DNA of 64,000 nt, taken from NCBI RefSeq assembly GCF_003002925.1, contig NZ_PVTK01000001.1, forward strand, positions 124,001-188,000. The letters run 5' to 3'. The position numbers were made by a program, and so were the translations under genes. Under the pieces are notes generated by a model. That model searched no databases and was not told the DNA's origin. It was given only the letters and a program-made list of their open reading frames with translations. Every line of letters begins with the position of its first letter. The stretch's first letter is position 1. Positions 1 through 64,000 of this stretch are shown here, piece by piece. The stretch is from Vreelandella songnenensis. Lineage in GTDB: Bacteria; Pseudomonadota; Gammaproteobacteria; Pseudomonadales; Halomonadaceae.

Positions 1-498
1 GCGCCACTGGTTATCCGCAAGACGCAGGCTGTAGCTTACCGGGTATACCTGGCCGTTGCTGGCCACCACTTCCATATCCACGCTTGCCTGATCGTCATAG
101 CGCTGGCTGCGCTGGGTATCCAGCACGCGCAGATCCTGATAGTCGAAGGTAACCAGGCCGCGGGTATAGGTATCAATCAAGGTCTGGCGGAATACATCGG
201 CAAAGCGGCTACGCTGCTCGGGGGTTGCATTACGGAAGTAGCTGCCCATGACGCTTGCGCCGATGTAACGAAAGTCCGCCACGTCATCCAGGCTTTCGTT
301 GACCAGCGCTTCCAGCTCATCAATGTTGCTGGAGTAATAGTCGCGCTTGCCTTCAATTTCGCCCATGAGGGAGTCGACGTTCTCACGGATCATCGCTTCA
401 GGACTCTGGGATTGCGCCTGGGCCTGTAAAGGGAGAGCCATTGCCAGCGCCAGCAGAGCCACCAGCCAGGGGAATTTCAAAGCGGTCATCTTACGCAT
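1..498 (-). CDS. mlaC: MlaC, periplasmic phospholipid-binding protein (3' end cut by window edge)
   Basis: This gene encodes the periplasmic carrier of the Mla system, which moves phospholipid between the outer-membrane lipoprotein MlaA and the inner-membrane MlaFEDB complex. The 166 visible residues begin with a signal peptide (MRKMTALKFP, a hydrophobic stretch, then a QAQA cleavage region) and continue into the Tol_Tol_Ttg2 fold, with the FRYIGASVMGSYFRNATPEQ region recognisable. The family is usually about 200-215 residues, so roughly 45 C-terminal residues lie outside the window. The start at 498 is chosen for the GAGGT element about 8 nt upstream; a second Met at 489 is less well placed. 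It is last in the visible mlaF-mlaE-mlaD-mlaC order. mlaB, if present, would follow outside the window. Confidence 0.93.
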   Translation of the reverse strand, partial: MRKMTALKFPWLVALLALAMALPLQAQAQSQSPEAMIRENVDSLMGEIEGKRDYYSSNIDELEALVNESLDDVADFRYIGASVMGSYFRNATPEQRSRFADVFRQTLIDTYTRGLVTFDYQDLRVLDTQRSQRYDDQASVDMEVVASNGQVYPVSYSLRLADNQWR

Positions 499-519
499 CG
501 TGCTTACCTCGAAAAAGCG

Positions 520-540
520 GTTAGTGGTTAGTGATTAGTT
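520..540. repeat. Heptanucleotide tandem repeat at the mlaD/mlaC junction
   Basis: Three head-to-tail 7-mers (GTTAGTG, GTTAGTG, ATTAGTT on the plus strand) span the mlaD stop codon and the start of the mlaD-mlaC gap. Read on the minus strand, they place TAA triplets 7 nt apart, so mlaD ends in stops in all three frames. This is direct sequence observation; any role is unknown and replication slippage is the simplest origin. Confidence 0.6.
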
Positions 541-999
541 GGTTGCCATGTTGGACACAAATTGCTGGATAAGTTCTTCCAGCACCAGCGCCGACTGCGT
601 ATCACGAATGGTATCGCCATCACCCAGCACTTCAGGGTCACCGCCGATACTCAGACCGATATACTGCTCACCGAGCAGGCCGGCAGTCAGGATGGCGGCG
701 GTAGTATCTCTTGAAAGCTGGCCCTCCAGATCATTATCCAAGCGTAGCGTGACTTTGGCGTCATACCACTCGGTATCCAGATCGATGGACTCCACGCGCC
801 CGACCGTCACCCCGGCCATGGTGACGCGGGCACGAGGCCTCAAGCCGCCGATGTTGGCAAAATTGGCATCAAGGCGGAACGTTTCAGAAGGGGCGCTCAG
901 ACTCATGCCGCTCACACGAAGCCCTAGGAACACAAGACCAATGATACCCGCCAGCATGAACAGGCCCACGCCAAACTCCACGGTTTTACTGCGCTTCAT
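535..999 (-). CDS. mlaD: MlaD, inner-membrane MCE-domain subunit of the phospholipid transporter
   Basis: The 154-residue protein is the substrate-binding MCE subunit of the Mla ABC transporter. A single N-terminal transmembrane helix (about residues 8-28, after MKRSKTVEFGVG) is followed by one MCE domain (about residues 38-115), including the NIGGLRPRARVTMAGVTVG stretch typical of the family. The C-terminal part, ending SALVLEELIQQF, corresponds to the helix that forms the hexameric pore ring in characterised MlaD. It lies 15 nt downstream of mlaE and 36 nt upstream of mlaC, consistent with one transcript. Length and domain layout match single-MCE MlaD and not the longer PqiB or YebT proteins. 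Confidence 0.96.
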   Translation of the reverse strand: MKRSKTVEFGVGLFMLAGIIGLVFLGLRVSGMSLSAPSETFRLDANFANIGGLRPRARVTMAGVTVGRVESIDLDTEWYDAKVTLRLDNDLEGQLSRDTTAAILTAGLLGEQYIGLSIGGDPEVLGDGDTIRDTQSALVLEELIQQFVSNMATN

Positions 1000-1014
1000 G
1001 AAATCACTCCACCC

Positions 1015-1818
1015 TTAAAGACCACCGAACATCACGGCGGTTAGTACAAAATCAAGCCCCAGTACCGCAAGCGACGAATACACGACTGTGCGCGTGGTAG
1101 CGCGCGAAATGCCTTCTGACGTAGGCACCAGATCATAGCCCTGGAAAACCGCGATCCAGGTCACGACGATCGCAAAGACCAGGCTCTTGATCATGCCGTT
1201 ACCCACATCGTTCATGAAGGAGACGCTGGCCTGCATGTTGCTCCAGTAAGAGCCCTCAAAGACGCCTAGCCATTGAACACCCACCAGATATCCCCCCCAG
1301 ATACCTACCACGCTAAAGCCCACGGTCAGTATCGGCAGGGCGACGAAGCCGGCCCATAGCCTGGGCGCGATCACCCGGCGCAGCGGGTCAACGCCAATCA
1401 TTTCCATGCTGGTCAATTGCTCGGTGGCCTTCATCAGGCCAATTTCTGCCGTCAGCGCAGAGCCCGCCCGTCCTGCAAACAGAAGAGCCGCCACTACCGG
1501 CGCCAGTTCGCGTAAAAGCGACAGCGCCACCATCTGCCCAAGCGCCTGCTCAGCGCCAAAATCGACCAGAATCGTATAACCCTGCAGCGCCAGCACCATG
1601 CCGATGAATAGCCCCGACACAATCACGATGGCAAGCGACAGCACCCCGACAAAGTGCATCTGACGTAGCCACAGGTACCACCCTTCACGGGAAGGCACAC
1701 CTACCACCGATTGGCCCAGAAAAAGCCCGGCCCGGCCCAGGGCTTCCATGACATCACACCCTTTGCGCCCAAGCCTCACGATACGGCCGACAACGCCTTG
1801 TTCAAATTTCGACTGCAT
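1015..1818 (-). CDS. mlaE: MlaE, permease subunit of the phospholipid ABC transporter
   Basis: The 267-residue membrane protein is the permease of the Mla transporter. It has about five hydrophobic segments and the MlaE/YrbE family signature regions: [19 protein letters not shown], then [21 protein letters not shown], then [21 protein letters not shown]. The last of these is the coupling-helix zone that contacts the MlaF ATPase. Its start overlaps the mlaF stop by one base (TAATG), which indicates translational coupling. It sits between ATPase and MCE genes in the order normal for Gammaproteobacteria. Confidence 0.97.
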
Positions 1819-2636
1819 TACCTGGCCCTTGTCGCGGTAGCGCCAAGAATATCGCTGTATAGCGTCTCGGCGGGATAGTGAAACGGCACCGGCCCATCGG
1901 GCTCACCGTGTACAAACTGGCTTACCCGCGGGTCCTGGTTGGCATTCAGCGTGTCCGGCGTGCCCTCCGCCACCACCTGACCATCGGCCAGTAGATAAAG
2001 ATAGTCGGCAATGCTCAGCGTCTCTTTTATATCGTGAGACACCACCACGGACGTCAGCTTGAGCGCCTCATTGAGCCGCTTGATCAACTGCACCAGCACT
2101 CCCATGGAAATGGGGTCCTGACCAACAAAGGGCTCATCGTAAAGAATCAGCTCCGGGTCCAGCGCAATGGCCCGGGCCAGGGCTACCCGCCTTGCCATGC
2201 CGCCGGAGAGCTCGGCGGGGGTAAGATGGCGCGCACCGCGCAGCCCCACCGCCTGAAGCTTTAAAAGTACCAGATCGCGAATCATTGCATCGGGGAGGTC
2301 GGTATGAACCCGTAGCGGGAACGCCACGTTTTCAAATACGTCCAGATCCGAAAACAGCGCGCCGCTTTGAAACAGCATGCCCATGCGCTTGCGCAGCGCA
2401 AACAGCGCCTTGCGTGATAGCCGTTGAACATCCTGCCCGTCCACCAGAATACGCCCCCGGTCCGGCGTCAGCTGTCCGCCGATCAGCTTCAGCAGCGTGG
2501 TCTTGCCAGTACCGCTGGGGCCCATGATCGCGGTAACCTTGCCCTGCGGAATAATCATGTCGATGCCGCGAAAGATCTCATGGCTCCCACGCGAGAAGTG
2601 CACATCGTGTATCTCAATAAAGGGAACATCCGTCAT
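1818..2636 (-). CDS. mlaF: MlaF, ATPase subunit of the phospholipid ABC transporter
   Basis: The 272-residue protein is the cytoplasmic ATPase of the Mla complex. Walker A is GPSGTGKTT (residues 39-47), the signature motif is [14 protein letters not shown], Walker B is LILYDEP, and a switch His follows in VVVSHDI. The C-terminal extension after the ABC core is typical of MlaF and binds MlaB in characterised systems. It is the first gene of the minus-strand operon. A purine-rich AGGGGAG precedes the ATG at 2636. The roughly 250-nt divergent spacer to kdsD must hold its promoter; a possible -10 (TAGAAT on the minus strand, 2694-2699) is weak. Confidence 0.97.
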
Positions 2637-2706
2637 GGGTGGTTCGACTCCCCTAGTCGCTTGTGTCGAGCGTGCCGATGAGGCTTTCAGCCTATTCTAC
2701 AGTTTA

Positions 2707-2725
2707 AAAACAGTGTTTTCGAAAA
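2707..2725. promoter_or_regulatory. Overlapping palindromes in the mlaF-kdsD divergent spacer
   Basis: AAAACA-G-TGTTTT (2707-2719) overlaps TTTTCGAAAA (2716-2725). Both are perfect inverted repeats and lie in the only non-coding region shared by the mla operon and the kds/lpt run. This could be an operator, but no known regulator is recognised from the sequence, and AT-rich palindromes of this length can occur by chance. Confidence 0.3.
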
Positions 2726-2812
2726 ATTATCGAACATCGTATCTTAACTCGATTGGCACTAACAGACGAGCGCGCGTTCCAATGGCGCATGAAAACCCTT
2801 TAAAGCGCTATG

Positions 2813-2840
2813 CTTACAGACGTGCACTAAATGGTATTCT
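2813..2840 (+). promoter_or_regulatory. Candidate sigma-70 promoter for kdsD
   Basis: CTTACA (2813-2818) and TATTCT (2835-2840) are separated by 16 nt, and the -10 is preceded by TGG, which fits an extended -10 element. Each hexamer matches the consensus at four of six positions. A transcript would start near 2847, about 45 nt before kdsD. This was found by eye and is a moderate match only. Confidence 0.4.
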
Positions 2841-2890
2841 TGTGCGTTAAATGCCCATGCTTCAATTAAACTGTTTCAATCAAAAACGAG

Positions 2891-3883
2891 ATGTTCATGC
2901 ACCAGCCCTCTTCCACTCTTAGCCTCCTGCGTGAAAGCGCTTTACGCACGCTGCAAATCGAACAGGCGGCCATTGGCGGCCTGCAAGGCAAGCTTGACGA
3001 GAGCTTTGACCGTGCCTGCGAATTGATGCTGGCCTGCCAGGGCCGCGTAGTGGTGACCGGCATGGGCAAGTCGGGGCATATTGCCGGCAAACTGGCAGCA
3101 ACCCTGGCCAGCACCGGCACCCCGGCCTTTTTCGTTCATCCGGGTGAAGCGAGCCACGGCGATCTTGGCATGATTACCCGCACCGACGTGGTGCTGGCGC
3201 TGTCCAACTCCGGCGAAACCGCCGAGGTAACGGCGCTGCTGCCCCTGCTCAAGCGCCTGGGCACGCCGCTTATCAGCATGACCGGAAAGCCCGCATCGAC
3301 GCTTGCCAAGCATGCTGATGCGCACCTGGACAGCGGTGTCGAGCGTGAAGCCTGCCCGCTTGATCTGGCCCCGACCAGCTCGACCACGGCCGCACTTGCT
3401 CTTGGGGACGCACTGGCCGTTGCCCTGCTTGAAGCGCGCGGTTTTACCGCCGATGATTTTGCCCTTTCGCATCCCGGCGGCAGCCTGGGCAAGCGGCTCT
3501 TGCTGCGGGTGCGCGACTTGATGCATGACGGCTCGCGGCTGCCTCAGGTAGCGCTTGGCAGCCCGCTGCGTGATGCCCTGCTGGAAATCACGCGCCAGGG
3601 CCTGGGATTTACCTGCGTGGTGGACAGTGAAGGCCGACTTGCCGGGGTTTACACCGATGGCGACCTTCGCCGTACACTGGACCAGTTCCACGACCTGCGC
3701 GAAGTGGCCGTGGATGATGTCATGACCCGGCCTGGCAAGCGCATCGGCCCCGACATTCTGGCGGCCGAAGCCGTACGCATCATGGAAGATAGCCGGATTA
3801 CCGCCCTGGCGGTAGTGGATGACGAGCAGCGGCCGATTGGCGCGCTCCACATGCACGACCTGCTCGCCAGCGGCGTTATCTGA
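2891..3883 (+). CDS. kdsD: KdsD, D-arabinose 5-phosphate isomerase
   Basis: KdsD converts ribulose 5-phosphate to arabinose 5-phosphate, the first committed step toward Kdo for lipid A core. The 330 residues contain an N-terminal SIS sugar-isomerase domain (about 40-185), with GMGKSGHIAGKLAATL, the LALSNSGETAE loop and the HPGGSLGKRLL motif. Two CBS domains follow (about 205-330), including VRDLMHDG and DDVMTRPGKR. This is the full-length two-domain architecture of KdsD. Met at 2891 or 2897 could be the start; GAG lies 6 nt before the second. The next gene, kdsC, acts later in the same pathway. Confidence 0.96.
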   Translation: MFMHQPSSTLSLLRESALRTLQIEQAAIGGLQGKLDESFDRACELMLACQGRVVVTGMGKSGHIAGKLAATLASTGTPAFFVHPGEASHGDLGMITRTDVVLALSNSGETAEVTALLPLLKRLGTPLISMTGKPASTLAKHADAHLDSGVEREACPLDLAPTSSTTAALALGDALAVALLEARGFTADDFALSHPGGSLGKRLLLRVRDLMHDGSRLPQVALGSPLRDALLEITRQGLGFTCVVDSEGRLAGVYTDGDLRRTLDQFHDLREVAVDDVMTRPGKRIGPDILAAEAVRIMEDSRITALAVVDDEQRPIGALHMHDLLASGVI

Positions 3884-3899
3884 ACGCCAGACCTATATG

Positions 3900-3929
3900 T
3901 ATCAATACGCTTATTTATCAATACGCTTA
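3900..3929. repeat. 14-bp direct repeat, 16-bp period, between kdsD and kdsC
   Basis: TATCAATACGCTTA occurs at 3900-3913 and again, without mismatch, at 3916-3929, separated by TT. The repeat fills most of the 62-nt spacer just ahead of the kdsC ribosome-binding site (AAGGAG). No function can be assigned from sequence. Confidence 0.75.
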
Positions 3930-3945
3930 CTGACAAGGAGTCTTT

Positions 3946-4488
3946 ATGGCCCTCCCCACTGCCTTGCTTGACCGGATTCGCCACGTACGCCTGCTGGCCC
4001 TTGATGTTGACGGCGTACTGACCGATGGGCGGCTCTATTTCCAGGCCGACGGCGTCGAGATCAAGGCGTTTCACACTCAGGACGGGCACGGCCTGAAGCT
4101 GCTCAAGCGAGTGGGCATTCACGTGGCGTTGATCACCGGCCGCGATTCACCAATGGTCAGCCAGCGTGCTGCCTCTCTAGGCATCACTCACGTTTTCCAG
4201 GGCTGCGAGGACAAGCTCACCACGCTGAAGGCGCTTTGTCAGCGGCTGGATCTGGATCTGAGCCAGGTCGCCTACTGCGGCGATGACCTGCCCGACCTGG
4301 CGCCGATCAAGCGCGCAGGCGTCGGCATCACGGTACCCAATGCGCCAGATTACATGCACGGCCACGCCGACTGGATTACCGATCGCCTGGGCGGGCATGG
4401 CGCGGTGCGGGAAATCTGTGACACGCTCCTTGAAGCCCAGGGCCACTGGGGCTCGGTGCTTGACACCTACCTGCACGGTCGCCCGTAA
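3946..4488 (+). CDS. kdsC: KdsC, 3-deoxy-D-manno-octulosonate 8-phosphate phosphatase
   Basis: KdsC removes phosphate from Kdo 8-phosphate to give Kdo. The 180-residue protein is a capless HAD phosphatase. Motif I is LDVDGVLTDG, with nucleophile and acid/base Asp20 and Asp22. Motif II is the Thr of ITGRDS, a conserved Lys follows in EDKLTTLK, and motif IV is YCGDDLPDLAPI. The length matches the tetrameric KdsC family. AAGGAG lies 7 nt upstream of the ATG. Its stop overlaps the lptC start (TAATG), so it is translationally coupled to the LPS export genes. Confidence 0.97.
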   Translation: MALPTALLDRIRHVRLLALDVDGVLTDGRLYFQADGVEIKAFHTQDGHGLKLLKRVGIHVALITGRDSPMVSQRAASLGITHVFQGCEDKLTTLKALCQRLDLDLSQVAYCGDDLPDLAPIKRAGVGITVPNAPDYMHGHADWITDRLGGHGAVREICDTLLEAQGHWGSVLDTYLHGRP

Positions 4489-5060
4489 TGTTCAGGCGGA
4501 TCAGAAAGCGCGTCTGGCTGGCCGGGCTGGTCATTGCCCTCGGGGTGCTGCTGGTCTGGCTTGATCCGCGCAGCACGGATGAGCGGCCGGTCGATCCAGC
4601 GGCCCAGGCTGAGGAACCCGGCCACGTGCTGGAAAACGCCGAAATGACGCTTTTTGGCGAATCGGGTCGGGTCGAGCAGTCGCTGAAATCGCCGCTGCTG
4701 GTGTACATTCCCCAGCGCGCCACGGCCGAGGCTACCCAGCCCGTGGCCAGCCTTTACGACAACGAAGATCGTGAGTGGCTCGCCAATGCCGATGAAGGCA
4801 CGCTGAATACCGATACCCAGGCACTCACCCTTTCCGGTGATGCAAGGCTTCTAGCCCCCTCCGAGGGCTGGCAGCTGGATACTGACGAGTTGCATTACGA
4901 TGGCCTGGCGCGCCATGCCTGGAGTGAGGCGCCCGCACTGCTGCAACAGCCGCCCCAGCGCATGAGCGCTACGCGCATGGACGTCTGGCTGGATACCAGC
5001 CAGGTCCGCTTAACCGATAACGTACGCGGCCACCACCCGCCCGCGACACAGACCCCTTAG
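4488..5060 (+). CDS. lptC: LptC, inner-membrane-anchored LPS transport protein
   Basis: LptC is the single-pass protein that accepts LPS from LptB2FG and passes it to periplasmic LptA. The 190-residue product has an N-terminal membrane anchor (about residues 7-25, VWLAGLVIALGVLLVWL) and a periplasmic beta-jellyroll of the LptC/YrbK family. Recognisable parts are ENAEMTLFGESGRVEQSLKS and the late DELHYDGLARHAWSEAP. Sequence identity in this family is low, so the call leans on topology, size and position between kdsC and lptA. An 8-nt gap precedes lptA. Confidence 0.92.
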   Translation: MFRRIRKRVWLAGLVIALGVLLVWLDPRSTDERPVDPAAQAEEPGHVLENAEMTLFGESGRVEQSLKSPLLVYIPQRATAEATQPVASLYDNEDREWLANADEGTLNTDTQALTLSGDARLLAPSEGWQLDTDELHYDGLARHAWSEAPALLQQPPQRMSATRMDVWLDTSQVRLTDNVRGHHPPATQTP

Positions 5061-5068
5061 GAGTCGCT

Positions 5069-5560
5069 ATGAAAGCTCTATTTCGCACCGCGCTTTTCGC
5101 CCTGGCGGTGCCGCTCTCGGCAGCGGCCCAGACAAGCCAGGCCCCGGTTGAAGTGGAAGCCGACCGGCTGGACCTTGACCAGCGCGCCGGCACTGCGGTC
5201 TATTCCGGCAATGTCGATATCCGTCAGGGTGAGATGCAGCTTCGCGGTGAGCGCGTTGAAATTCAACGCAATGACGCCGGTGAGCTCTCGCTGGTGACAG
5301 CGACTGGCGAGCGCGCCTACCTGCGCAACCAGCAGCAGGGACAGGAAACGCCTATCGAAGGCTGGGCACGTCGGGTGATCTATCACGTGGCGGAGCGTCG
5401 CGTCGAGCTTATCGATCAGGCCGAACTGATTCAGGGCGGGGACACGTTCAACGGTGGACGCCTTGAGTACTTCCTTGATCGCGAAGTGGTTCAGGCACGC
5501 TCGGATGTCAGCGGCAGCGAGCCGCAGCGTATTCGCATGACACTTCAGCCAGCGCAATAA
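5069..5560 (+). CDS. lptA: LptA, periplasmic LPS bridge protein
   Basis: LptA polymerises in the periplasm as the bridge carrying LPS from LptC to the outer-membrane LptD. The 163-residue precursor starts with a signal peptide (MKALFRTALFALAVPLSAAAQ, cleavage near residue 20). The OstA-like jellyroll follows, starting PVEVEADRLDLDQRAGTAVYSG, which is the conserved entry strand of the family. Further strand pairs are seen around GEMQLRGERVEI and IQGGDTFNGGRLEYFLD. AGGAG lies upstream of the ATG. It sits directly between lptC and lptB. Confidence 0.96.
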   Translation: MKALFRTALFALAVPLSAAAQTSQAPVEVEADRLDLDQRAGTAVYSGNVDIRQGEMQLRGERVEIQRNDAGELSLVTATGERAYLRNQQQGQETPIEGWARRVIYHVAERRVELIDQAELIQGGDTFNGGRLEYFLDREVVQARSDVSGSEPQRIRMTLQPAQ

Positions 5561-5572
5561 CAGGAGCGGTCG

Positions 5573-6322
5573 ATGGCTACTGCGGAATCAGCGCCGATTA
5601 AAACCCTCTATGCCAAGCATCTGGCCAAGAGCTACAAGCGTCGCCGGGTGGTTCAGGATATCAGCCTGGAGATTGCCCAGGGCAGCGTCGTAGGCCTCCT
5701 GGGCCCCAACGGCGCTGGCAAGACGACCTCTTTTTACATGATCGTGGGGCTGGTCAAGTCAGATGCTGGTACCGTCAGCATCGATGAGCTGGACCTTACC
5801 CGCGCGCCCATGCACGAACGCGCCATGGCCGGTATTGGCTACCTGCCTCAGGAAGCCTCGATCTTTCGCAAGCTCTCGGTGGCCGACAACATCATGGCTA
5901 TCCTGGAAACGCGCAAGGAGCTGGATGGTGCCGGACGCGAGCAGCGCCTGGAAAGCCTGCTGGAAGATTTTCACATCACCCATATTCGCGACAACCTGGG
6001 CATGAGCCTGTCAGGTGGCGAGCGGCGGCGGGTCGAGATTGCCCGCTCACTGGCCACAGAGCCTGCCTTCATTCTGCTCGATGAGCCGTTTGCCGGGGTA
6101 GATCCCATTTCAGTCGGTGAGATCAAGAGCATTATCCGGGCACTTAAAAAGCGCCATATCGGCGTGCTGATCACTGACCATAACGTTCGGGAAACGCTGG
6201 ATATCTGTGACGTTGCCTATATTGTTGGCGACGGGCATATCATTGCCGGCGGAAGCCCCGAAACCATCCTGAACAACCAGAAAGTCAGAGAGGTTTATCT
6301 GGGCGCCGATTTCCGTCTTTAA
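5573..6322 (+). CDS. lptB: LptB, ATPase of the LPS export ABC transporter
   Basis: LptB powers extraction of LPS from the inner membrane with LptF and LptG, which are not encoded in this window. The 249-residue protein has Walker [10 protein letters not shown] (44-52), the Q-loop region [19 protein letters not shown] characteristic of LptB, signature [16 protein letters not shown], Walker [14 protein letters not shown] and switch His in LITDHNV. AGGAG precedes the start 12 nt after lptA. Downstream is a 105-nt spacer before rpoN that carries its own promoter candidate. Confidence 0.97.
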
Positions 6323-6351
6323 ACAGTGACCTGCAGCAAAATTATTATCAA

Positions 6352-6367
6352 TGGCATGCTTATTGCA
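6352..6367 (+). promoter_or_regulatory. Candidate sigma-54 (RpoN) promoter upstream of rpoN
   Basis: TGGCATGCTTATTGCA matches the sigma-54 consensus TGGCACG-N4-TTGCW with a single mismatch (T for C at the sixth base). The invariant GG and GC pairs are separated by exactly 10 nt. Transcription would start near 6379, about 50 nt before the rpoN ATG. Short palindromes CATGATCATG (6374-6383) and CACTAGTG (6389-6396) lie just downstream. Seen by eye; there is no evidence for an activator site. Confidence 0.6.
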
Positions 6368-6427
6368 CTTGCACATGATCATGACTCGCACTAGTGTGAA
6401 GCTTTCCGATTAACGAGTGGTTCTCAG

Positions 6428-7846
6428 ATGGTCATGAAAGCTTCTCTTCAATTGCGTATCGGCACGCAGCTGACCATGACACCCCAGCTGCAGCAGGCCA
6501 TTGCTCTGCTGCAGCTCTCCACATTGGATCTGCGCCAGGAAATTCAGCAGGCGCTGGATGCCAACCCGATGCTGGAGCAGGAAGACGAATTCGGCGAGCA
6601 GGCCGCCGTTGAACCGCAGGAAGCGGAGTGGTCAGAGAGTATCCCCACCGAACTCTCGGTGGATAGCGACTGGTCAGATACCTACCAGGACATGCCAAGC
6701 GCGGCGGGCAGTGGCAGCGATGGCCCCGATTTCGAACGCCAGGCCGCCGGCCAGAGCCTTTACGGGCATCTGCTCTGGCAACTCGCCATGACTGATTTCA
6801 ACGTCCGTGAGCAGCTGGTGGCGGAAAGCCTGATCGATGCGCTCGATGCCAACGGCTACCTTACGCAGCCGCTCAACGATATTCGCGACGGTTTACGCGC
6901 CCAGGGTCTGGACGGCCTCAATCAGCGCGAGATGGAAACCATCTTGCTGCGCCTGCAGCAGTTTGAGCCTACCGGAGTATTCGCTCGCGACCTGCGCGAA
7001 TGCCTGATGCTGCAGTTGGCAACCCTGCCTGAAGACACACCCCTGCTGGTTCCCGCCAAGCGTCTGGTACGTCAGTTCCTGGAAGCGCTGGGTAAAAACG
7101 ACATGCGTCTTCTGAAGCGTCGTCTTGGGCTGGATGACGAGCAGCTCGAGGATGTCATCCATCTGATTCGCAGCCTGGACCCGCGCCCCGGCAGCGCCTA
7201 CGGCCCTACCGACGACAGCTACATCACGCCGGATCTCGTGGTACGTCACGACAACGAAGGCTGGCATCTGGAGCTCAACCCTGACGCCCTGCCGCGGCTG
7301 CGCATCCAGCCCGACTACGCCAGTCTGATCAAGCGCGCCGACAAGAGTCAGGACAACCAGTTCCTGAAAGAACATCTGCAGGAGGCGCGCTGGCTGATCA
7401 AGAGCCTTTCCAGCCGCAACGATACCCTGCTGCGCGTGGGCCGGGAGATTGTCACCCGTCAGATCGGCTTTCTTGAGCATGGTGAAGAAGCCATGAAACC
7501 GCTGATTCTGGCGGATATCGCCGAAGCCGTTGAAATGCACGAATCGACCATTTCACGTGTTACCACACAAAAGTATATTCATACGCCGCGTGGCGTGTTC
7601 GAACTCAAATATTTCTTCTCCAGCCAGATCAGCGGCCAGGATGGTGGCGACAGCCACTCGAGTACCGCCATTCGTGCCCGGCTGAAAAAGCTGATTCAGG
7701 ACGAGCCGCCAGGCAAACCGCTTTCAGACAGCCGACTGGTAACGCTACTCGAAGAAGGCGGCATTGCCGTTGCCCGCCGTACCGTAGCCAAATACCGCGA
7801 GTCGCTGGGCATTCCCTCATCGAGCGAGCGTCGCCGTTTGAGATAG
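6428..7846 (+). CDS. rpoN: RpoN, RNA polymerase sigma-54 factor
   Basis: This is the sigma-54 subunit that directs RNA polymerase to -24/-12 promoters under enhancer-binding ATPases. The 472-residue protein has the Gln/Leu-rich activator-interacting region I (LTMTPQLQQAIALLQLSTLD), an acidic linker (about 55-105), the core-binding domain, the helix-turn-helix region (IAEAVEMHESTISRVTTQKY) and the RpoN box ARRTVAKYRE (449-458) that reads the -24 element. Met at 6434 (MKASLQL) resembles the usual family N-terminus and may be the true start. It heads the rpoN-hpf-ptsN-rapZ-ptsO order conserved in Gammaproteobacteria. Confidence 0.98.
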   Translation: MVMKASLQLRIGTQLTMTPQLQQAIALLQLSTLDLRQEIQQALDANPMLEQEDEFGEQAAVEPQEAEWSESIPTELSVDSDWSDTYQDMPSAAGSGSDGPDFERQAAGQSLYGHLLWQLAMTDFNVREQLVAESLIDALDANGYLTQPLNDIRDGLRAQGLDGLNQREMETILLRLQQFEPTGVFARDLRECLMLQLATLPEDTPLLVPAKRLVRQFLEALGKNDMRLLKRRLGLDDEQLEDVIHLIRSLDPRPGSAYGPTDDSYITPDLVVRHDNEGWHLELNPDALPRLRIQPDYASLIKRADKSQDNQFLKEHLQEARWLIKSLSSRNDTLLRVGREIVTRQIGFLEHGEEAMKPLILADIAEAVEMHESTISRVTTQKYIHTPRGVFELKYFFSSQISGQDGGDSHSSTAIRARLKKLIQDEPPGKPLSDSRLVTLLEEGGIAVARRTVAKYRESLGIPSSSERRRLR

Positions 7847-7897
7847 CCATTTAAAGCAGACGCTTGAAATAGAAACGCCAAAACTCGCCCTCAGGGC

Positions 7898-7925
7898 TTT
7901 GCAATAGCGTAAAAAGGGTTACAAT
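7898..7925 (+). promoter_or_regulatory. Candidate sigma-70 promoter for hpf
   Basis: A -35-like TTTGCA (7898-7903) or TTGCAA (7899-7904) precedes a good -10, TACAAT (7920-7925), with 15-16 nt spacing. The start would fall near 7932, 27 nt before the hpf ATG at 7959. This would let hpf-ptsN-rapZ-ptsO be expressed apart from rpoN. Judged by eye only. Confidence 0.45.
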
Positions 7926-7958
7926 CGAAATACAGTCCGATGGATAAGGAGCACGTCA

Positions 7959-8267
7959 ATGCAAGTAAATATCACTGGTCATCACGTAGAACTGACTGAC
8001 GCCTTGCGTGACTATGTTAATGAAAAGCTTGAACGCGTCGAACGTCATTACGACAACATCACTACGGTACAAGTAACCTTATCCATAGAGAAGGAGCGTC
8101 AGCAGGCGGCGTGCACCCTTCACGCGGCAGGCGCCGATCTGCATGCCGACGCCGAAGATGTCGACATGTATGCCGCTATCGACGCTCTGGCCGATAAGAT
8201 CGATCGTCAACTCGTCAAGCACAAGGAAAAAGCACAAGCCCGCGCCCAAGGCGCTGGCGTGCGTTAA
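7959..8267 (+). CDS. hpf: Short-form ribosome hibernation promoting factor
   Basis: HPF binds the 30S decoding region and promotes formation of inactive 100S ribosomes in stationary phase. The 102-residue protein is the short form, consisting only of the S30AE beta-alpha-beta-beta-beta-alpha domain (MQVNITGHHVELTDALRDYV, then IEKERQQAACTLHAAG and DVDMYAAIDALADKIDRQL). It ends in a basic tail (KHKEKAQARAQG). It lacks the C-terminal dimerisation domain of long HPF. AAGGAGC lies 7 nt before the ATG. The 5-nt gap to ptsN suggests co-translation. Confidence 0.96.
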   Translation: MQVNITGHHVELTDALRDYVNEKLERVERHYDNITTVQVTLSIEKERQQAACTLHAAGADLHADAEDVDMYAAIDALADKIDRQLVKHKEKAQARAQGAGVR

Positions 8268-8271
8268 TTCA

Positions 8272-8742
8272 ATGACGTTGGAAACCATTCTCCCCCCGGA
8301 GCGCGTGCTTTATGACGTACCCGGGGGCAGCAAAAAACGGGTGCTGGAGTTTTTCAGCACCTTTATTGCGCAAAATACACCCAGTCTGGATAGCCAGGAA
8401 GTCTTCAGCCGTCTGATTGGCCGCGAGCGTCTGGGCAGTACGGGCATCGGCAACGGTGTTGCCATTCCCCACGCGCGCAGCCCTCACTGCGTAACGCCTA
8501 TCGCCGGTTTTCTGAAGCTGTCCGAGCCGGTCGATTTTGATGCGATCGATGGCGATCCGGTCGATCTGGTGTTCGTGCTTCTGGTACCGGAAGAAGCGGA
8601 TGATACGCATCTTTCGCTGCTTGGGCAGGTAGCCACCATCATGAACGATGCGCAGACGCGTCAGGCCTTGCGAAAAACCGGCAGCCAGCGTGAGCTACTT
8701 GACCTGCTTGCCAGCAAGATTCGTGAACAGGCAATACCGTAA
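8272..8742 (+). CDS. ptsN: PtsN, EIIA component of the nitrogen PTS
   Basis: PtsN is the terminal phosphoryl acceptor of the PTS-Ntr chain (PtsP to NPr to PtsN) and acts by binding regulatory targets such as potassium transport systems. The 156-residue protein is a PTS EIIA type-2 domain. The phosphorylated His is in GNGVAIPHAR (His67), and DLVFVLLVPEEADDTHLSLL follows. The reading frame stays open upstream, but the ATG at 8272 (MTLETILPPERVL) fits the family length. The partner NPr is encoded at 9784; PtsP is not in this window. Confidence 0.96.
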   Translation: MTLETILPPERVLYDVPGGSKKRVLEFFSTFIAQNTPSLDSQEVFSRLIGRERLGSTGIGNGVAIPHARSPHCVTPIAGFLKLSEPVDFDAIDGDPVDLVFVLLVPEEADDTHLSLLGQVATIMNDAQTRQALRKTGSQRELLDLLASKIREQAIP

Positions 8743-8808
8743 CCTACTCGCACAGCAGCGTATCTTCTCGCTTTCATCCCCTCATGCTTTTATGCAAAGA
8801 GAGTCACT

Positions 8809-9741
8809 ATGCAACTGGTGATCATCAGCGGCCGCTCAGGGTCGGGCAAGTCCATTGCCTTACAGGCGCTTGAAGATATCGGCTACTACGCTATCGACAA
8901 CCTGCCCGCCATGCTGCTGGGATCGCTGGTTGATGAACTCTGTGATGAAGGTGGACGTACGCACCTTGCGGTAAGTATTGATGCGCGCAATCTGCCGGGT
9001 GCACTTGAGCGCTTGCCCGTACTTCTTGAAGAGCTGCGCCAGCGCCCGATCGATTGCCAGGTCATCTATCTGACCACCGATGCCCGCATTCTTCTGGAGC
9101 GTTACTCGGCCACGCGGCGGCGCCACCCGCTGACCCGGGGCAGCCACATGACACTTGAAGAGGCGATTACCAAGGAAGAAGAGACGCTCAACGAAATACG
9201 CGATCTTGCCGACTTGATGATCGATACCTCGCGGCTTTCAGTCCACGATCTGCGTCGTCGCATTACCGATCAGGTAGCTCACCAGCGTAAGGACCAGCTG
9301 ACGCTGACCTTCGAATCCTTTGGCTACAAGCGTGGCGTGCCCATGGATGCCGACCTGGTATTCGACGTACGCTGCCTGCCCAACCCCTACTGGGATCCGA
9401 CGCTGCGTCAATATACTGGCCGTGACGCCACCATCATCGCCTTCCTGCGTGGCTACCCGATTGTCGAAGATATGACCCAGGATATTCAGGCGCTGCTGGA
9501 ACGCTGGCTGCCGGCTTATCAGAACAGCCAGCGAAGCTACATGACCGTCGCAATTGGCTGTACGGGTGGGCAGCACCGTTCGGTGTACGTAGCCGAGCAG
9601 CTGGCCCAGGCGCTGGTACCGCAGATAGGCGATGTGCAGTTGCGCCATCGTGAACTCGGGTTGCAATACACGCTTGGCGGCTCTCAGACAGCACCGACGG
9701 ATATCGCGACACTTGCCGAGCAGAAATCCGGCATCCCCTGA
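8809..9741 (+). CDS. rapZ: RapZ, nucleotide-binding RNA adaptor
   Basis: In enterobacteria RapZ binds the small RNAs GlmY and GlmZ and guides RNase E to GlmZ, tuning glucosamine 6-phosphate synthesis. The 310-residue protein has the N-terminal P-loop GRSGSGKS (8-15) and a characteristic [11 protein letters not shown] segment. The C-terminal domain holds [15 protein letters not shown] and [14 protein letters not shown], which belong to the RNA-binding half. Whether GlmY/GlmZ-type RNAs exist in this organism cannot be seen here, so the exact target is inferred from the family. It lies between ptsN and ptsO, as usual. Confidence 0.96.
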
Positions 9742-9783
9742 TCGCCCAGCTTGTATGACACCACTCGGACAAAAGGAACCAGG

Positions 9784-10053
9784 GTGCCAGAAAGAACCTT
9801 AACCCTTACCAATCAGCGTGGTTTGCACGCCCGCGCCGCCACTAAACTCGTCACCTGTGCGCAGCAGTTCGACTCCCGGGTGTACGTCTACAAGCAGACC
9901 CAGAAGGCCGACGCCGCCAACATCATGTCGCTTCTCATGCTGGCGGCCCCCTGCGGCACGGTATTGACCGTCGAAGCCGTCGGCGATGACGCCGAAGCGG
10001 CGCTGGATGCGCTGGAGGCACTCTTCAAGGCCCGTTTCGACGAAGACGCCTGA
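9784..10053 (+). CDS. ptsO: NPr, HPr-like phosphocarrier of the nitrogen PTS
   Basis: NPr relays phosphate from PtsP to PtsN. The 89-residue protein has the PTS-HPr fold with the phosphorylated His15 in LTNQRGLHARAATKL and the helix ADAANIMSLLMLA, which resembles NPr more than sugar-PTS HPr. I place the start at GTG 9784: AAGGA lies about 8 nt upstream and the length then matches the family. An ATG further up at 9751 has no ribosome-binding site. SixA, encoded at 26264-26746, is a phosphohistidine phosphatase whose known E. coli target is this type of protein. Confidence 0.94.
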   Translation: MPERTLTLTNQRGLHARAATKLVTCAQQFDSRVYVYKQTQKADAANIMSLLMLAAPCGTVLTVEAVGDDAEAALDALEALFKARFDEDA

Positions 10054-10095
10054 CCACCGGCTTTCAGCCGTACTCCTCATCTATCGGGCACAACC

Positions 10096-10635
10096 ATGCA
10101 GTTAATCCAGACCGGCAAGTATTCTCGGGTGCATTTTGATTCTGAGCTCGATCATTTCATCAAGACGTTTCAGCCAAAGGCTTTCGACAAGCTCCGCTAT
10201 CTGTTGCGCATCCGCCCCTACCCGGGGCTCAACTTCGCGCTCGTCGCTTCGCGCCTGAAGGCGCTGGGCATCGCGACACCAACGATTACCGAGGCCCGCC
10301 CCTACCGGCTGGTGACCGAAAACATTCACGGCGTGCCGCTTCGGCAACTGATCCTCGGCTCAACAGACCTGCAGGAGCAGTACCTGGATGCTCTGGTCGC
10401 CTTCGACCGCGAGGGCATTCACTGTCGCGGTCTGCATACCGGCAACTTTCTGGTCCGCGATGGCTGCCTGTTCGCCATCGACCTTGATGCCTACAAGGCA
10501 CCGCGCTGGTGGCGCTACCCGCGCCGCGAGTATCTGGACTGCCTGAGCCGCTCGCTCGAAGGCGATGAGGCCTTTCTGTTCAGCCGCCTTCTCGAGCGCC
10601 TTGAGCTGGACGAGAACTACCGATCCAAGCGCTAA
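10096..10635 (+). CDS. Small kinase-fold protein (LPS-kinase-like), catalytic Asp apparently missing
   Basis: The 179-residue product resembles the lipopolysaccharide kinase/RfaY-type branch of the protein-kinase fold. Lys23 in HFIKTFQPK could be the ATP-anchoring lysine. Residues 109-119 (HCRGLHTGNFL) align with the HxDLHxxN catalytic loop, and AIDLD (127-131) with the DFG metal-binding site. In my hand alignment the catalytic-loop Asp is Gly112, while Asn117 and Asp129 are kept. It may therefore be a pseudokinase or use an altered mechanism. It follows ptsO by 42 nt and precedes the run's terminator. The substrate is unknown; the nearby Kdo/LPS genes make a core-sugar role possible but unproven. 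Confidence 0.7.
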   Translation: MQLIQTGKYSRVHFDSELDHFIKTFQPKAFDKLRYLLRIRPYPGLNFALVASRLKALGIATPTITEARPYRLVTENIHGVPLRQLILGSTDLQEQYLDALVAFDREGIHCRGLHTGNFLVRDGCLFAIDLDAYKAPRWWRYPRREYLDCLSRSLEGDEAFLFSRLLERLELDENYRSKR

Positions 10636-10665
10636 ACCTGGGCATCGAGCCAAGGTTCACTTACT

Positions 10666-10697
10666 AAAAAGCCCACGACATGATCGTGGGCTTTTTT
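10666..10697. terminator. Bidirectional intrinsic terminator between the kinase-like gene and pmbA
   Basis: GCCCACGA (10671-10678) pairs perfectly with TCGTGGGC (10684-10691) across a CATGA loop. It is flanked by AAAAA on the left and TTTTTT on the right, so it can terminate the converging transcripts from both sides. Confidence 0.92.
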
Positions 10698-10718
10698 ATC
10701 AAACGGTGCGCACCGGAT

Positions 10719-12059
10719 TCAGCTGCCGGCCACCGTCATCGCATCGATCAGCCAGCTGCCCGTGTGGACACTGCCACGCGTATCGGTATCGCTGCCAATA
10801 CCCACCAGGCCAGAGAACATGCGCTCCAGATTGCCGGCAATGGTGAATTCCTCGATCGGGTACTGAATCTCGCCGTTTTCGACCCAGAAACCGGCTGCGC
10901 CCCGTGAGTAGTCCCCGGTCACGCCATTGACCCCCTGGCCCATCAGCTCGGTAACCCAGATACCGCGGCCCATCTCCTTGAGCAGCGCTTCGCGGCTTTT
11001 GAGCGGCGCATCCAGGCGCACATTACGCGCACCGCCAGCGTTACCGGTGGTTTGCATGCCCAGGCGCCGGGCGCTGTAGGAAGACAGCATGTAGCTTGCG
11101 ATGCTGCCCTGATCGATAAAGCGGTTGTTGCGGGTCTGCACGCCTTCGCCATCAAACGGCGTACTGGCCGTGGCGCCCACTTCCATGGGCCGCTCTTCGA
11201 GGCTGAACCACTCCGGGAAAAGCGGCGTTCCCAGGCGGTCGCATAAAAAGGAGGACTGACGGTACAGGGCACCGCCTGCCAGCGCGCTCAAGAGATGACC
11301 GATCAATCCGCCGGAGAGCGAGGGATCAAACAGCACCGGAAAAGTACCCGTGGGCGGCCGCTTGGCGCCAAGCCGGCGCAGCGTACGGGCTGCCGCCTCG
11401 CGGCCGACCTCTGCCGGGTCGCGCAGCGCCGCCGGGTTACGTGACGAGGTGTAGTCGTAGTCGCGCTGCATGCCGCTTTCATCCTGGGCAATCAGCATGC
11501 AGGAAAGTGAATGGCTGCTGCCCTTCTGGGTGCCCAGAAAGCCATGACTGTTGGCATATACCCGCACGCCTTCGCCGCTGGACAGCGATGCACCTTCTGA
11601 CTGGCTGATGCCTTCAACATCGCGCCCGGCCTGTTCGCAGGCAAGCGCCAGTTCGATCGCCTGCTCGGTGGTCAGCGCCCAGGGGTAGTGAACCTTGAGA
11701 TCCGGCAGCTCGGTTGCCATCTGATCGGCATCCGCCAGGCCCGCCGCCGGGTCTTCCCCGGTGTAGCGAGCAATCGCCAGGGCTTTCTCGACCGTTGCCT
11801 GAATGGAGGCGCTGCTTGCGTCACTCGATGACGCGCTGCCCTTGCGCTTACCCACGTAAAGCGTCACGGCAATGCCCTGATCGCGGGAAAGCTCTACGGT
11901 TTCCACTTCGCCCAGACGCACGCTGATGCCGATACCCTGATCGACGCTTGCCCCTACCTCGGCGGCATCGGCGCCCAGACGCTTGGCCAGGGCCAACGCC
12001 TCTTCTGCCCGCGTCGTCAATAAAGCCTGCTGCGCGGATGCATCAAATGCCTGTGCCAT
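10719..12059 (-). CDS. pmbA: PmbA/TldE, subunit of the TldD-TldE metalloprotease
   Basis: PmbA (TldE) forms a heterodimer with TldD that degrades unfolded peptides and matures microcin B17 and CcdA-type substrates in E. coli. The 446 residues carry the U62/TldD fold, with the N-terminal EVGASVDQGIGISVRLGEVETVE region and the late NAGGARNVRLDAP and MGQGVNGVTGDYSRGAAGFWVENG stretches typical of TldE. TldE itself lacks the zinc-binding HExxxH found in TldD. Start 12059 has a strong AAGGAGG 4 nt upstream; the frame remains open 25 codons further with no comparable site. The partner tldD lies just across darP, on the same strand. Confidence 0.96.
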   Translation of the reverse strand: MAQAFDASAQQALLTTRAEEALALAKRLGADAAEVGASVDQGIGISVRLGEVETVELSRDQGIAVTLYVGKRKGSASSSDASSASIQATVEKALAIARYTGEDPAAGLADADQMATELPDLKVHYPWALTTEQAIELALACEQAGRDVEGISQSEGASLSSGEGVRVYANSHGFLGTQKGSSHSLSCMLIAQDESGMQRDYDYTSSRNPAALRDPAEVGREAAARTLRRLGAKRPPTGTFPVLFDPSLSGGLIGHLLSALAGGALYRQSSFLCDRLGTPLFPEWFSLEERPMEVGATASTPFDGEGVQTRNNRFIDQGSIASYMLSSYSARRLGMQTTGNAGGARNVRLDAPLKSREALLKEMGRGIWVTELMGQGVNGVTGDYSRGAAGFWVENGEIQYPIEEFTIAGNLERMFSGLVGIGSDTDTRGSVHTGSWLIDAMTVAGS

Positions 12060-12136
12060 GTGGCCTCCTTTTTCGCCCGAATCACGTCGGCGAATCAATG
12101 TTATGGTCGCAGCCTGATATAATGCTGCCAACAAAT

Positions 12137-12208
12137 CTTGTCAGTGAGCCCTGTTTAGCTAGCAAGCCCACTTCAGTCAGTAAGCCCAATGTAGTCAGTG
12201 AGCCCTAT
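12137..12208. repeat. Four tandem 18-bp imperfect repeats upstream of darP
   Basis: Four consecutive 18-mers share the pattern NNNGTCAGTRAGCCCNNN: GTCAGTGAGCCC at 12140, a diverged GCTAGCAAGCCC at 12158, GTCAGTAAGCCC at 12176 and GTCAGTGAGCCC at 12194. They end 2 nt before the darP ATG (12210) and fill half of the divergent pmbA-darP spacer. They would be present in the darP 5' leader. In one frame they translate as a six-residue repeat, but that frame has no support as a gene. Confidence 0.85.
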
Positions 12209-12209
12209 T

Positions 12210-12734
12210 ATGCCGAAAAAACGTCCCGAGCCTTTTGATACTCAGGAACCCGAAGAAGAGCGGCCGAGTAAATCGCAGCTCAAGCGCGAAATGCACGCCC
12301 TTCAGGCCCTTGGCGAAACCTTGATTGCCATGCGCCCTGCCGAACGCGCCCGCTTTCCGCTTTCCGACGACATGCTGCGCGCTATCGATGAAACCGCGCG
12401 CATCCGCTCTCATGAAGGCCGTCGTCGCCATATGCAGTATGTCGGCAAGCTGATCCGCAAGGAGGACCTGGCCGCCATACAGGGGGTTTTCGACGCAATC
12501 GAACAGGAAAAAGAGCAGCGCGACCACGCGTTCCATCGGCTGGAAAAATGGCGTGACCGCCTGGTCGAAGAGGGTGATCCCGCCGTTGACCTGTTTATGG
12601 CCGAATACCCTGACGCTGACCGCCAGGCACTGCGCCAGCTAGTGCGCAACGCCCAGCGCGAACGCGATCAGGGCAAGCCGCCTACCAGCTCGCGCAAGCT
12701 GTTCAAGCACCTGCGCGAAACGCTGGCGCTTTAA
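12210..12734 (+). CDS. darP: DarP (YjgA), ribosome biogenesis factor
   Basis: DarP (formerly YjgA) associates with late pre-50S particles and helps mature the peptidyl-transferase centre in E. coli. The 174-residue, highly charged helical protein matches the DUF615 family: SKSQLKREMHALQALGE near the N-terminus, then RIRSHEGRRRHMQYVGKLIR, and PTSSRKLFKHLRE at the C-terminus. The ATG at 12210 is used here; an in-frame GTG at 12198 would add four residues encoded by the repeat array. No clear Shine-Dalgarno sequence precedes either start because tandem repeats occupy that position, which is unusual. Confidence 0.92.
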   Translation: MPKKRPEPFDTQEPEEERPSKSQLKREMHALQALGETLIAMRPAERARFPLSDDMLRAIDETARIRSHEGRRRHMQYVGKLIRKEDLAAIQGVFDAIEQEKEQRDHAFHRLEKWRDRLVEEGDPAVDLFMAEYPDADRQALRQLVRNAQRERDQGKPPTSSRKLFKHLRETLAL

Positions 12735-12740
12735 TACCGG

Positions 12741-14192
12741 TCAAGACTGCGTGCCACCAACGGTCAGCTCATCCAGCTTCAACGTGGGCTGACCTACACC
12801 GACCGGCACGCCCTGCCCCTCTTTACCGCACACGCCCACGCCGGTATCCAGCGCCATGTCATGGCCGATCATGGATACCCGGCCCATGGCTTCCGGGCCA
12901 TTGCCAATCAGCGTGGCGCCTTTTACCGGTGCCGTGATGCGCCCATCTTCGATCAGGTACGCTTCGCTGGCCGAAAACACGAACTTGCCCGAGGTGATAT
13001 CCACCTGGCCGCCACCAAAGCTGACCGCATAGATCCCGCGTTTGACGCTCTTGATAATATCCTCGGGCTCATCCTGGCCTGCCAGCATGACCGTGTTGGT
13101 CATGCGTGGCATCGGCAGGTGGGCAAAGGATTCGCGCCGAGAGTTACCGGTCGGCGCCATGTTCATCAGCCGCGCATTGAGCTTGTCCTGCATGTAGCCA
13201 GTCAGAATGCCATCTTCGATCAGCGGCGTGTTCTGCCCCGGCGTACCCTCGTCATCGATGCTCAGCGAGCCGCGCCCGTCGGCAATGGTGGCGTCATCCA
13301 CAATCGTGACGCCTTTCGCTGCCACGCGCTGCCCCATGCGCCCGGAAAATGCCGAGCTACCCTTGCGGTTGAAATCCCCCTCAAGGCCATGGCCAACCGC
13401 CTCATGCAGCAGGATGCCCGGCCAACCCGAGCCCAGCACCACAGGCATCTGCCCGGCCGGGGCATCGACTGCCTCAAGGTTCACCAGCGCCTGGCGCACG
13501 GCCTCCTTGGCGTAGCGCTCGGCCACGCCTTCATCGCGCAGCCGGGCCATGGAGTAGCGTCCACCGCCGCCCGCGCCACCGCGCTCACGACGGCCATTCT
13601 TGACCGCAATCACGCTGACGTTGAAGCGTACCAGCGGGCGAATGTCTGCGGCCAGGGTGCCGTCGCTTGCTCGTACCAGAACGACTTCGTAGGTGCCGGA
13701 AAGCGAAGCGCTCACTTGAGTCACGCTTGGGTCAGCAGCGCGCGCCGCGCGGTCGGCCTCTTTCAGCATGGCGACCTTCTCTTCGGCGCTAAGCCCGGCA
13801 AGCGGGTCCACCCCTGCATAGTAAGACGCGGCACTGACCGGCTGAATTTTCTGGCCGGGCAGGCGCTTGCCGCTGCGTACGATGCCGGACGCCGTGCGTC
13901 CGGTATCCACCAGCGCATCGGCACTGATCTGGTTGGAGTAGGCAAAGCCGGTCTTTTCACCGGCCAGGGCGCGCACACCAACCCCACCATCGATGTTGTA
14001 GCTTGCTTCTTTTACTTCACCATCTTCCAGCACCCAGCCTTCTTGCCAGGTACGTTGAAAATACAGATCGGCATAATCCACGCCAGCGCCCATGGCGTAC
14101 TCAAGGCCTTTATCAAGCCCATCCAGATCAAGACCACCCGGGGTAAGCAGGATGGAAACGGCGGACGCTATATCGCTGTTCAGTGCGGTCAT
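12741..14192 (-). CDS. tldD: TldD, zinc-binding subunit of the TldD-TldE metalloprotease
   Basis: TldD is the catalytic partner of PmbA/TldE. The 483-residue protein shows the zinc site [11 protein letters not shown] (HExxxH, about residues 264-269), preceded by GSGWPGILL and followed by [21 protein letters not shown]. The C-terminal [29 protein letters not shown] is also typical of the family. AGAAGG precedes the ATG at 14192, which overlaps the stop of upstream yhdP by 4 nt, so it is the distal gene of the mreBCD-maf-rng-yhdP-tldD run. It converges with darP across only 6 nt. Confidence 0.97.
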
Positions 14193-17100
14193 TGGGGGCC
14201 TTCTAAGGTAACCTGCGGCGAGGTCCAGGGACCTTGCACGCGATAATGAATGGTCGTTGCTCGATCCAGCGCATCACCCAGCAGCTGGTCGGCAATAAAC
14301 AGAGCGCCCCCCACCATCGGGGCGCCTACCGCTACGGCGGCAATGGGCAGGGTTTGCGTCACCGGCAACGTTACGCCAAGGCGTTGATCCAGCTCCTGGC
14401 GCAGCAAATTCACGCGCCCGGTCAGGGTCAGATTGGCGGCGGGTGCTTCAATTTTCAATGGTCCGCGCAGCGTCAGCTGACCATTGGCAATGTCTGCCGA
14501 ACCATACACTCTATCATAGGCCGTGCCCTGCCCGGTCATGTCGGAAAAATCCAGACGCAGTCGACGCAGAAGGTTGTCAAGGTTGAGCAGACCCACCAGG
14601 CGCACCGGCGCTGATTCCAACTTGACGAAGCGACCGTCGCGCAGGTCAAGATTCAACCCGCCTTCGGCACGACGCAGGTCAAACTGCCACGGCGCGCCGG
14701 CCCAGCCCAGATTGGCGGCGGCGGCGCTTGTACGGCTGCGAACCACTACTGGCTGGTCCAGCCGCTCCAGCGCGCTGCCCACATCGCCCCCTTCAATGGC
14801 CAGGTGAGCACGAGTTTCACTCTGTGAGGCATCACCTTCCCAGTAGAGTTCACCGCGAGCGGTCAGTTGCCCCAGGGTAAGCTCCACCGGTGCCAGCGAA
14901 AGGCGATCACTATCGGCTTGCCAATAGGCTGAGAGGGGTCCAAAACGGCGCTCACCCATGCCGATTTCGGCCAGTCTCAGGCGTCCATCGGGCATGCTGG
15001 CAAGCCAGTCGGGCATGCCCATTGGCGGCGGCTGGTCGGTTTCCACAGCGTGCAGCCAGGATTCAGGCGATACGCTCGGGACATCATGCTCGGTCTCGGT
15101 CAGGTCGAGCAGCCGATCCACGGCCAGCTGCTCGACGGTGATATCCAGCGGATAGCGCGCCTGGGGCTGGTACTGCACATGCCCGGATACCAGATCACTG
15201 TGTACCGCCGCACTCAGCGTATCGCCCTGAACGCGCCCGTCGAGGTTCAACGCACCGATGCAGGCCTGCTCGTAGACGAGGCAGTCGGTGTCGAGCGCTA
15301 TCTCAAGCGGTGGAGCCTCGCCCATCGATTCACCTCCCCCTTCACCGCTTCTTGAAACAAGCGGGTCGAGAGCCTGCTGCCATGCCAGGGGATCAATGCG
15401 CGCAACGCTTGCGGCGATGTTCAGCCCCGGCTTTGATGGCCACTCGGGCACATCAACGTCAGCGCCTGCGATGTGCAGATTACCGGCAATGGTGTGAGGA
15501 CGGTTGAAGAGGCGCAGATGCGCCCTGTCTGCCAGGCGGCTCTCCACGCGGTTATTGTCGAAATTGGCCTCAAGCGTCCAGGGCCAGGGCTCTCCGGCGC
15601 GCTTGCTAAAAGGCTCGGGCAGGTGGCTTGTCACGTTCCGCAGCTGGCTATTCAGGCTCAATGAAAGCATGGGCTCAAGGGTAACGCGCCCCTGCCACTG
15701 AAAATCTCCCTCGGCCACCTGGCGACTCTGCTCGAGCGGTATATTCGCCAGCGAAAACAGCGGCGCCACTCGAGAGCGCCCGCGCAGCGCAATGCCATCG
15801 CGTTGAGTGTGCATATCGGCGCTGACCTCGCCGCCCAGAAAACGGCCTCGGGCAGTGCCTATCAGCGCCATGCTGTCGGCATGCTGCTGCCAGGTGAGCT
15901 CGCCTTCCGCTTTCTCGAGGGCAATATTCAGCGGCGTGTAGAGAATGCGTGAAAAGACCGGGGTGGCGTTGACTTCAAGCTTCAGCGCCTCGGGGGTTTG
16001 CAGGGGTAACGACAGAGCAAGATTACCGTCCACCTCCCCTTGGGCTTCAAGGTCGTCAAGCAGGCTCATGTCCATGTCGGGAATGGCCTGCAGAAAGGCT
16101 ATGAGCGAGGCGCCGTCGCTGTGCAGATCTCCCGAGACGTTGAGCGTTTCATCCTGCATGGTCAGCTCACCGCCGGAGGCCGTCACCCCGTGGCTCTGAG
16201 CATGATCTATCTGCGCTTCAAGCACCTGATTCTGCCAGCGAAGGCGCCCTTCAACCTCCTCGAGGCGCGGCCAGTCCGGCGCAATCGGAAGATGCCCCTG
16301 GGTAACTTCCAGCGCCAAGGTTGTCGATATATCCTCGGCAGTAACATTATCGCCCAGCGGCAGGCTAAGCTTCAGGGAGCCGGTAGGCACCCTGCCGCCA
16401 ATATCATCCAGCAGCCAGTCGCGCAGCTCCTGATCAAACGCCTTGAGCGGCAGCCACTGCGCCAGCGGGCGCTCAAGTGCATCAACATTGGCAAAGTCGA
16501 TATCCAGACCGAAGTGCCCGCTGCGCTCGCCGGCGACAAGACCAAAACCGCCGCTGACCTCAGCCCCATCCCACTCCACGTTGAGATCACGCCCGCTGAT
16601 CATGGTATTGGGGCCGTCGTAGACCCACTCGACAATGCCATCAGCGTGATCGAGCTCCATGGGCGCCATGAACAGGTCAGGAAAATAGAGCGTGCTATCG
16701 CCGACACTATTGAACGTGACGCGACCGCGAAAATCACGCGCCTGCACCCAGGCATCCAGCGGGCCGCCGCCCGGCGCCTGCTGCCAGGGGGATACTTGAA
16801 GATTGGTCAGCGCCGCATCGACGCCCCAGCTTCCCTCCCGCTGGCCCAGGCGCAGCCCCTGCACCTGGCCTTCCGGGGCCAGCGTCTGCAGCACACGCGT
16901 TACCGATTCGGGCAAAAAGACGTAGTCGCGCCAGGCCGTCAGTGAGGCAAGCTCAAACGCGCTGGTGCGCAGCTCCCAGCGGCCCGGTTGATGGGCAAGA
17001 TACCAGTGGCGCGGCAAGGCAGGTCCTTCCACGGCGCCAGCAGGCTCTGCCCACTCGACGCTCTGGGCATCGCCACTCAGCCACGCCTCACCGCCGTCAC

Positions 17101-18046
17101 CATCACGCTGCCACTTGCCATTGGCCACGATATTGCGCAACACGGCGTATTCGACATCGTGACGCAACGTCAGTTGGGGAACACTCACCGCCAGCCGAGA
17201 CTCCTGTAGCTTGCCCTCATACCAGCGCCCCCACAGGCGTGCATCTCCCCCCGCTTGTTCCAGGTAAGGCACGTGCTCCGGGCGAAACATCTCGGCAAGC
17301 ATCAATAGCTGGTCAAACTGCACTTCAAGCTTGAGCGTGGCGGTAAAATCGTTGATACCGCGCTTTCCGGGTTCCATTTCCGCTAGCACCTGGGCGGCGG
17401 GCAGCACGGTATCTTTCTGTTCAGGGCGAGCCTCCAGAATATTCACTGCCCCCTGCAGCTTGGTACTCTGGGCATCGCCCGTCAGCAGCAGCGTTTCGGC
17501 ATACAGAGTGACGTTATCCTGCTGGCCATGCAGCATGACGCGGGTATCCTCCACCCAGATACGCTGACGCAGCAGCCACTCGGTCCAGGCATCAATCCTT
17601 ACGAGATCGACTTCCGTCTCGGGTGCCATATCAAGTGGCAGGTGAGCGGGGGTCGGCCACTGCCAGTTGCCTTGCTCATCCTGGTAGAGATGAAACTCGG
17701 TATTCTGAAATCTGACATGGCTGAAAATAGGTAGAAGACTGCGCAGCGAAGCCACTACGTCCAGGCGAAGCTCGGCTTGGTCCAGTGAAAACAGCGACTG
17801 TCCATCCGGCGTGGTGGAGCTAAACCCCTCAAGCTCGAGAACAAGTTCACTGCGCGCCATGGAGAGCGAAAGGCTTTCAATTTCTACCGGCGCGCCAATC
17901 TGGCGCTCCAGCCAGGCTTCAATGCGCGGCGTGAACGTATCTACCTGGCTAAAGGCTAGCCTCAAAAGCAGAAGGAGCACTGCCGTAAGGCCCAACCCCC
18001 AGGCCAGCAGCAGTAGCCCCCAACGCGTCAGCAAACGAATGGTCAT
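14189..18046 (-). CDS. yhdP: YhdP, giant AsmA-like envelope lipid-transport protein
   Basis: YhdP is an AsmA-like protein that, with TamB and YdbH, is thought to bridge inner and outer membranes and carry phospholipid outward. The 1285-residue product has one N-terminal transmembrane helix ([28 protein letters not shown], residues 5-32). A long beta-rich periplasmic region follows and ends in the DUF3971/AsmA_2 C-terminal part, seen as [18 protein letters not shown] and [16 protein letters not shown]. The size matches the E. coli protein (about 1266). It lies 3 nt after rng and overlaps tldD, the arrangement found in enterobacteria. Confidence 0.93.
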
Positions 18047-18049
18047 GGA

Positions 18050-19513
18050 TTACATCAACACGATATCGTACTGCTCTTGCGAGTAGTGCTGCTCTACCTG
18101 GAAGCGGATAGTCTTGTTGATGAAGGTTTCCAGGTCGGCCACGGCGGCGGACTCTTCATCCAGCAGGCGGTCGACCACCGGCTGGGAGGCCAGCACCATG
18201 TAGGTTTCCGGGCTATAGGCCCGCTCTTCGCGCAGAATCTCGCGAAAGATCTCGTAGCAGATGGTTTCCGGCGTTTTCAGCGTTCCTCGCCCGCTGCAGG
18301 TGGGGCATGCCTCGCATAGCGTCTGCTCAAGGCTCTCTCGGGTGCGCTTGCGGGTCAGCTGCACCAGGCCAAGCTCGGTCACCCCCGTACACTTGGTCTT
18401 GGCGTGATCGCGCTCCAGCGCCTTTTCAAGCACGCGCAGCACCTGACGCTGGTGCTCCACCTCGATCATGTCGATGAAATCGATGATGATGATCCCGCCC
18501 AGGTTGCGCAGGCGCAATTGACGAGCAATGGCAGTGGCTGCCTCCAGGTTGGTCTTGAAGATGGTTTCCTCAAGATTACGGTGCCCTACATAGCCGCCGG
18601 TATTGACGTCGATGGTGGTCATCGCTTCGGTCGGGTCGATGACCAGATAGCCGCCGGACTTGAGCTGCACCTTGCGTCCCAACGCCTTCTGGATTTCATC
18701 CTCGACGCTGTAGAGATCGAAAATCGGCCGCTCGCCGGGGTAGTACTCGATCTTGTCGACCGCATCGGGCATGAACTCCTCGGCAAACTCGACCAGCTTG
18801 ACGAAATTCTCGCGGGAGTCGATACGCACCTTTTCGATCTCGTCACGCATGACATCGCGCAGGGTGCGCATGAAAAGCGGCAGATCATCATAGATGACGC
18901 TGGGCGGCGCGGCGGTCACCTTGCGCTCGGCGACCTTGCGCCAGATGCGCAGGAGAAAGTGCATGTCACCGGCAAGCTCTTCATCGCCGACGCCCTCGGC
19001 CGCCGTGCGCACGATAAACCCGCCGCTTACCTCAAGGGTCTGCTCGGCGATGCTGCTGTCCAGCAGGGCCTTGAGGCGTTCGCGCTCACGCTCGTCTTCG
19101 ATACGCTGGGAAACGCCGTGATGGGGCGAGTCCGGCATATATACCAGATAGCGCGAAGGAATCGACAGATGGGTCGTCAGGCGTGCCCCTTTGGTGCCAA
19201 TCGGGTCCTTGGTGACCTGCACCACCAGCGATTGGCCTTCGTGCAGCAGTTGCCCGATGGTCTGCTGTTCGTCGCTTGGCGTTCCGGACGGCATGACCTC
19301 GTGAGCGTGGATGAACGCCGCGCGCTCGAGGCCAATATCGACAAAGGCAGCCTGCATACCAGGCAACACGCGAACCACTCTGCCTTTGTAGATATTGCCT
19401 ACGATCCCGCGCCGCCGTGAGCGCTCGATAAGCGCCTCTTGCAATACACCGTTCTCGACGAGCGCAACGCGGGTTTCCATTGGCGTCAAATTGATGAGGA
19501 CTTCACCGCTCAT
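18050..19513 (-). CDS. rng: RNase G (CafA)
   Basis: RNase G is the shorter paralogue of RNase E and trims the 5' end of 16S rRNA and some mRNAs. The 487-residue protein has an N-terminal S1 domain (GIVGNIYKGRVVRVLPGMQAAFVDIG region), the RNase H-like and 5' sensor segments, catalytic aspartates around TIDVNTGG and IIDFIDM, and the zinc-link CPTCSGRG. It has no long disordered C-terminal tail, which separates it from RNase E. It lies between maf and yhdP; a 56-nt spacer separates it from maf. Confidence 0.97.
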   Translation of the reverse strand: MSGEVLINLTPMETRVALVENGVLQEALIERSRRRGIVGNIYKGRVVRVLPGMQAAFVDIGLERAAFIHAHEVMPSGTPSDEQQTIGQLLHEGQSLVVQVTKDPIGTKGARLTTHLSIPSRYLVYMPDSPHHGVSQRIEDERERERLKALLDSSIAEQTLEVSGGFIVRTAAEGVGDEELAGDMHFLLRIWRKVAERKVTAAPPSVIYDDLPLFMRTLRDVMRDEIEKVRIDSRENFVKLVEFAEEFMPDAVDKIEYYPGERPIFDLYSVEDEIQKALGRKVQLKSGGYLVIDPTEAMTTIDVNTGGYVGHRNLEETIFKTNLEAATAIARQLRLRNLGGIIIIDFIDMIEVEHQRQVLRVLEKALERDHAKTKCTGVTELGLVQLTRKRTRESLEQTLCEACPTCSGRGTLKTPETICYEIFREILREERAYSPETYMVLASQPVVDRLLDEESAAVADLETFINKTIRFQVEQHYSQEQYDIVLM

Positions 19514-19569
19514 GCAAAATTCCTTCTTGATTCACGTATTCCACGCCAGTCATGCAGGCAATGAGACGA

Positions 19570-20187
19570 TTAGGTGTGCGAGTTATAATGCCCCATCCAG
19601 ATAGGCACCCCCTGTTGATGCAGCAACTGCGCCGTTTCATACAGCGGCAGGCCAACCACGGCTGAATAGCTGCCCTTGATCTCTTCAACGAACACCGCCG
19701 CCAGGCCCTGGATGGCGTAGCCGCCGGCCTTGTCGGCAGGCTCGCCGGTCTGCCAGTAGCGGCTGATCTCCTGCCCCGTGAGCCTGCGCATGGTGACGTC
19801 AGTACTCACGCAGCGATAAAGCACACCGCAAGGCCCGGTAACCGCCACCGCCGTCATCACCTGATGGGTCCTGCCGGAGAGTCGGCCGAGCATGGACGCC
19901 GCTTCATCGGCATCCGCAGGCTTACCCAATATAGCCCCATCTACCACCACCGCGGTATCAGACCCTAGTGTGGGTAACGCTGTGTGAGGCATGGCAGCTT
20001 CTGCCTTGGCGATGGCCAGCCGCGTTACATAAGCTGTGGCCTGCTCACCTGGGTAGGGCGTTTCATCCACCTCGCTTGGCCGGACACTCACCTCCACGCC
20101 GATGGAGGCAAGCAGATCCCGGCGCCGGGGAGAAGCCGACGCCAGGCACAGCACGGGGCTTTTTTCCTGAAGCGATGCTGAGTCCAT
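19570..20187 (-). CDS. maf: Maf-family nucleoside triphosphate pyrophosphatase (YhdE type)
   Basis: Maf-type house-cleaning enzymes hydrolyse dTTP, UTP and modified pyrimidine NTPs to monophosphates. The roughly 205-residue protein has the conserved start LASASPRRRDLL, the RPSEVDETPYPGE segment, the TLGSDTAVVVDGAILGKP strand and loop, and KAGGYAIQGLAAVFVE near the C-terminus. Position after mreD and before rng matches YhdE and not the YceF paralogue. ATG at 20187 is preferred, 2 nt after the mreD stop; an overlapping TTG at 20193 would add two residues. Confidence 0.94.
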   Translation of the reverse strand: MDSASLQEKSPVLCLASASPRRRDLLASIGVEVSVRPSEVDETPYPGEQATAYVTRLAIAKAEAAMPHTALPTLGSDTAVVVDGAILGKPADADEAASMLGRLSGRTHQVMTAVAVTGPCGVLYRCVSTDVTMRRLTGQEISRYWQTGEPADKAGGYAIQGLAAVFVEEIKGSYSAVVGLPLYETAQLLHQQGVPIWMGHYNSHT

Positions 20188-20189
20188 TC

Positions 20190-20678
20190 TCAAGGCCCGA
20201 GCAAACGTTTTTCAAGCGCCTTGAACATGGTGGCAAGCCATGGCCAGAGAAAGGCGCTGATCAAGGAGGGAATCAAGAAGGAGAGGTGTATCGAAAACTC
20301 GCCGGTCAAGGTGCGCAGCCACTGCTCGACCAGTTGCACCAGGCCGAGCAGCACCAGCACCAGCACCGACTGCTGAACCAGCGAGTAGGCGCGAAAACGG
20401 GGATAGACCAGTGCACACAGAAACGCCAGCAGCGACAGGATCAGCGCATGCTGACCAAGCGCAGTACCCTCGATCAGGTCCAGCAGCACGCCCAGCACAA
20501 AGCCGTGGAAGACGCCAACCCGATCCGGCACGCGCATGCACCAGTAGATCAGCATCAGGCCAATCCACTCCGGGCGAAATACCTGCCAGCCTTCGGCCAG
20601 GGGCATTACCTGCAGGCAAAGCGCCAGCACCAGGCTGAACCATACGACCACCAGCGGTATGACGGGAACACGCGCCAT
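20190..20678 (-). CDS. mreD: MreD, rod-shape-determining membrane protein
   Basis: MreD is a small integral membrane protein of the elongasome, working with MreB, MreC, RodA and PBP2. The 162 residues form about five hydrophobic segments (VIPLVVVWFSLVLALCL, then WIGLMLIYWCMRVPDRVGVFHGFVLGVLLDLIEGTALGQHAL and others) of the MreD family. Its ATG overlaps the mreC stop by one base (TGATG), so it is likely translated by coupling. It is followed by maf. Confidence 0.95.
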   Translation of the reverse strand: MARVPVIPLVVVWFSLVLALCLQVMPLAEGWQVFRPEWIGLMLIYWCMRVPDRVGVFHGFVLGVLLDLIEGTALGQHALILSLLAFLCALVYPRFRAYSLVQQSVLVLVLLGLVQLVEQWLRTLTGEFSIHLSFLIPSLISAFLWPWLATMFKALEKRLLGP

Positions 20679-21619
20679 CAGCGCTCCTCCTCGACATCGG
20701 AAGGCTCGACCGGCGCCAGCCGCTGAGCGGCGTGAATAGCTTTTGCCGAAATATCCATGGATTCGTCCCAGATAGGGTCGTCCACCTCTTCACGCGGCGG
20801 CGGAAACAGCAGCAGAAAATGCCGCGCCCGCTGAAGCTGCGCGGTGGGCTCAGCGCTCACTCGGGCAAACGGCTGACCGGGGTCGTGGTAGACCTCGGTC
20901 ACTCGGGCGACGGGATAGCCTGGCGGAAATCGCCCGGCAAGCCCGGAGGTCGTGAGCAGGTCGCCTTCGCGAATATCGGCTGTATCCGGCACGTGAAGCA
21001 CGTTCACGCTGCCGTAACGCCCCGCCCCCTGCACAATGAAGCGCAAGCCGTTACGATTGATCTGAACGGGCAGTGCGTGACTGGCATCGGCCAGCAGCAG
21101 CACCCGGCTTGAGTAGGCGGAAACGGCGGTGACCTGCCCCACAAGGCCGGAGGCATCAATGACCGGCTGCCCTACATAAGCGCCGTTACGATGCCCACGG
21201 TCAATCACCATCTGGTGGCTGAAGGGGTCGTTATCCAGCGACAGCAGCTCAGCGGTAATATAGGGAATCTCACGCCGCTCGCCGGCTTTCAGCAGCTCGC
21301 GCAGCTCGCTGTTTTCAGCCGTCAGATTGGCCATGCGCTGGCCACGATGGGAGAGCGTAAGAATCTGTTCACGCAATCGACGGTTTTCATCGACCAGCGC
21401 CTGCTGATCCGACAGCGCGAGCGCGCCCCAATTCAACAGATCGCTAGGCACGCTAACGACCCATTGAACAGGTGCAACAACCATCGTCATCTGGGCGCGC
21501 ACGTCTTCCATGCGGGTAAAGCGATGATCGGCAAACATCAAGGCGCTTGCCGCCAACACGCAGAAAAACAGCCGATAACCCGGCAGCGAGGCGTGTGAAA
21601 ATAGCGGTTTAATAGGCAA
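20678..21619 (-). CDS. mreC: MreC, rod-shape-determining protein
   Basis: MreC links cytoplasmic MreB to periplasmic peptidoglycan synthases during elongation. The 313-residue protein has an N-terminal transmembrane helix (GYRLFFCVLAASALMFA), a coiled-coil (about 75-115, ENRRLREQILTLSHRGQRMANLTAEN) and a C-terminal double beta-barrel domain. That domain includes NDPFSHQMVIDRGHRNGAYVGQPVID and LLTTSGLAGRFPPGYPVARV, both family hallmarks. A proline- and acid-rich tail ends the protein. It lies 24 nt after mreB. Confidence 0.97.
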   Translation of the reverse strand: MPIKPLFSHASLPGYRLFFCVLAASALMFADHRFTRMEDVRAQMTMVVAPVQWVVSVPSDLLNWGALALSDQQALVDENRRLREQILTLSHRGQRMANLTAENSELRELLKAGERREIPYITAELLSLDNDPFSHQMVIDRGHRNGAYVGQPVIDASGLVGQVTAVSAYSSRVLLLADASHALPVQINRNGLRFIVQGAGRYGSVNVLHVPDTADIREGDLLTTSGLAGRFPPGYPVARVTEVYHDPGQPFARVSAEPTAQLQRARHFLLLFPPPREEVDDPIWDESMDISAKAIHAAQRLAPVEPSDVEEER

Positions 21620-21643
21620 TCCCCCGCGATAAACCGCTACAAA

Positions 21644-22693
<1,050 letters not shown>

Positions 22694-22804
22694 CTAGTGC
22701 AGACCGGGAACCCTGTGCGGATGCAAACGGTATCACCGCAACCCCCTGGCAGCAAGCACGAGTCGCGCTGAACACTGCCCGTGGGGGCCAAAATGTGGTA
22801 CCTT

Positions 22805-22833
22805 TTGCGGCTATTTTCCACGTCTGATACTTA
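22805..22833 (+). promoter_or_regulatory. Candidate sigma-70 promoter for gatCAB
   Basis: TTGCGG (22805-22810) and TACTTA (22828-22833) are spaced by 17 nt, and TGA just before the -10 supplies an extended -10 element. Transcription would start near 22840, about 74 nt before gatC. The rest of the 232-nt mreB-gatC spacer shows no other structure I can support. Confidence 0.45.
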
Positions 22834-22913
22834 AGACGTTTTTTTCGATGACTGACTGTATACCGCACAAAGCGGAATATGTTCCATCACGTTTTAGCGA
22901 GGAAATTTCGATC

Positions 22914-23201
22914 ATGGCGCTTGAAGAATCTCATGTGCGCCGGGCCGCGCACCTGGCCCGACTCGCCGTCAGCGATGACCAAGCCACCGGCTTTGTAGAC
23001 GATCTAAGCCGCATTATGGACATGGTCGATCAGCTTCAAAGCATTGATACTGAAGGCGTTTCACCACTCTCACACCCGCTGGACGCGACCCAGCGCCTGC
23101 GTGCAGACGAAGTAACGGAAACCAACCAGCGCGATACTTTTCAGCGCTGTGCTCCGGCAGTGGAAAACGGCTTGTACCTGGTTCCTCGCGTCGTTGAGTA
23201 A
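22914..23201 (+). CDS. gatC: GatC, subunit C of aspartyl/glutamyl-tRNA amidotransferase
   Basis: GatC stabilises the GatA-GatB interface in the enzyme that converts Asp-tRNA(Asn) or Glu-tRNA(Gln) to the amide forms. The 95-residue protein matches the family: VRRAAHLARLAVSDDQ, DLSRIMDMVDQLQSIDTEGVSPLSHP, and the end NGLYLVPRVVE. The frame is open upstream to 22848, but the ATG at 22914 gives the normal length, with AGGA about 11 nt upstream. gatA follows after 80 nt. Confidence 0.96.
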   Translation: MALEESHVRRAAHLARLAVSDDQATGFVDDLSRIMDMVDQLQSIDTEGVSPLSHPLDATQRLRADEVTETNQRDTFQRCAPAVENGLYLVPRVVE

Positions 23202-23281
23202 CGACTTGAAAAAAATATCCCAGGGTTTTCAAGCCGCTGTTTTCATACTTTTCTTTCGTTTCCGAACGGAGCATTTGGGTC

Positions 23282-24742
23282 ATGCATGATAAAACGTTAA
23301 CGCAACTCGCGGCGTCTCTAAAAAGCGGCGAGTTTTCCAGCCGCGAACTGACCGCACACTATTTGCAAAAGATCGAGAAGGCCGACGGCAAGCTCAACAG
23401 CTTCATTACCGTGACCGGTGAGCAGGCGCTCAAGCAGGCAGAAGCTGCCGATAATGCACGCGCCGCCGGCGACAAGGGCCTTTTGACCGGCATTCCGCTG
23501 GCACTCAAAGACATTTTCTGTACCCGCGACGTCAAGACCAGCTGCGGCTCCAAGATGCTGGATAACTTCATCGCCCCTTACGATGCCACCGTGGTGGAAA
23601 AGCTTAACGCTGCCGGCACCATCAGCCTGGGCAAGACCAATATGGATGAGTTCGCCATGGGCTCTTCCAACGAAAACAGCCATTATGGCCCGGTCAAGAA
23701 CCCGTGGGACCTGAACGCCGTGCCCGGCGGAAGCTCCGGCGGCAGCGCCGCGGCCGTGGCCGCAGGCCTGGTCCCGGCGGCCATGGGCACCGACACCGGC
23801 GGCTCGATTCGTCAGCCGGCGGCGTTCTGCGGTATTACCGGCCTGAAGCCCACCTACGGGCGCGTTTCGCGCTACGGCATGATTGCCTACGCCTCGAGCC
23901 TTGATCAGGCGGGCCCCATGGCGCGCAGTGCCGAAGACTGCGCGCACCTGATGAACGTGATTGCCGGGCACGACGTCCGCGATTCGACCAGCGTTGCCCG
24001 CGGGGTGCCGGACTACACCGAAACCCTGAACGCGCCGCTGTCAGGCCTGAAAATCGGTCTGCCCAAGGAGTATTTTGGCGACGGCCTGGATCCTGAAGTG
24101 GAAAGCGCCGTACGTGAGGCGGTCAAGGTGTACGAATCCCTGGGTGCGACGGTACGTGAAGTCAGCCTGCCGCACACCCACTACGCGATTCCGGCCTACT
24201 ACGTGATCGCCCCGGCCGAAGCCTCCTCGAACCTTTCCCGGTTTGACGGCGTACGCTTTGGCCATCGCTGCAAGGATCCGGTCGATTTGATTGACCTCTA
24301 CAAGCGTTCGCGCGCGGAAGGCTTCGGCGAAGAGGTCAAGCGGCGCATCCTGATCGGCACGCACACGCTGTCCGAAGGCTTTTTCGACGCCTACTACACC
24401 AAGGCGCAAAAAGTTCGACGCCTGATTCGTCAGGACTTCCTCGATGCCTTTGAAGATGTCGATGTGCTGATGGGTCCGGCCTCGCCGACCCCTGCCTTTG
24501 ACCTCGGCGCCAAGAAGGACCCGGTGTCGATGTATCTTCAGGATATCTACACCATCGCCGTCAACCTGGCCGGCATTCCCGGTATCAGCGTGCCGGCAGG
24601 CCTTGCCGGCGGCCGCCCTGTGGGCCTGCAGATTCTGGGCACCCACTTTGCCGAAGCGCAGCTTCTCAACGTGGCGCATCAGTACCAGCAGGCAACGGAC
24701 TGGCACCTTCAACTTCCCGCCTTCGCCGAGGAGCACGCCTAA
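23282..24742 (+). CDS. gatA: GatA, amidase subunit of aspartyl/glutamyl-tRNA amidotransferase
   Basis: GatA hydrolyses glutamine and supplies ammonia to GatB through an internal channel. The 486-residue protein is an amidase-signature enzyme. The Ser-cisSer-Lys triad is visible: Lys in [10 protein letters not shown], the Gly/Ser-rich stretch [16 protein letters not shown], and the nucleophile Ser in [14 protein letters not shown]. The [23 protein letters not shown] region is diagnostic for GatA. Its stop overlaps the gatB start by one base (TAATG). Confidence 0.98.
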
Positions 24743-26196
24743 TGCAATGGGAAACCGTAATTGGGCTTGAAGTCCACGTTCAGCTCGCGACCCGCTCCAA
24801 GATCTTCTCCGGCGCGTCCACGGCGTTTGGTGCCGAGCCCAACACTCAAGCCTGTGCCGTCGATCTGGGTCTACCCGGCACGCTGCCCGTGCTCAACGAG
24901 CAGGCGGTGGCCATGGCCGTCCAGTTTGGCCTGGCGGTACATTCCGATATTGCCGAAGTATCGGTGTTTGATCGCAAGAACTACTTCTACGCCGATCTGC
25001 CCAAGGGCTATCAGACCAGCCAGATGTACCACCCCATCGTCGGCCCGGGTGCAGTGGACATTACGCTTGAAGATGGCACCAGCAAGCGCATTCGTATCCA
25101 CCACGCTCACCTGGAAGAGGATGCCGGCAAGTCGCTGCACGAAGACTTCATGGGCATGACCGGCATCGACTTGAACCGCGCCGGGACACCGCTTCTTGAA
25201 ATCGTTTCCGAGCCGGATATGCGCAGCGCCAAGGAAGCGGCCGCCTATCTCAAGGCGATTCACTCGATCGTTACCTATCTGGGCATTTCAGATGGCAACA
25301 TGGCCGAAGGCTCCATGCGCTGCGACGTCAACGTATCGGTGCGCCCCCAGGGACAGGAAGCGTTTGGCACGCGGGCGGAAATCAAGAACGTCAACTCGTT
25401 TCGTTTTGTCGAGCGCGCCATTGCCTTTGAAGTGGAGCGCCAGATCGAACTGATCGAAGACGGCGGCAGCGTCGTTCAGGAAACCCGCCTGTTCGACCCC
25501 GAGCGCGACGAAACCCGCAGCATGCGCACCAAGGAGGAAGCCAACGACTACCGCTACTTCCCCTGCCCGGACCTGCTGCCCGTGGTGCTGGACGAAGCCT
25601 ACCTTGATCACTTGCGCGGCCAGTTGCCGGAACTGCCGGCGGACAAGCGTGAGCGCTTCCAGAACGAGCTGGGCCTCTCCGCCTACGATGCCAGCGTGCT
25701 GTCAGCGAGCCGCGAGATGGCCGAATTCTTCGAGGAAGTACACCACGTGTGCGGTGATGCCAAGCAGGCGGCCAACTGGGTGCAGGGCGAGCTTGCCGGC
25801 GCGCTCAACCGTGAGAACCTGAGCATCACCAACAGCCCCATATCAGCACGTCAGTTGGGTGAGCTGGTCAGCCGAGTAGTGGATGACACCATCAACGGCA
25901 AGGCGGCCAAGCAGGTCTTCCAGGCGCTATGGAATGGCCAGGGCGAAAATGCCGATGAAATCATAGACGCCAAGGGTCTCAAGCAAGTGACCGACACCGG
26001 TGCCATTGAAGCAATGATCGATCAGGTCATCGCCGAGAGTCCGGCCCAGGTCGCCCAGTACCGCGACGCCGAGCCGGACAAGCGCGGCAAGATGATTGGC
26101 TACTTTGTCGGCCAGGTCATGAAGGCGTCACGCGGCACGGCCAACCCTCAGCAGGTCAACGGCGTGCTGAAAGCCAAGCTCGACGCGCTGGTTTAA
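24742..26196 (+). CDS. gatB: GatB, tRNA-binding kinase/transamidase subunit
   Basis: GatB phosphorylates the misacylated Asp or Glu and replaces the phosphate with ammonia from GatA. The 484-residue protein starts [22 protein letters not shown] and has the [14 protein letters not shown] and [16 protein letters not shown] motifs. A C-terminal YqeY-like helical tail (about 330-484) binds tRNA. The gatCAB order and the downstream terminator define a three-gene operon. Whether it makes Asn-tRNA, Gln-tRNA or both depends on synthetases outside this window. Confidence 0.98.
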
Positions 26197-26220
26197 GCGG
26201 GTTCTGTTTGGCAGTAATAA

Positions 26221-26248
26221 AAACGGCGACCCAAGGGTCGCCGTTTTT
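26221..26248. terminator. Bidirectional intrinsic terminator between gatB and sixA
   Basis: AAACGGCGACCC (26221-26232) pairs with GGGTCGCCGTTT (26235-26246), a 12-bp perfect stem over a two-base AA spacer. A-tract and T-tract flanks make it usable by gatB from the left and by gpsA-sixA from the right. Confidence 0.92.
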
Positions 26249-26263
26249 GTGGCCAGTGCTTGA

Positions 26264-26746
26264 CTAGCCAAGCTGGCCTGGCGCAGTAAAGCGCTTCAAG
26301 TACGCACAGCCCGCCGCCCACACTTCGGCTTCGAGCTCGGCGATGGCGGCCGTGGCAAACCCTACCCCCTGCCCGGCTTTTCCCTCTACCAGCAGCCCGG
26401 TTAGCTCGCCTACAAGCGGCATATGGCTGACAAGCATGATAGGCGCCCCATCCGGCTGGTTCAGCAGCCATTCGCTGACGCCTGCCGGATCGTCATCGGG
26501 AGTAATGACATCAAGGGTCGCAACCGGGCAGCCAAGCGCCTTGGCAATCAGCTCGGCGGTCTGCTGAGCGCGGACGTAAGGGCTTGCATACACAACGGGC
26601 ATTGCAAGCTCGCCCTGCTCCGTACGCTTAGCCAGCCAGTGCCCCATGGCCGCCGCCTCCTGCTCGCCACGGGGCGTCAACGCCCGCTTGCTGTCCGGAA
26701 AGCCCGGGGCCGCCTCACCGTGGCGCATGATCAAGAGACTACTCAT
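26264..26746 (-). CDS. sixA: SixA, phosphohistidine phosphatase
   Basis: SixA removes phosphate from histidine residues; in E. coli its demonstrated target is the nitrogen-PTS carrier NPr. The 160-residue protein is a minimal histidine-phosphatase. The RHG motif lies in [12 protein letters not shown] (nucleophile His9), an Arg in [14 protein letters not shown], and the second His in [12 protein letters not shown]. The small size without extra domains fits SixA. Its start overlaps the end of gpsA by 8 nt, suggesting co-translation. The ptsN and ptsO genes are about 16 kb away in the same window. Confidence 0.93.
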
Positions 26747-27806
26747 GCCAACCTCGATTCTTCTGATGGGCCTGCTGTACCGCTTCCCGGGGTAGAATGA
26801 ACTCCACGTCGCTGCTCTGCTCGCCCATCATCAGCGTGCGTGCCATCTCTTTCGCGGGCACGCCGTCGAACAGAACATGGTAAAGCCCTTCGGCAAGCGG
26901 CATGTAAACCCCCATTTCCTGGGCCTTGGCGCATACCAGCTTGACGGTATTGACCCCTTCGGCCACCTGCCCCAGCGCCGAGACGGCCTCCTCGAGACTG
27001 CGCCCCTCACCCATGGCGTAACCCACGCGGTAGTTGCGCGACAGGCTGGAGGAGCAGGTAACGATCAGATCGCCCACCCCAGCCAGGCCCAGAAAGGTCA
27101 TCGGGTTGGCGCCCTGGGCCACGGCAAAGCGGCTCATCTCGGCAAGCGCCCGGGTCATCAACATGCTGCGGGTGTTTTCGCCCATGCCCAGCGCCGCCGC
27201 CATGCCAGCGGCAATCGCGTAGATGTTCTTGAGCGCCCCGCCAAGCTCGACGCCGTGGCGGTCGTTGCTGGCATACACGCGGAAGTAGCGGCAGCCCAGC
27301 GCCTGCTGCACGCGGGTGCGGGTCAGCGCATCGGCGCTGGCAATCACCGTGGCGGTCAGCTGCTTGTCGGCAATTTCCGAGGCGAGGTTCGGTCCGGCGA
27401 TCACGCCAATATGCGTAAAGCCGGTTTCCTGCTCCAGCACCTGGCTCATCAGGAAAAAGCTGTCCTGCTCGATACCCTTGGTCGTGCTGACCAGAATCTG
27501 GCTGGCCGAGAGCCAGGGCTTGGCTGCCTGCACGACACTGCGAAACGCCTTGGAAGGAATGGCGATCAGGACGAGCTCAGCCTCTTCAAGCACCGCCTGG
27601 AGATCCGTCGAGGCGGTGACCGCCGGGTTGATCGCGTAGTGTGGCAGGTAGCGGCCATTACGGTGCTCCTGATTGATCTGTGCGACCAGCACTTCATCGC
27701 GCATCCACTGACGCACCTGGGCGCCGTTGTCCGCTGCGATGCTGGCAAGTGCCGTGCCGAAACTGCCGCCACCCAGCACCGCGACCTTGATTTGCTGCTC
27801 AGCCAT
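26739..27806 (-). CDS. gpsA: GpsA, NAD(P)-dependent glycerol-3-phosphate dehydrogenase
   Basis: GpsA reduces dihydroxyacetone phosphate to glycerol 3-phosphate, the backbone for phospholipids. The 355-residue protein has the N-terminal Rossmann motif [12 protein letters not shown], the [12 protein letters not shown] and [11 protein letters not shown] segments, and catalytic Lys in [13 protein letters not shown]. The C-terminal [25 protein letters not shown] stretch is also characteristic. It converges functionally with psd further along the window in phospholipid synthesis. sixA follows with an 8-nt overlap. Confidence 0.97.
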
Positions 27807-27850
27807 AGGAGTGTCCTAAGAGTCTTGCCAAATATCTGACTACTTTACCA

Positions 27851-27886
27851 AAACAAACGGCCCGCCTGGGAATCCAAACGGGCCGT
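27851..27886 (-). terminator. Probable intrinsic terminator downstream of htpG
   Basis: ACGGCCCG (27857-27864) and CGGGCCGT (27879-27886) form an 8-bp GC-rich stem with a 14-nt loop. On the minus strand the stem is followed by TTGTTTTGG, a broken T-tract. It lies between the htpG stop and the gpsA start. Confidence 0.7.
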
Positions 27887-27906
27887 GATAGATCAAGCGA
27901 CTGAGT

Positions 27907-29811
27907 TTACGCCGTCAGTACGCTGTTCAGACGCTTCACATAAGCCGCCGGGTCGTCCAGGTGGCCGCCTTCGGCGATGATCGCCTGATCAAGCAGAATG
28001 TGCGCCAGATGGGTAAAGAGCTCACCCTCGGCGCTTTCCAGCCGGGCGACCAGCGCATGCTCCGGGTTAAGCTCAAGAATCGGCTTCACTTCGGGCATTT
28101 TCTGACCAGCCGCTTCCATGATGCGGCGCATCTGGTAGCCCATTTCGTGCTCGGGCAGCACCACGCAGGCCGGAGAATCGGTCAGGCGGTGAGTCACCTT
28201 CACTTCCTGAACACCGTCGCTCAGCGCCTCTTTTACCCGCTTGACCAGATCTTCCTTGGCCTTGGCGGTCTCTTCCTGGGCTTTCTTCTCGGCTTCGTCT
28301 TCCACGTCGCCAAGGTCAAGCTCGCCTTTGGCGACATCCGCGAACGACTTGCCGTCGAATTCGGTCAGGTGGCTCATCAGCCATTCATCGATGCGGTCAG
28401 ACAGCAGCAGAACCTCGATGCCTTTCTTGCGGAAGATTTCCAGATGCGGGCTGTTCTTGGCTGCGTTGAAACTGTCAGCTACCACGTAGTAGATCTTCTG
28501 CTGGCCTTCTTTCATGCGCTCGACGTAATTCGCAAGCGATTGATCCTGGGTGGCCGTGTCGTTGTGCGTGGACGCAAAGCGCAGAAGACCGGCGATTTTT
28601 TCGCGGTTGGCGAAATCTTCGCCCGGGCCTTCCTTGAGCACGCTGCCGAAGGTGTTCCAGAAGGTCTGGTACTGTTCGCTGTCCTTGGAAAGCTTGGTAA
28701 GCATATCAAGCGCGCGCTTGGTCAGCGCACCCTTGATCTTGTCGACCTGCGGGTCCTGCTGCAATAGCTCGCGGGAAACGTTGAGCGACAGGTCGCGGGT
28801 ATCCAGCACACCCTTGATAAAACGCAGGTAGAGTGGCAGGAACTGCTCGGCGTCGTCCATGATGAACACGCGCTGTACGTAGAGCTTGACCCCACGGGCG
28901 CCGTCACGCTCGTACATGTCAAACGGTGCGCGTCCCGGCACGTAAAGCAGGCTGGTGTACTCGAGCTTGCCCTCTACCTTGTTATGGCTCCAGGCCAGTG
29001 GGTCGCTGAAGTCATGGGCGACATGCTTGTAGAACGCCTTGTACTCGTCATCGCTGACCTCGCTCTTGGGGCGCGCCCAGAGTGCGGTAGCTTCGTTGAC
29101 GGTTTCCCAGGTCGTGACTTCGCTGCCCTCGATGTCGTTGCCTTCGTCATCCTTGGCTGTTTCCGTCTTCGGCATGCGCACGGGTACTTCGATATGATCG
29201 GAGTACTTGCGTACCAGGCTCTGCAGACGGTAATCGTCGGCAAACTCCTTGGCGTCTTCCTTGAGATACAGGGTGATTTCAGTGCCGTGGGTCTCACGCT
29301 CGATATCGGCTACGGTGAACTCGCCTTCACCCCTGGAGCGCCACTCGACACCCTCGGAGGCTTCAGTGCCCGCCTTGCGGGTGCGCACGGCCACCTCATC
29401 GGCCACGATAAATCCGGAGTAGAAGCCCACACCGAACTGACCAATCAGCTTGGCATCCTTCTGCTGCTCGCCGGACATCTGCTTGAGAAACTCAGCGGTG
29501 CCCGAACGTGCAATGGTACCCAGGTTGGCAATGACGTCTTCGCGGTTCATGCCAATACCGTTATCGCGCAGGGTAATGGTATTGGCCTCACGGTCGTGCT
29601 CGATTTCAACGCGCAGCTCGCTGTCGCCTTCGTACAGGGCGTCGTTATCCAGGGCGGCATAACGCAGCTTGTCGCAGGCATCGGCGGCGTTGGAAATCAG
29701 CTCGCGCAGAAATATCTCCCGGTTCGAGTACAGGGAGTGAATCATCAGATTAAGCAGTTGCTTGACTTCGGTTTGAAAGCCTAGAGTTTCTTCGTGGGTC
29801 GCAGTCGTCAT
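27907..29811 (-). CDS. htpG: HtpG, Hsp90 chaperone
   Basis: HtpG is the bacterial Hsp90, an ATP-dependent dimeric chaperone. The 634-residue protein has the Bergerat ATP-binding fold: [15 protein letters not shown], then DNGIGM, then [13 protein letters not shown]. The middle domain includes [25 protein letters not shown] and [14 protein letters not shown], followed by the C-terminal dimerisation domain. The start at 29811 is preceded by GAGGGC; the frame continues six codons further without a better site. A sigma-32-type promoter lies 76-103 nt upstream of the start, as expected for a heat-shock gene. Confidence 0.98.
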
Positions 29812-29850
29812 ACGCCTAGCCCTCTTCAATTACATGGTGCCGGGTGCGCC

Positions 29851-29866
29851 CGCCTGACGGCAGGCG
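29851..29866 (-). other. Hairpin in the htpG 5' leader
   Basis: CGCCTG-ACGG-CAGGCG forms a 6-bp perfect stem with a tetraloop, located between the predicted heat-shock transcription start (near 29880) and the htpG start codon. It could affect leader stability or translation; no known RNA thermometer class is recognised. Confidence 0.4.
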
Positions 29867-29886
29867 CAAAAATTCGTGTGAACTGA

Positions 29887-29914
29887 ATATGGGGATAAGC
29901 GGTGCGATTTCAAG
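29887..29914 (-). promoter_or_regulatory. Sigma-32 (heat-shock) promoter of htpG
   Basis: On the minus strand, CTTGAAA (29908-29914) is followed after 13 nt by CCCCATAT (29887-29894), an exact match to the heat-shock consensus CTTGAAA-N11-16-CCCCATNT. Transcription would start near 29880, leaving a leader of about 69 nt before htpG. The -35 element overlaps the last codons of the upstream DUF1232 gene, which ends at 29910. Confidence 0.88.
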
Positions 29915-30257
29915 AAGGTGTGTGTGCAGAAGTGGCAATATCGATATTGCCATTTTTCCAGTTGCGGTAATCTGCCAGACGCTGATCGATACGGTTGAGC
30001 AGCCAGCCAACGATGACGACATCGTCGATAAGACCAATGAAGACGATAAAATCGGGGATAAGATCAAACGGCATGGCAAGATAGGCAAGCGCCAGCGCCA
30101 TCATGCCAAAGGCCGACCAGGGTACGGGACGAAAGCGGCCCGCGATGACATCGCGAGTCATGGGCACGAAGATCTTGAGCGCTCGGCCAATACGCTTGAC
30201 TGCCCACACGCGGGATTTAAGTCGACGAAATAACCACCAAGTGGATAATCGAGCCAT
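29910..30257 (-). CDS. DUF1232 (YkvA-family) membrane protein
   Basis: The 115-residue product belongs to the DUF1232 family of small membrane proteins without an assigned biochemical role. The defining segment is AMPFDLIPDFIVFIGLIDDVVIVGWLLNRI (about residues 60-90), forming one or two hydrophobic helices after a basic N-terminus rich in Arg. The ATG at 30257 has GGAGG about 11 nt upstream; a TTG at 30275 would sit on top of that site and is less likely. It is divergent from slt and ends within the htpG promoter, so its transcription could interfere with htpG. Confidence 0.8.
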   Translation of the reverse strand: MARLSTWWLFRRLKSRVWAVKRIGRALKIFVPMTRDVIAGRFRPVPWSAFGMMALALAYLAMPFDLIPDFIVFIGLIDDVVIVGWLLNRIDQRLADYRNWKNGNIDIATSAHTPS

Positions 30258-30357
30258 CGTAATTGAATCCTCCAAGTGTCACGATTGTCTGAACAATATT
30301 TGACCATTTAGTTCACTATAGCGGATGTGAATCCGTCAGCGATCAAGAGAGAGTGCT

Positions 30358-32307
30358 ATGCAGGCATCGCCATTTCGAACTCCCTTTCGCGCGCTTTGCG
30401 CGGCCTTGTTAGTGGGCTTGCCCGCCGTGTCGTGGGGCGCTTCCGATACCGCCATGCGCGATGCGCTGGAAGCAGCGCGCCAACAGCAGTGGAACCGCGT
30501 GGATGAACGCGCCATCGAGGGCCATGTGCTCAGCGGCTACGTCGAGTACCATCGGCTGCGCAATCAATTGCCCAACCTGTCGCCCGGCCAGGTTCAAGGC
30601 TTTATCGACCGGCATGGCGACTCGCCGCTTTCAGAGTGGCTGCGTGGCCAGGCCATTGCCAAGTACGGCCATGCGGGCCGTTACAGCGATTTACTGGCTG
30701 TGGCTGACGGCGAGCCTGCTGGCACTGCGCGCCAGTGCTACTACTACGCTGCACTGCTGGATTCACAGCCCCAGGCCGCTTCCGAGGCGGGCCTTGCCCT
30801 GTGGCTTGAAGGCAATTCTCAACCGGATGCCTGCGACCCGCTTTTCAATCGCTTGCGTGCCAACGGCACTATCGATGAAGCGGCTATCTGGGATCGCAAG
30901 ATGCTCGCCTGGCAAGCCGGTGAAGCAGGCCTGTCGACGTATTTAAGCAGCCAGCTCAGCGGTCAATGGCAAACGGCCATCGAAACCGCTGATCGGGTAA
31001 GCAGCCAGACGCGGGCGATTCTCTCCGCACCTGCCTGTCTTGGCCCAGAGTGCAAGGCCACTGCGGCCTTTTATCAGGCCGCCATGCAGCGCTTTACCCG
31101 CGAAGATACGCCCGCCGCGCTGGCCGCTTGGCAAACCATGGCTCCCAACCTGAACCTGATGCCCGATGACCGCCAGGTTATTGAAGAAGAACTCGCGTTT
31201 TACGCGCTGGTGCGTGATGTACCCGGGGCGATCAGCTGGGTAGACAGCGTTCTCCCTTCGCTTGAAAGCGAGCGCGTGCTTGAACTTCGCGTACGCCGCG
31301 CCCTGGCCGAGCGCCGCTGGCAGGACGTGATACGCTGGATTGCGGCCATGCCTGCCGGGCAGCAGGAGAACAGCCGCTGGCAGTACTGGCTGGCGCGCGC
31401 CAACGAGCAGCTGGGCAATCAGGATGCTGCCACCGCTCGCTATCGCCAGGCGGCCGAGGACCGTAGCTTCTTCGGCTTTGCGGCGGCTGAAAAGCTGGGC
31501 CAGCCTTACCAGCTCAACCTGGAGCGCAACCATTTCGACGATGCCTCCCGCGAGCGCACCGCGCAGCTACCTGCGGTACAGCGTACCGAGGCACTGCTGC
31601 GCATTGGTGAAGACGGCCTGGCCAACAGCGAGTGGCTCTACGCGGTGCAAAACGGCTCGCATCAACAGGCCCGCGCACTGGCTGACTACGCCGACCACCA
31701 GCAGTGGCACGCGCGCCTGGTGCAGACCACCATTGCCGGCAACATGTGGGATGCGCTGGACTGGCGCTTTCCGCAGGCCTACCGCGACAGTTTCATGCAC
31801 TGGGGTAATCAGACCGGCGTGGACCCCTACCTGTTGATGGCCATCACCCGTCGTGAAAGCGCCTACAACCCGGTAGCGCTGTCGCCGGCCGGTGCACGTG
31901 GGCTTATGCAGCTGATGCCGGGCACAGCGACCCTGGTAAGCCGCCAACTGGGTATCAGCGACCCGGGGCCTTACGGCATTCTCGACCCTGAACTCAATAT
32001 TCGCCTGGGCAGCACTTACCTGCGCGACAAGCTGAATCGCTACCAGGGTAACCGGCTGGCCGCTGCTGCGGCCTATAACGCAGGCCCGGGGCGTGTGGAT
32101 CAGTGGCTGGGCAGTGGAATGGAGTCGTTTGACCTGTTCGTGGAAAGCATTCCCTTCCGGGAAACCCGCGACTATGTACAGGCGGTACTCAGCTACCGGG
32201 TCATCTTTGAAAGTCTGGCCAATGGCGGCAATAGTGAAGGCGTTTCGTTACTCAGCGAAAACGAGCAGCAGGTGCGCTATGACCGCGCCCTGCTGGCCCG
32301 GCGCTAA
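30358..32307 (+). CDS. slt: Soluble lytic murein transglycosylase (Slt70 type)
   Basis: Slt cleaves glycan strands of peptidoglycan to 1,6-anhydro products. The 649-residue precursor has a signal peptide (cleavage near residue 27, SWGAS). A large helical superhelix domain (about 30-450) is followed by a linker and the C-terminal lysozyme-like SLT domain. The catalytic Glu is in TRRESAYNP (Glu500), followed by SPAGARGLMQLMPGTA and the AAAAYNAGPGRVDQWL motif. Length and layout match E. coli Slt70. It is monocistronic and converges with a LysE-type gene. Confidence 0.96.
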   Translation: MQASPFRTPFRALCAALLVGLPAVSWGASDTAMRDALEAARQQQWNRVDERAIEGHVLSGYVEYHRLRNQLPNLSPGQVQGFIDRHGDSPLSEWLRGQAIAKYGHAGRYSDLLAVADGEPAGTARQCYYYAALLDSQPQAASEAGLALWLEGNSQPDACDPLFNRLRANGTIDEAAIWDRKMLAWQAGEAGLSTYLSSQLSGQWQTAIETADRVSSQTRAILSAPACLGPECKATAAFYQAAMQRFTREDTPAALAAWQTMAPNLNLMPDDRQVIEEELAFYALVRDVPGAISWVDSVLPSLESERVLELRVRRALAERRWQDVIRWIAAMPAGQQENSRWQYWLARANEQLGNQDAATARYRQAAEDRSFFGFAAAEKLGQPYQLNLERNHFDDASRERTAQLPAVQRTEALLRIGEDGLANSEWLYAVQNGSHQQARALADYADHQQWHARLVQTTIAGNMWDALDWRFPQAYRDSFMHWGNQTGVDPYLLMAITRRESAYNPVALSPAGARGLMQLMPGTATLVSRQLGISDPGPYGILDPELNIRLGSTYLRDKLNRYQGNRLAAAAAYNAGPGRVDQWLGSGMESFDLFVESIPFRETRDYVQAVLSYRVIFESLANGGNSEGVSLLSENEQQVRYDRALLARR

Positions 32308-32335
32308 TCTTTCGGCTTTTACCTTGAGCGCCCGG

Positions 32336-32992
32336 TCAAACCGGGCGCTGCTCCATGGCCAGGCGAATACCAAAGGCTATCAGTACCGATCCCGTGGCCG
32401 CATTCAGGGTCTGGGCAAAGCGCGGGCTTGATAGCCATTTGCCGGCACTGCCTATCATCAGCACCACACCAATCTGCCAGATATTGGCAATCACGAAATG
32501 TACGCTTGCAAGCCAGAGCGACTTCGACAGCGCCGGGTCCCCCGGAGAAATGAACTGTGGCAGGAAGGCCATGTAAAACACGATGGTCTTGGGGTTGAGC
32601 ACATTGGAAAGCAGCCCCTCTTTTACCGGCTGCCATAGGGAAACGGTGCTCTTCACCCCCGCGACACCTTGCACCGGTAAAGGCTGACCGCGCCGTGCGG
32701 CTAGAAGGCTTGTCACCCCCAGCCATACAAGATATCCCGCCCCGACAAGCTTCAGCAGATGAAAGGCCCAGGCCGACTGCAGCAGAATCAGCGAAATGCC
32801 CAGTGCCGAAATGGTCGCATGCACAAACAGGCCGCAGCAGATCGCCACACTGGTGATTACACCGTCACGAACCCCACCCCGCGCGGTATTGCGAATGACC
32901 AGCAGCGTATCGACACCAGGCGTAATGGACAGCAGCGTAATGGCAATCAAGAAGGCCACAAACTGCGAATCCATCAGACTCATTAACGTCAT
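32336..32992 (-). CDS. LysE/RhtB-family amino-acid exporter
   Basis: The 218-residue membrane protein belongs to the LysE/RhtB family of amino-acid exporters. It has six hydrophobic segments and the family signature near the N-terminus, SITPGVDTLLVIRNTARGG, followed by LLKLVGAGYLVWLGVTSL and NVLNPKTIVFYMAFLPQF. The substrate cannot be told from sequence; homoserine/threonine-type and other exporters look alike. The start is uncertain among Met codons at 32992, 32983 and 32974, because none has a good ribosome-binding site. Its last bases form a 10-bp hairpin with the slt 3' side (32327-32349). Confidence 0.85.
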   Translation of the reverse strand: MTLMSLMDSQFVAFLIAITLLSITPGVDTLLVIRNTARGGVRDGVITSVAICCGLFVHATISALGISLILLQSAWAFHLLKLVGAGYLVWLGVTSLLAARRGQPLPVQGVAGVKSTVSLWQPVKEGLLSNVLNPKTIVFYMAFLPQFISPGDPALSKSLWLASVHFVIANIWQIGVVLMIGSAGKWLSSPRFAQTLNAATGSVLIAFGIRLAMEQRPV

Positions 32993-33128
32993 AAAAAGGC
33001 ACTCAAAAAGGGGTGAAGAAACTTTAGATCATCACTGGACGATCCATTTTTTTACATCTACATTGTTTTAGCGGGCAGGCACAATGACTGCTTGTCTGAA
33101 CATTATAAGCACGTTAAGGAAACGCATA

Positions 33129-33332
33129 ATGGCAACTGGTACTGTTAAGTGGTTCAACGACACGAAAGGCTTCGGCTTCATCTCTCCCGATGACGGCGGA
33201 GACGATCTGTTTGCCCACTTCTCCGAAATTCAGGCTGAAGGCTTCAAGACCCTGCAAGATGGTCAAAAAGTCAGCTTTGAAGTGACTCAGGGTAAAAAGG
33301 GCCTTCAGGCTTCCAACATTCGTCCTGCCTAA
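33129..33332 (+). CDS. Cold-shock domain protein (CspA family)
   Basis: The 67-residue protein is a single cold-shock domain that binds single-stranded RNA or DNA. The RNP1 motif is KGFGFISPD and RNP2 is DLFAHFSEI, in a chain beginning [19 protein letters not shown] lies 7 nt before the ATG. Codon use is more restricted and the DNA less GC-rich than in neighbouring genes, fitting high expression. Which member of the Csp group this is, and whether it is cold-induced, cannot be decided from sequence. A strong terminator follows, so it is monocistronic. Confidence 0.95.
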
Positions 33333-33349
33333 GCAGCCGCGAATGAAGC

Positions 33350-33376
33350 AAGGCCCGCGTTCAGCGGGCCTTTTTT
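33350..33376 (+). terminator. Intrinsic terminator of the cold-shock gene
   Basis: AAGGCCCGC (33350-33358) pairs with GCGGGCCTT (33364-33372) around a GTTCA loop, followed by a run of T. The A residues on the left are few, so it works mainly for the plus strand. Confidence 0.92.
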
Positions 33377-33404
33377 GTGCGCGTTCTTTATAGGACCGGT
33401 AACC

Positions 33405-34184
33405 TCACTGACCTTCGTTTTCACTCGGCGTCTGCCGTGTGCGCCCATTAGAGCGCGAATCCGCGTCAGTTTCATTATCCAGAATAGCGCCGCGGCTACG
33501 GCTATCGTCATGCTCGCGCTCGATCTCCTTGAACTGCTCTTCAAGGCGCTGCTGCGCCTCTTCAAAGCGCCGCTCGGTATCCTCGATCAATGCTTCTACA
33601 TCGGTGGCTTCAAGGTTATCGTCCAGGCGCGTGCTTTCGGGCAGGCTGCTTTCGACCTCCCAGTCCGTGGTAAAGGTTTCTTCATCCACGGCTGGCCGCT
33701 CAGCGTCCTGCTGCTCGACTTCCTGAAACTGCTCTTCCAGGCGACGCTGCGCTTCTTGAAAGCGCTGCTCGGTTTCGGCAATCATGTCATCAACATCCGA
33801 GCGCGTGGCCTCGCCCGGCATGGCACCGCCTTCCTCCAGTACGTCATCGGGGTCGGCTGCCAGCGTATCCTCATTGGCGGTGACCTCTTCAGCCACGCTT
33901 TCATCGCGTGCGGCCGGGTCGGTTTGCATATCGCCGCGTAGCGACTCGGCACGCTCCAGCTCTTCAGCAGCCTGGCGCGCCTCGACATCATCTTCCATCT
34001 CGTCGGGGCTTGGCATCTCGGCTGCATTCTCGGCGGCTGCCGGGGCTTCCTGCTCCTGCACCACTTCATCATCGGCCACCGATGATTCGTCAGGCGCTAC
34101 ATTGGCCTCTTCCTGGGAATCTCCGCAGGCGCTGAGCAACAGCGACAGCGCCGCAACAGCGGGTATCCATAGACGATTAACCAT
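33405..34184 (-). CDS. Acidic lipoprotein with duplicated coiled-coil module
   Basis: I do not recognise a named family. The 259-residue product has a lipoprotein signal (WIPAVAALSLLLSAC, lipobox LSAC with Cys20) and residue 22 is Asp, which in enterobacteria would favour inner-membrane retention. The mature part is strongly acidic and low in hydrophobic residues. Residues 130-159 and 195-224 are two copies of a 30-residue helical module sharing ERRF-EAQ-RLEEQF-E. A weaker match occurs near 67-82. The start at 34184 is set by AAGGAGAGGG. It follows the YegS-type kinase gene by 37 nt on the same strand and may be co-transcribed. A structural or scaffolding envelope role is a guess. Confidence 0.72.
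   Translation of the reverse strand: MVNRLWIPAVAALSLLLSACGDSQEEANVAPDESSVADDEVVQEQEAPAAAENAAEMPSPDEMEDDVEARQAAEELERAESLRGDMQTDPAARDESVAEEVTANEDTLAADPDDVLEEGGAMPGEATRSDVDDMIAETEQRFQEAQRRLEEQFQEVEQQDAERPAVDEETFTTDWEVESSLPESTRLDDNLEATDVEALIEDTERRFEEAQQRLEEQFKEIEREHDDSRSRGAILDNETDADSRSNGRTRQTPSENEGQ
33513..33797. repeat. Intragenic duplication in the acidic lipoprotein gene
   Basis: Positions 33708-33797 and 33513-33602 encode the two copies of a 30-residue charged helix (residues 130-159 and 195-224), 195 bp apart. At the protein level about two thirds of positions are identical and most others are conservative. The DNA copies have diverged at third codon positions, which suggests an old duplication kept by selection. 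Confidence 0.75.
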
Positions 34185-34221
34185 TTCCCTCTCCTTGAAT
34201 AACTCGTTTAAAGACCGCGCA

Positions 34222-35181
34222 TCAATGCCGATCGTTGGTCGACAAAAGCGCACAGCCTTCGGGTAACAGTACGCGCAGTGCCAAGGGCACCACTTCGGCG
34301 CTAAAGCGGTCGTACTGACACGCCTCGCCATCCAGCGTCAGCGGCCAGGCCGGGTCGTCGCGCTGGGTAGTGACGGTGAGCTGGGTCGCCGTAAAATAGC
34401 GCACGAATTCGCCGTTTGCCGGAAAGCTCTGCAGCTCGCTCACCAGCGTCGGCAGCTCGGTCACCGAGCTGAAATCCCGAACCAGCAGTATATCGAGACG
34501 CCCATCGTCGAGCTTGGCGCGGGGCGCCAGCACCTGGCCGCCACCGGACTGGCGGCCGTTGCCGATGGCCAGCAGCAGCAGCGATGCCGCTTCTTCCTGA
34601 TCACTCCAGTGCAACGTGCCGCGATAGCTGCGATGCCGCCAGGCCTTGAGGGCGCCCATCAGCGAATAGGCACCGCCTCCCAGCAACCGCTTGAGCGTCT
34701 TGGGGGTCGTGGAGGTGATTTCAGCGCCAAACCCGCCGGTGGTCATGTTGACGTAGTACTTGGTGGAACTCGCCTCGCCCTCCTCGGCGGTGACGCGCAC
34801 TACATCGACGGGATAGGCATTCAGCGTCATCGCCGCCGCAAGCGCAGGCCCCGGCTCCAGCGGTAGCCCGGTTGAGGTAGCAAAATCGTTGGCACTTCCC
34901 AGCGGCACGATACCCAGCGCCGGGCGCTTGTCATGGGCCACGCGCATCAAGCCATTGACCACCTCATTGACCGTACCATCCCCACCGCAGGCAATGACAT
35001 GCGTGATACCCGCGTCAAACGCCTCTTCGGCAAATTGCGCCGCATCGCCGCCTTCCCAGGTCGAGCGTACGGTAATATGCATCCCTGCGTTGCGCTGCTC
35101 TTCAACAGCGTCGCGTAATGCCGGGTTACCGGCAGACTTACCGTTCACAATAAGTAAAAAACGCTGCTGTGAGTCTTTCAC
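34222..35181 (-). CDS. YegS-type diacylglycerol/lipid kinase
   Basis: The 319-residue protein has the DAGK catalytic domain: the N-terminal LLIVNGKSAGNPALRDAV, the nucleotide-binding loop ACGGDGTVNEVVNGLM, and LGSANDFATSTGLPLEP. The C-terminal beta domain contains NMTTGGFGAEI and DGRLDILLVRDF. This matches the YegS/BmrU lipid kinases; the true lipid substrate in this group is mostly unsettled. No ATG fits: GTG at 35181 has AAGGA 8 nt upstream, and TTG at 35184 is the alternative. It lies 37 nt downstream of pepN on the same strand. Confidence 0.88.
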   Translation of the reverse strand: MKDSQQRFLLIVNGKSAGNPALRDAVEEQRNAGMHITVRSTWEGGDAAQFAEEAFDAGITHVIACGGDGTVNEVVNGLMRVAHDKRPALGIVPLGSANDFATSTGLPLEPGPALAAAMTLNAYPVDVVRVTAEEGEASSTKYYVNMTTGGFGAEITSTTPKTLKRLLGGGAYSLMGALKAWRHRSYRGTLHWSDQEEAASLLLLAIGNGRQSGGGQVLAPRAKLDDGRLDILLVRDFSSVTELPTLVSELQSFPANGEFVRYFTATQLTVTTQRDDPAWPLTLDGEACQYDRFSAEVVPLALRVLLPEGCALLSTNDRH

Positions 35182-35218
35182 CAATGCATTCCTTTCATGG
35201 TTGAAGGGCTGGTACTGC

Positions 35219-37855
35219 TCACGCCAGCGCTTTTGCGACTACCTCGTATACATTAGAAGATAGCGGCTCTTGCTTGATCCGCTCAAGCTGGTGACGCATG
35301 AGCGCCTGGCGCGCTTCGTCAAACCGCTGCCAGCGGGTAAGCGGAGTCACCAGCCGCGCGGCGATTTCGGGATTCAGACGGTTAAGCTCGATGACGACAT
35401 CGGCCAGTAGTGCATATCCCTTTCCATCCAGGCGATGGAAGTTGACTCGATTCTGCGCAAAAGCGCCCACCAACGCACGTACTTTGTTGGGGTTGCGAAG
35501 TGAAAACGCCGGGTGCTGCATCAAAAACTCCACCCGCTCGAGTACATCAGGCTGCGGCCTGGTCACCTGAATGGTAAACCACTGATCCATTACCAACGGA
35601 TCATGCGCCCACTTTTCACCAAACGCCTTGAGTGCCGGGCCGGAAAGGTCGTCGCGGTCGCTGTGCACCAGAAGCGTAAGCGCATGACGCACGTCGGTCA
35701 TGTTGTGCTTGGCCGCCACCTGCTCCTGGCAGAAAGCGATGGCCTGATCATCCTCAATCGCCATCAAGTAGCCAAGCGCTACGTTCTTGAGGCTGCGCTT
35801 GGCGATTTGTTCAGGCGTAGGCGCATAGGGCTCGTCCGAGCGATTGGCTTCAAAGACCGCCATGAACTCATCACGCAGCGCAAATGCCAGTGATTGACGC
35901 ACGAATTCCCGCGCCGCGTGGATGGCATCCACATCCACAATGGGCTGCTGCTCGGCAATGTAAGCTTCTGAGGGCAGGGTCAGCATCTCGGCCAGCACGG
36001 CCTTGTCTGCACTTGCTCCGGCCCCGGTCAGCAATGTTTTAAAGGCGTCCGTCACTCGCGTATCCATGACTTTTTCAACGCCATTGCGATGAGCGGCGAT
36101 CAGGTCATCCAGCGCCAGCATGGCCAGGCGCTGACCGGCATCCCAGCGGTTGAAACCGTCGCTGTCGTGCGTCAGCAGAAACGCAAGATCCTCGCGGGAG
36201 TAGGGAAAATGCATTTTTACCGGCGCCGAGAAATCGCGCAGCAATGACGGCACCGGCGCCTCGGCCACATCGGTAAATACGAAAGTCTGCTCGTCGTCAC
36301 GCAGGTGGACGACGGCATCCTTGCCTAGCTTCTCGCCTGCCAGGGTCAGCGTCAGATCCTGCCCGGACTTGGTGCCGACAAGCCCCATCCGCACCGGGAT
36401 ATGCAGCGGCTGCTTTTGAGTCTGCCCCGGCGTTGCCGGAGTGCGCTGACGCAGGGTGAGATGATATTCGCTATGGGCGTAGTCATATTCACCGTAGGCA
36501 TCGATTTCCGGCGTACCGGCCTGAGAGTACCAGCGCATGAACTGACCGAGGTCTTCACCGGACGCCTCGGCCATGCAGTTCACGAAGTCTTCAATCGTGA
36601 CCGCCTGGCCATCGAAACGCTCGAAGTAGGTATCGGCGCCGCGGCGAAAAGCATCCCACCCGACCAGATTACACAGCATGCGTACAACCTCAGCGCCCTT
36701 CTCGTAGATGGTCAGGGTGTAGAAGTTGGTGATTTCGATATAGTGATCCGGGCGTACCGGGTGCGCCGTGGGGCCTGCATCTTCGGCGAACTGGGCAGTG
36801 CGGAAAAAAGACACGTCTTCGATTCGTTTGACCGGCGCCGAGTTGGTATCGGCGGAAAAGCACTGGTCGCGAAAGACCGTGAAGCCCTCTTTCAACGATA
36901 GCTGGAACCAGTCGCGGCAGGTGACACGGTTGCCCGACCAGTTGTGAAAATATTCGTGGGCCACGATGCCTTCGACATTCTGAAACGCGGCATCGGTGGC
37001 GGTATCCGGGTGAGTCAGCACGGCGGCGGAGTTGAAGATGTTCAGCCCCTTGTTTTCCATGGCGCCCATGTTGAAGTCGTTGACTGCCACGATCATGAAC
37101 AGGTCGAGATCGTACTCGCGGCCGTAGGTCTGCTCATCCCAGGTCATGGAACGCTTGAGCGACGCCATGGCGTGCTCGGTTTTATCCAGGTTCTCCTTCT
37201 CGACCCAGATCTGTAGCGTCACGTTGCGCCCGCTCATGGTCGTGAAAGTATCTTCGACCTTGTGCAGATTGCCCGCCACCAGAGCAAACAGGTAGCAGGG
37301 CTTGGGATGCGGGTCGTCCCATTTTACGAAGTGGCGGCCATTTTCAAGCTCGCCCCGCTCTACCGGGTTGCCATTGGCCAGCAGCACTGGTTCGCGCTGG
37401 GCGTCCCCGATCACCGTAACGGTAAAGGTCGCCATGACATCCGGGCGGTCCGGGTAGAAGGTAATCCGCCGAAAACCTTCCGCCTCGCACTGGGTGCAAT
37501 ACATGCCGCTTGACTGGTACAGACCTTCCAGCGCCGTGTTCGCACTGGGGGCGATTTCGACCTCGCTCTCGAGGCTGAAGCTGGCCGGCACGGCATGAAT
37601 TTCAAGGCCGTGATCATCCAAGCGATACTCGGATTCAGTGAGCGGCGTGCCGTCAATGGCAAGCGAAATCAATGTCAGATGCTCGCCCTCGAGCACCAAC
37701 GGCGCCTTGCCATCGGCCTGGTCGTTGCGTTCAATCAATAATCGCGCTTTTACACGGGTGGCGGCAGGGTCAAGATCAAACGTCAGCTCGGTATGGGTAA
37801 CGCGATAGGCGGGCGGCTGGTAGTCGCTTAAATAAACCGGCTGCGGATCAGACAT
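35219..37855 (-). CDS. pepN: PepN, alanyl (M1) aminopeptidase
   Basis: PepN is the main cytoplasmic aminopeptidase and removes N-terminal residues from peptides. The 878-residue protein is a bacterial M1 family member. The exopeptidase motif GAMENKGLN precedes the zinc site HEYFHNWSGNRV (HExxH near residue 298), with the third ligand Glu in LSLKEGFTVFRD. It ends in the long helical C-terminal domain. The ATG at 37855 (MSDPQPVYLSDYQPP) has AGGAG 10 nt upstream; the open frame extends 53 codons beyond without support. It lies downstream of yajQ and upstream of the YegS-type gene. Confidence 0.97.
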   Translation of the reverse strand: MSDPQPVYLSDYQPPAYRVTHTELTFDLDPAATRVKARLLIERNDQADGKAPLVLEGEHLTLISLAIDGTPLTESEYRLDDHGLEIHAVPASFSLESEVEIAPSANTALEGLYQSSGMYCTQCEAEGFRRITFYPDRPDVMATFTVTVIGDAQREPVLLANGNPVERGELENGRHFVKWDDPHPKPCYLFALVAGNLHKVEDTFTTMSGRNVTLQIWVEKENLDKTEHAMASLKRSMTWDEQTYGREYDLDLFMIVAVNDFNMGAMENKGLNIFNSAAVLTHPDTATDAAFQNVEGIVAHEYFHNWSGNRVTCRDWFQLSLKEGFTVFRDQCFSADTNSAPVKRIEDVSFFRTAQFAEDAGPTAHPVRPDHYIEITNFYTLTIYEKGAEVVRMLCNLVGWDAFRRGADTYFERFDGQAVTIEDFVNCMAEASGEDLGQFMRWYSQAGTPEIDAYGEYDYAHSEYHLTLRQRTPATPGQTQKQPLHIPVRMGLVGTKSGQDLTLTLAGEKLGKDAVVHLRDDEQTFVFTDVAEAPVPSLLRDFSAPVKMHFPYSREDLAFLLTHDSDGFNRWDAGQRLAMLALDDLIAAHRNGVEKVMDTRVTDAFKTLLTGAGASADKAVLAEMLTLPSEAYIAEQQPIVDVDAIHAAREFVRQSLAFALRDEFMAVFEANRSDEPYAPTPEQIAKRSLKNVALGYLMAIEDDQAIAFCQEQVAAKHNMTDVRHALTLLVHSDRDDLSGPALKAFGEKWAHDPLVMDQWFTIQVTRPQPDVLERVEFLMQHPAFSLRNPNKVRALVGAFAQNRVNFHRLDGKGYALLADVVIELNRLNPEIAARLVTPLTRWQRFDEARQALMRHQLERIKQEPLSSNVYEVVAKALA

Positions 37856-37932
37856 AGTGCGTAGCTCCTGTGGTAAACGATTGTTGAAGGTCGGGAATCG
37901 GGCAACGCGGCGGCGCTGCCCTTGTATGTTTA

Positions 37933-37975
37933 GTCGCGAATAGTTGCTGTCGCGAATAGACTCAGTCGCGGAAGT
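37933..37975. repeat. 16-bp-period direct repeats between yajQ and pepN
   Basis: GTCGCGAATAG occurs exactly at 37933-37943 and 37949-37959. A degenerate third copy (GTCGCGGAAG) at 37965 runs into the yajQ stop region, giving three units at 16-bp spacing. The period equals that of the unrelated repeat between kdsD and kdsC. Confidence 0.7.
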
Positions 37976-38447
37976 TGTCGAACTGCAGCGGCAATTCGGG
38001 GCCTTCTTCGCCACGCAGCAAGGCCATCACGCTTTGAAGGTCGTCGCGCTTCTTGCCGGTCACACGGACTTTCTCGCCCTGGATCTGCGCCTGTACCTTG
38101 AGCTTGCTTGCCTTGATACGCTTGACCACATCCTTGGCTTCGGCCTGATCAAGCCCCTGCTTGAGTACCACTTCCTGGCGGGCCTTTACACCGGAAAGCT
38201 CCGGGTCCTTGATATCCATGCAGCGCGCATCGATACCCCGTGCAATCAATCGGCCGCGCAGTACGTCCAGCATCTGCTTGAGCTGAAAATCAACCTCGGC
38301 CTCCAGCTGGACTTTCTCACCTTCAAGGGCAAAGCTTGCGTCAACGCCTTTGAAATCAAAGCGTGACTGTACTTCACGATTGGCCTGGTCAATGGCATTG
38401 GTAGCTTCGTGCTGATCAAATTCCGAGACGATATCAAATGAGGGCAT
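37962..38447 (-). CDS. yajQ: YajQ-family nucleotide-binding protein
   Basis: The 161-residue protein belongs to the YajQ family (DUF520): it begins [11 protein letters not shown], continues [20 protein letters not shown], and ends [18 protein letters not shown], all standard for the family. Homologues bind nucleotides or RNA, and in Xanthomonas and Pseudomonas a member binds cyclic di-GMP. Which ligand applies here is not visible. AGGA lies 8 nt upstream of the ATG. It is upstream of pepN on the same strand and divergent from cobO. Confidence 0.95.
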
Positions 38448-38653
38448 GACAGTTATCCTAGCAAGACATGACTCGTTATTTTAGAGCAGCAAGCCCCCTA
38501 CCGGCTAATCCTGTTGCCGATTCGTTCCAAAAATTCCACATGCGTTAGTCAAAAACACCCCGCGGCACCCGCTTTATCCGCCGGCTACGCATTATCAGCC
38601 ACATACCGTAACCTATAGGCGTGTTAATCGACCGACGCGGTACAGGAGCAACG

Positions 38654-39253
38654 ATGACAGACCGTAATACGCGCCATAAGGCATCCATGGAAAAGCTCAA
38701 GGCCCGCGTGGACGAAAAAGTGGCCAATGCCACCGAGCAGCGCGGCCTGCTGCTGATCAATACCGGCAACGGCAAGGGTAAAACCACCGCCGCCTGGGGC
38801 ACCGTCACCCGCTCTCTGGGCTACGGTTACAAGGTAGGCGTTGTGCAGTTCATCAAGGGACTTTGGGAGTGCGGCGAGCGCAACCGCCTGGAAGCCGACC
38901 CCAACCTTGAAGTAGCCATCATGGCCACCGGCTTCACCTGGGATACGCAAAACCGTGAAGCCGACACTCAAGCGTGCCAGGCAGTATGGAAAGACGCCGA
39001 ACGCATGCTGGCCGACCCAGACACTTACCTTGTGGTGCTGGATGAGATCACTTACATGCTCAAGTTTGGCTATCTGGAGATCGCCACCGTCAAGGCCGCG
39101 CTTGAAAACCGCCCGCGTGAGCAGACCGTCATCATTACCGGGCGCAATGCGCACCGTGAACTCGTCGCCATGGCCGATACCGTGACGGAAATGCAGGAAG
39201 TGCGCCACGCGTTCAACAACGGTTTGCAGGCGCGGCGGGGTATCGATTTTTAA
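38654..39253 (+). CDS. cobO: Corrinoid adenosyltransferase (CobO/BtuR)
   Basis: The enzyme transfers adenosine from ATP to the cobalt of corrinoids, giving adenosylcobalamin or its precursor. The 199-residue protein is of the CobA/CobO/BtuR type: a basic N-terminus, P-loop NTGNGKGKTTAAWGT (near residue 36), VGVVQFIKGLWECGERN, and VLDEITYMLKFGYL. AGGAG precedes the ATG at 38654. No other cobalamin gene or B12 riboswitch is seen nearby, so it could serve uptake and salvage as well as synthesis. A terminator follows directly. Confidence 0.95.
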   Translation: MTDRNTRHKASMEKLKARVDEKVANATEQRGLLLINTGNGKGKTTAAWGTVTRSLGYGYKVGVVQFIKGLWECGERNRLEADPNLEVAIMATGFTWDTQNREADTQACQAVWKDAERMLADPDTYLVVLDEITYMLKFGYLEIATVKAALENRPREQTVIITGRNAHRELVAMADTVTEMQEVRHAFNNGLQARRGIDF

Positions 39254-39283
39254 ACGCTAATTATTCAGATAGCAAAGAGCGCA

Positions 39284-39307
39284 AAAGGGGCGCCGAAGCG
39301 CCCCTTT
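39284..39307. terminator. Bidirectional intrinsic terminator between cobO and purA
   Basis: AAAGGGGCGC (39284-39293) pairs with GCGCCCCTTT (39298-39307) around a CGAA tetraloop. It sits between converging cobO and purA and can serve both, although the T-tracts are short. Confidence 0.85.
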
Positions 39308-39356
39308 CGTAGCGGCCCAATCGCTTACACGCAGAGCCTGCCTGTTCTGATGCGTA

Positions 39357-41848
<2,492 letters not shown>

Positions 41849-41916
41849 GTCAACAATCCTGCAAGACGATGAAGGCCCCGGACGCGATAAACGCACAAAT
41901 CCTGAATGAGGGCCAC

Positions 41917-41941
41917 AAAAAAACCGGGCGAACGCCCGGTT
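41917..41941 (-). terminator. Intrinsic terminator downstream of hflC
   Basis: On the minus strand AACCGGGCG pairs with CGCCCGGTT (plus-strand positions 41922-41930 and 41933-41941) and is followed by a run of T. It ends the hfq-hflXKC transcript 86 nt past hflC and isolates hisZ-purA, so hisZ needs a promoter between 41917 and 41849. Confidence 0.88.
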
Positions 41942-42026
41942 CAATTAAGTCTACCACGTTTAACACCGGGATGAACCCCGCCTGCGTCATGCGGCACTGT
42001 TCATCCCTGCCTGTTGTTACGTGGGC

Positions 42027-42923
42027 TTATTCGTCGCCGCCTTCCCCTGCGTTGGGAGAAGCGCTGCGCAGGTAGCGGAAGAAGTCGCTGTCAGGCTCCA
42101 GTACCAGCAGGTTGCCATCGCCCGAGAAGCTGTCGCGGTAGGCGTTCAGGCTGCGCCAGAAGGCGAAGAATTCCTGATCCTGGCCATAGGCTTCAGAGAA
42201 GATGCCGGCCGCTTCGGCGTCACCTTCACCGCGCAGGGTTTCTGCCCGCTCGTTCGCCTGGGCAATAAGTACCTGGCGGCGACGGTCGGCGTTGGCGCGA
42301 ATACGTTCGGCCTCTTCCTGACCCTGGGCACGCCATTCACGCGCTTCGCGCTCACGCTCTGAACGCATCCGCTCGAATACAGCGGCTGAAACGTCGTCAG
42401 GCAGGTCGATACGCTTGATACGAATATCGCGAATCGCCACCCCCAGCTCTTCGCGCATCAGCTGGTCCAGCTCTTCAGTCGGGCCAATCATCAGGTCATC
42501 ACGGCGCTCAGCAATGATTTCCTGAAGGTTCAGACGGCCAAACTCGTTACGCAGGCTCTCGTCAACACGCGGCTGAATGAGGCGAATGGCCATCATTTCG
42601 TCGCCCGCCGTGGCTTCGTAGTAGCGGGTAGGGTTGACCACCTGCCACTTGACGTAGGAGTCGACGATGACGGCCTTCTGCTCAAGCGTCAGATAACGAC
42701 TGGTATCGGTATCCAGGGTCAGCAGGCGCGTATCGAACTTGCGCACCGTCTGCGCGATCGGCATCTTGGCATGAAGCCCTGGCTGAATGTTCTCTTCAAC
42801 CACCTCACCAAAGCGCAGCTTGACCGCGCGCTCGGTTTCATCGACGACGTACAGCGTGTTGCTGGCAAGCCATGCAACGGCGGCCAGGGTACCTACAATT
42901 AGCAGGGATCGATTGTTAATCAT
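42027..42923 (-). CDS. hflC: HflC, SPFH-domain modulator of FtsH
   Basis: HflC forms with HflK a large inner-membrane cage around the FtsH protease and limits its activity. The 298-residue protein has one N-terminal transmembrane segment (SLLIVGTLAAVAWLASNTLYVV) and a Band-7/SPFH domain (VDETERAVKLRFGEVVEENIQPGLH). A charged helical region follows (RMRSEREREAREWRAQGQEE) before the C-terminal EFFAFWRSLNAYRDSF segment. It begins directly after the hflK stop with no gap. Confidence 0.97.
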   Translation of the reverse strand: MINNRSLLIVGTLAAVAWLASNTLYVVDETERAVKLRFGEVVEENIQPGLHAKMPIAQTVRKFDTRLLTLDTDTSRYLTLEQKAVIVDSYVKWQVVNPTRYYEATAGDEMMAIRLIQPRVDESLRNEFGRLNLQEIIAERRDDLMIGPTEELDQLMREELGVAIRDIRIKRIDLPDDVSAAVFERMRSEREREAREWRAQGQEEAERIRANADRRRQVLIAQANERAETLRGEGDAEAAGIFSEAYGQDQEFFAFWRSLNAYRDSFSGDGNLLVLEPDSDFFRYLRSASPNAGEGGDE

Positions 42924-44219
42924 TTACCGGCCCTCCCTGCGGATGGAGCTATTGCCTGAGGATGAATTGCTGCTGCCTTGCCCACTGCGCAGGTTCTCGA
43001 TCACGCGCGGGTCGAGCTCTTCACCACCGGCATTACTGCTGTTGTTGCTGCTGTTACCATCGGTAGAACTGCTGCGCTCGCTGTTGCCGCGCATCTGGTC
43101 CAGCGGCAGGTACATGAGCGGCGCGTTTTCGCTTACATCCAGAAGCACCTTGGGCGTATTGCCAAACACTTCCTCGATGGCATCCAGATACATGCGCTCG
43201 CGCATGACTTCCGGCGCATTGCGGTACTCGGTCAACAGCGCATTGAAGCGGTTGGCCTGACCCTGCGCTTCGGCCACGACCGATTCGCGATAACCCTGAC
43301 CCTGTTCGACTACGCGTTGAGCCTGACCTTGGGCAGCCGGGATGATCGCGTTGGCGTAGGCCATGCCTTCGTTGATCGTGCGCTGACGATCTTCGCGGGC
43401 ACGAATAACGTCATCAAAAGCATCGATGACCGGCGCAGGTGCCGAGGTAGATTCGATGTTGATGGTTTGCAGATTGATACCCGCGCCATAGGCGTCAAGG
43501 TACGTCTGCAGACGGCTGGCGACCGAGCTACCCAGAATCTCACGACCAGAGGTCAGGATATCGATCATGTCCGTACCGCCAACCACGTGACGCAGAGCGG
43601 AATCAAGTGCGTTCTCGATGGAAAGCGCCGGGTCGCGCACGTTGAGCACGAAATCCTTCGGATTAGCGACCTGATACTGTGCCGAGATTTCCACTTCGAC
43701 GATATTCTCGTCGCGAGTCAGCATCGACTGGGTCTGGGAGACAGAGCGCACGCGGGTGACGTTGACCATGCGCACGTCGTCGATCAGCGGCGGGTTCCAC
43801 TGCAGACCGGGATTGACGATGCCCTGATATTCACCAAACCGCAGCACGACACCACGTTCGGACTGGTCGACAAGATAGAAGCCGGAAGCTGCCCAGATAG
43901 CCAGCGCCACGACCACCAGCAGGCCAGGCAGAGCCAGCGCGTTACGCGGTTTACCACTACCGCCACCCTTGTTGCCGCCGCTGCCCTTGCCCTTCTTGCC
44001 ACCGCCGCCAAGCATGCCGTTCAGCTTGTCTTGAAATTTCTTGAGTGCTTCATCAAGGTCGGGAGGCCCTTGATTGTTGCCGCCGTTGTTGTTGCCACCG
44101 CCCCCTCCGCGGTTGCCATCATCGTTGCCACCACGGTTTCCACCGTCGTTGCCACCGCGTCGGCCGCCAGCACTCCATGGGTCATGCTGGTTGCCACCAC
44201 CAGGCTCATTCCAGGCCAT
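42924..44219 (-). CDS. hflK: HflK, SPFH-domain modulator of FtsH
   Basis: HflK is the partner of HflC. The 431-residue protein has an unusually Gly/Asn-rich N-terminus (residues about 4-50, repeated GGN and GGNDDGN units). A basic stretch and a transmembrane helix (LALPGLLVVVALAIWAASGFYLV) lead into the SPFH domain (DQSERGVVLRFGEYQGIVNPGLQW) and a long helical region. The tail is rich in Ser and Asn. The low-complexity ends are common in HflK but marked here. An inverted repeat lies in its leader. Upstream hflX is 138 nt away, so hflKC may have an additional promoter. Confidence 0.97.
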   Translation of the reverse strand: MAWNEPGGGNQHDPWSAGGRRGGNDGGNRGGNDDGNRGGGGGNNNGGNNQGPPDLDEALKKFQDKLNGMLGGGGKKGKGSGGNKGGGSGKPRNALALPGLLVVVALAIWAASGFYLVDQSERGVVLRFGEYQGIVNPGLQWNPPLIDDVRMVNVTRVRSVSQTQSMLTRDENIVEVEISAQYQVANPKDFVLNVRDPALSIENALDSALRHVVGGTDMIDILTSGREILGSSVASRLQTYLDAYGAGINLQTINIESTSAPAPVIDAFDDVIRAREDRQRTINEGMAYANAIIPAAQGQAQRVVEQGQGYRESVVAEAQGQANRFNALLTEYRNAPEVMRERMYLDAIEEVFGNTPKVLLDVSENAPLMYLPLDQMRGNSERSSSTDGNSSNNSSNAGGEELDPRVIENLRSGQGSSNSSSGNSSIRREGR

Positions 44220-44235
44220 ACTTCGTCTCCACTAA

Positions 44236-44271
44236 GGTGCTCACCTGCGCAGGGCCTGCCGTAGCAGCACC
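44236..44271 (-). other. Inverted-repeat leader element upstream of hflK
   Basis: GGTGCT (44236-44241) and AGCACC (44266-44271) flank a smaller inner palindrome GCAGG-G-CCTGC. The structure lies 17-52 nt before the hflK start, within the 138-nt hflX-hflK spacer. It could be a processing or control element; it is not followed by a T-tract in the hflK direction. Confidence 0.3.
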
Positions 44272-44357
44272 CCGCGCTTTTTTGAAATTATTGCTATCTC
44301 AATTTGTTATTACCATCGTCATACGATCAGACGCTGCGAAGTCGGATGGGTAGCCTG

Positions 44358-45668
44358 TTACCACTCATCCGTTTCGCGCAGCGCTTCAGGCAGATACGTA
44401 TTGGCGCGCTCGCCAAGCTGGGCCATCAACTGATTGAAATCGCGCCGAGGCAGGCGCACATCCAGTACCGAGTGCCCCTGCTCATCAAACGCCTCCTCAC
44501 GCACGGCGTTAAGCTCATGCAGCCCGGCGCGCAGCTTGCCCTGTTCCGGGGTCAGCGTGAGCGAGAAGCCGATAACGTCACTAGCCAGTCGCTCGGTGAG
44601 CGCTTCGTGAAGCAGCTCCAGCCCCTGCCCCTGCTGGGCCGAAAGCCAGACGACCTCGGGCACGCCATGGCCGTCGCGTTCGATACGCGGGGCGCTGTCA
44701 AGCTTGTCGATCTTGTTCATGACCTTGAGTACCGGCACGCTGTCCGCGCCAATCTCTTTTAGCACGTACTCGACCTGATCGACATTCAGTTCGCGGTCGG
44801 GGTCGGCCGCATCGATCACGTGGACCAGCAGCGTGGCTTCGGCGGCTTCCTGAAGCGTGGCCTGAAAAGCCTCGACCAGCTTGTGCGGCAGATGGCGGAT
44901 AAACCCCACCGTATCCGCCATGACCACGGGGCCGACATCTTCGATTTCAAGACGCCTGAGCGTCGGGTCCAGCGTGGCAAACAGCTGGTCCGCGGCGTAT
45001 ACCTCAGCATCGGTCAGCGCATTGAACAGCGTCGATTTACCCGCATTGGTATAGCCCACCAGCGATACGCTGTGAATCTCGGCGCGGGCGCGTGCCCGGC
45101 GGTTCTGTTCACGCTGGCTACGCACTTTATCCAGGCGTTTGTTGATGGCCTTGATACGTCCTCGGAGCAGGCGACGGTCGGTTTCCAGCTGTGTTTCGCC
45201 GGGCCCGCGCAGGCCGATCCCGCCCTTCTGGCGCTCAAGGTGCGTCCACCCGCGCACCAGGCGAGTAGACATGTATTCTAACTGGGCAAGCTCGACCTGC
45301 AGCTTACCTTCATGGGTTCGTGCCCGCTGCGCAAAGATATCCAGGATAAGACCGGTACGGTCAAGAACCCGGCATTTGAGCTCACGCTCAAGGTTGCGCT
45401 GTTGGGAAGGACTCAAACTGTGATTGAAGATCACCAGTTCAGCCTGATGAGCCGCGAGCATGGCTCGCAGCTCTTCCAGTTTGCCCGAACCGATAAAGGT
45501 CCGGGAATCCGGGCGCTGACGACTGGCGGTGAGTAGCGTCGCAGGCTCTGCACCAGCAGAGCGCACGAGCTCAAGAAACTCACCTGGGTCTTCACGTGCC
45601 TGCTCATCGTGAAAGTCTACGTGAACAAGTACCGCCGTTTCACCGGCTTCTGGGCGCTCAAAAAACAA
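44358..45668 (-). CDS. hflX: HflX, ribosome-associated GTPase
   Basis: HflX binds the 50S subunit and splits stalled ribosomes, for example after heat stress. The 436-residue protein has the N-terminal HflX domain (LELVRSAGAEPATLLTASRQ, then the basic helical linker GPGETQLETDRRLLRGRI). The GTPase domain follows with G1 GYTNAGKSTLFN, G3 DTVGFIRHLPHKLVEAF and G4 NKID. The C-terminal ALTERLASDVIGFSLTL part completes the enterobacterial architecture. It follows hfq by 37 nt. Confidence 0.97.
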   Translation of the reverse strand: MFFERPEAGETAVLVHVDFHDEQAREDPGEFLELVRSAGAEPATLLTASRQRPDSRTFIGSGKLEELRAMLAAHQAELVIFNHSLSPSQQRNLERELKCRVLDRTGLILDIFAQRARTHEGKLQVELAQLEYMSTRLVRGWTHLERQKGGIGLRGPGETQLETDRRLLRGRIKAINKRLDKVRSQREQNRRARARAEIHSVSLVGYTNAGKSTLFNALTDAEVYAADQLFATLDPTLRRLEIEDVGPVVMADTVGFIRHLPHKLVEAFQATLQEAAEATLLVHVIDAADPDRELNVDQVEYVLKEIGADSVPVLKVMNKIDKLDSAPRIERDGHGVPEVVWLSAQQGQGLELLHEALTERLASDVIGFSLTLTPEQGKLRAGLHELNAVREEAFDEQGHSVLDVRLPRRDFNQLMAQLGERANTYLPEALRETDEW

Positions 45669-45705
45669 TCAATACCTCGAGGATTCTATTGCTCATCCAG
45701 CGGTG

Positions 45706-45954
45706 TCAAATGTCCGCATCGGGTGCGGCTGGATCCTGTGCCGGCAAACGCACGTTGCGTGACGGCACCACCGTGGAAATAGCATGTTTATAAACCATCT
45801 GACTTACGGTATTACGCAGTAGAATGACAAACTGGTCAAAGGATTCGATCTGGCCTTGCAGCTTGATGCCATTGACCAAAAAGATGGAGACCGGAATGCG
45901 CTCTTTGCGCAAAATATTCAAGTATGGGTCTTGAAGGGACTGCCCTTTGGACAT
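45706..45954 (-). CDS. hfq: Hfq, RNA chaperone
   Basis: Hfq is the hexameric Sm-like protein that pairs small RNAs with mRNAs. The 82-residue protein begins [27 protein letters not shown] (Sm1, with the QDP and YLN residues that bind poly-U and distal ligands). It continues [11 protein letters not shown] and reaches the Sm2 motif [12 protein letters not shown]. The C-terminal tail is very short ([16 protein letters not shown]) compared with E. coli. GGGAG precedes the ATG. It follows miaA by 136 nt, enough for its own promoter, though I could not fix hexamers there. Confidence 0.98.
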
Positions 45955-46090
45955 GTTGCTCTCCCTAAAACTGTCGTTGGGGTTGGTTATTAATGGCGTG
46001 CCCTACTGGTGCTACGCCGCAATCTGTTGCCCGAAAGGCCTGGTCACATGGCCGCTCGAAAACACTCGCTTACGAAATCACTATCTTACG

Positions 46091-47029
46091 CTAAGCACCG
46101 CTTTCACGCACGAATTTCAGCGTCTTATCCACCACGTCGCCCTGCTGCGAATCAATCCAGTTGAGATTCTTCCAGCTTCTCAACCACGTCAGCTGACGCT
46201 TGGCGAGCTGACGCGTCGCGATCACTCCGCGCTCTTTAAGCGTAGGGTAATCGTACTCGCCGTCCAGATATTCCCATGCCTGCCGATAGCCGACGCTTTT
46301 CATGGCGGGAAGATCGATATGCAGGTCATCACGCTTTTTGAGGGCGCTTACTTCCTCTATCAAGCCCTCTGAAAGCATCGTGGTGAAACGTTTTTCGATG
46401 CGGCCATGCAAAACGCTTCGGTCCGCGGGCGACAGAGCTATCGACAACACCCGCCAGGGAAAGGTTTCCGGCTGCTGTTCTGCCCATAGTGCGCTCATGG
46501 GCCTGCCGGTTGAGTAATAGACCTCCAGCGCGCGCATCATGCGCTGGGGGTCGTTGGGATGAATGCGCTGAGCCGACACCGGGTCCACCTGCCTTAACGC
46601 TTCGTGCAGTGCGCCCAGGCCCTCGGCTTCGCGCTTCAGTGCCAGCTGCTCGCGGATGGCAGGGTCGGCCGCGGGCATCTTTGCCACGCCTTCCACCAGG
46701 CACTTGTAGTACAGCATGGTGCCGCCCACCAGCAGCGGGACCTTGCCCGCCGCGCTGATTTGTCGCATCTCGGAGAGTGCGTCTTCACGAAAATCTGCCG
46801 CGGAATAGGGCTCTGACGGATCGCGCAGATCGATCAGCCGATGGGGCGCGCGGGCAAGCTCTGCGGCGCTGGGCTTGGCGCTGCCGATATCCATGCCGCG
46901 ATAGACCATGGCGGAATCCACGCTGATCAACTCATGGCCCAGCCGTTCGTGCAGCGCTATCGCCGTATCGGTCTTGCCGGCCGCGGTCGGGCCCATCAGG
47001 AAAATCGCCCAGGGGCGCGTATCAGCCAT
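46091..47029 (-). CDS. miaA: MiaA, tRNA dimethylallyltransferase
   Basis: MiaA adds the dimethylallyl group to A37 of tRNAs that read UNN codons. The 312-residue protein has the P-loop GPTAAGKT (13-20) and SVDSAMVYRGMDIGSAKPS. The insert SEPYSAADFREDAL and the motif VGGTMLYYKCLVEG follow, with HPNDPQRMMRALEVYYSTGRPMS and the C-terminal TRQLAKRQLTWLRSW. All are standard for the family. It sits between mutL and hfq, as in E. coli. Confidence 0.97.
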   Translation of the reverse strand: MADTRPWAIFLMGPTAAGKTDTAIALHERLGHELISVDSAMVYRGMDIGSAKPSAAELARAPHRLIDLRDPSEPYSAADFREDALSEMRQISAAGKVPLLVGGTMLYYKCLVEGVAKMPAADPAIREQLALKREAEGLGALHEALRQVDPVSAQRIHPNDPQRMMRALEVYYSTGRPMSALWAEQQPETFPWRVLSIALSPADRSVLHGRIEKRFTTMLSEGLIEEVSALKKRDDLHIDLPAMKSVGYRQAWEYLDGEYDYPTLKERGVIATRQLAKRQLTWLRSWKNLNWIDSQQGDVVDKTLKFVRESGA

Positions 47030-47070
47030 AGGGTGGCAAACTCCGCCATGCTTGAAAGAAGGGTAAGAAA

Positions 47071-49035
47071 CTACTGGCCGCGCAGAAACAGCTTATCCAG
47101 CGCTTTCATGCTCATCTGAGTCCAGGTGGGCCGGCCGTGGTTGCATTGGTCGCTGCGCTCGGTGCGCTCCATATCACGCAGCAGCGCGTTCATTTCGGCT
47201 ACGGTCAGGCGCCGGTTGGCGCGCACGCTGCCGTGGCAGGCCATGGTAGAGAGCAGCTCATGGATCCGCACTTCCACCTGGTGGGTGCGCCCAAAACGGG
47301 CCAGCTCCTCGAGCATTTCACGTACCAGCGCTTCGGGGTCCGCCTGGGCAAGCAGCGCCGGTAGCTGGCGAACCAGAAGCGTTTCCGGCCCGGCGATATC
47401 CAGCTCTATGCCAAGTTTGGAAATGGCCTCCTGCTCGCTTTCGGCAGTGGCCACCTCTGCCCGGCTGGCGGCCAGCGAAACCGGCACCAGCAGCGGCTGC
47501 GTATCGATACCGTTTGCCGCTGCCAGCTGGTCTTTCATGCGTTCATACACGATGCGTTCGTGAGCGGCGTGCATGTCCACCAGCACCAGCCCCTGAGCGT
47601 TCTGAGCCAGAATGTATATGCCATGCAGCTGCCCCAGCGCAAAACCCAACGGCGGTGCGCTGGCAGGGTCGCTTTCCGGCATGGCCAGCGGCGCCTCGCG
47701 CACCTGGTTGGCGGATAACGCCTCGCCAGCTCTCGCGCCTGGCGCCTGAGGCGTCAGCAGCGTCTCTTCGTGGCCGGGATGCAGCGCCTGATACCCCTGC
47801 ATGAAGCGCCGCACCTTTTCCGCTCCCGGGTGGCGGTCGGGTGCCTGCGGCGGGGCAAGCGCCATGCCCTGCTGCTGCCACGTGCCAGACGCTTTACCCG
47901 ATTCTGGCGAGTTGGCCGCGGCGTCTTCGCCAGCCCCCGGCTCGGCAGGTGAAGCATTCAGGGGCTGAGGCGCTTCAGCACCCTCCTGCGCATCGCTTTC
48001 GGCCGGCCTGGACGCGGCCAGGCAGTGGTGCAGGCTGGAGTAGAGAAAATCATGCACCATTCGGCCATCGCGAAAGCGTACTTCGTGCTTGGTCGGATGC
48101 ACGTTGACATCTACCACGTCCGGGTCGAGGGTCAGGTACAGCACGAATACCGGATGGCGGCCGTTATACAGTACGTCGCGGTAAGCCTGGCGCACCGCAT
48201 GGGCGACCAGCCGGTCGCGCACCACGCGGCCGTTGACGAAAAAGTACTGTTGATCCGCCTGGGAGCGCGAATGGGTAGGCAACCCCACCCAGCCGTTCAG
48301 GCGCAGCCCGCCCGCTTCGCGTTCGATATAGCGGGCATGCTCGATGAAGTTCTTGCCCAGCAGTGAAGCAATGCGCCGCTCCTGGGCGGCCGCCGAGTGG
48401 CCGGAAGGCAGCTGATGCACCACTTTCTGGTTATGGCGCAGCACCCAGGTGATGTCGTAGCGCGACAGCGCCTGGCGCCGAAACGCCTCTTCCACGTGGG
48501 CAAACTCGGTCTTTTCAGTGCGTAGAAACTTGCGCCGCGCCGGCGTATTGAAGAACAGATCGCGCACCGCCACGCTGGTGCCGCGCGGGTGCGGGGCGGG
48601 CGTCACCCTCGCTTCCATTCCCCGCCCTTCGGCCACCACGCGCCAGCCGCCGCGCGGATCGTCCTCGGCGTTGGAGACAAGTTCAAGGCGCGACACCGAG
48701 CTGATCGAGGCTAGCGCCTCGCCGCGAAACCCCAGCGAGCTGACGCCTTCCAGATCTTCAAGGCTGCCGATCTTGCTGGTGGCATGGCGCGCCAGCGCCA
48801 GCGGCAAATCCTGTTCGCCAATACCAATACCGTCATCGCGCACCTTGATGAGCCGCGCACCGCCCTGCTCGATCTCCACTTCGATACGCTGACTGCCCGC
48901 ATCGATGGCGTTCTCGATCAGCTCCTTGGTCACCGAAGAGGGACGCTCGACCACCTCCCCGGCAGCAATCTGGTTGGCCAGGCGAGGGTCGAGCACATGA
49001 ATACGCGGTGATGCAGGCAACTCGGACACAGGCAC
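47071..49035 (-). CDS. mutL: MutL, DNA mismatch repair protein
   Basis: MutL links mismatch recognition by MutS to strand removal. The 654-residue protein has the GHKL ATPase N-terminus: [25 protein letters not shown], then RDDGIGI, then [14 protein letters not shown] Pro/Ala-rich linker (about 340-450) follows, then the C-terminal dimerisation domain. That domain carries [21 protein letters not shown]-like and CNHGRPT motifs resembling the endonuclease site of MutL proteins in bacteria lacking MutH. Here the usual DQHA reads DMHA. The start is GTG at 49035, 1 nt after the amiB stop. Confidence 0.96.
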
Positions 49036-49036
49036 C

Positions 49037-50515
49037 TCAAGAGTTGGGAATACGTAAGACCTGGCCGACGCGAATGACGTCGCCGTTCAGATCATTCGCC
49101 TGACGCAGCTGGCCTACCGGCACGCCGTGGCGCACCGCAATCGAGGAGAGCGTATCCCCGGACTGAATACGGTACTCGTTGCCCGTGGGCTGACGCTGAT
49201 GGTCACGCTGCCAGGCAAGCCGGCTGGCCGGCGGCGGGTTGCGTTCGAAGTGAGCGCGCAGGCCGCCAAATATGGCATCCGCAAGCCCCTGCTGGTGCAC
49301 CGGATCACGCAGCCGGCGCTCCTCGCTCGGGTTGGAAATAAACCCGACCTCTACCAGCAGGGAGGGGATATCCGGCGACTTGAGTACCATGAAGCCTGCC
49401 TGCTCTACGCGCGACTTGTGCAGCCGATTGATCCGACCCAACTGCTCCAGCACCTGCCCGCCAATCGACAGCGAGTCGTTGAGCGTGGCGGTCATGGTCA
49501 AATCGAGCAGCACGCCGCGCAGCACCTGGTCCTTGTCGCGCAGCGACAGGTTGCCATCGACGCCGCCAATCAGATCAGCGCGGTTTTCGCTGTCGGCCAG
49601 CCACTGGGCAGTTTCAGACGTAGCGCCTCGCTGGGAAAGCGCATACACCGAACTGCCTTCCGGGCGCGGGCTGCTGAAGGCATCGGCGTGCACGGATACG
49701 AAGAAGTCCGCCTTCTGCTCACGGGCCAGCTGGGTACGCTGGCGCAGGCCCACGTAATAATCGCCGTCGCGAATCAGCACCGCCTTGAAGCCTGGCGTGC
49801 CGTTGACATCTGCTGCCAGTTTGCGGGCGATATCCAGCACCACATCCTTCTCGCGCGTACCGCCGGGGCCGATGGCCCCCGGATCCTCCCCCCCATGGCC
49901 GGGGTCGATGGCGATGATGATATCGCGCTGTGGGTGGGGCTGGGCAGGCTGCACTTCCACCGGGGCAGGCGTTGCCGGAGCGGGCGAGGCTTCGCTGCCC
50001 GGCACCTGCGCCTGGGCTTGGGTATTGCTGCGCTGCGCGAGCATTTCCTGATCGCGAATCATTGCCTCGATAGGGTCAATGGGGTTTTCGACCGCGCTCT
50101 CGCCCGGGTATTCGAGATCCACCACCAGGCGATGTCCGTACTGATCGTTGGGCGGCAGAACAAAATGGCGCGGCTCGACGGAACGATTAAGCTCCAGCAC
50201 CACGCGCAGCCCGCCGCCGTCCCGCGCCCCGGTGCGTACGGCCTCGATCGCACTTCCTTCAAGGGGCAGCGTGGAGGCGTCGGTATCCAGGCGGCTCTCG
50301 TCAAGGTCGATGACCAGCCGGTCCGGGTTCGCCAGTGAAAAGACGTTGGCATTGGTGGCGCCGGAAAGATCGAACACCAGGCGCGCGTGGTCCGGCGCCG
50401 CCCATAGCCGCATGCTTTCAACGGTGGCAGCGTGGGCCGATGACATGCCGGCCAGCAGCGCGACCAGTCCAGGCATCAATAGACGCCCCAGGCAAGCCAT
50501 GTGTTTACTCGGCAT
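49037..50515 (-). CDS. amiB: N-acetylmuramoyl-L-alanine amidase (AmiB/AmiC type) with AMIN and LysM domains
   Basis: This periplasmic zinc amidase cleaves septal peptidoglycan during cell separation. The 492-residue precursor has a signal peptide (cleavage near residue 29, AHAAT), an N-terminal AMIN domain ([21 protein letters not shown]) and a Pro/Ala-rich linker. The Amidase_3 domain has zinc-ligand motifs [16 protein letters not shown] and [10 protein letters not shown], with [10 protein letters not shown]. One C-terminal LysM repeat follows ([19 protein letters not shown]). The LysM tail fits AmiB of pseudomonad type. Its start overlaps the tsaE stop. Confidence 0.96.
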
Positions 50516-51002
50516 GGCGAGCACCGTCCTGTGACTGATGAGAAGAAACATGTGCATCAAGCGCTTGAAGGATACCCTTGCCCTGCGCACTCTCGGCGCG
50601 CAGCGTCAGCTGACGCCCCACCTCGCCCACCGCGAGCGAAAGGCGAAGATCCGGGGCAGGCAGCCAGCCTTCGCCACGGCTTGGCCACTCGATAATGCAT
50701 AGCGCATCGTCGGACAGCACATCGCGCCCACCGATGAACTCAAGCTCTTCAGGGTCTGCCAAACGGTAAAGATCCAGATGATAGACACGCTTGAGCCCAA
50801 ACTCATAGGGTTCAACAAGCGTGTAGGTAGGGCTCTTGACTGCCCCTTCATGCCCGTAGGCGCGCAGGATCCCGCGGGTCAAGGTCGTCTTGCCGGCGCC
50901 CAGGTCGCCTTCGAGATAAACGCGCCCACGTCCCTGCAATGCGCGTCCCAGCGCTTCACCAAAGGCGACCTGCGCCTCTTCATTATCCAATTGCACCTGC
51001 AT
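50505..51002 (-). CDS. tsaE: TsaE, ATPase for tRNA threonylcarbamoyladenosine (t6A37)
   Basis: TsaE is the small ATPase needed with TsaB, TsaC and TsaD for t6A37 on tRNAs reading ANN codons. The 165-residue protein has the P-loop GDLGAGKTTLTRG (32-44), the AVKSPTYTLVEPYE switch, the YHLDLYRLADPEELEFIG stretch and CIIEWPSRGEGWLP. All are characteristic. A 30-residue C-terminal extension is less conserved. It lies 11 nt downstream of nnr and overlaps amiB, so it is cotranscribed. Confidence 0.96.
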   Translation of the reverse strand: MQVQLDNEEAQVAFGEALGRALQGRGRVYLEGDLGAGKTTLTRGILRAYGHEGAVKSPTYTLVEPYEFGLKRVYHLDLYRLADPEELEFIGGRDVLSDDALCIIEWPSRGEGWLPAPDLRLSLAVGEVGRQLTLRAESAQGKGILQALDAHVSSHQSQDGARHAE

Positions 51003-51013
51003 GCGGGCTGCCT

Positions 51014-52507
51014 TTACGGGTTGATCAATTCTCGCGCATAGGATGCCAGATCGCTTGCCAGCAAGCCACGTTCTCCTGCACCCTTTGCCGCCCGATCGGC
51101 GGCCAGCGCGTGTACCAGGGTTCCCAGGCAGGCGCTCTGTTCCACCTCGCCACGCTGGGCCACCAGGGCACCCAGCATACCGCTGAGCACATCACCCATG
51201 CCGCCACTGGCCATACCCGGGTTGCCATACGGGCATACCGCAAGGCCTGCCGAGCTTGCCACCAGGCTCCCCGAGCCCTTGAGAATCACCACCCCGCCGC
51301 GGGCTTTCTGCAAGGCGCGCGCCGCGGCAGGCCGGTCCGCCTGGACCTCGGCGGCCGAGCAGCCCAGAAGGCGCGCGGCCTCGCCGGGGTGTGGCGTCAG
51401 AATCCAGTTGTCGCGCCGTTCATCGGGCCAGTGGCTGGCCAGCAGGTTGAGCGCATCGGCATCCACTACCAGCGGCGCGTTGGCGGCCAGGGCATGCTGG
51501 AGCACTGCCTGCCCCCAGGCGCCCTGCCCCGTGCCCGGCCCCACGACCAGCACATCGGCCTGCTGGGGCAGCTCGTCAATATCTGCCACCCCGCGCACGC
51601 CGTGGGCCATCACCTCCGGGCAGCGTATCAGGCTCGCCGTAATATGCTCCGGGGCGGTGGCCAAGCTAACCTTGCCAGCCCCCAGCCGCGCCGCTGCCTG
51701 AGACGCCAAGAGCGCCGCACCACCAAAGCCCGGCGCGCCGCCCAGCACCAGCACGTGCCCCATGTCCCCTTTGTGGCTGGTGCGCGAGCGCGGCGCAAAC
51801 GCCTCTTTCAGCCAGGTTTCATCAAGACGCCAGGCAAACGGCGGGATATCGAAAAAGACCTCGGCCTTGACGCCCAGCGGGCGAAAGTCGATCTCACCGG
51901 TGTAGGCTGGCGCCTCGCCGGTGTGCAGGCCAACCTTGTCGCCGATGAACGTCACCGTGCCATCGGCCTGCACCGCCTCACCCAGCACCGCGCCGGTGTC
52001 GGCGGCAAGCCCCGAGGGGATATCGATCGCAAGCACAGGCTGACGGGCAGCATTGATGGCGCCAATCGCCTGGCGGGCAGGCCCGGTCACTTCATTACGC
52101 AGCCCCGTACCCAGCAGGGCATCGACAATGACTTCACCGGTAAATACGCACTCTGCATGCCACTGCTCGCAACCCACCCCGGCAGAAGTAGCAAGCTCCG
52201 CCGCACGGGCGGCATCGCCGGCAAGCTCATCCAGCGCCTTGAGAGAGATACGCTGCACCTTGAGCCCGGACTGGATCGCCAGCGCGGCCAGCACGTGGCC
52301 GTCGCCGCCGTTGTTGCCGCTGCCGCACACCACCGTGACGCTACGCGCCTGGGGCCAGCGTGCCCGGAAGCTGTGCCAGGCGCTGGAAGCGGCCCGCTGC
52401 ATCAGGGCGAAGCCTTCGATACCGCCGGCAATGGTGCGGCGATCCAGTTCCCGTACCTGCTCGGCCTTGAACAGCGGGCGTAACGTGGAAGCACTCAAGG
52501 TGAACAC
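51014..52507 (-). CDS. nnr: Bifunctional NAD(P)H-hydrate repair enzyme (epimerase + ADP/ATP-dependent dehydratase)
   Basis: This enzyme repairs hydrated NADH and NADPH. The N-terminal epimerase domain (about 1-215) contains VVCGSGNNGGDGHVLA and AIDIPSGLAADTGAVLG. The C-terminal ribokinase-like dehydratase domain (about 230-497) has LVVGPGTGQGAWG, WILTPHPGEAARLLG and MASGGMGDVLSGMLGALVAQ. The start is GTG at 52507: AAGGAGAG lies 5 nt upstream and the 497-residue product has the family length. The frame stays open far upstream, but that region has no second start signal. It is first of the block ending in hflC and diverges from queG across 72 nt. Confidence 0.95.
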   Translation of the reverse strand: MFTLSASTLRPLFKAEQVRELDRRTIAGGIEGFALMQRAASSAWHSFRARWPQARSVTVVCGSGNNGGDGHVLAALAIQSGLKVQRISLKALDELAGDAARAAELATSAGVGCEQWHAECVFTGEVIVDALLGTGLRNEVTGPARQAIGAINAARQPVLAIDIPSGLAADTGAVLGEAVQADGTVTFIGDKVGLHTGEAPAYTGEIDFRPLGVKAEVFFDIPPFAWRLDETWLKEAFAPRSRTSHKGDMGHVLVLGGAPGFGGAALLASQAAARLGAGKVSLATAPEHITASLIRCPEVMAHGVRGVADIDELPQQADVLVVGPGTGQGAWGQAVLQHALAANAPLVVDADALNLLASHWPDERRDNWILTPHPGEAARLLGCSAAEVQADRPAAARALQKARGGVVILKGSGSLVASSAGLAVCPYGNPGMASGGMGDVLSGMLGALVAQRGEVEQSACLGTLVHALAADRAAKGAGERGLLASDLASYARELINP

Positions 52508-52579
52508 GATCTCTCCTTTGCATGTTGTGATGGCAGCCAATGCGTTAGCATAGCGTGCCAAACGCTCGACCGTAGACCG

Positions 52580-53710
52580 ATGATGCCCAGTTCCCCTGCT
52601 TCTGCACATTCCCGCCCATCCATGCCCCACGATGAGCTGGCCCGCCTGGCCGACCTGGTAAAGACCTGGGGCCGCGAGCTGGGTTTTCAGCAGGTCGGCA
52701 TTACCGATGTCCAGCTGGATGCTCACGAACAGCATCTGGCCACCTGGCTGGATAAAGGGTATCACGGCGAAATGGGCTTCATGGCCAAGCACGGTACCAA
52801 ACGCACCCGCCCGGCTGAACTCGAGCCCGGCACGCAGCGGGTGATCAGCGTGCGTATGGATTACCTGCCGCCGGAGGTGGAAACCACCAAGGTGCTGGGC
52901 CAGCCCGGCAACGCTTATGTATCGCGCTATGCGCTGGGCCGTGACTACCACAAGCTGATGCGCAAGCGCCTGGCCCAGCTTGCCAGGCAGATAGAGCAGG
53001 AAGTGGGCACGTTCGGCTACCGCGCCTTCGTGGACTCCGCCCCGGTAATGGAGCGCGCCCTGGCGCAGAAGGCAGGGCTTGGCTGGTTTGGCAAGAACGC
53101 CATGCTGCTCAACCCGAAAGCGGGTTCACTGTTCTTTCTCGGCGAGCTGTACACCGACCTGCCCCTGCCCGTGGACCCACCCTTCGAGCAGGAGCATTGC
53201 GGCAGCTGTAGCGCCTGCCGCACGGCGTGCCCCACCGGCGCCATCGTGGATGACAAGGTAATCGACTCACGCAAGTGCATTTCCTACCTGACCATCGAGC
53301 TGCAGGGCGCCATTCCGGTGGAGTTTCGCCGCGCCATGGGCAATCGGGTGTACGGCTGCGACGACTGCCAGCTGGTCTGCCCATTCACGCGTTTTACCCG
53401 GATTAGCCGCGAGCAGGATTTCGCTCCCCGCCACGACCTGGATCGCGCCTCGCTGATCAGCCTGTTTGCCTGGGGCGAGGAAGAGTTTCTGGACAAGACC
53501 GCCGGCAGCCCGATTCGGCGCATCGGCTACGAGCGCTGGCTACGAAATCTTGCTGTGGGCCTGGGCAACGCCCCCTGGAGCGAGGCGGTGGAAGCCGCAC
53601 TCTGGGCGCGTCGCGCCTACCCAAGCCCGCTTGTGCGCGAACACGTGGCCTGGGCGCTGGATGAACAGCGCCACAAGCGCGGCGCGCGCATTGCTACTGC
53701 CGCCCCCTGA
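52580..53710 (+). CDS. queG: QueG, epoxyqueuosine reductase
   Basis: QueG reduces epoxyqueuosine in the tRNA wobble position to queuosine, using cobalamin and two 4Fe-4S clusters. The 376-residue protein has the N-terminal DUF1730 cobalamin-binding region (GYHGEMGFMAKHGTKR, then YALGRDYHKLMRKRLAQL). Cluster motifs CGSCSACRTACPTGA and CDDCQLVCPF follow, then a C-terminal HEAT-like helical tail. It begins with two consecutive ATG codons (52580 and 52583) and a poor ribosome-binding site. The lone cobO gene in this window could supply its cofactor. Confidence 0.96.
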   Translation: MMPSSPASAHSRPSMPHDELARLADLVKTWGRELGFQQVGITDVQLDAHEQHLATWLDKGYHGEMGFMAKHGTKRTRPAELEPGTQRVISVRMDYLPPEVETTKVLGQPGNAYVSRYALGRDYHKLMRKRLAQLARQIEQEVGTFGYRAFVDSAPVMERALAQKAGLGWFGKNAMLLNPKAGSLFFLGELYTDLPLPVDPPFEQEHCGSCSACRTACPTGAIVDDKVIDSRKCISYLTIELQGAIPVEFRRAMGNRVYGCDDCQLVCPFTRFTRISREQDFAPRHDLDRASLISLFAWGEEEFLDKTAGSPIRRIGYERWLRNLAVGLGNAPWSEAVEAALWARRAYPSPLVREHVAWALDEQRHKRGARIATAAP

Positions 53711-53738
53711 TACGCGGGCTGCCTGGTTCCTCTGTGCC

Positions 53739-54320
53739 CTACTCCTCTTCGTCCTGCTCGCTCGCTACGCGCAAGAAGGTGTTGCGGTAGTGGGAAAGCT
53801 CGGCAATCGACTCCTTGATATCGTCCATCGCCAGGTGCACGTTGCGCTTGCTGAAACCTGCCAGAGCGCCCGGATTCCAGCGCTTGGCAAGCTCCTTGAC
53901 GCTTGAAACGTCCAGGTTGCGGTAGTGGAAGAAACTCCACAGGGCGGGCATTTCGCGCTCCAGAAAGCGGCGGTCCTGGTGGATGCTGTTGCCGCACATG
54001 GGCGATGAGCCGGCCACCACGTACTGACGCAGGAAATCCAGCGTCTGCTGCTCGGCGGCCGCGGTTTGTACCTGGCTTGCCTTGACCCGTGCTACCAGCC
54101 CCGATTCGCCGTGCGTCTTCTGGTTCCACTCATCCATACCGGCCAGCAGGCTGTCTGGCTGCTTCACGGCAATCACCGGGCCTTCGGCCACCACGTTCAG
54201 GTCCGCATCGGTCACCAGTGTAGCCACTTCGATGATGCGCTCCTTGTCGGGGTCCAGGCCGGTCATTTCCAGATCGATCCAGACCAGCAGGTCGCTGCGC
54301 GGTTCGCTACCATTACTCAT
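53739..54320 (-). CDS. orn: Orn, oligoribonuclease
   Basis: Orn degrades 2-5 nt RNAs, including pGpG from cyclic di-GMP breakdown, to mononucleotides. The 193-residue protein is a DEDDh exonuclease. Exo I is [20 protein letters not shown], exo II is in [16 protein letters not shown], the [12 protein letters not shown] segment follows, and exo III is in [11 protein letters not shown]. The start at 54320 ([13 protein letters not shown]) has GGAG 7 nt upstream. It converges with queG and diverges from rsgA across 87 nt. Confidence 0.97.
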
Positions 54321-54407
54321 GCTTTTCTCCACAATCGCCACCGGGTCGAGTTACCCGGCGTCCGTTAACAGGTACACTGTCCCCATTGTACCGAGCATCA
54401 GGTGGTC

Positions 54408-55427
54408 ATGAGCAAACGTAAATTGAGTCGCCAGCAGCAATGGCGAGTAGACAAAGTCCAGGCAGAGCGTGCAAGCCGCGCTGAAAAGCGCGACGTGCGC
54501 GATGCCGAGAAGCTGGCCGCCGGTGAATACGGCGCCGAACAGCCCGGCCGGGTAATGGCCCATTTCGGGCGTACCCTCGAGGTGCGCAACGCCGAAGGCG
54601 CTCCGGTGCGCTGCCACCTGCGCGCCAATCTGGAAGGCATGGTGACCGGCGACCGGGTAATCTGGCGGGCAGGCCAGGAGGGCTCGGGCGTCGTGGTGGC
54701 CCGTGAAGAGCGCGACACCGTACTCAAGCGCCCGGACGCCCGCGGGCAGCTAAAGCCCGTGGCTGCCAATATCGACCAGATTTTGATCGTGTTTGCCGTC
54801 GAACCCGCGCCGCACCCCAACCTGATCGACCGCTATCTGGTGGCCGCCGAAGCCACCGACATCGCGCCGGTGCTGGTGCTCAACAAGACCGACCTGCTGC
54901 CGGAAGACGGTGGCGAGCTTGGCAAGCTCCTGGAGCGCTACCGGGCGCTGGGCTATCCGGTAGTGCGCACCACTACGGCCGATGAAGCAGGGCTTGATGC
55001 TCTGCGCGCACAGCTTGAAGGCCGAACCTCGGTATTCGTGGGGCAAAGCGGCGTGGGCAAATCCTCGTTGATCGACCTGCTGCTGCCCGATGAATCGTTG
55101 CGGATCGGTGCGCTTTCCGAAGATTCGCGCAAGGGTACGCACACCACGACCACCGCCCGGCTCTACACCATGAACCGCGACGAAGTCACCGACGGCGAGC
55201 TGATCGACTCCCCCGGCATTCGCGAGTTCGGCCTGATTCACCTCACCGAACAGGACGTGACCGACGGCTTTATCGAGTTTCGCCCCTTTCTGGGCCACTG
55301 CCGCTTTCGCGACTGCCGCCATCGGGAAGAGCCGGGCTGCGCTTTACTTGAAGCGGTGGAGACAGGCAAGATTCACCCAGAACGTTTTGCCAGCTATCGA
55401 CGCATTCTCGATAGTCTCGACGCCTGA
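54408..55427 (+). CDS. rsgA: RsgA, small ribosomal subunit biogenesis GTPase
   Basis: RsgA is a circularly permuted GTPase that checks late 30S maturation. The 339-residue protein has an N-terminal OB fold (about 35-100) and the GTPase motifs in permuted order: G4 LNKTDLL first, then G1 GQSGVGKSSLIDLL, G2 KGTHTTTT and G3 DSPGIREF. A C-terminal zinc finger follows with CRFRDCRHREEPGC (Cys-Cys-His-Cys). ATG at 54408 follows AGGTGG; an in-frame GTG at 54402 adds two residues. An inverted repeat CCGGGT-N6-ACCCGG (54341-54358) lies in the divergent spacer with orn. Confidence 0.97.
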   Translation: MSKRKLSRQQQWRVDKVQAERASRAEKRDVRDAEKLAAGEYGAEQPGRVMAHFGRTLEVRNAEGAPVRCHLRANLEGMVTGDRVIWRAGQEGSGVVVAREERDTVLKRPDARGQLKPVAANIDQILIVFAVEPAPHPNLIDRYLVAAEATDIAPVLVLNKTDLLPEDGGELGKLLERYRALGYPVVRTTTADEAGLDALRAQLEGRTSVFVGQSGVGKSSLIDLLLPDESLRIGALSEDSRKGTHTTTTARLYTMNRDEVTDGELIDSPGIREFGLIHLTEQDVTDGFIEFRPFLGHCRFRDCRHREEPGCALLEAVETGKIHPERFASYRRILDSLDA

Positions 55428-55444
55428 TTTCAAAGGAGCTGCCC

Positions 55445-56287
55445 ATGAGCAACGCGCACCCATCGTCGGAATCGAACCTGCTGCCGCTGATCGTTGAACC
55501 AGAGCAGCTCAAGGAGCATCTGGAGGATCCTCAGCTTCTGATTATTGACGTACCCGTGAATCCGGACAGCTACCGCCAGGGCCACGTGCCGGGCGCGGTC
55601 TACCTGGATTTTCGCTACCTGATGCGCGGTGAAGGCCCCGTGCCTAACGACGTGCCCGACGTCGAGTTTCTCTCCCGCCTGTTCAGCGCGCTGGGGCTTA
55701 CCCGCGACACTCACGTGGTGGCCTACGATGACGAAGGCGGCGGCTGGGCGGCGCGGCTCTTGTGGACACTGGAACTGATCGGCCACACCCGCTACTCCTA
55801 CCTGAACGGTGGCATTCATGCCTGGCGCGACGACGGCCTTGATGAAAGCACCGAGCAGACGCAGCCCACGCCCAGCGACTACCATGCCGAGATCCTCAAC
55901 CCTCACGCGCTGATCACTTTTGAGGAGATCAAGGAGAAGCTGGACGATCGTCAGTTTGCGGTCTGGGATGCACGCTCCAAGGGCGAGTACGACGGTGAGA
56001 AAGGCAACAACAAGCACCTTGGCCACATTCCCGGCGCGGTGAACATGGACTGGACCCACGCCATGGATAGAAGCCGCGCCCTGCGCATTCGCGACTACGC
56101 CGAACTGATCACCGAGCTTGAAGCCATGGGCCTGACACCGGACATGGAAGTGGCCACCCACTGCCAGAGCCACCACCGCAGCAGCTTTACCTGGCTGGTG
56201 GGCAAGGCGCTCGGGTTCAATATCCGCGGCTACGCGGGCTCCTGGGGCGAATGGGGCAATCGCGATGATACGCCCATTGAAAAGTAA
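55445..56287 (+). CDS. Rhodanese-type thiosulfate sulfurtransferase (RhdA-like)
   Basis: The 280-residue protein has two tandem rhodanese domains: an inactive N-terminal one (about 15-135, [21 protein letters not shown]) and a catalytic C-terminal one (about 150-275). The active-site cysteine is Cys240, in [14 protein letters not shown]. That loop closely resembles the CQTHHR loop of Azotobacter RhdA and differs from the CGSGVT type of E. coli mercaptopyruvate sulfurtransferase SseA. Thiosulfate:cyanide sulfurtransferase activity is thus more likely than mercaptopyruvate use, but the physiological donor is unknown. AAAGGAG precedes the ATG. rsgA ends 17 nt upstream and psd starts 41 nt downstream. 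Confidence 0.93.
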
Positions 56288-56328
56288 CCTTCCCGCTTGC
56301 CGGACTTACGACTGCAAAAGTAATTAAC

Positions 56329-57195
56329 GTGACGCTATCTCAAAAACTCTTTTCCCTGATTCAATACCCGCTTCCCCATCATGCGATTTCGCGCCTGACG
56401 GGCAAGGTCGCCCAGAGCGAAACGCCCTGGCTGAAAAACGCGCTGATCAAGGCGTTCATCCAGCGCTTCAACGTCGACATGAGCGAGGCGCTCGAGCCCG
56501 AGCCCACGGCCTACGCCAACTTCAACGCGTTCTTTACCCGAGCGTTGAAGCCCGGCGCGCGCCCGCTCGGCGAAGGCATTCTAAGCCCGGCGGACGGCGC
56601 ACTTTCACGCCACGGCCGACTTCAAGCGGGCCAGCTGGTGCAGGCCAAGGGCCACACCTACTCCGCCCAGACGCTGCTGGGCGGTGATGCGGCGCTGGCC
56701 GAAGAGTTCATGGGCGGAAGCTTCGCCACCGTCTACCTCTCCCCCAGCGACTATCACCGGGTACACATGCCGGCCACGGGCACGCTGCGGGAAATGATCT
56801 ACGTACCGGGGCGCATCTTCTCGGTCAACCAGGCAACCGCGCGCTACGTGCCCAACCTGTTTGCCCGCAACGAACGCCTGGTGTGCATCTTCGACTCGCC
56901 CCAAGGCCCGTTCGCCATGGTGCTGGTAGGTGCAATGATCGTCGCGGCGATCGAGACGGTGTGGTCTGGCCAGGTAACCCCGCTTGCCGGTGTGCCACAG
57001 CGCATGCGCTTTGACAAGACAATCACGCTTGAACGCGGCGAGGAGATGGGCCTTTTCAAGCTCGGCTCGACGGTGGTGATGTGTTTTGCCAACCCGGTCA
57101 CGTTTGAAGACTACCCGCCGGAAACGAAGATCAGCATGGGCCAGACACTGGGCGACTTTACCCACCCGCCGATGCACTCCCCCTCCTCAATCTGA
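56329..57195 (+). CDS. psd: Phosphatidylserine decarboxylase proenzyme
   Basis: Psd makes phosphatidylethanolamine from phosphatidylserine at the inner membrane. The 288-residue proenzyme has [45 protein letters not shown] and the self-cleavage site LGST, where Ser247 becomes the pyruvoyl group. The start is GTG at 56329; no better start or strong Shine-Dalgarno sequence is visible. The last 9 nt overlap the 3' end of the convergent TetR-type gene. The gene order orn/rsgA/psd is conserved in Gammaproteobacteria, with the rhodanese gene between them here. Confidence 0.96.
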
Positions 57196-57828
57196 TGGCG
57201 TCACGCCCGCCAGAAAGATCGTGACGCAGCGCCGTGCCCGAGCACTGCACTGCGTCTCATCAACCTGCAGGCGGCGCCCCAGCAGCGCATTGATATGCCA
57301 CTCGCCCAGCAGCATGCCCATGAACATCCCGGCGGTCTCATACGGATCATCCACGACCAGCCGGCCCTGGGCTGCCTGATCGCTCAGGTAGTGGGCCAGG
57401 GCCTGGCGGGTATGATCAGGGCCGCGGCTTAAAAACAGCTCGCCAAGCTCGGGCGCACGCTCGGCTTCGAACGCCAGGCCACGCACCAGTCGGATGACGC
57501 CCGGGTCGAACACCAGCACCAGCATGCGACGGCCCAGCTCGAAAAGCACCTGCTCCGGGGCCTGACGGTCGCGCCGCCCCTCCTCCAGCACTGCCCAGGC
57601 GGTAGCAATATGGCGCTCCATGGCCGCAGTAAACAGCTTTTCCTTGTTACCGAACTGCTTGTAAAGCGTCGCCAGCGACCCCCCCGCCCGGGCCACTACT
57701 TCGTTGACGCTGGCCCCAGCATAGCCCTGCTCCAGAAAGACATCCCGAGCGGCGTCCAGCAGACGCTCGCGGCGCGCCTCACCGCGTGTGGTCAGCGTTG
57801 CGGTATCAGAAGACGTTGAGCGAGACAT
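57187..57828 (-). CDS. TetR-family transcriptional regulator, probable repressor of emrAB
   Basis: The 213-residue protein has an N-terminal TetR helix-turn-helix (about 17-63): [48 protein letters not shown] helical ligand domain with an AefR/TetR_C-like C-terminus follows. It is transcribed divergently from the HlyD/MFS pair, with a 129-nt spacer that contains a 22-bp inverted repeat. The usual inference is local repression of the pump, relieved by a ligand. The ligand cannot be predicted. It overlaps psd tail to tail by 9 nt. Confidence 0.9.
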
Positions 57829-57868
57829 TTTTAATATTTACCTGTAGCGTGCTAACAAAGTAGCTATG

Positions 57869-57890
57869 TAGTGTAGCATTCATTACACTA
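57869..57890. promoter_or_regulatory. Candidate operator between tetR-type gene and emrA
   Basis: TAGTGTA (57869-57875) and TACACTA (57884-57890) form a perfect 7-bp inverted repeat around an 8-nt centre. They lie 68 nt before emrA and 41 nt before the divergent regulator. The length and symmetry suit a TetR-family dimer. A smaller palindrome TAGC-GT-GCTA lies at 57845-57854. Confidence 0.6.
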
Positions 57891-57957
57891 TGAAGCTTCT
57901 TTTCCGGCGGCCAACCCGCCAGAACGACAGGCGTGACGCGTGAGGAGAGAAATAGCC

Positions 57958-59130
57958 ATGACAGCAGATGGCGGACAGAATCAACATGAGGCGTCGGAAA
58001 CGCTGAATTCCGATACGCCCAAGAGTGCTCACCGGAGCCGAAAGCTACTGCTACTTTTGGTGGGGATCGTAGCACTCGCCGCACTTGCGTGGTGGGGCGT
58101 GGGCTGGTGGCAGGTCGGGCGCTTCCTGGAAGAGACGGACAATGCCTACGTGCGCACGGATAGCGTTGCCATACGCGCCGAGCTTGCGGCGCGGGTGGTC
58201 GAGGTCATGGTGGATGACAACCAGGTGGTCAAACGCGGCGAGCCGTTATTGCGCCTGGATGATGCCAGCTACCGCGATCAGGTTAACCAGGCGCAAGCCC
58301 AGCAGGCCGTTGCGGCGGCCTCCATTGCTCAGTCGCAGCGTCAGGTTGAATTACAGCAGGCGGCCATTGATCAGGCAGCCACCCAAGTGGACGCCGCCCA
58401 GGCAGAAGTCGATCAGGCGCGAGCGCACCTGGAGCGCTCCTCCTCGCTTGCCGCCAGCAATTACGGCTCGCGCCAGCAGCGCGAAGATGACCAGAGCGCA
58501 CTGCGGGTGGCCGAAGCCAACCTGGCCAGCCGCCGTGCAGCGGTCATCTCGGCTCAGCGCCAGCTGGCCGTGGCGGAGAGCGACGTGGTCCGCGCCGAGG
58601 CCAACCAGGACGCCGCCCATGCCGATCTCGCCTATGCCCGTCACCAGCTCGATAAAACGCTGGTCAGCGCACCGCGCGACGGGGTGATCGGCAACCTGCG
58701 GGTCGAACCCGGCACGTTGGCCCAGCCTTCGCTGACGCTGCTGCAGCTGGTGCCGCTCGAGTCCGCCTTTGTTACCGCCAACTTCAAGGAGACCCAGCTC
58801 GAGCGCATTCGCATCGGCCAGCCGGTGGCCGTGCATCTGGACGCTTACCCGAACATCACCTTTGACGGCATCGTCGAGAGCCTTTCCCCGGCCACCGGCA
58901 CCGAGTTCAGCCTGCTTCCCCAGGACAATGCCACCGGCAACTTCAACAAGATCGTGCAGCGCGTGCCGGTCAAGATCCGCGTGACGGGCCCTGTTGAGGC
59001 GCTGGGCCTTTTACGTGCCGGGCTTTCGGCAATCCCCGAAATCGATACCCGCGAGCTCGAACCCACCACCGAGACACCGTCCACCCGCAGGGCTGCTCCG
59101 GCCATGGCGCGTGAGCAGCCTGGCTCATGA
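57958..59130 (+). CDS. emrA: EmrA-like membrane fusion protein (HlyD family)
   Basis: The 390-residue protein is the periplasmic adaptor of a tripartite drug efflux pump. It has one N-terminal transmembrane helix (KLLLLLVGIVALAALAWWGVGWW, about 29-51) and a biotinyl-lipoyl half (VMVDDNQVVKRGEPLLRLDD). A long Ala/Gln-rich coiled-coil hairpin (about 110-215) precedes the second lipoyl half and beta-barrel (VSAPRDGVIGNLRVEPGTL and NFKETQLERIRIGQPV). ATG at 57958 follows GGAGAG. Its end overlaps emrB by ATGA. Substrates are unknown; the outer-membrane channel is not in this window. Confidence 0.9.
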   Translation: MTADGGQNQHEASETLNSDTPKSAHRSRKLLLLLVGIVALAALAWWGVGWWQVGRFLEETDNAYVRTDSVAIRAELAARVVEVMVDDNQVVKRGEPLLRLDDASYRDQVNQAQAQQAVAAASIAQSQRQVELQQAAIDQAATQVDAAQAEVDQARAHLERSSSLAASNYGSRQQREDDQSALRVAEANLASRRAAVISAQRQLAVAESDVVRAEANQDAAHADLAYARHQLDKTLVSAPRDGVIGNLRVEPGTLAQPSLTLLQLVPLESAFVTANFKETQLERIRIGQPVAVHLDAYPNITFDGIVESLSPATGTEFSLLPQDNATGNFNKIVQRVPVKIRVTGPVEALGLLRAGLSAIPEIDTRELEPTTETPSTRRAAPAMAREQPGS

Positions 59131-60671
59131 GTGCCGCCCCCGCCGCTGCGGGCCCCAGCGAGATGCCACCCTGGCGCCAGCGGATTGGTTTTATCGCTGC
59201 GGTGTTTGGCATGTTCATGGCGATTCTGGATATCCAGATCGTGGCAAGCTCGCTCAACGAGATTCAGTCGGGACTTTCCGCCAGCGAAGATCAAATCTCC
59301 TGGGTACAGACCGCCTACCTGATCGCGGAGATCGTGATGATCCCGCTGTCCGGCATGCTGATGCGCATTCTCTCGACACGGGTGGCGTTCACTCTCTCCT
59401 GCGCCGGTTTTACCCTGGCAAGCCTTGGCTGTGCGCTGGCCACCTCCATCGAACAGCTCATCGTGCTGCGCGCCATTCAGGGGTTCATGGGTGGGGCGAT
59501 GATTCCGATCACCCAGGCGGTCAGTTTCTCGATCTTCCCGCGCCGCGTGATGGGCAGCGTGCAGGCGGTGATCGGCATGGTGGTGACCATGGCACCCTCG
59601 ATTGGCCCGACCGTAGGCGGCTACATCACCGAAACCCAGAGCTGGCACTGGCTGTTTCTGGCCAACGTGATCCCCGGCATCCTGGTGTGCTGGGCGGCCT
59701 GGACCTTTCTGGATATCGACAAGCCCAACCACGCCTTGGCGCGCCGCCTGGATCTGATCGGGCTGGCGCTGATCGCGGTATTTCTGGGAACGCTTGAGTT
59801 CGTGCTCGAAGAAGGCCCTGGCGATGACTGGTTTGCCAGCCGCCAGATCGTGCTGTTCAGCTTGGTCTGCCTGGGTGCCGGCATCTGGTTCTTTACGCGC
59901 ACATTACGAAGTGACCATCCCATCGTCGATCTGCGCGCCTTTGCCAACCGCAACTTTGCCATTGGCGCGGGCATGGGGTTTATCATCGGCATCGCGCTTT
60001 ACGGACTGGTGTATATCATGCCGCTGTTCTTTGGCTATGTGCGGGGTTACTCCAGCCTGCAGATCGGCCAGGTCATGTTCGTCACCGGGCTCACCATGTT
60101 CCTGTGCGCTCCCATCGTCGGCCAGCTGTCCAACCGACTGGACCTGCGTATTCTGCTCTTTTTCGGGCTACTGCTGGTCGGGGTGGGCACCATGATGAAC
60201 GCCAACCTGACCGTGGAGTCCGGCTTCTGGCAGTTCTGCGTGCCGCAGATCGTACGCGGCGTAGGGCTGATCATGTGCATCATACCCGCCTCACGCATCG
60301 CGCTTGGCACCCTGCCACAAAGTGAAGTGGGTAACGCAAGCGGGCTATTCAACGTGATGCGCAATCTGGGGGGCGCCATGGGGCTGGCCCTGCTCGATAC
60401 CGTGCGTGATATCCGCGAGGACTTCCACTGGAACCAGCTGATTCCGGCTATCGACACCGGCCGCGAGGTGGTCGTTTCCGAGATCGCCAAGTATGAAGCC
60501 ATGCTCAGCGGCACGGTGCCCGACGCCTACCACGCCGCCGTAGGGCTTCTGGCCCAGCGAGTGGCGCAGCAGGCCCAGGTGCTCGCCTTCAACGATATAT
60601 TCACCTGGCTTGGGCTGATCTACATCGTTACGGTGCCGCTGGTGTTTCTGCTCAAACGCCTCGACGCTTGA
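59127..60671 (+). CDS. emrB: EmrB-like DHA2-family MFS efflux transporter
   Basis: The 514-residue membrane protein is a 14-helix major facilitator of the DHA2 drug:H+ antiporter family. Recognisable are FMAILDIQIVASSLNEIQ (helix 1 motif D), SWVQTAYLIAEIVMIPLSG, and RAIQGFMGGAMIPITQAV (motif B). Motif C follows in VTMAPSIGPTVGGYI, with the late IPASRIALGTLPQSEVGNASGLFNVMRNLGGAMG. It pairs with emrA through a 4-nt ATGA overlap. The gene ends 3 nt before convergent epmA. Resistance or stress-molecule export is inferred, not shown. Confidence 0.92.
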   Translation: MSAAPAAAGPSEMPPWRQRIGFIAAVFGMFMAILDIQIVASSLNEIQSGLSASEDQISWVQTAYLIAEIVMIPLSGMLMRILSTRVAFTLSCAGFTLASLGCALATSIEQLIVLRAIQGFMGGAMIPITQAVSFSIFPRRVMGSVQAVIGMVVTMAPSIGPTVGGYITETQSWHWLFLANVIPGILVCWAAWTFLDIDKPNHALARRLDLIGLALIAVFLGTLEFVLEEGPGDDWFASRQIVLFSLVCLGAGIWFFTRTLRSDHPIVDLRAFANRNFAIGAGMGFIIGIALYGLVYIMPLFFGYVRGYSSLQIGQVMFVTGLTMFLCAPIVGQLSNRLDLRILLFFGLLLVGVGTMMNANLTVESGFWQFCVPQIVRGVGLIMCIIPASRIALGTLPQSEVGNASGLFNVMRNLGGAMGLALLDTVRDIREDFHWNQLIPAIDTGREVVVSEIAKYEAMLSGTVPDAYHAAVGLLAQRVAQQAQVLAFNDIFTWLGLIYIVTVPLVFLLKRLDA

Positions 60672-60674
60672 TAC

Positions 60675-61655
60675 TCAACAACCGGGTGTGGCAAACGCCA
60701 GTACGTCTTCAAGGCGCGGCTTGTTCAGCGCCCGCTGAATCAGGCGGTCGATGCCCAGCGCCACGCCTGATCCTTCGGGCATGCCGTGCTCGAGGGCGGC
60801 CAAAAGGCGCTCGTCGATATCCACTTCCGGCAGCCCCAGACGGCGGCGCTCGGCGTTATCTTCCTTGAAGCGGGCGCGCTGCTCGCTGGCATCGGTCAGC
60901 TCGTGGTAACCGTTGGCAAGCTCCACGCCATCAAGGTAAAGCTCGAAGCGCGATGCCACCCACTCGCCGTCGCTGTCCTGGTGCCGGCGCGCCAGCGCCG
61001 CCTGGCTTGCCGGGTAATCCATCACTACGCTCAGTTCACCCCGGCCCAGGGAGGGCTCGATCACCATGCTCATCAATAGATCCAGGCAGGTTTCGCGGCT
61101 CTCATTGGCAAGCGCACCCGCAAGCATCTGGCCGCGTTCCGCCGCCAGCCCGCGCAGCTTTTCAAGCGAAAAGGTAAATGGGTCGATCGACAGGTGAGCA
61201 TGAAACAACTCGCGATAGCGATAGGTGACAACAGGCCTTGCAGCAGACGGCATCAGCGCCGCTACCAGCGCGGTCGTTTCCTCGATCAGGTCGGCCAGCG
61301 TAAAGCCCGGTCGGTACCATTCGAGCATGGTGAACTCGATGTTATGGCGCGAACCCACTTCGCCATCGCGAAAACTGCGGGCAAGCTGAAAAATGGGCCC
61401 GCTACCCGCAGCCAGAAGGCGCTTCATGTGAAATTCCGGCGAGGTTTGCAGCCACAGCCGTCGCTGGCCTTTATCGGTGCGAGCCTGCGTGGCAAGCGAC
61501 ACCAGATGCACATCGGTGCTGCCGCCCTGCCCCAGCACCGGGGTTTCCACTTCCAGAACATCGCGCACGGCAAAAAACGCCCGCACGCTGGCAAGCAGGC
61601 GGGCACGCTCACGCAGCGTTGCCATGTCTGCACTGGGTCGCCAATCAATGGCCAT
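60675..61655 (-). CDS. epmA: EpmA, EF-P (R)-beta-lysine ligase
   Basis: EpmA (PoxA/GenX) is a LysRS-like enzyme without an anticodon-binding domain that attaches (R)-beta-lysine to EF-P. The 326-residue protein shows class II motifs: FFAVRDVLEVETPVLGQGGSTDVHL, LQTSPEFHMKRLLAAG, FRDGEVGSRHNIEFTMLEWYRPG and the C-terminal GMPEGSGVALGIDRLI. ATG at 61655 follows AAGGAG. It lies downstream of efp on the same strand but behind a terminator, so the two are probably transcribed separately. Confidence 0.97.
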   Translation of the reverse strand: MAIDWRPSADMATLRERARLLASVRAFFAVRDVLEVETPVLGQGGSTDVHLVSLATQARTDKGQRRLWLQTSPEFHMKRLLAAGSGPIFQLARSFRDGEVGSRHNIEFTMLEWYRPGFTLADLIEETTALVAALMPSAARPVVTYRYRELFHAHLSIDPFTFSLEKLRGLAAERGQMLAGALANESRETCLDLLMSMVIEPSLGRGELSVVMDYPASQAALARRHQDSDGEWVASRFELYLDGVELANGYHELTDASEQRARFKEDNAERRRLGLPEVDIDERLLAALEHGMPEGSGVALGIDRLIQRALNKPRLEDVLAFATPGC

Positions 61656-61670
61656 CACCGCTCCTTGGAC

Positions 61671-61697
61671 AAAATAAAAGCCACGCAAATGCGTGGC
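61671..61697 (-). terminator. Intrinsic terminator between efp and epmA
   Basis: On the minus strand GCCACGCA pairs with TGCGTGGC (plus-strand positions 61680-61687 and 61690-61697), followed by TTTTATTTTG. It should end the efp transcript 16 nt before the epmA start codon, so epmA needs read-through or its own promoter. Confidence 0.85.
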
Positions 61698-61718
61698 AAT
61701 AATGTAGTACACGATCAC

Positions 61719-61754
61719 TGAGTGCGTAGTCGATACACGGGCGCTACGCACTCA
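61719..61754. repeat. 11-bp perfect inverted repeat downstream of efp
   Basis: TGAGTGCGTAG (61719-61729) pairs with CTACGCACTCA (61744-61754) around a 14-nt centre. It lies 14 nt past the efp stop and has no T-tract, so it is not itself a standard terminator. It may stabilise the efp mRNA 3' end together with the terminator hairpin just downstream. Confidence 0.6.
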
Positions 61755-61767
61755 TTTAACGCGGCTG

Positions 61768-62334
61768 TCAGGCGCGGGAAACGTACTCGCCGGAGCGGGT
61801 ATCGATTTTCAGCACTTCGCCCTGGTTGATGAACAGCGGCACACGTACCACGGCACCTGATGAAAGTGTAGCCGGCTTAGAGCCGCCCTGGGCGGTATCG
61901 CCCTTCAGGCCCGGGTCGGTCTCGACCACTTCAAGCTCGATGAAGTTGGGCGGCGTGACGGAGATCGCCTTGTCGTTCCACAGCGTAATGGTGTAAGGCA
62001 CCTGCTCCTTGAGCCACTTTTCAGTGTCGCCGAGGGCTTTCTTCTCGACCGCGTACTGCTCGAAGGAGCCGTCGGTCTTCATGAAGTGCCACATGTCACC
62101 GTCGGTGTAGAGGTACTCCATCTCCAGATCCATGACGTCGGCGCCTTCCAGCGAGTCGCCAGACTTGAAGGTACGCTCGCCCACGCGACCGGTCATCAGG
62201 TTGCGCAGTTTCACGCGGTTGAACGCCTGGCCCTTGCCCGGCTTGACCAGCTCGTTCTCGACGATCGAGCAAGGATCGCCGTCGAGCATTACTTTCAGAC
62301 CGCCCTTGAATTCATTGGTAGAATAGTTAGCCAT
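61768..62334 (-). CDS. efp: Elongation factor P
   Basis: EF-P relieves ribosomes stalled at proline stretches. The 188-residue protein has the three OB-type domains of the family. The modified residue is Lys34 in KPGKGQAF, the loop that reaches the peptidyl-transferase centre. Basic [19 protein letters not shown] and the C-terminal [10 protein letters not shown] are standard. A lysine at this position together with epmA and epmB in the same window indicates the beta-lysylation route, not arginine rhamnosylation (EarP). ATG at 62334 gives the family length. Confidence 0.98.
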
Positions 62335-62500
62335 GTTGCCTCTCAATGATCTATTTCAGTTATCGATTACTGGAGCCGATGCGTAAAGGCATACTGCGCC
62401 TTGCGGGCGCGGTACTGCTCATATCGCGCCGTTTACACTGCATCGTTCAATAAGTGCGCGCATGATAACCCGAAGGAGGGCTTTTTTGCAGGAGAACATT

Positions 62501-63520
62501 ATGATCGTTGCCTCGGATAATCACGAGCGAGCAAGCCAAGCGCAGCCCTCGTCGTGGCAACACCAGCTTTCTCACGCCATCCGCGACCCCAAGCTACTTT
62601 GCCAGCGCCTGGGGCTTGATGACGCATGGCTTCCGGGCGCGCAAACCGGGCATGCACTGTTCGAGGTGCGCGTGCCGGAAGCCTACTTCAAGCGAATTGC
62701 CCACAACGCGCCGGACGATCCGCTCCTGCGCCAGGTACTGCCGCTGGGCGACGAGGCGCTTGCGCGCCCGGGCTATGTGACCGACCCGCTTGAGGAGGCC
62801 GACCACCGCCCTGCCCGCGGGCTGATTCACAAGTACGCAGGCCGGGTACTGCTGATCGCAAGCCCCACCTGCGCGGTGAACTGCCGCTACTGCTTTCGCC
62901 GCCACTTCCCCTACAGCGAGAACGCCCCCTCCCGCGCCCAGTGGCAGGAGGCGCTTGACTACTTGCGCTTTGAACCCAGCATCACCGAGGCGATTCTTTC
63001 CGGCGGCGACCCGCTGGCGGCAAGCGACCGTCAACTGGCCTGGCTGGTCAACGAGCTTGAAGCCATCCCGCACCTGAAGCGCCTGCGCATCCACACCCGT
63101 TTGCCTGTGGTGATTCCGGACCGGGTGGATAGCGCCTTGCTTGGGTGGCTTAGTAACACGCGGCTGCAGAAAGTGCTGGTACTGCACATCAATCATGCCA
63201 ACGAAATCGACCCGGCGGTGATTGATGCCTGCGCCCGGCTGAAAGCGGCGGGGGTGACGCTCTTGAACCAGAGCGTGCTGCTGCGCGGGGTCAACGACGA
63301 GGTGAGCGCGCTCGCTACTCTCTCCGAACGGCTGTTCGAGGCTGGCGTGCTGCCCTACTACCTGCACGTGCTCGACCCGGTGCAGGGCGCGGCGCATTTC
63401 GACGTGCCGGATGACGAAGCGCGCGCCTTGGTTACCCGCCTTCGTGATCATCTGCCGGGATTCTTGATGCCGCGACTGGTGCGGGAAATTCCCGGCGAGG
63501 CGAGCAAGACGCCGCTTTGA
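62501..63520 (+). CDS. epmB: EpmB, EF-P lysine 2,3-aminomutase
   Basis: EpmB (YjeK) is a radical SAM enzyme that converts (S)-alpha-lysine to (R)-beta-lysine for EpmA. The 339-residue protein has the CxxxCxxC cluster motif in CAVNCRYCFRRHFPY (around residues 124-138), then ILSGGDPLAASDRQLAWLV and RIHTRLPVVIPDRV. The C-terminal VLPYYLHVLDPVQGAAHFDV completes the family pattern. GGAG lies about 7 nt before the ATG at 62501. It diverges from efp across 166 nt; that spacer includes a CCC-N6-GGG hairpin with a T-run (around 62469-62487) of unclear meaning. Confidence 0.96.
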   Translation: MIVASDNHERASQAQPSSWQHQLSHAIRDPKLLCQRLGLDDAWLPGAQTGHALFEVRVPEAYFKRIAHNAPDDPLLRQVLPLGDEALARPGYVTDPLEEADHRPARGLIHKYAGRVLLIASPTCAVNCRYCFRRHFPYSENAPSRAQWQEALDYLRFEPSITEAILSGGDPLAASDRQLAWLVNELEAIPHLKRLRIHTRLPVVIPDRVDSALLGWLSNTRLQKVLVLHINHANEIDPAVIDACARLKAAGVTLLNQSVLLRGVNDEVSALATLSERLFEAGVLPYYLHVLDPVQGAAHFDVPDDEARALVTRLRDHLPGFLMPRLVREIPGEASKTPL

Positions 63521-63526
63521 GGATTG

Positions 63527-64000
63527 TTAAAGCGAGGCGCCAGCGCAGACTGTCAGTGTCTGTCCGGTAATGGAACGCGCCTGCTCATCCAACAGAAACG
63601 AAACGCTGGCCGCAATTTCTTCTGGCTCTATAAAGCGCCCCATTGGAGGTAGCTTGGGCGCTACCCCTTGTCGATTTGGGTCTTCGAGCATGGGAGTCCG
63701 CGTAGCGCCGGGGGCGATCAGATTGACCGTGGTCTGCCCAGCCATGAGTTCCAGCGCCCATGAACGCACCAAGCCCTGCTGGGCCGCCTTGGATGCGGCG
63801 TAGGCACTTTTGCCCAATGCGCCTTGCTGAGTTCGACTACCGATCAAAATAATTCGCTTCAAGGGCGCCTGTTCGGCCAGCAGCTTTTTGACCAGCAGCG
63901 CTGGTGCATCAACGTGCAGCCGCCACATTTGCTGGGCAAGTTCATGTTCATACGCCTGGATATCCCCCGTGTGCATGATGCCCGCTGCATGAACGAAGGC
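63527..64000 (-). CDS. Short-chain dehydrogenase/reductase (5' end beyond the window)
   Basis: The visible 157 C-terminal residues belong to a classical SDR Rossmann enzyme. They begin inside the fold with AFVHAAGI (the NNAG-equivalent). Catalytic Ser follows in IILIGSRTQQG, and the YxxxK motif in SAYAASKAAQQGLV. NLIAPGATRTPM and the end ITGQTLTVCAGASL are typical cofactor- and tetramer-face segments. The N-terminal TGxxxGxG cofactor loop lies outside the window. The substrate is unknown; a FabG-like reductase or sugar-alcohol dehydrogenase is possible. It converges with epmB across 6 nt. Confidence 0.9.
   Translation of the reverse strand, partial: AFVHAAGIMHTGDIQAYEHELAQQMWRLHVDAPALLVKKLLAEQAPLKRIILIGSRTQQGALGKSAYAASKAAQQGLVRSWALELMAGQTTVNLIAPGATRTPMLEDPNRQGVAPKLPPMGRFIEPEEIAASVSFLLDEQARSITGQTLTVCAGASL

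Follow-up and report, generated by a model that had tools for sequence, protein, structure and literature searches.

A conserved candidate sigma-54 site adjoins a putative sigma-70-type promoter upstream of rpoN in Halomonadaceae

The gene for sigma-54 (rpoN) in the window, the 64,000-nucleotide stretch of Vreelandella songnenensis DNA analysed here, is preceded by the sequence TGGCATGCTTATTGCA, which conservation among relatives confirms as a genuine, strongly conserved candidate sigma-54 (-24/-12) site. This site adjoins a conserved -35/-10-like pair, and we think it reasonably probable that TGGCATGCTTATTGCA is an autoregulatory site at which a silent sigma-54 complex would occlude the neighbouring sigma-70-type promoter, resulting in negative autoregulation of rpoN. 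We infer from comparative sequence data that RpoN binds here, that the -35/-10 pair is active, that the net effect is repression, and that control runs in this direction. The relevant features, in window coordinates, are as follows.

5573 to 6322, forward strand: lptB, an ABC transporter ATPase gene and the upstream neighbour of rpoN (gene call and domain match)
6334 to 6349, forward strand: CAGCAAAATTATTATC, a possible decayed second sigma-54 site 18 nt upstream of the main site (5 of 11 consensus positions; its status as a relic is conjectural)
6352 to 6367, forward strand: TGGCATGCTTATTGCA, the candidate sigma-54 (-24/-12) site, with GG at 6353-6354 and GC at 6365-6366 (sequence and conservation)
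6369 to 6374, forward strand: TTGCAC, a conserved -35-like element (by conservation; 3 of 6 letters of TTGACA)
6392 to 6397, forward strand: TAGTGT, a conserved -10-like element 17 nt after the -35-like element (3 of 6 letters of TATAAT)
6408 to 6427, forward strand: GATTAACGAGTGGTTCTCAG, a strongly conserved leader immediately 5' of the rpoN ATG (1.87 bits per column over positions -19 to -1)
6428 to 7846, forward strand: rpoN, encoding sigma-54 (Sigma54_AID, CBD and DBD matches all above cut-off)
7898 to 7925, forward strand: TTTGCA-16-TACAAT, a separate, conserved sigma-70-type promoter of hpf (promoter scan; pattern in 28 of 36 genus loci)
7959 to 8267, forward strand: hpf (Ribosomal_S30AE; gene call and domain match)
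8272 to 8742, forward strand: ptsN (PTS EIIA type 2; domain match, start codon set by eye)
8809 to 9741, forward strand: rapZ (gene call and domain match)
9784 to 10053, forward strand: ptsO (HPr-like; domain match, start codon set by eye)

The predicted sigma-54 site is located between the end of lptB (6322) and the ATG start codon of rpoN (6428). A preliminary description of this region had reported a -24/-12 motif at these coordinates with GG-N10-GC spacing, one mismatch from consensus and about 60 nt ahead of rpoN, and all of these details are borne out. Specifically, TGGCATGCTTATTGCA differs at one position from TGGCACGNNNNTTGCW and at none from TGGCAYNNNNNTTGCW, its GG-N10-GC core is flanked as in TGGCAY...TTGCW, and 60 nt separate the site from the rpoN start codon. 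A transcript driven from this site by sigma-54 would be expected to start near position 6378. All three domains of RpoN (activator-interacting, core-binding and DNA-binding) are present in the protein encoded in the window, and a search of the genome for RpoN returned one match. Among the 60 loci examined, lptB always directly precedes rpoN, with a gap of 103-365 nt, and downstream of rpoN the genes hpf, ptsN, rapZ and ptsO follow in this order.

Sequence alone was insufficient to distinguish this site from chance occurrences. In the window, 16 matches with two or fewer mismatches were found, compared to 16.7 expected, and in the whole genome TGGCAYNNNNNTTGCW matches six times, compared to eight for the reversed control, so that neither test singles out the rpoN site. 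Two of the six genomic matches reside inside genes and four precede genes, which are rpoN, the type VI secretion gene hcp, and genes for an amino-acid transporter binding protein and a permease (names other than rpoN were given by eye from reading frames). The latter three consensus sites (each at positions 1501-1516 of its locus; L184, L182 and L183, respectively) likely mark hcp, the binding protein gene and the permease gene as members of the sigma-54 regulon.

We therefore rely on conservation, which, with controls near zero, indicates that TGGCATGCTTATTGCA is no accident. We compiled 120 rpoN upstream regions (L001-L060 and L111-L170), drawn from the best 30 of 80 named loci and from 90 of 151 family genomes, and 108 of these are distinct over 130 nt. 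When a site is defined as GG-N10-GC with at least 10 of 11 consensus positions no more than 150 nt from the rpoN start, 106 of the 108 distinct upstreams carry one, and 100 of the 108 score 11/11. By comparison, shuffled sequences yield 0.34 sites on average, the reverse strand yields one in 108, and other 150-nt tiles from the same loci yield 11 in 3478. The GG/GC core, whose presence in close relatives had been proposed as a check, is thus kept. The two misses, L150 and L153, are both divergent members of the window's genus (2 of its 25 distinct upstreams), and L153 retains the sigma-70-type pair. In 20 additional family genomes, mainly from divergent genera, the site precedes rpoN in 12. 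Absences there fall in genus g5 (five of five genomes), genus g24 (one of one) and genus g3 (two of eight). The g5 loci (L325-L329) have an lptB-rpoN gap of only about 25 nt. Overall, sampling covered all 24 genera in the family search, and the site is found in at least one genome of 22.

Immediately downstream of the site, the elements TTGCAC and TAGTGT read as a putative sigma-70-type promoter, whose transcript would start near position 6404. Information content was calculated from the 26 of 32 genus upstreams that align without gaps. In these, the 5' flank (1.03 bits per column) and the 17-nt spacer (1.14) vary, while the sigma-54 site (1.92), TTGCAC (1.83) and the -10-like element, TAGGGT or TAGTGT (1.88), are close to invariant. 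Across the compiled upstreams, TTGNNN-17-TANNNT follows or overlaps the sigma-54 site in 101 of 106 upstreams, and TAGGGT is the commonest form of the -10-like element (54 of 101). A stricter pattern, TTGCAN-17-TANNNT, is present in 92 of the 108 upstreams, compared to 2 of 4008 control tiles. This spacing preference is sharp, since TTGCAN and TANNNT separated by 13-16 or 18-21 nt are found in zero to two of the 108 upstreams. Counts rise again at 22 nt (7) and 23 nt (31), where the TTGCA of the -12 box probably serves as the first element.

The offset of the -35 element from the -12 G, which is 4 nt in the window (6365 to 6369), measures 4-5 nt across the window's genus and 10-14 or 22-24 nt in most others, while four upstreams have merged elements at a distance of -2. 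This distance varies even within genera g4 and g20, and both parts are retained. The hexamers in the window are weak, each matching its consensus at three of six positions, and were not called by a stock promoter scan. The same scan did call TAAACA-17-TATTAT at 6320-6348, but this candidate falls in the poorly conserved 5' flank and was set aside.

Sigma-54 holoenzyme is established to bind DNA but to open it only with an activator (passages of PMC4496707). We propose that RpoN polymerase would bind TGGCATGCTTATTGCA as a closed complex that cannot start transcription by itself. The bound complex would cover the -35 element (6369-6374) and extend in the direction of the -10 element (6392-6397), thereby excluding the housekeeping polymerase. 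For this reach at rpoN, we assume a footprint of the size generally attributed to sigma-54 complexes, and with footprints of such sizes every distance class (-2, 4-5, 10-14 and 22-24 nt) should keep the two polymerases in conflict. More RpoN would mean more occlusion and hence less rpoN transcription, such that the level of sigma-54 would be held steady, and extra sites could raise occupancy.

The preliminary description had offered two functional readings, a self-driven promoter or a bound but silent site. Perhaps TGGCATGCTTATTGCA is a working sigma-54 promoter fired by NtrC or another activator ATPase, which would yield a second rpoN transcript and positive or dual autoregulation. The site is of consensus grade, with the orientation and distance appropriate for a promoter, and the genome yields ten matches to the activator ATPase domain, of which six are strong and one is NtrC above curated cut-offs. 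Passages of a genome survey report that sigma-54 promoters are enriched at rpoN in gamma-Proteobacteria and other classes, which the survey reads as autoregulation (PMC12316311). Likewise, passages on an ilvA deletion in Halomonas bluephagenesis describe rpoN and glnA mRNAs rising together (PMC13101641), although this co-rise could mean either activation or relief. We nevertheless consider a working promoter unlikely. A search for NtrC-like enhancers used a scored palindrome in the 180 nt upstream of the site, with glnA as a positive control and shuffled sequences for comparison. At rpoN, the best palindromes score 6-7 of 10 in all 36 genus loci, which is not above shuffles (68 of 360 shuffled rpoN regions reach at least 8/10), whereas glnA has a palindrome of 8-10 out of 10 in all 29 measurable genus loci (29 of 290 shuffled glnA regions reach at least 8/10). 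The glnA sigma-54 site scores 10/11 in 29 of 30 genus loci, and the window's rpoN site, at 11/11, is nearer to consensus. An earlier set of NtrC patterns gave 0 of 60 at rpoN but also missed glnA, and was replaced by the scored palindrome. Four-fold degenerate sites of lptB likewise reveal no conserved block in what is a coarse test (63 sites in all): conservation is 0.56 in the last 25 codons (4 sites) and 0.58 overall. Enhancers of other activators would be detectable only if well conserved. The palindrome and lptB results argue against control by NtrC and, less strongly, against control by other activators.

The glmY/glmZ sigma-54 promoter is known to work with an activator. Passages on glmY/glmZ of enterobacteria describe competing, overlapping sigma-54 and sigma-70 promoters (PMC3844500), a precedent that favours the working-promoter reading and that also resembles our proposal, in that two holoenzymes compete over one stretch of DNA. 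There, however, the promoters fully overlap (passages of PMC3844500), whereas the window has its boxes side by side (6352-6367 and 6369-6397) and no enhancer was seen; overlap is confined to the four family upstreams with a distance of -2.

The remaining possibility for a silent site, the one raised in the preliminary description, is that it would chiefly block transcription arriving from lptB instead of acting on a local promoter. Read-through is plausible, as a scan of 5000-9500, which includes the lptB-rpoN gap, called no forward terminator, and lptB sits immediately before rpoN in every one of the loci examined. Even so, this explanation seems improbable to us, since it leaves the 17-nt-spaced -35/-10-like pair in 101 of 106 upstreams unexplained. 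In contrast, that pair and the lack of a visible NtrC-like enhancer fit a silent site bound over an adjacent promoter. Of the two functional readings offered earlier, the self-driven promoter is thus disfavoured (no NtrC-like enhancer, no conserved lptB block, and a conserved sigma-70-type promoter directly 3'), and the bound but silent repressing site fits better, although its likelier target is the adjacent promoter rather than read-through from lptB. Several observations stand against occlusion, including the weak hexamers, the coarseness of the lptB test, the joint rise of rpoN and glnA mRNAs in H. bluephagenesis, and the absence of the site from some loci inside and outside the family.

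A related claim, that hpf, ptsN, rapZ and ptsO would depend on RpoN, is weakened. We found that hpf has its own conserved, putative sigma-70-type promoter at 7898-7925, and thus the run from rpoN to ptsO need not depend on the rpoN promoter. In the eight genus loci that lack the full hpf pattern, TACAAT is still visible; seven have TTTGCT as the -35 element, and in Halomonas sp. JB37 (L037) the stretch is displaced. In this last locus, short repeats resembling AAGTACAGTCC occupy part of the interval from the hpf promoter element to hpf itself.

Many family members carry more than one sigma-54 site before rpoN. When the site threshold is lowered to 8, the distinct upstreams yield 42 pairs of successive sites, 38 of them with a separation of exactly 18 nt. 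The doublet GGCAYN5TTGC-N4-GGCAYN5TTGC has 32 matches in the 151 family genomes, distributed over 9 of 24 genera, and all 32 reside 62-93 nt before rpoN on the same strand, while the reversed pattern has none. The window's own genome has no match to the doublet pattern. Its possible relic, CAGCAAAATTATTATC, lies at the corresponding offset, and in the closest relative (L002) this position is occupied by CAGCAAAATTATTGCC (7/11), but the -18 offset is not outstanding as an average over 68 single-site upstreams. Overlapping -24/-12 doublets would make little sense as two transcription starts, which would presumably interfere with one another and so argue further against a working promoter; they could, instead, raise occupancy. 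Direct doublets of fixed spacing also resemble operator arrays, and the GCA and TGC ends of each site are dyad-like, such that the site might be the operator of another DNA-binding protein that merely resembles a -24/-12 box and occurs in tandem copies. We regard this as highly improbable, as the sequence follows the sigma-54 consensus, which is found also before glnA, hcp and the amino-acid transporter gene of the same genome, and the gene behind the site is rpoN itself.

We also examined one genome per family from the remainder of the class. Of the 85 other genomes that have a match, 69 were used, and 68 usable rpoN upstreams were obtained. A site of at least 9/11 is found in 20 of the 68 (reverse strand 7, shuffles 1.1) and of at least 10/11 in 15 (reverse strand 4, shuffles 0.08), such that reverse-strand matches are not negligible at either threshold. 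The other 48 upstreams have no site at 9/11 or better. Together with the losses within the family, these absences indicate that the site is not needed everywhere. Six of the 20 outside-family sites sit exactly between NTGCAN and TANNNT elements spaced by 17 nt; the same nesting is seen in none of the 20 at spacings of 14, 15 or 18-21 and in one at 16. In 12 of the 20, a TANNNT starts 2 nt past the -12 C, but this is ambiguous, as glnA and hcp of the window's genome share that arrangement. Among named loci, two from Pseudomonas (L077 and L096) have GGCATATAAYTTGCT before rpoN, a GG-N10-GC with a TATAA-like stretch inside, and CGGCAAAGAACTTGCT or a close variant is present in 9 of the 11 loci titled Marinobacter. 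The nested sites and the Pseudomonas and Marinobacter cases suggest that the juxtaposition of a sigma-54 site and promoter elements is a recurrent feature of rpoN upstreams, with more than one arrangement of the parts. By eye, the Pseudomonas-type upstreams L077, L085, L089 and L096 share a conserved element, CTAGGCAAA, about 19 nt before the GG of the site.

A broader version of our proposal, which we put forward tentatively and consider possible though doubtful, is that sigma-54 evolved a switch devoted to repressing its own gene. The switch would consist of two -24/-12 sites, separated by 18 nt and exclusive to rpoN, which sigma-54 or its holoenzyme would bind with no need for an activator and which would shut the housekeeping promoter once a threshold concentration is reached. 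At least two gamma-proteobacterial geometries would exist, one with the site just 5' of the -35 element and another with the site nested between the -35 and -10 elements.

Feedback of rpoN on itself is already known elsewhere. RpoN binding upstream of rpoN in P. aeruginosa is reported by ChIP-seq in passages of PMC8855297, which also cite rpoN autoregulation in P. putida (Kohler, Alvarez and Harayama, 1994). Pseudomonas is thus similar to the present case both in this reported binding and in the GG-N10-GC before rpoN in L077 and L096. It differs in that the TATAA-like stretch lies inside the site, whereas Halomonadaceae have a -35/-10-like pair 3' of the site and many 18-nt doublets. The rpoN gene of R. 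leguminosarum is described as 'negatively autoregulated' in passages of PMC3538637, so that, as in our proposal, the gene limits its own expression. For Geobacter, tight control of RpoN expression is reported, in passages that describe no site (PMC2725144). Passages of seven other papers (PMC3616915, PMC7142073, PMC10482368, PMC4362757, PMC5427110, PMC8657755 and PMC10621929) contain nothing on rpoN self-control. The present case would extend such feedback to a new bacterial group, and the adjacent-promoter geometry and the doublet are its less expected parts.

Sigma-54 is usually viewed as a constant background against which activator ATPases set the targets. Stable RpoN levels are 'commonly assumed' (a passage of PMC7657599), and a conserved self-occluding site, if true, would explain this constancy. 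It would also provide a clear natural case of sigma-54 as a repressor, and a compact promoter for measuring competition between two types of polymerase. Self-control may matter for the engineering of Halomonas, where a bioplastic-yield study disrupted or overexpressed a set of genes that includes rpoN (passages of PMC13101641).

Two further observations concern neighbouring sequences. In five loci (L302, L303, L304, L309 and L310), the glnA sigma-54 site is followed at a distance of 44 nt by another sequence that resembles such a site, AGGCATAAGCCTTGCG. Finally, the leader GATTAACGAGTGGTTCTCAG, which comprises the 20 nt before the rpoN start, is nearly invariant in the genus and has no strong ribosome-binding sequence by eye; translational or small-RNA control of rpoN through this leader is possible.
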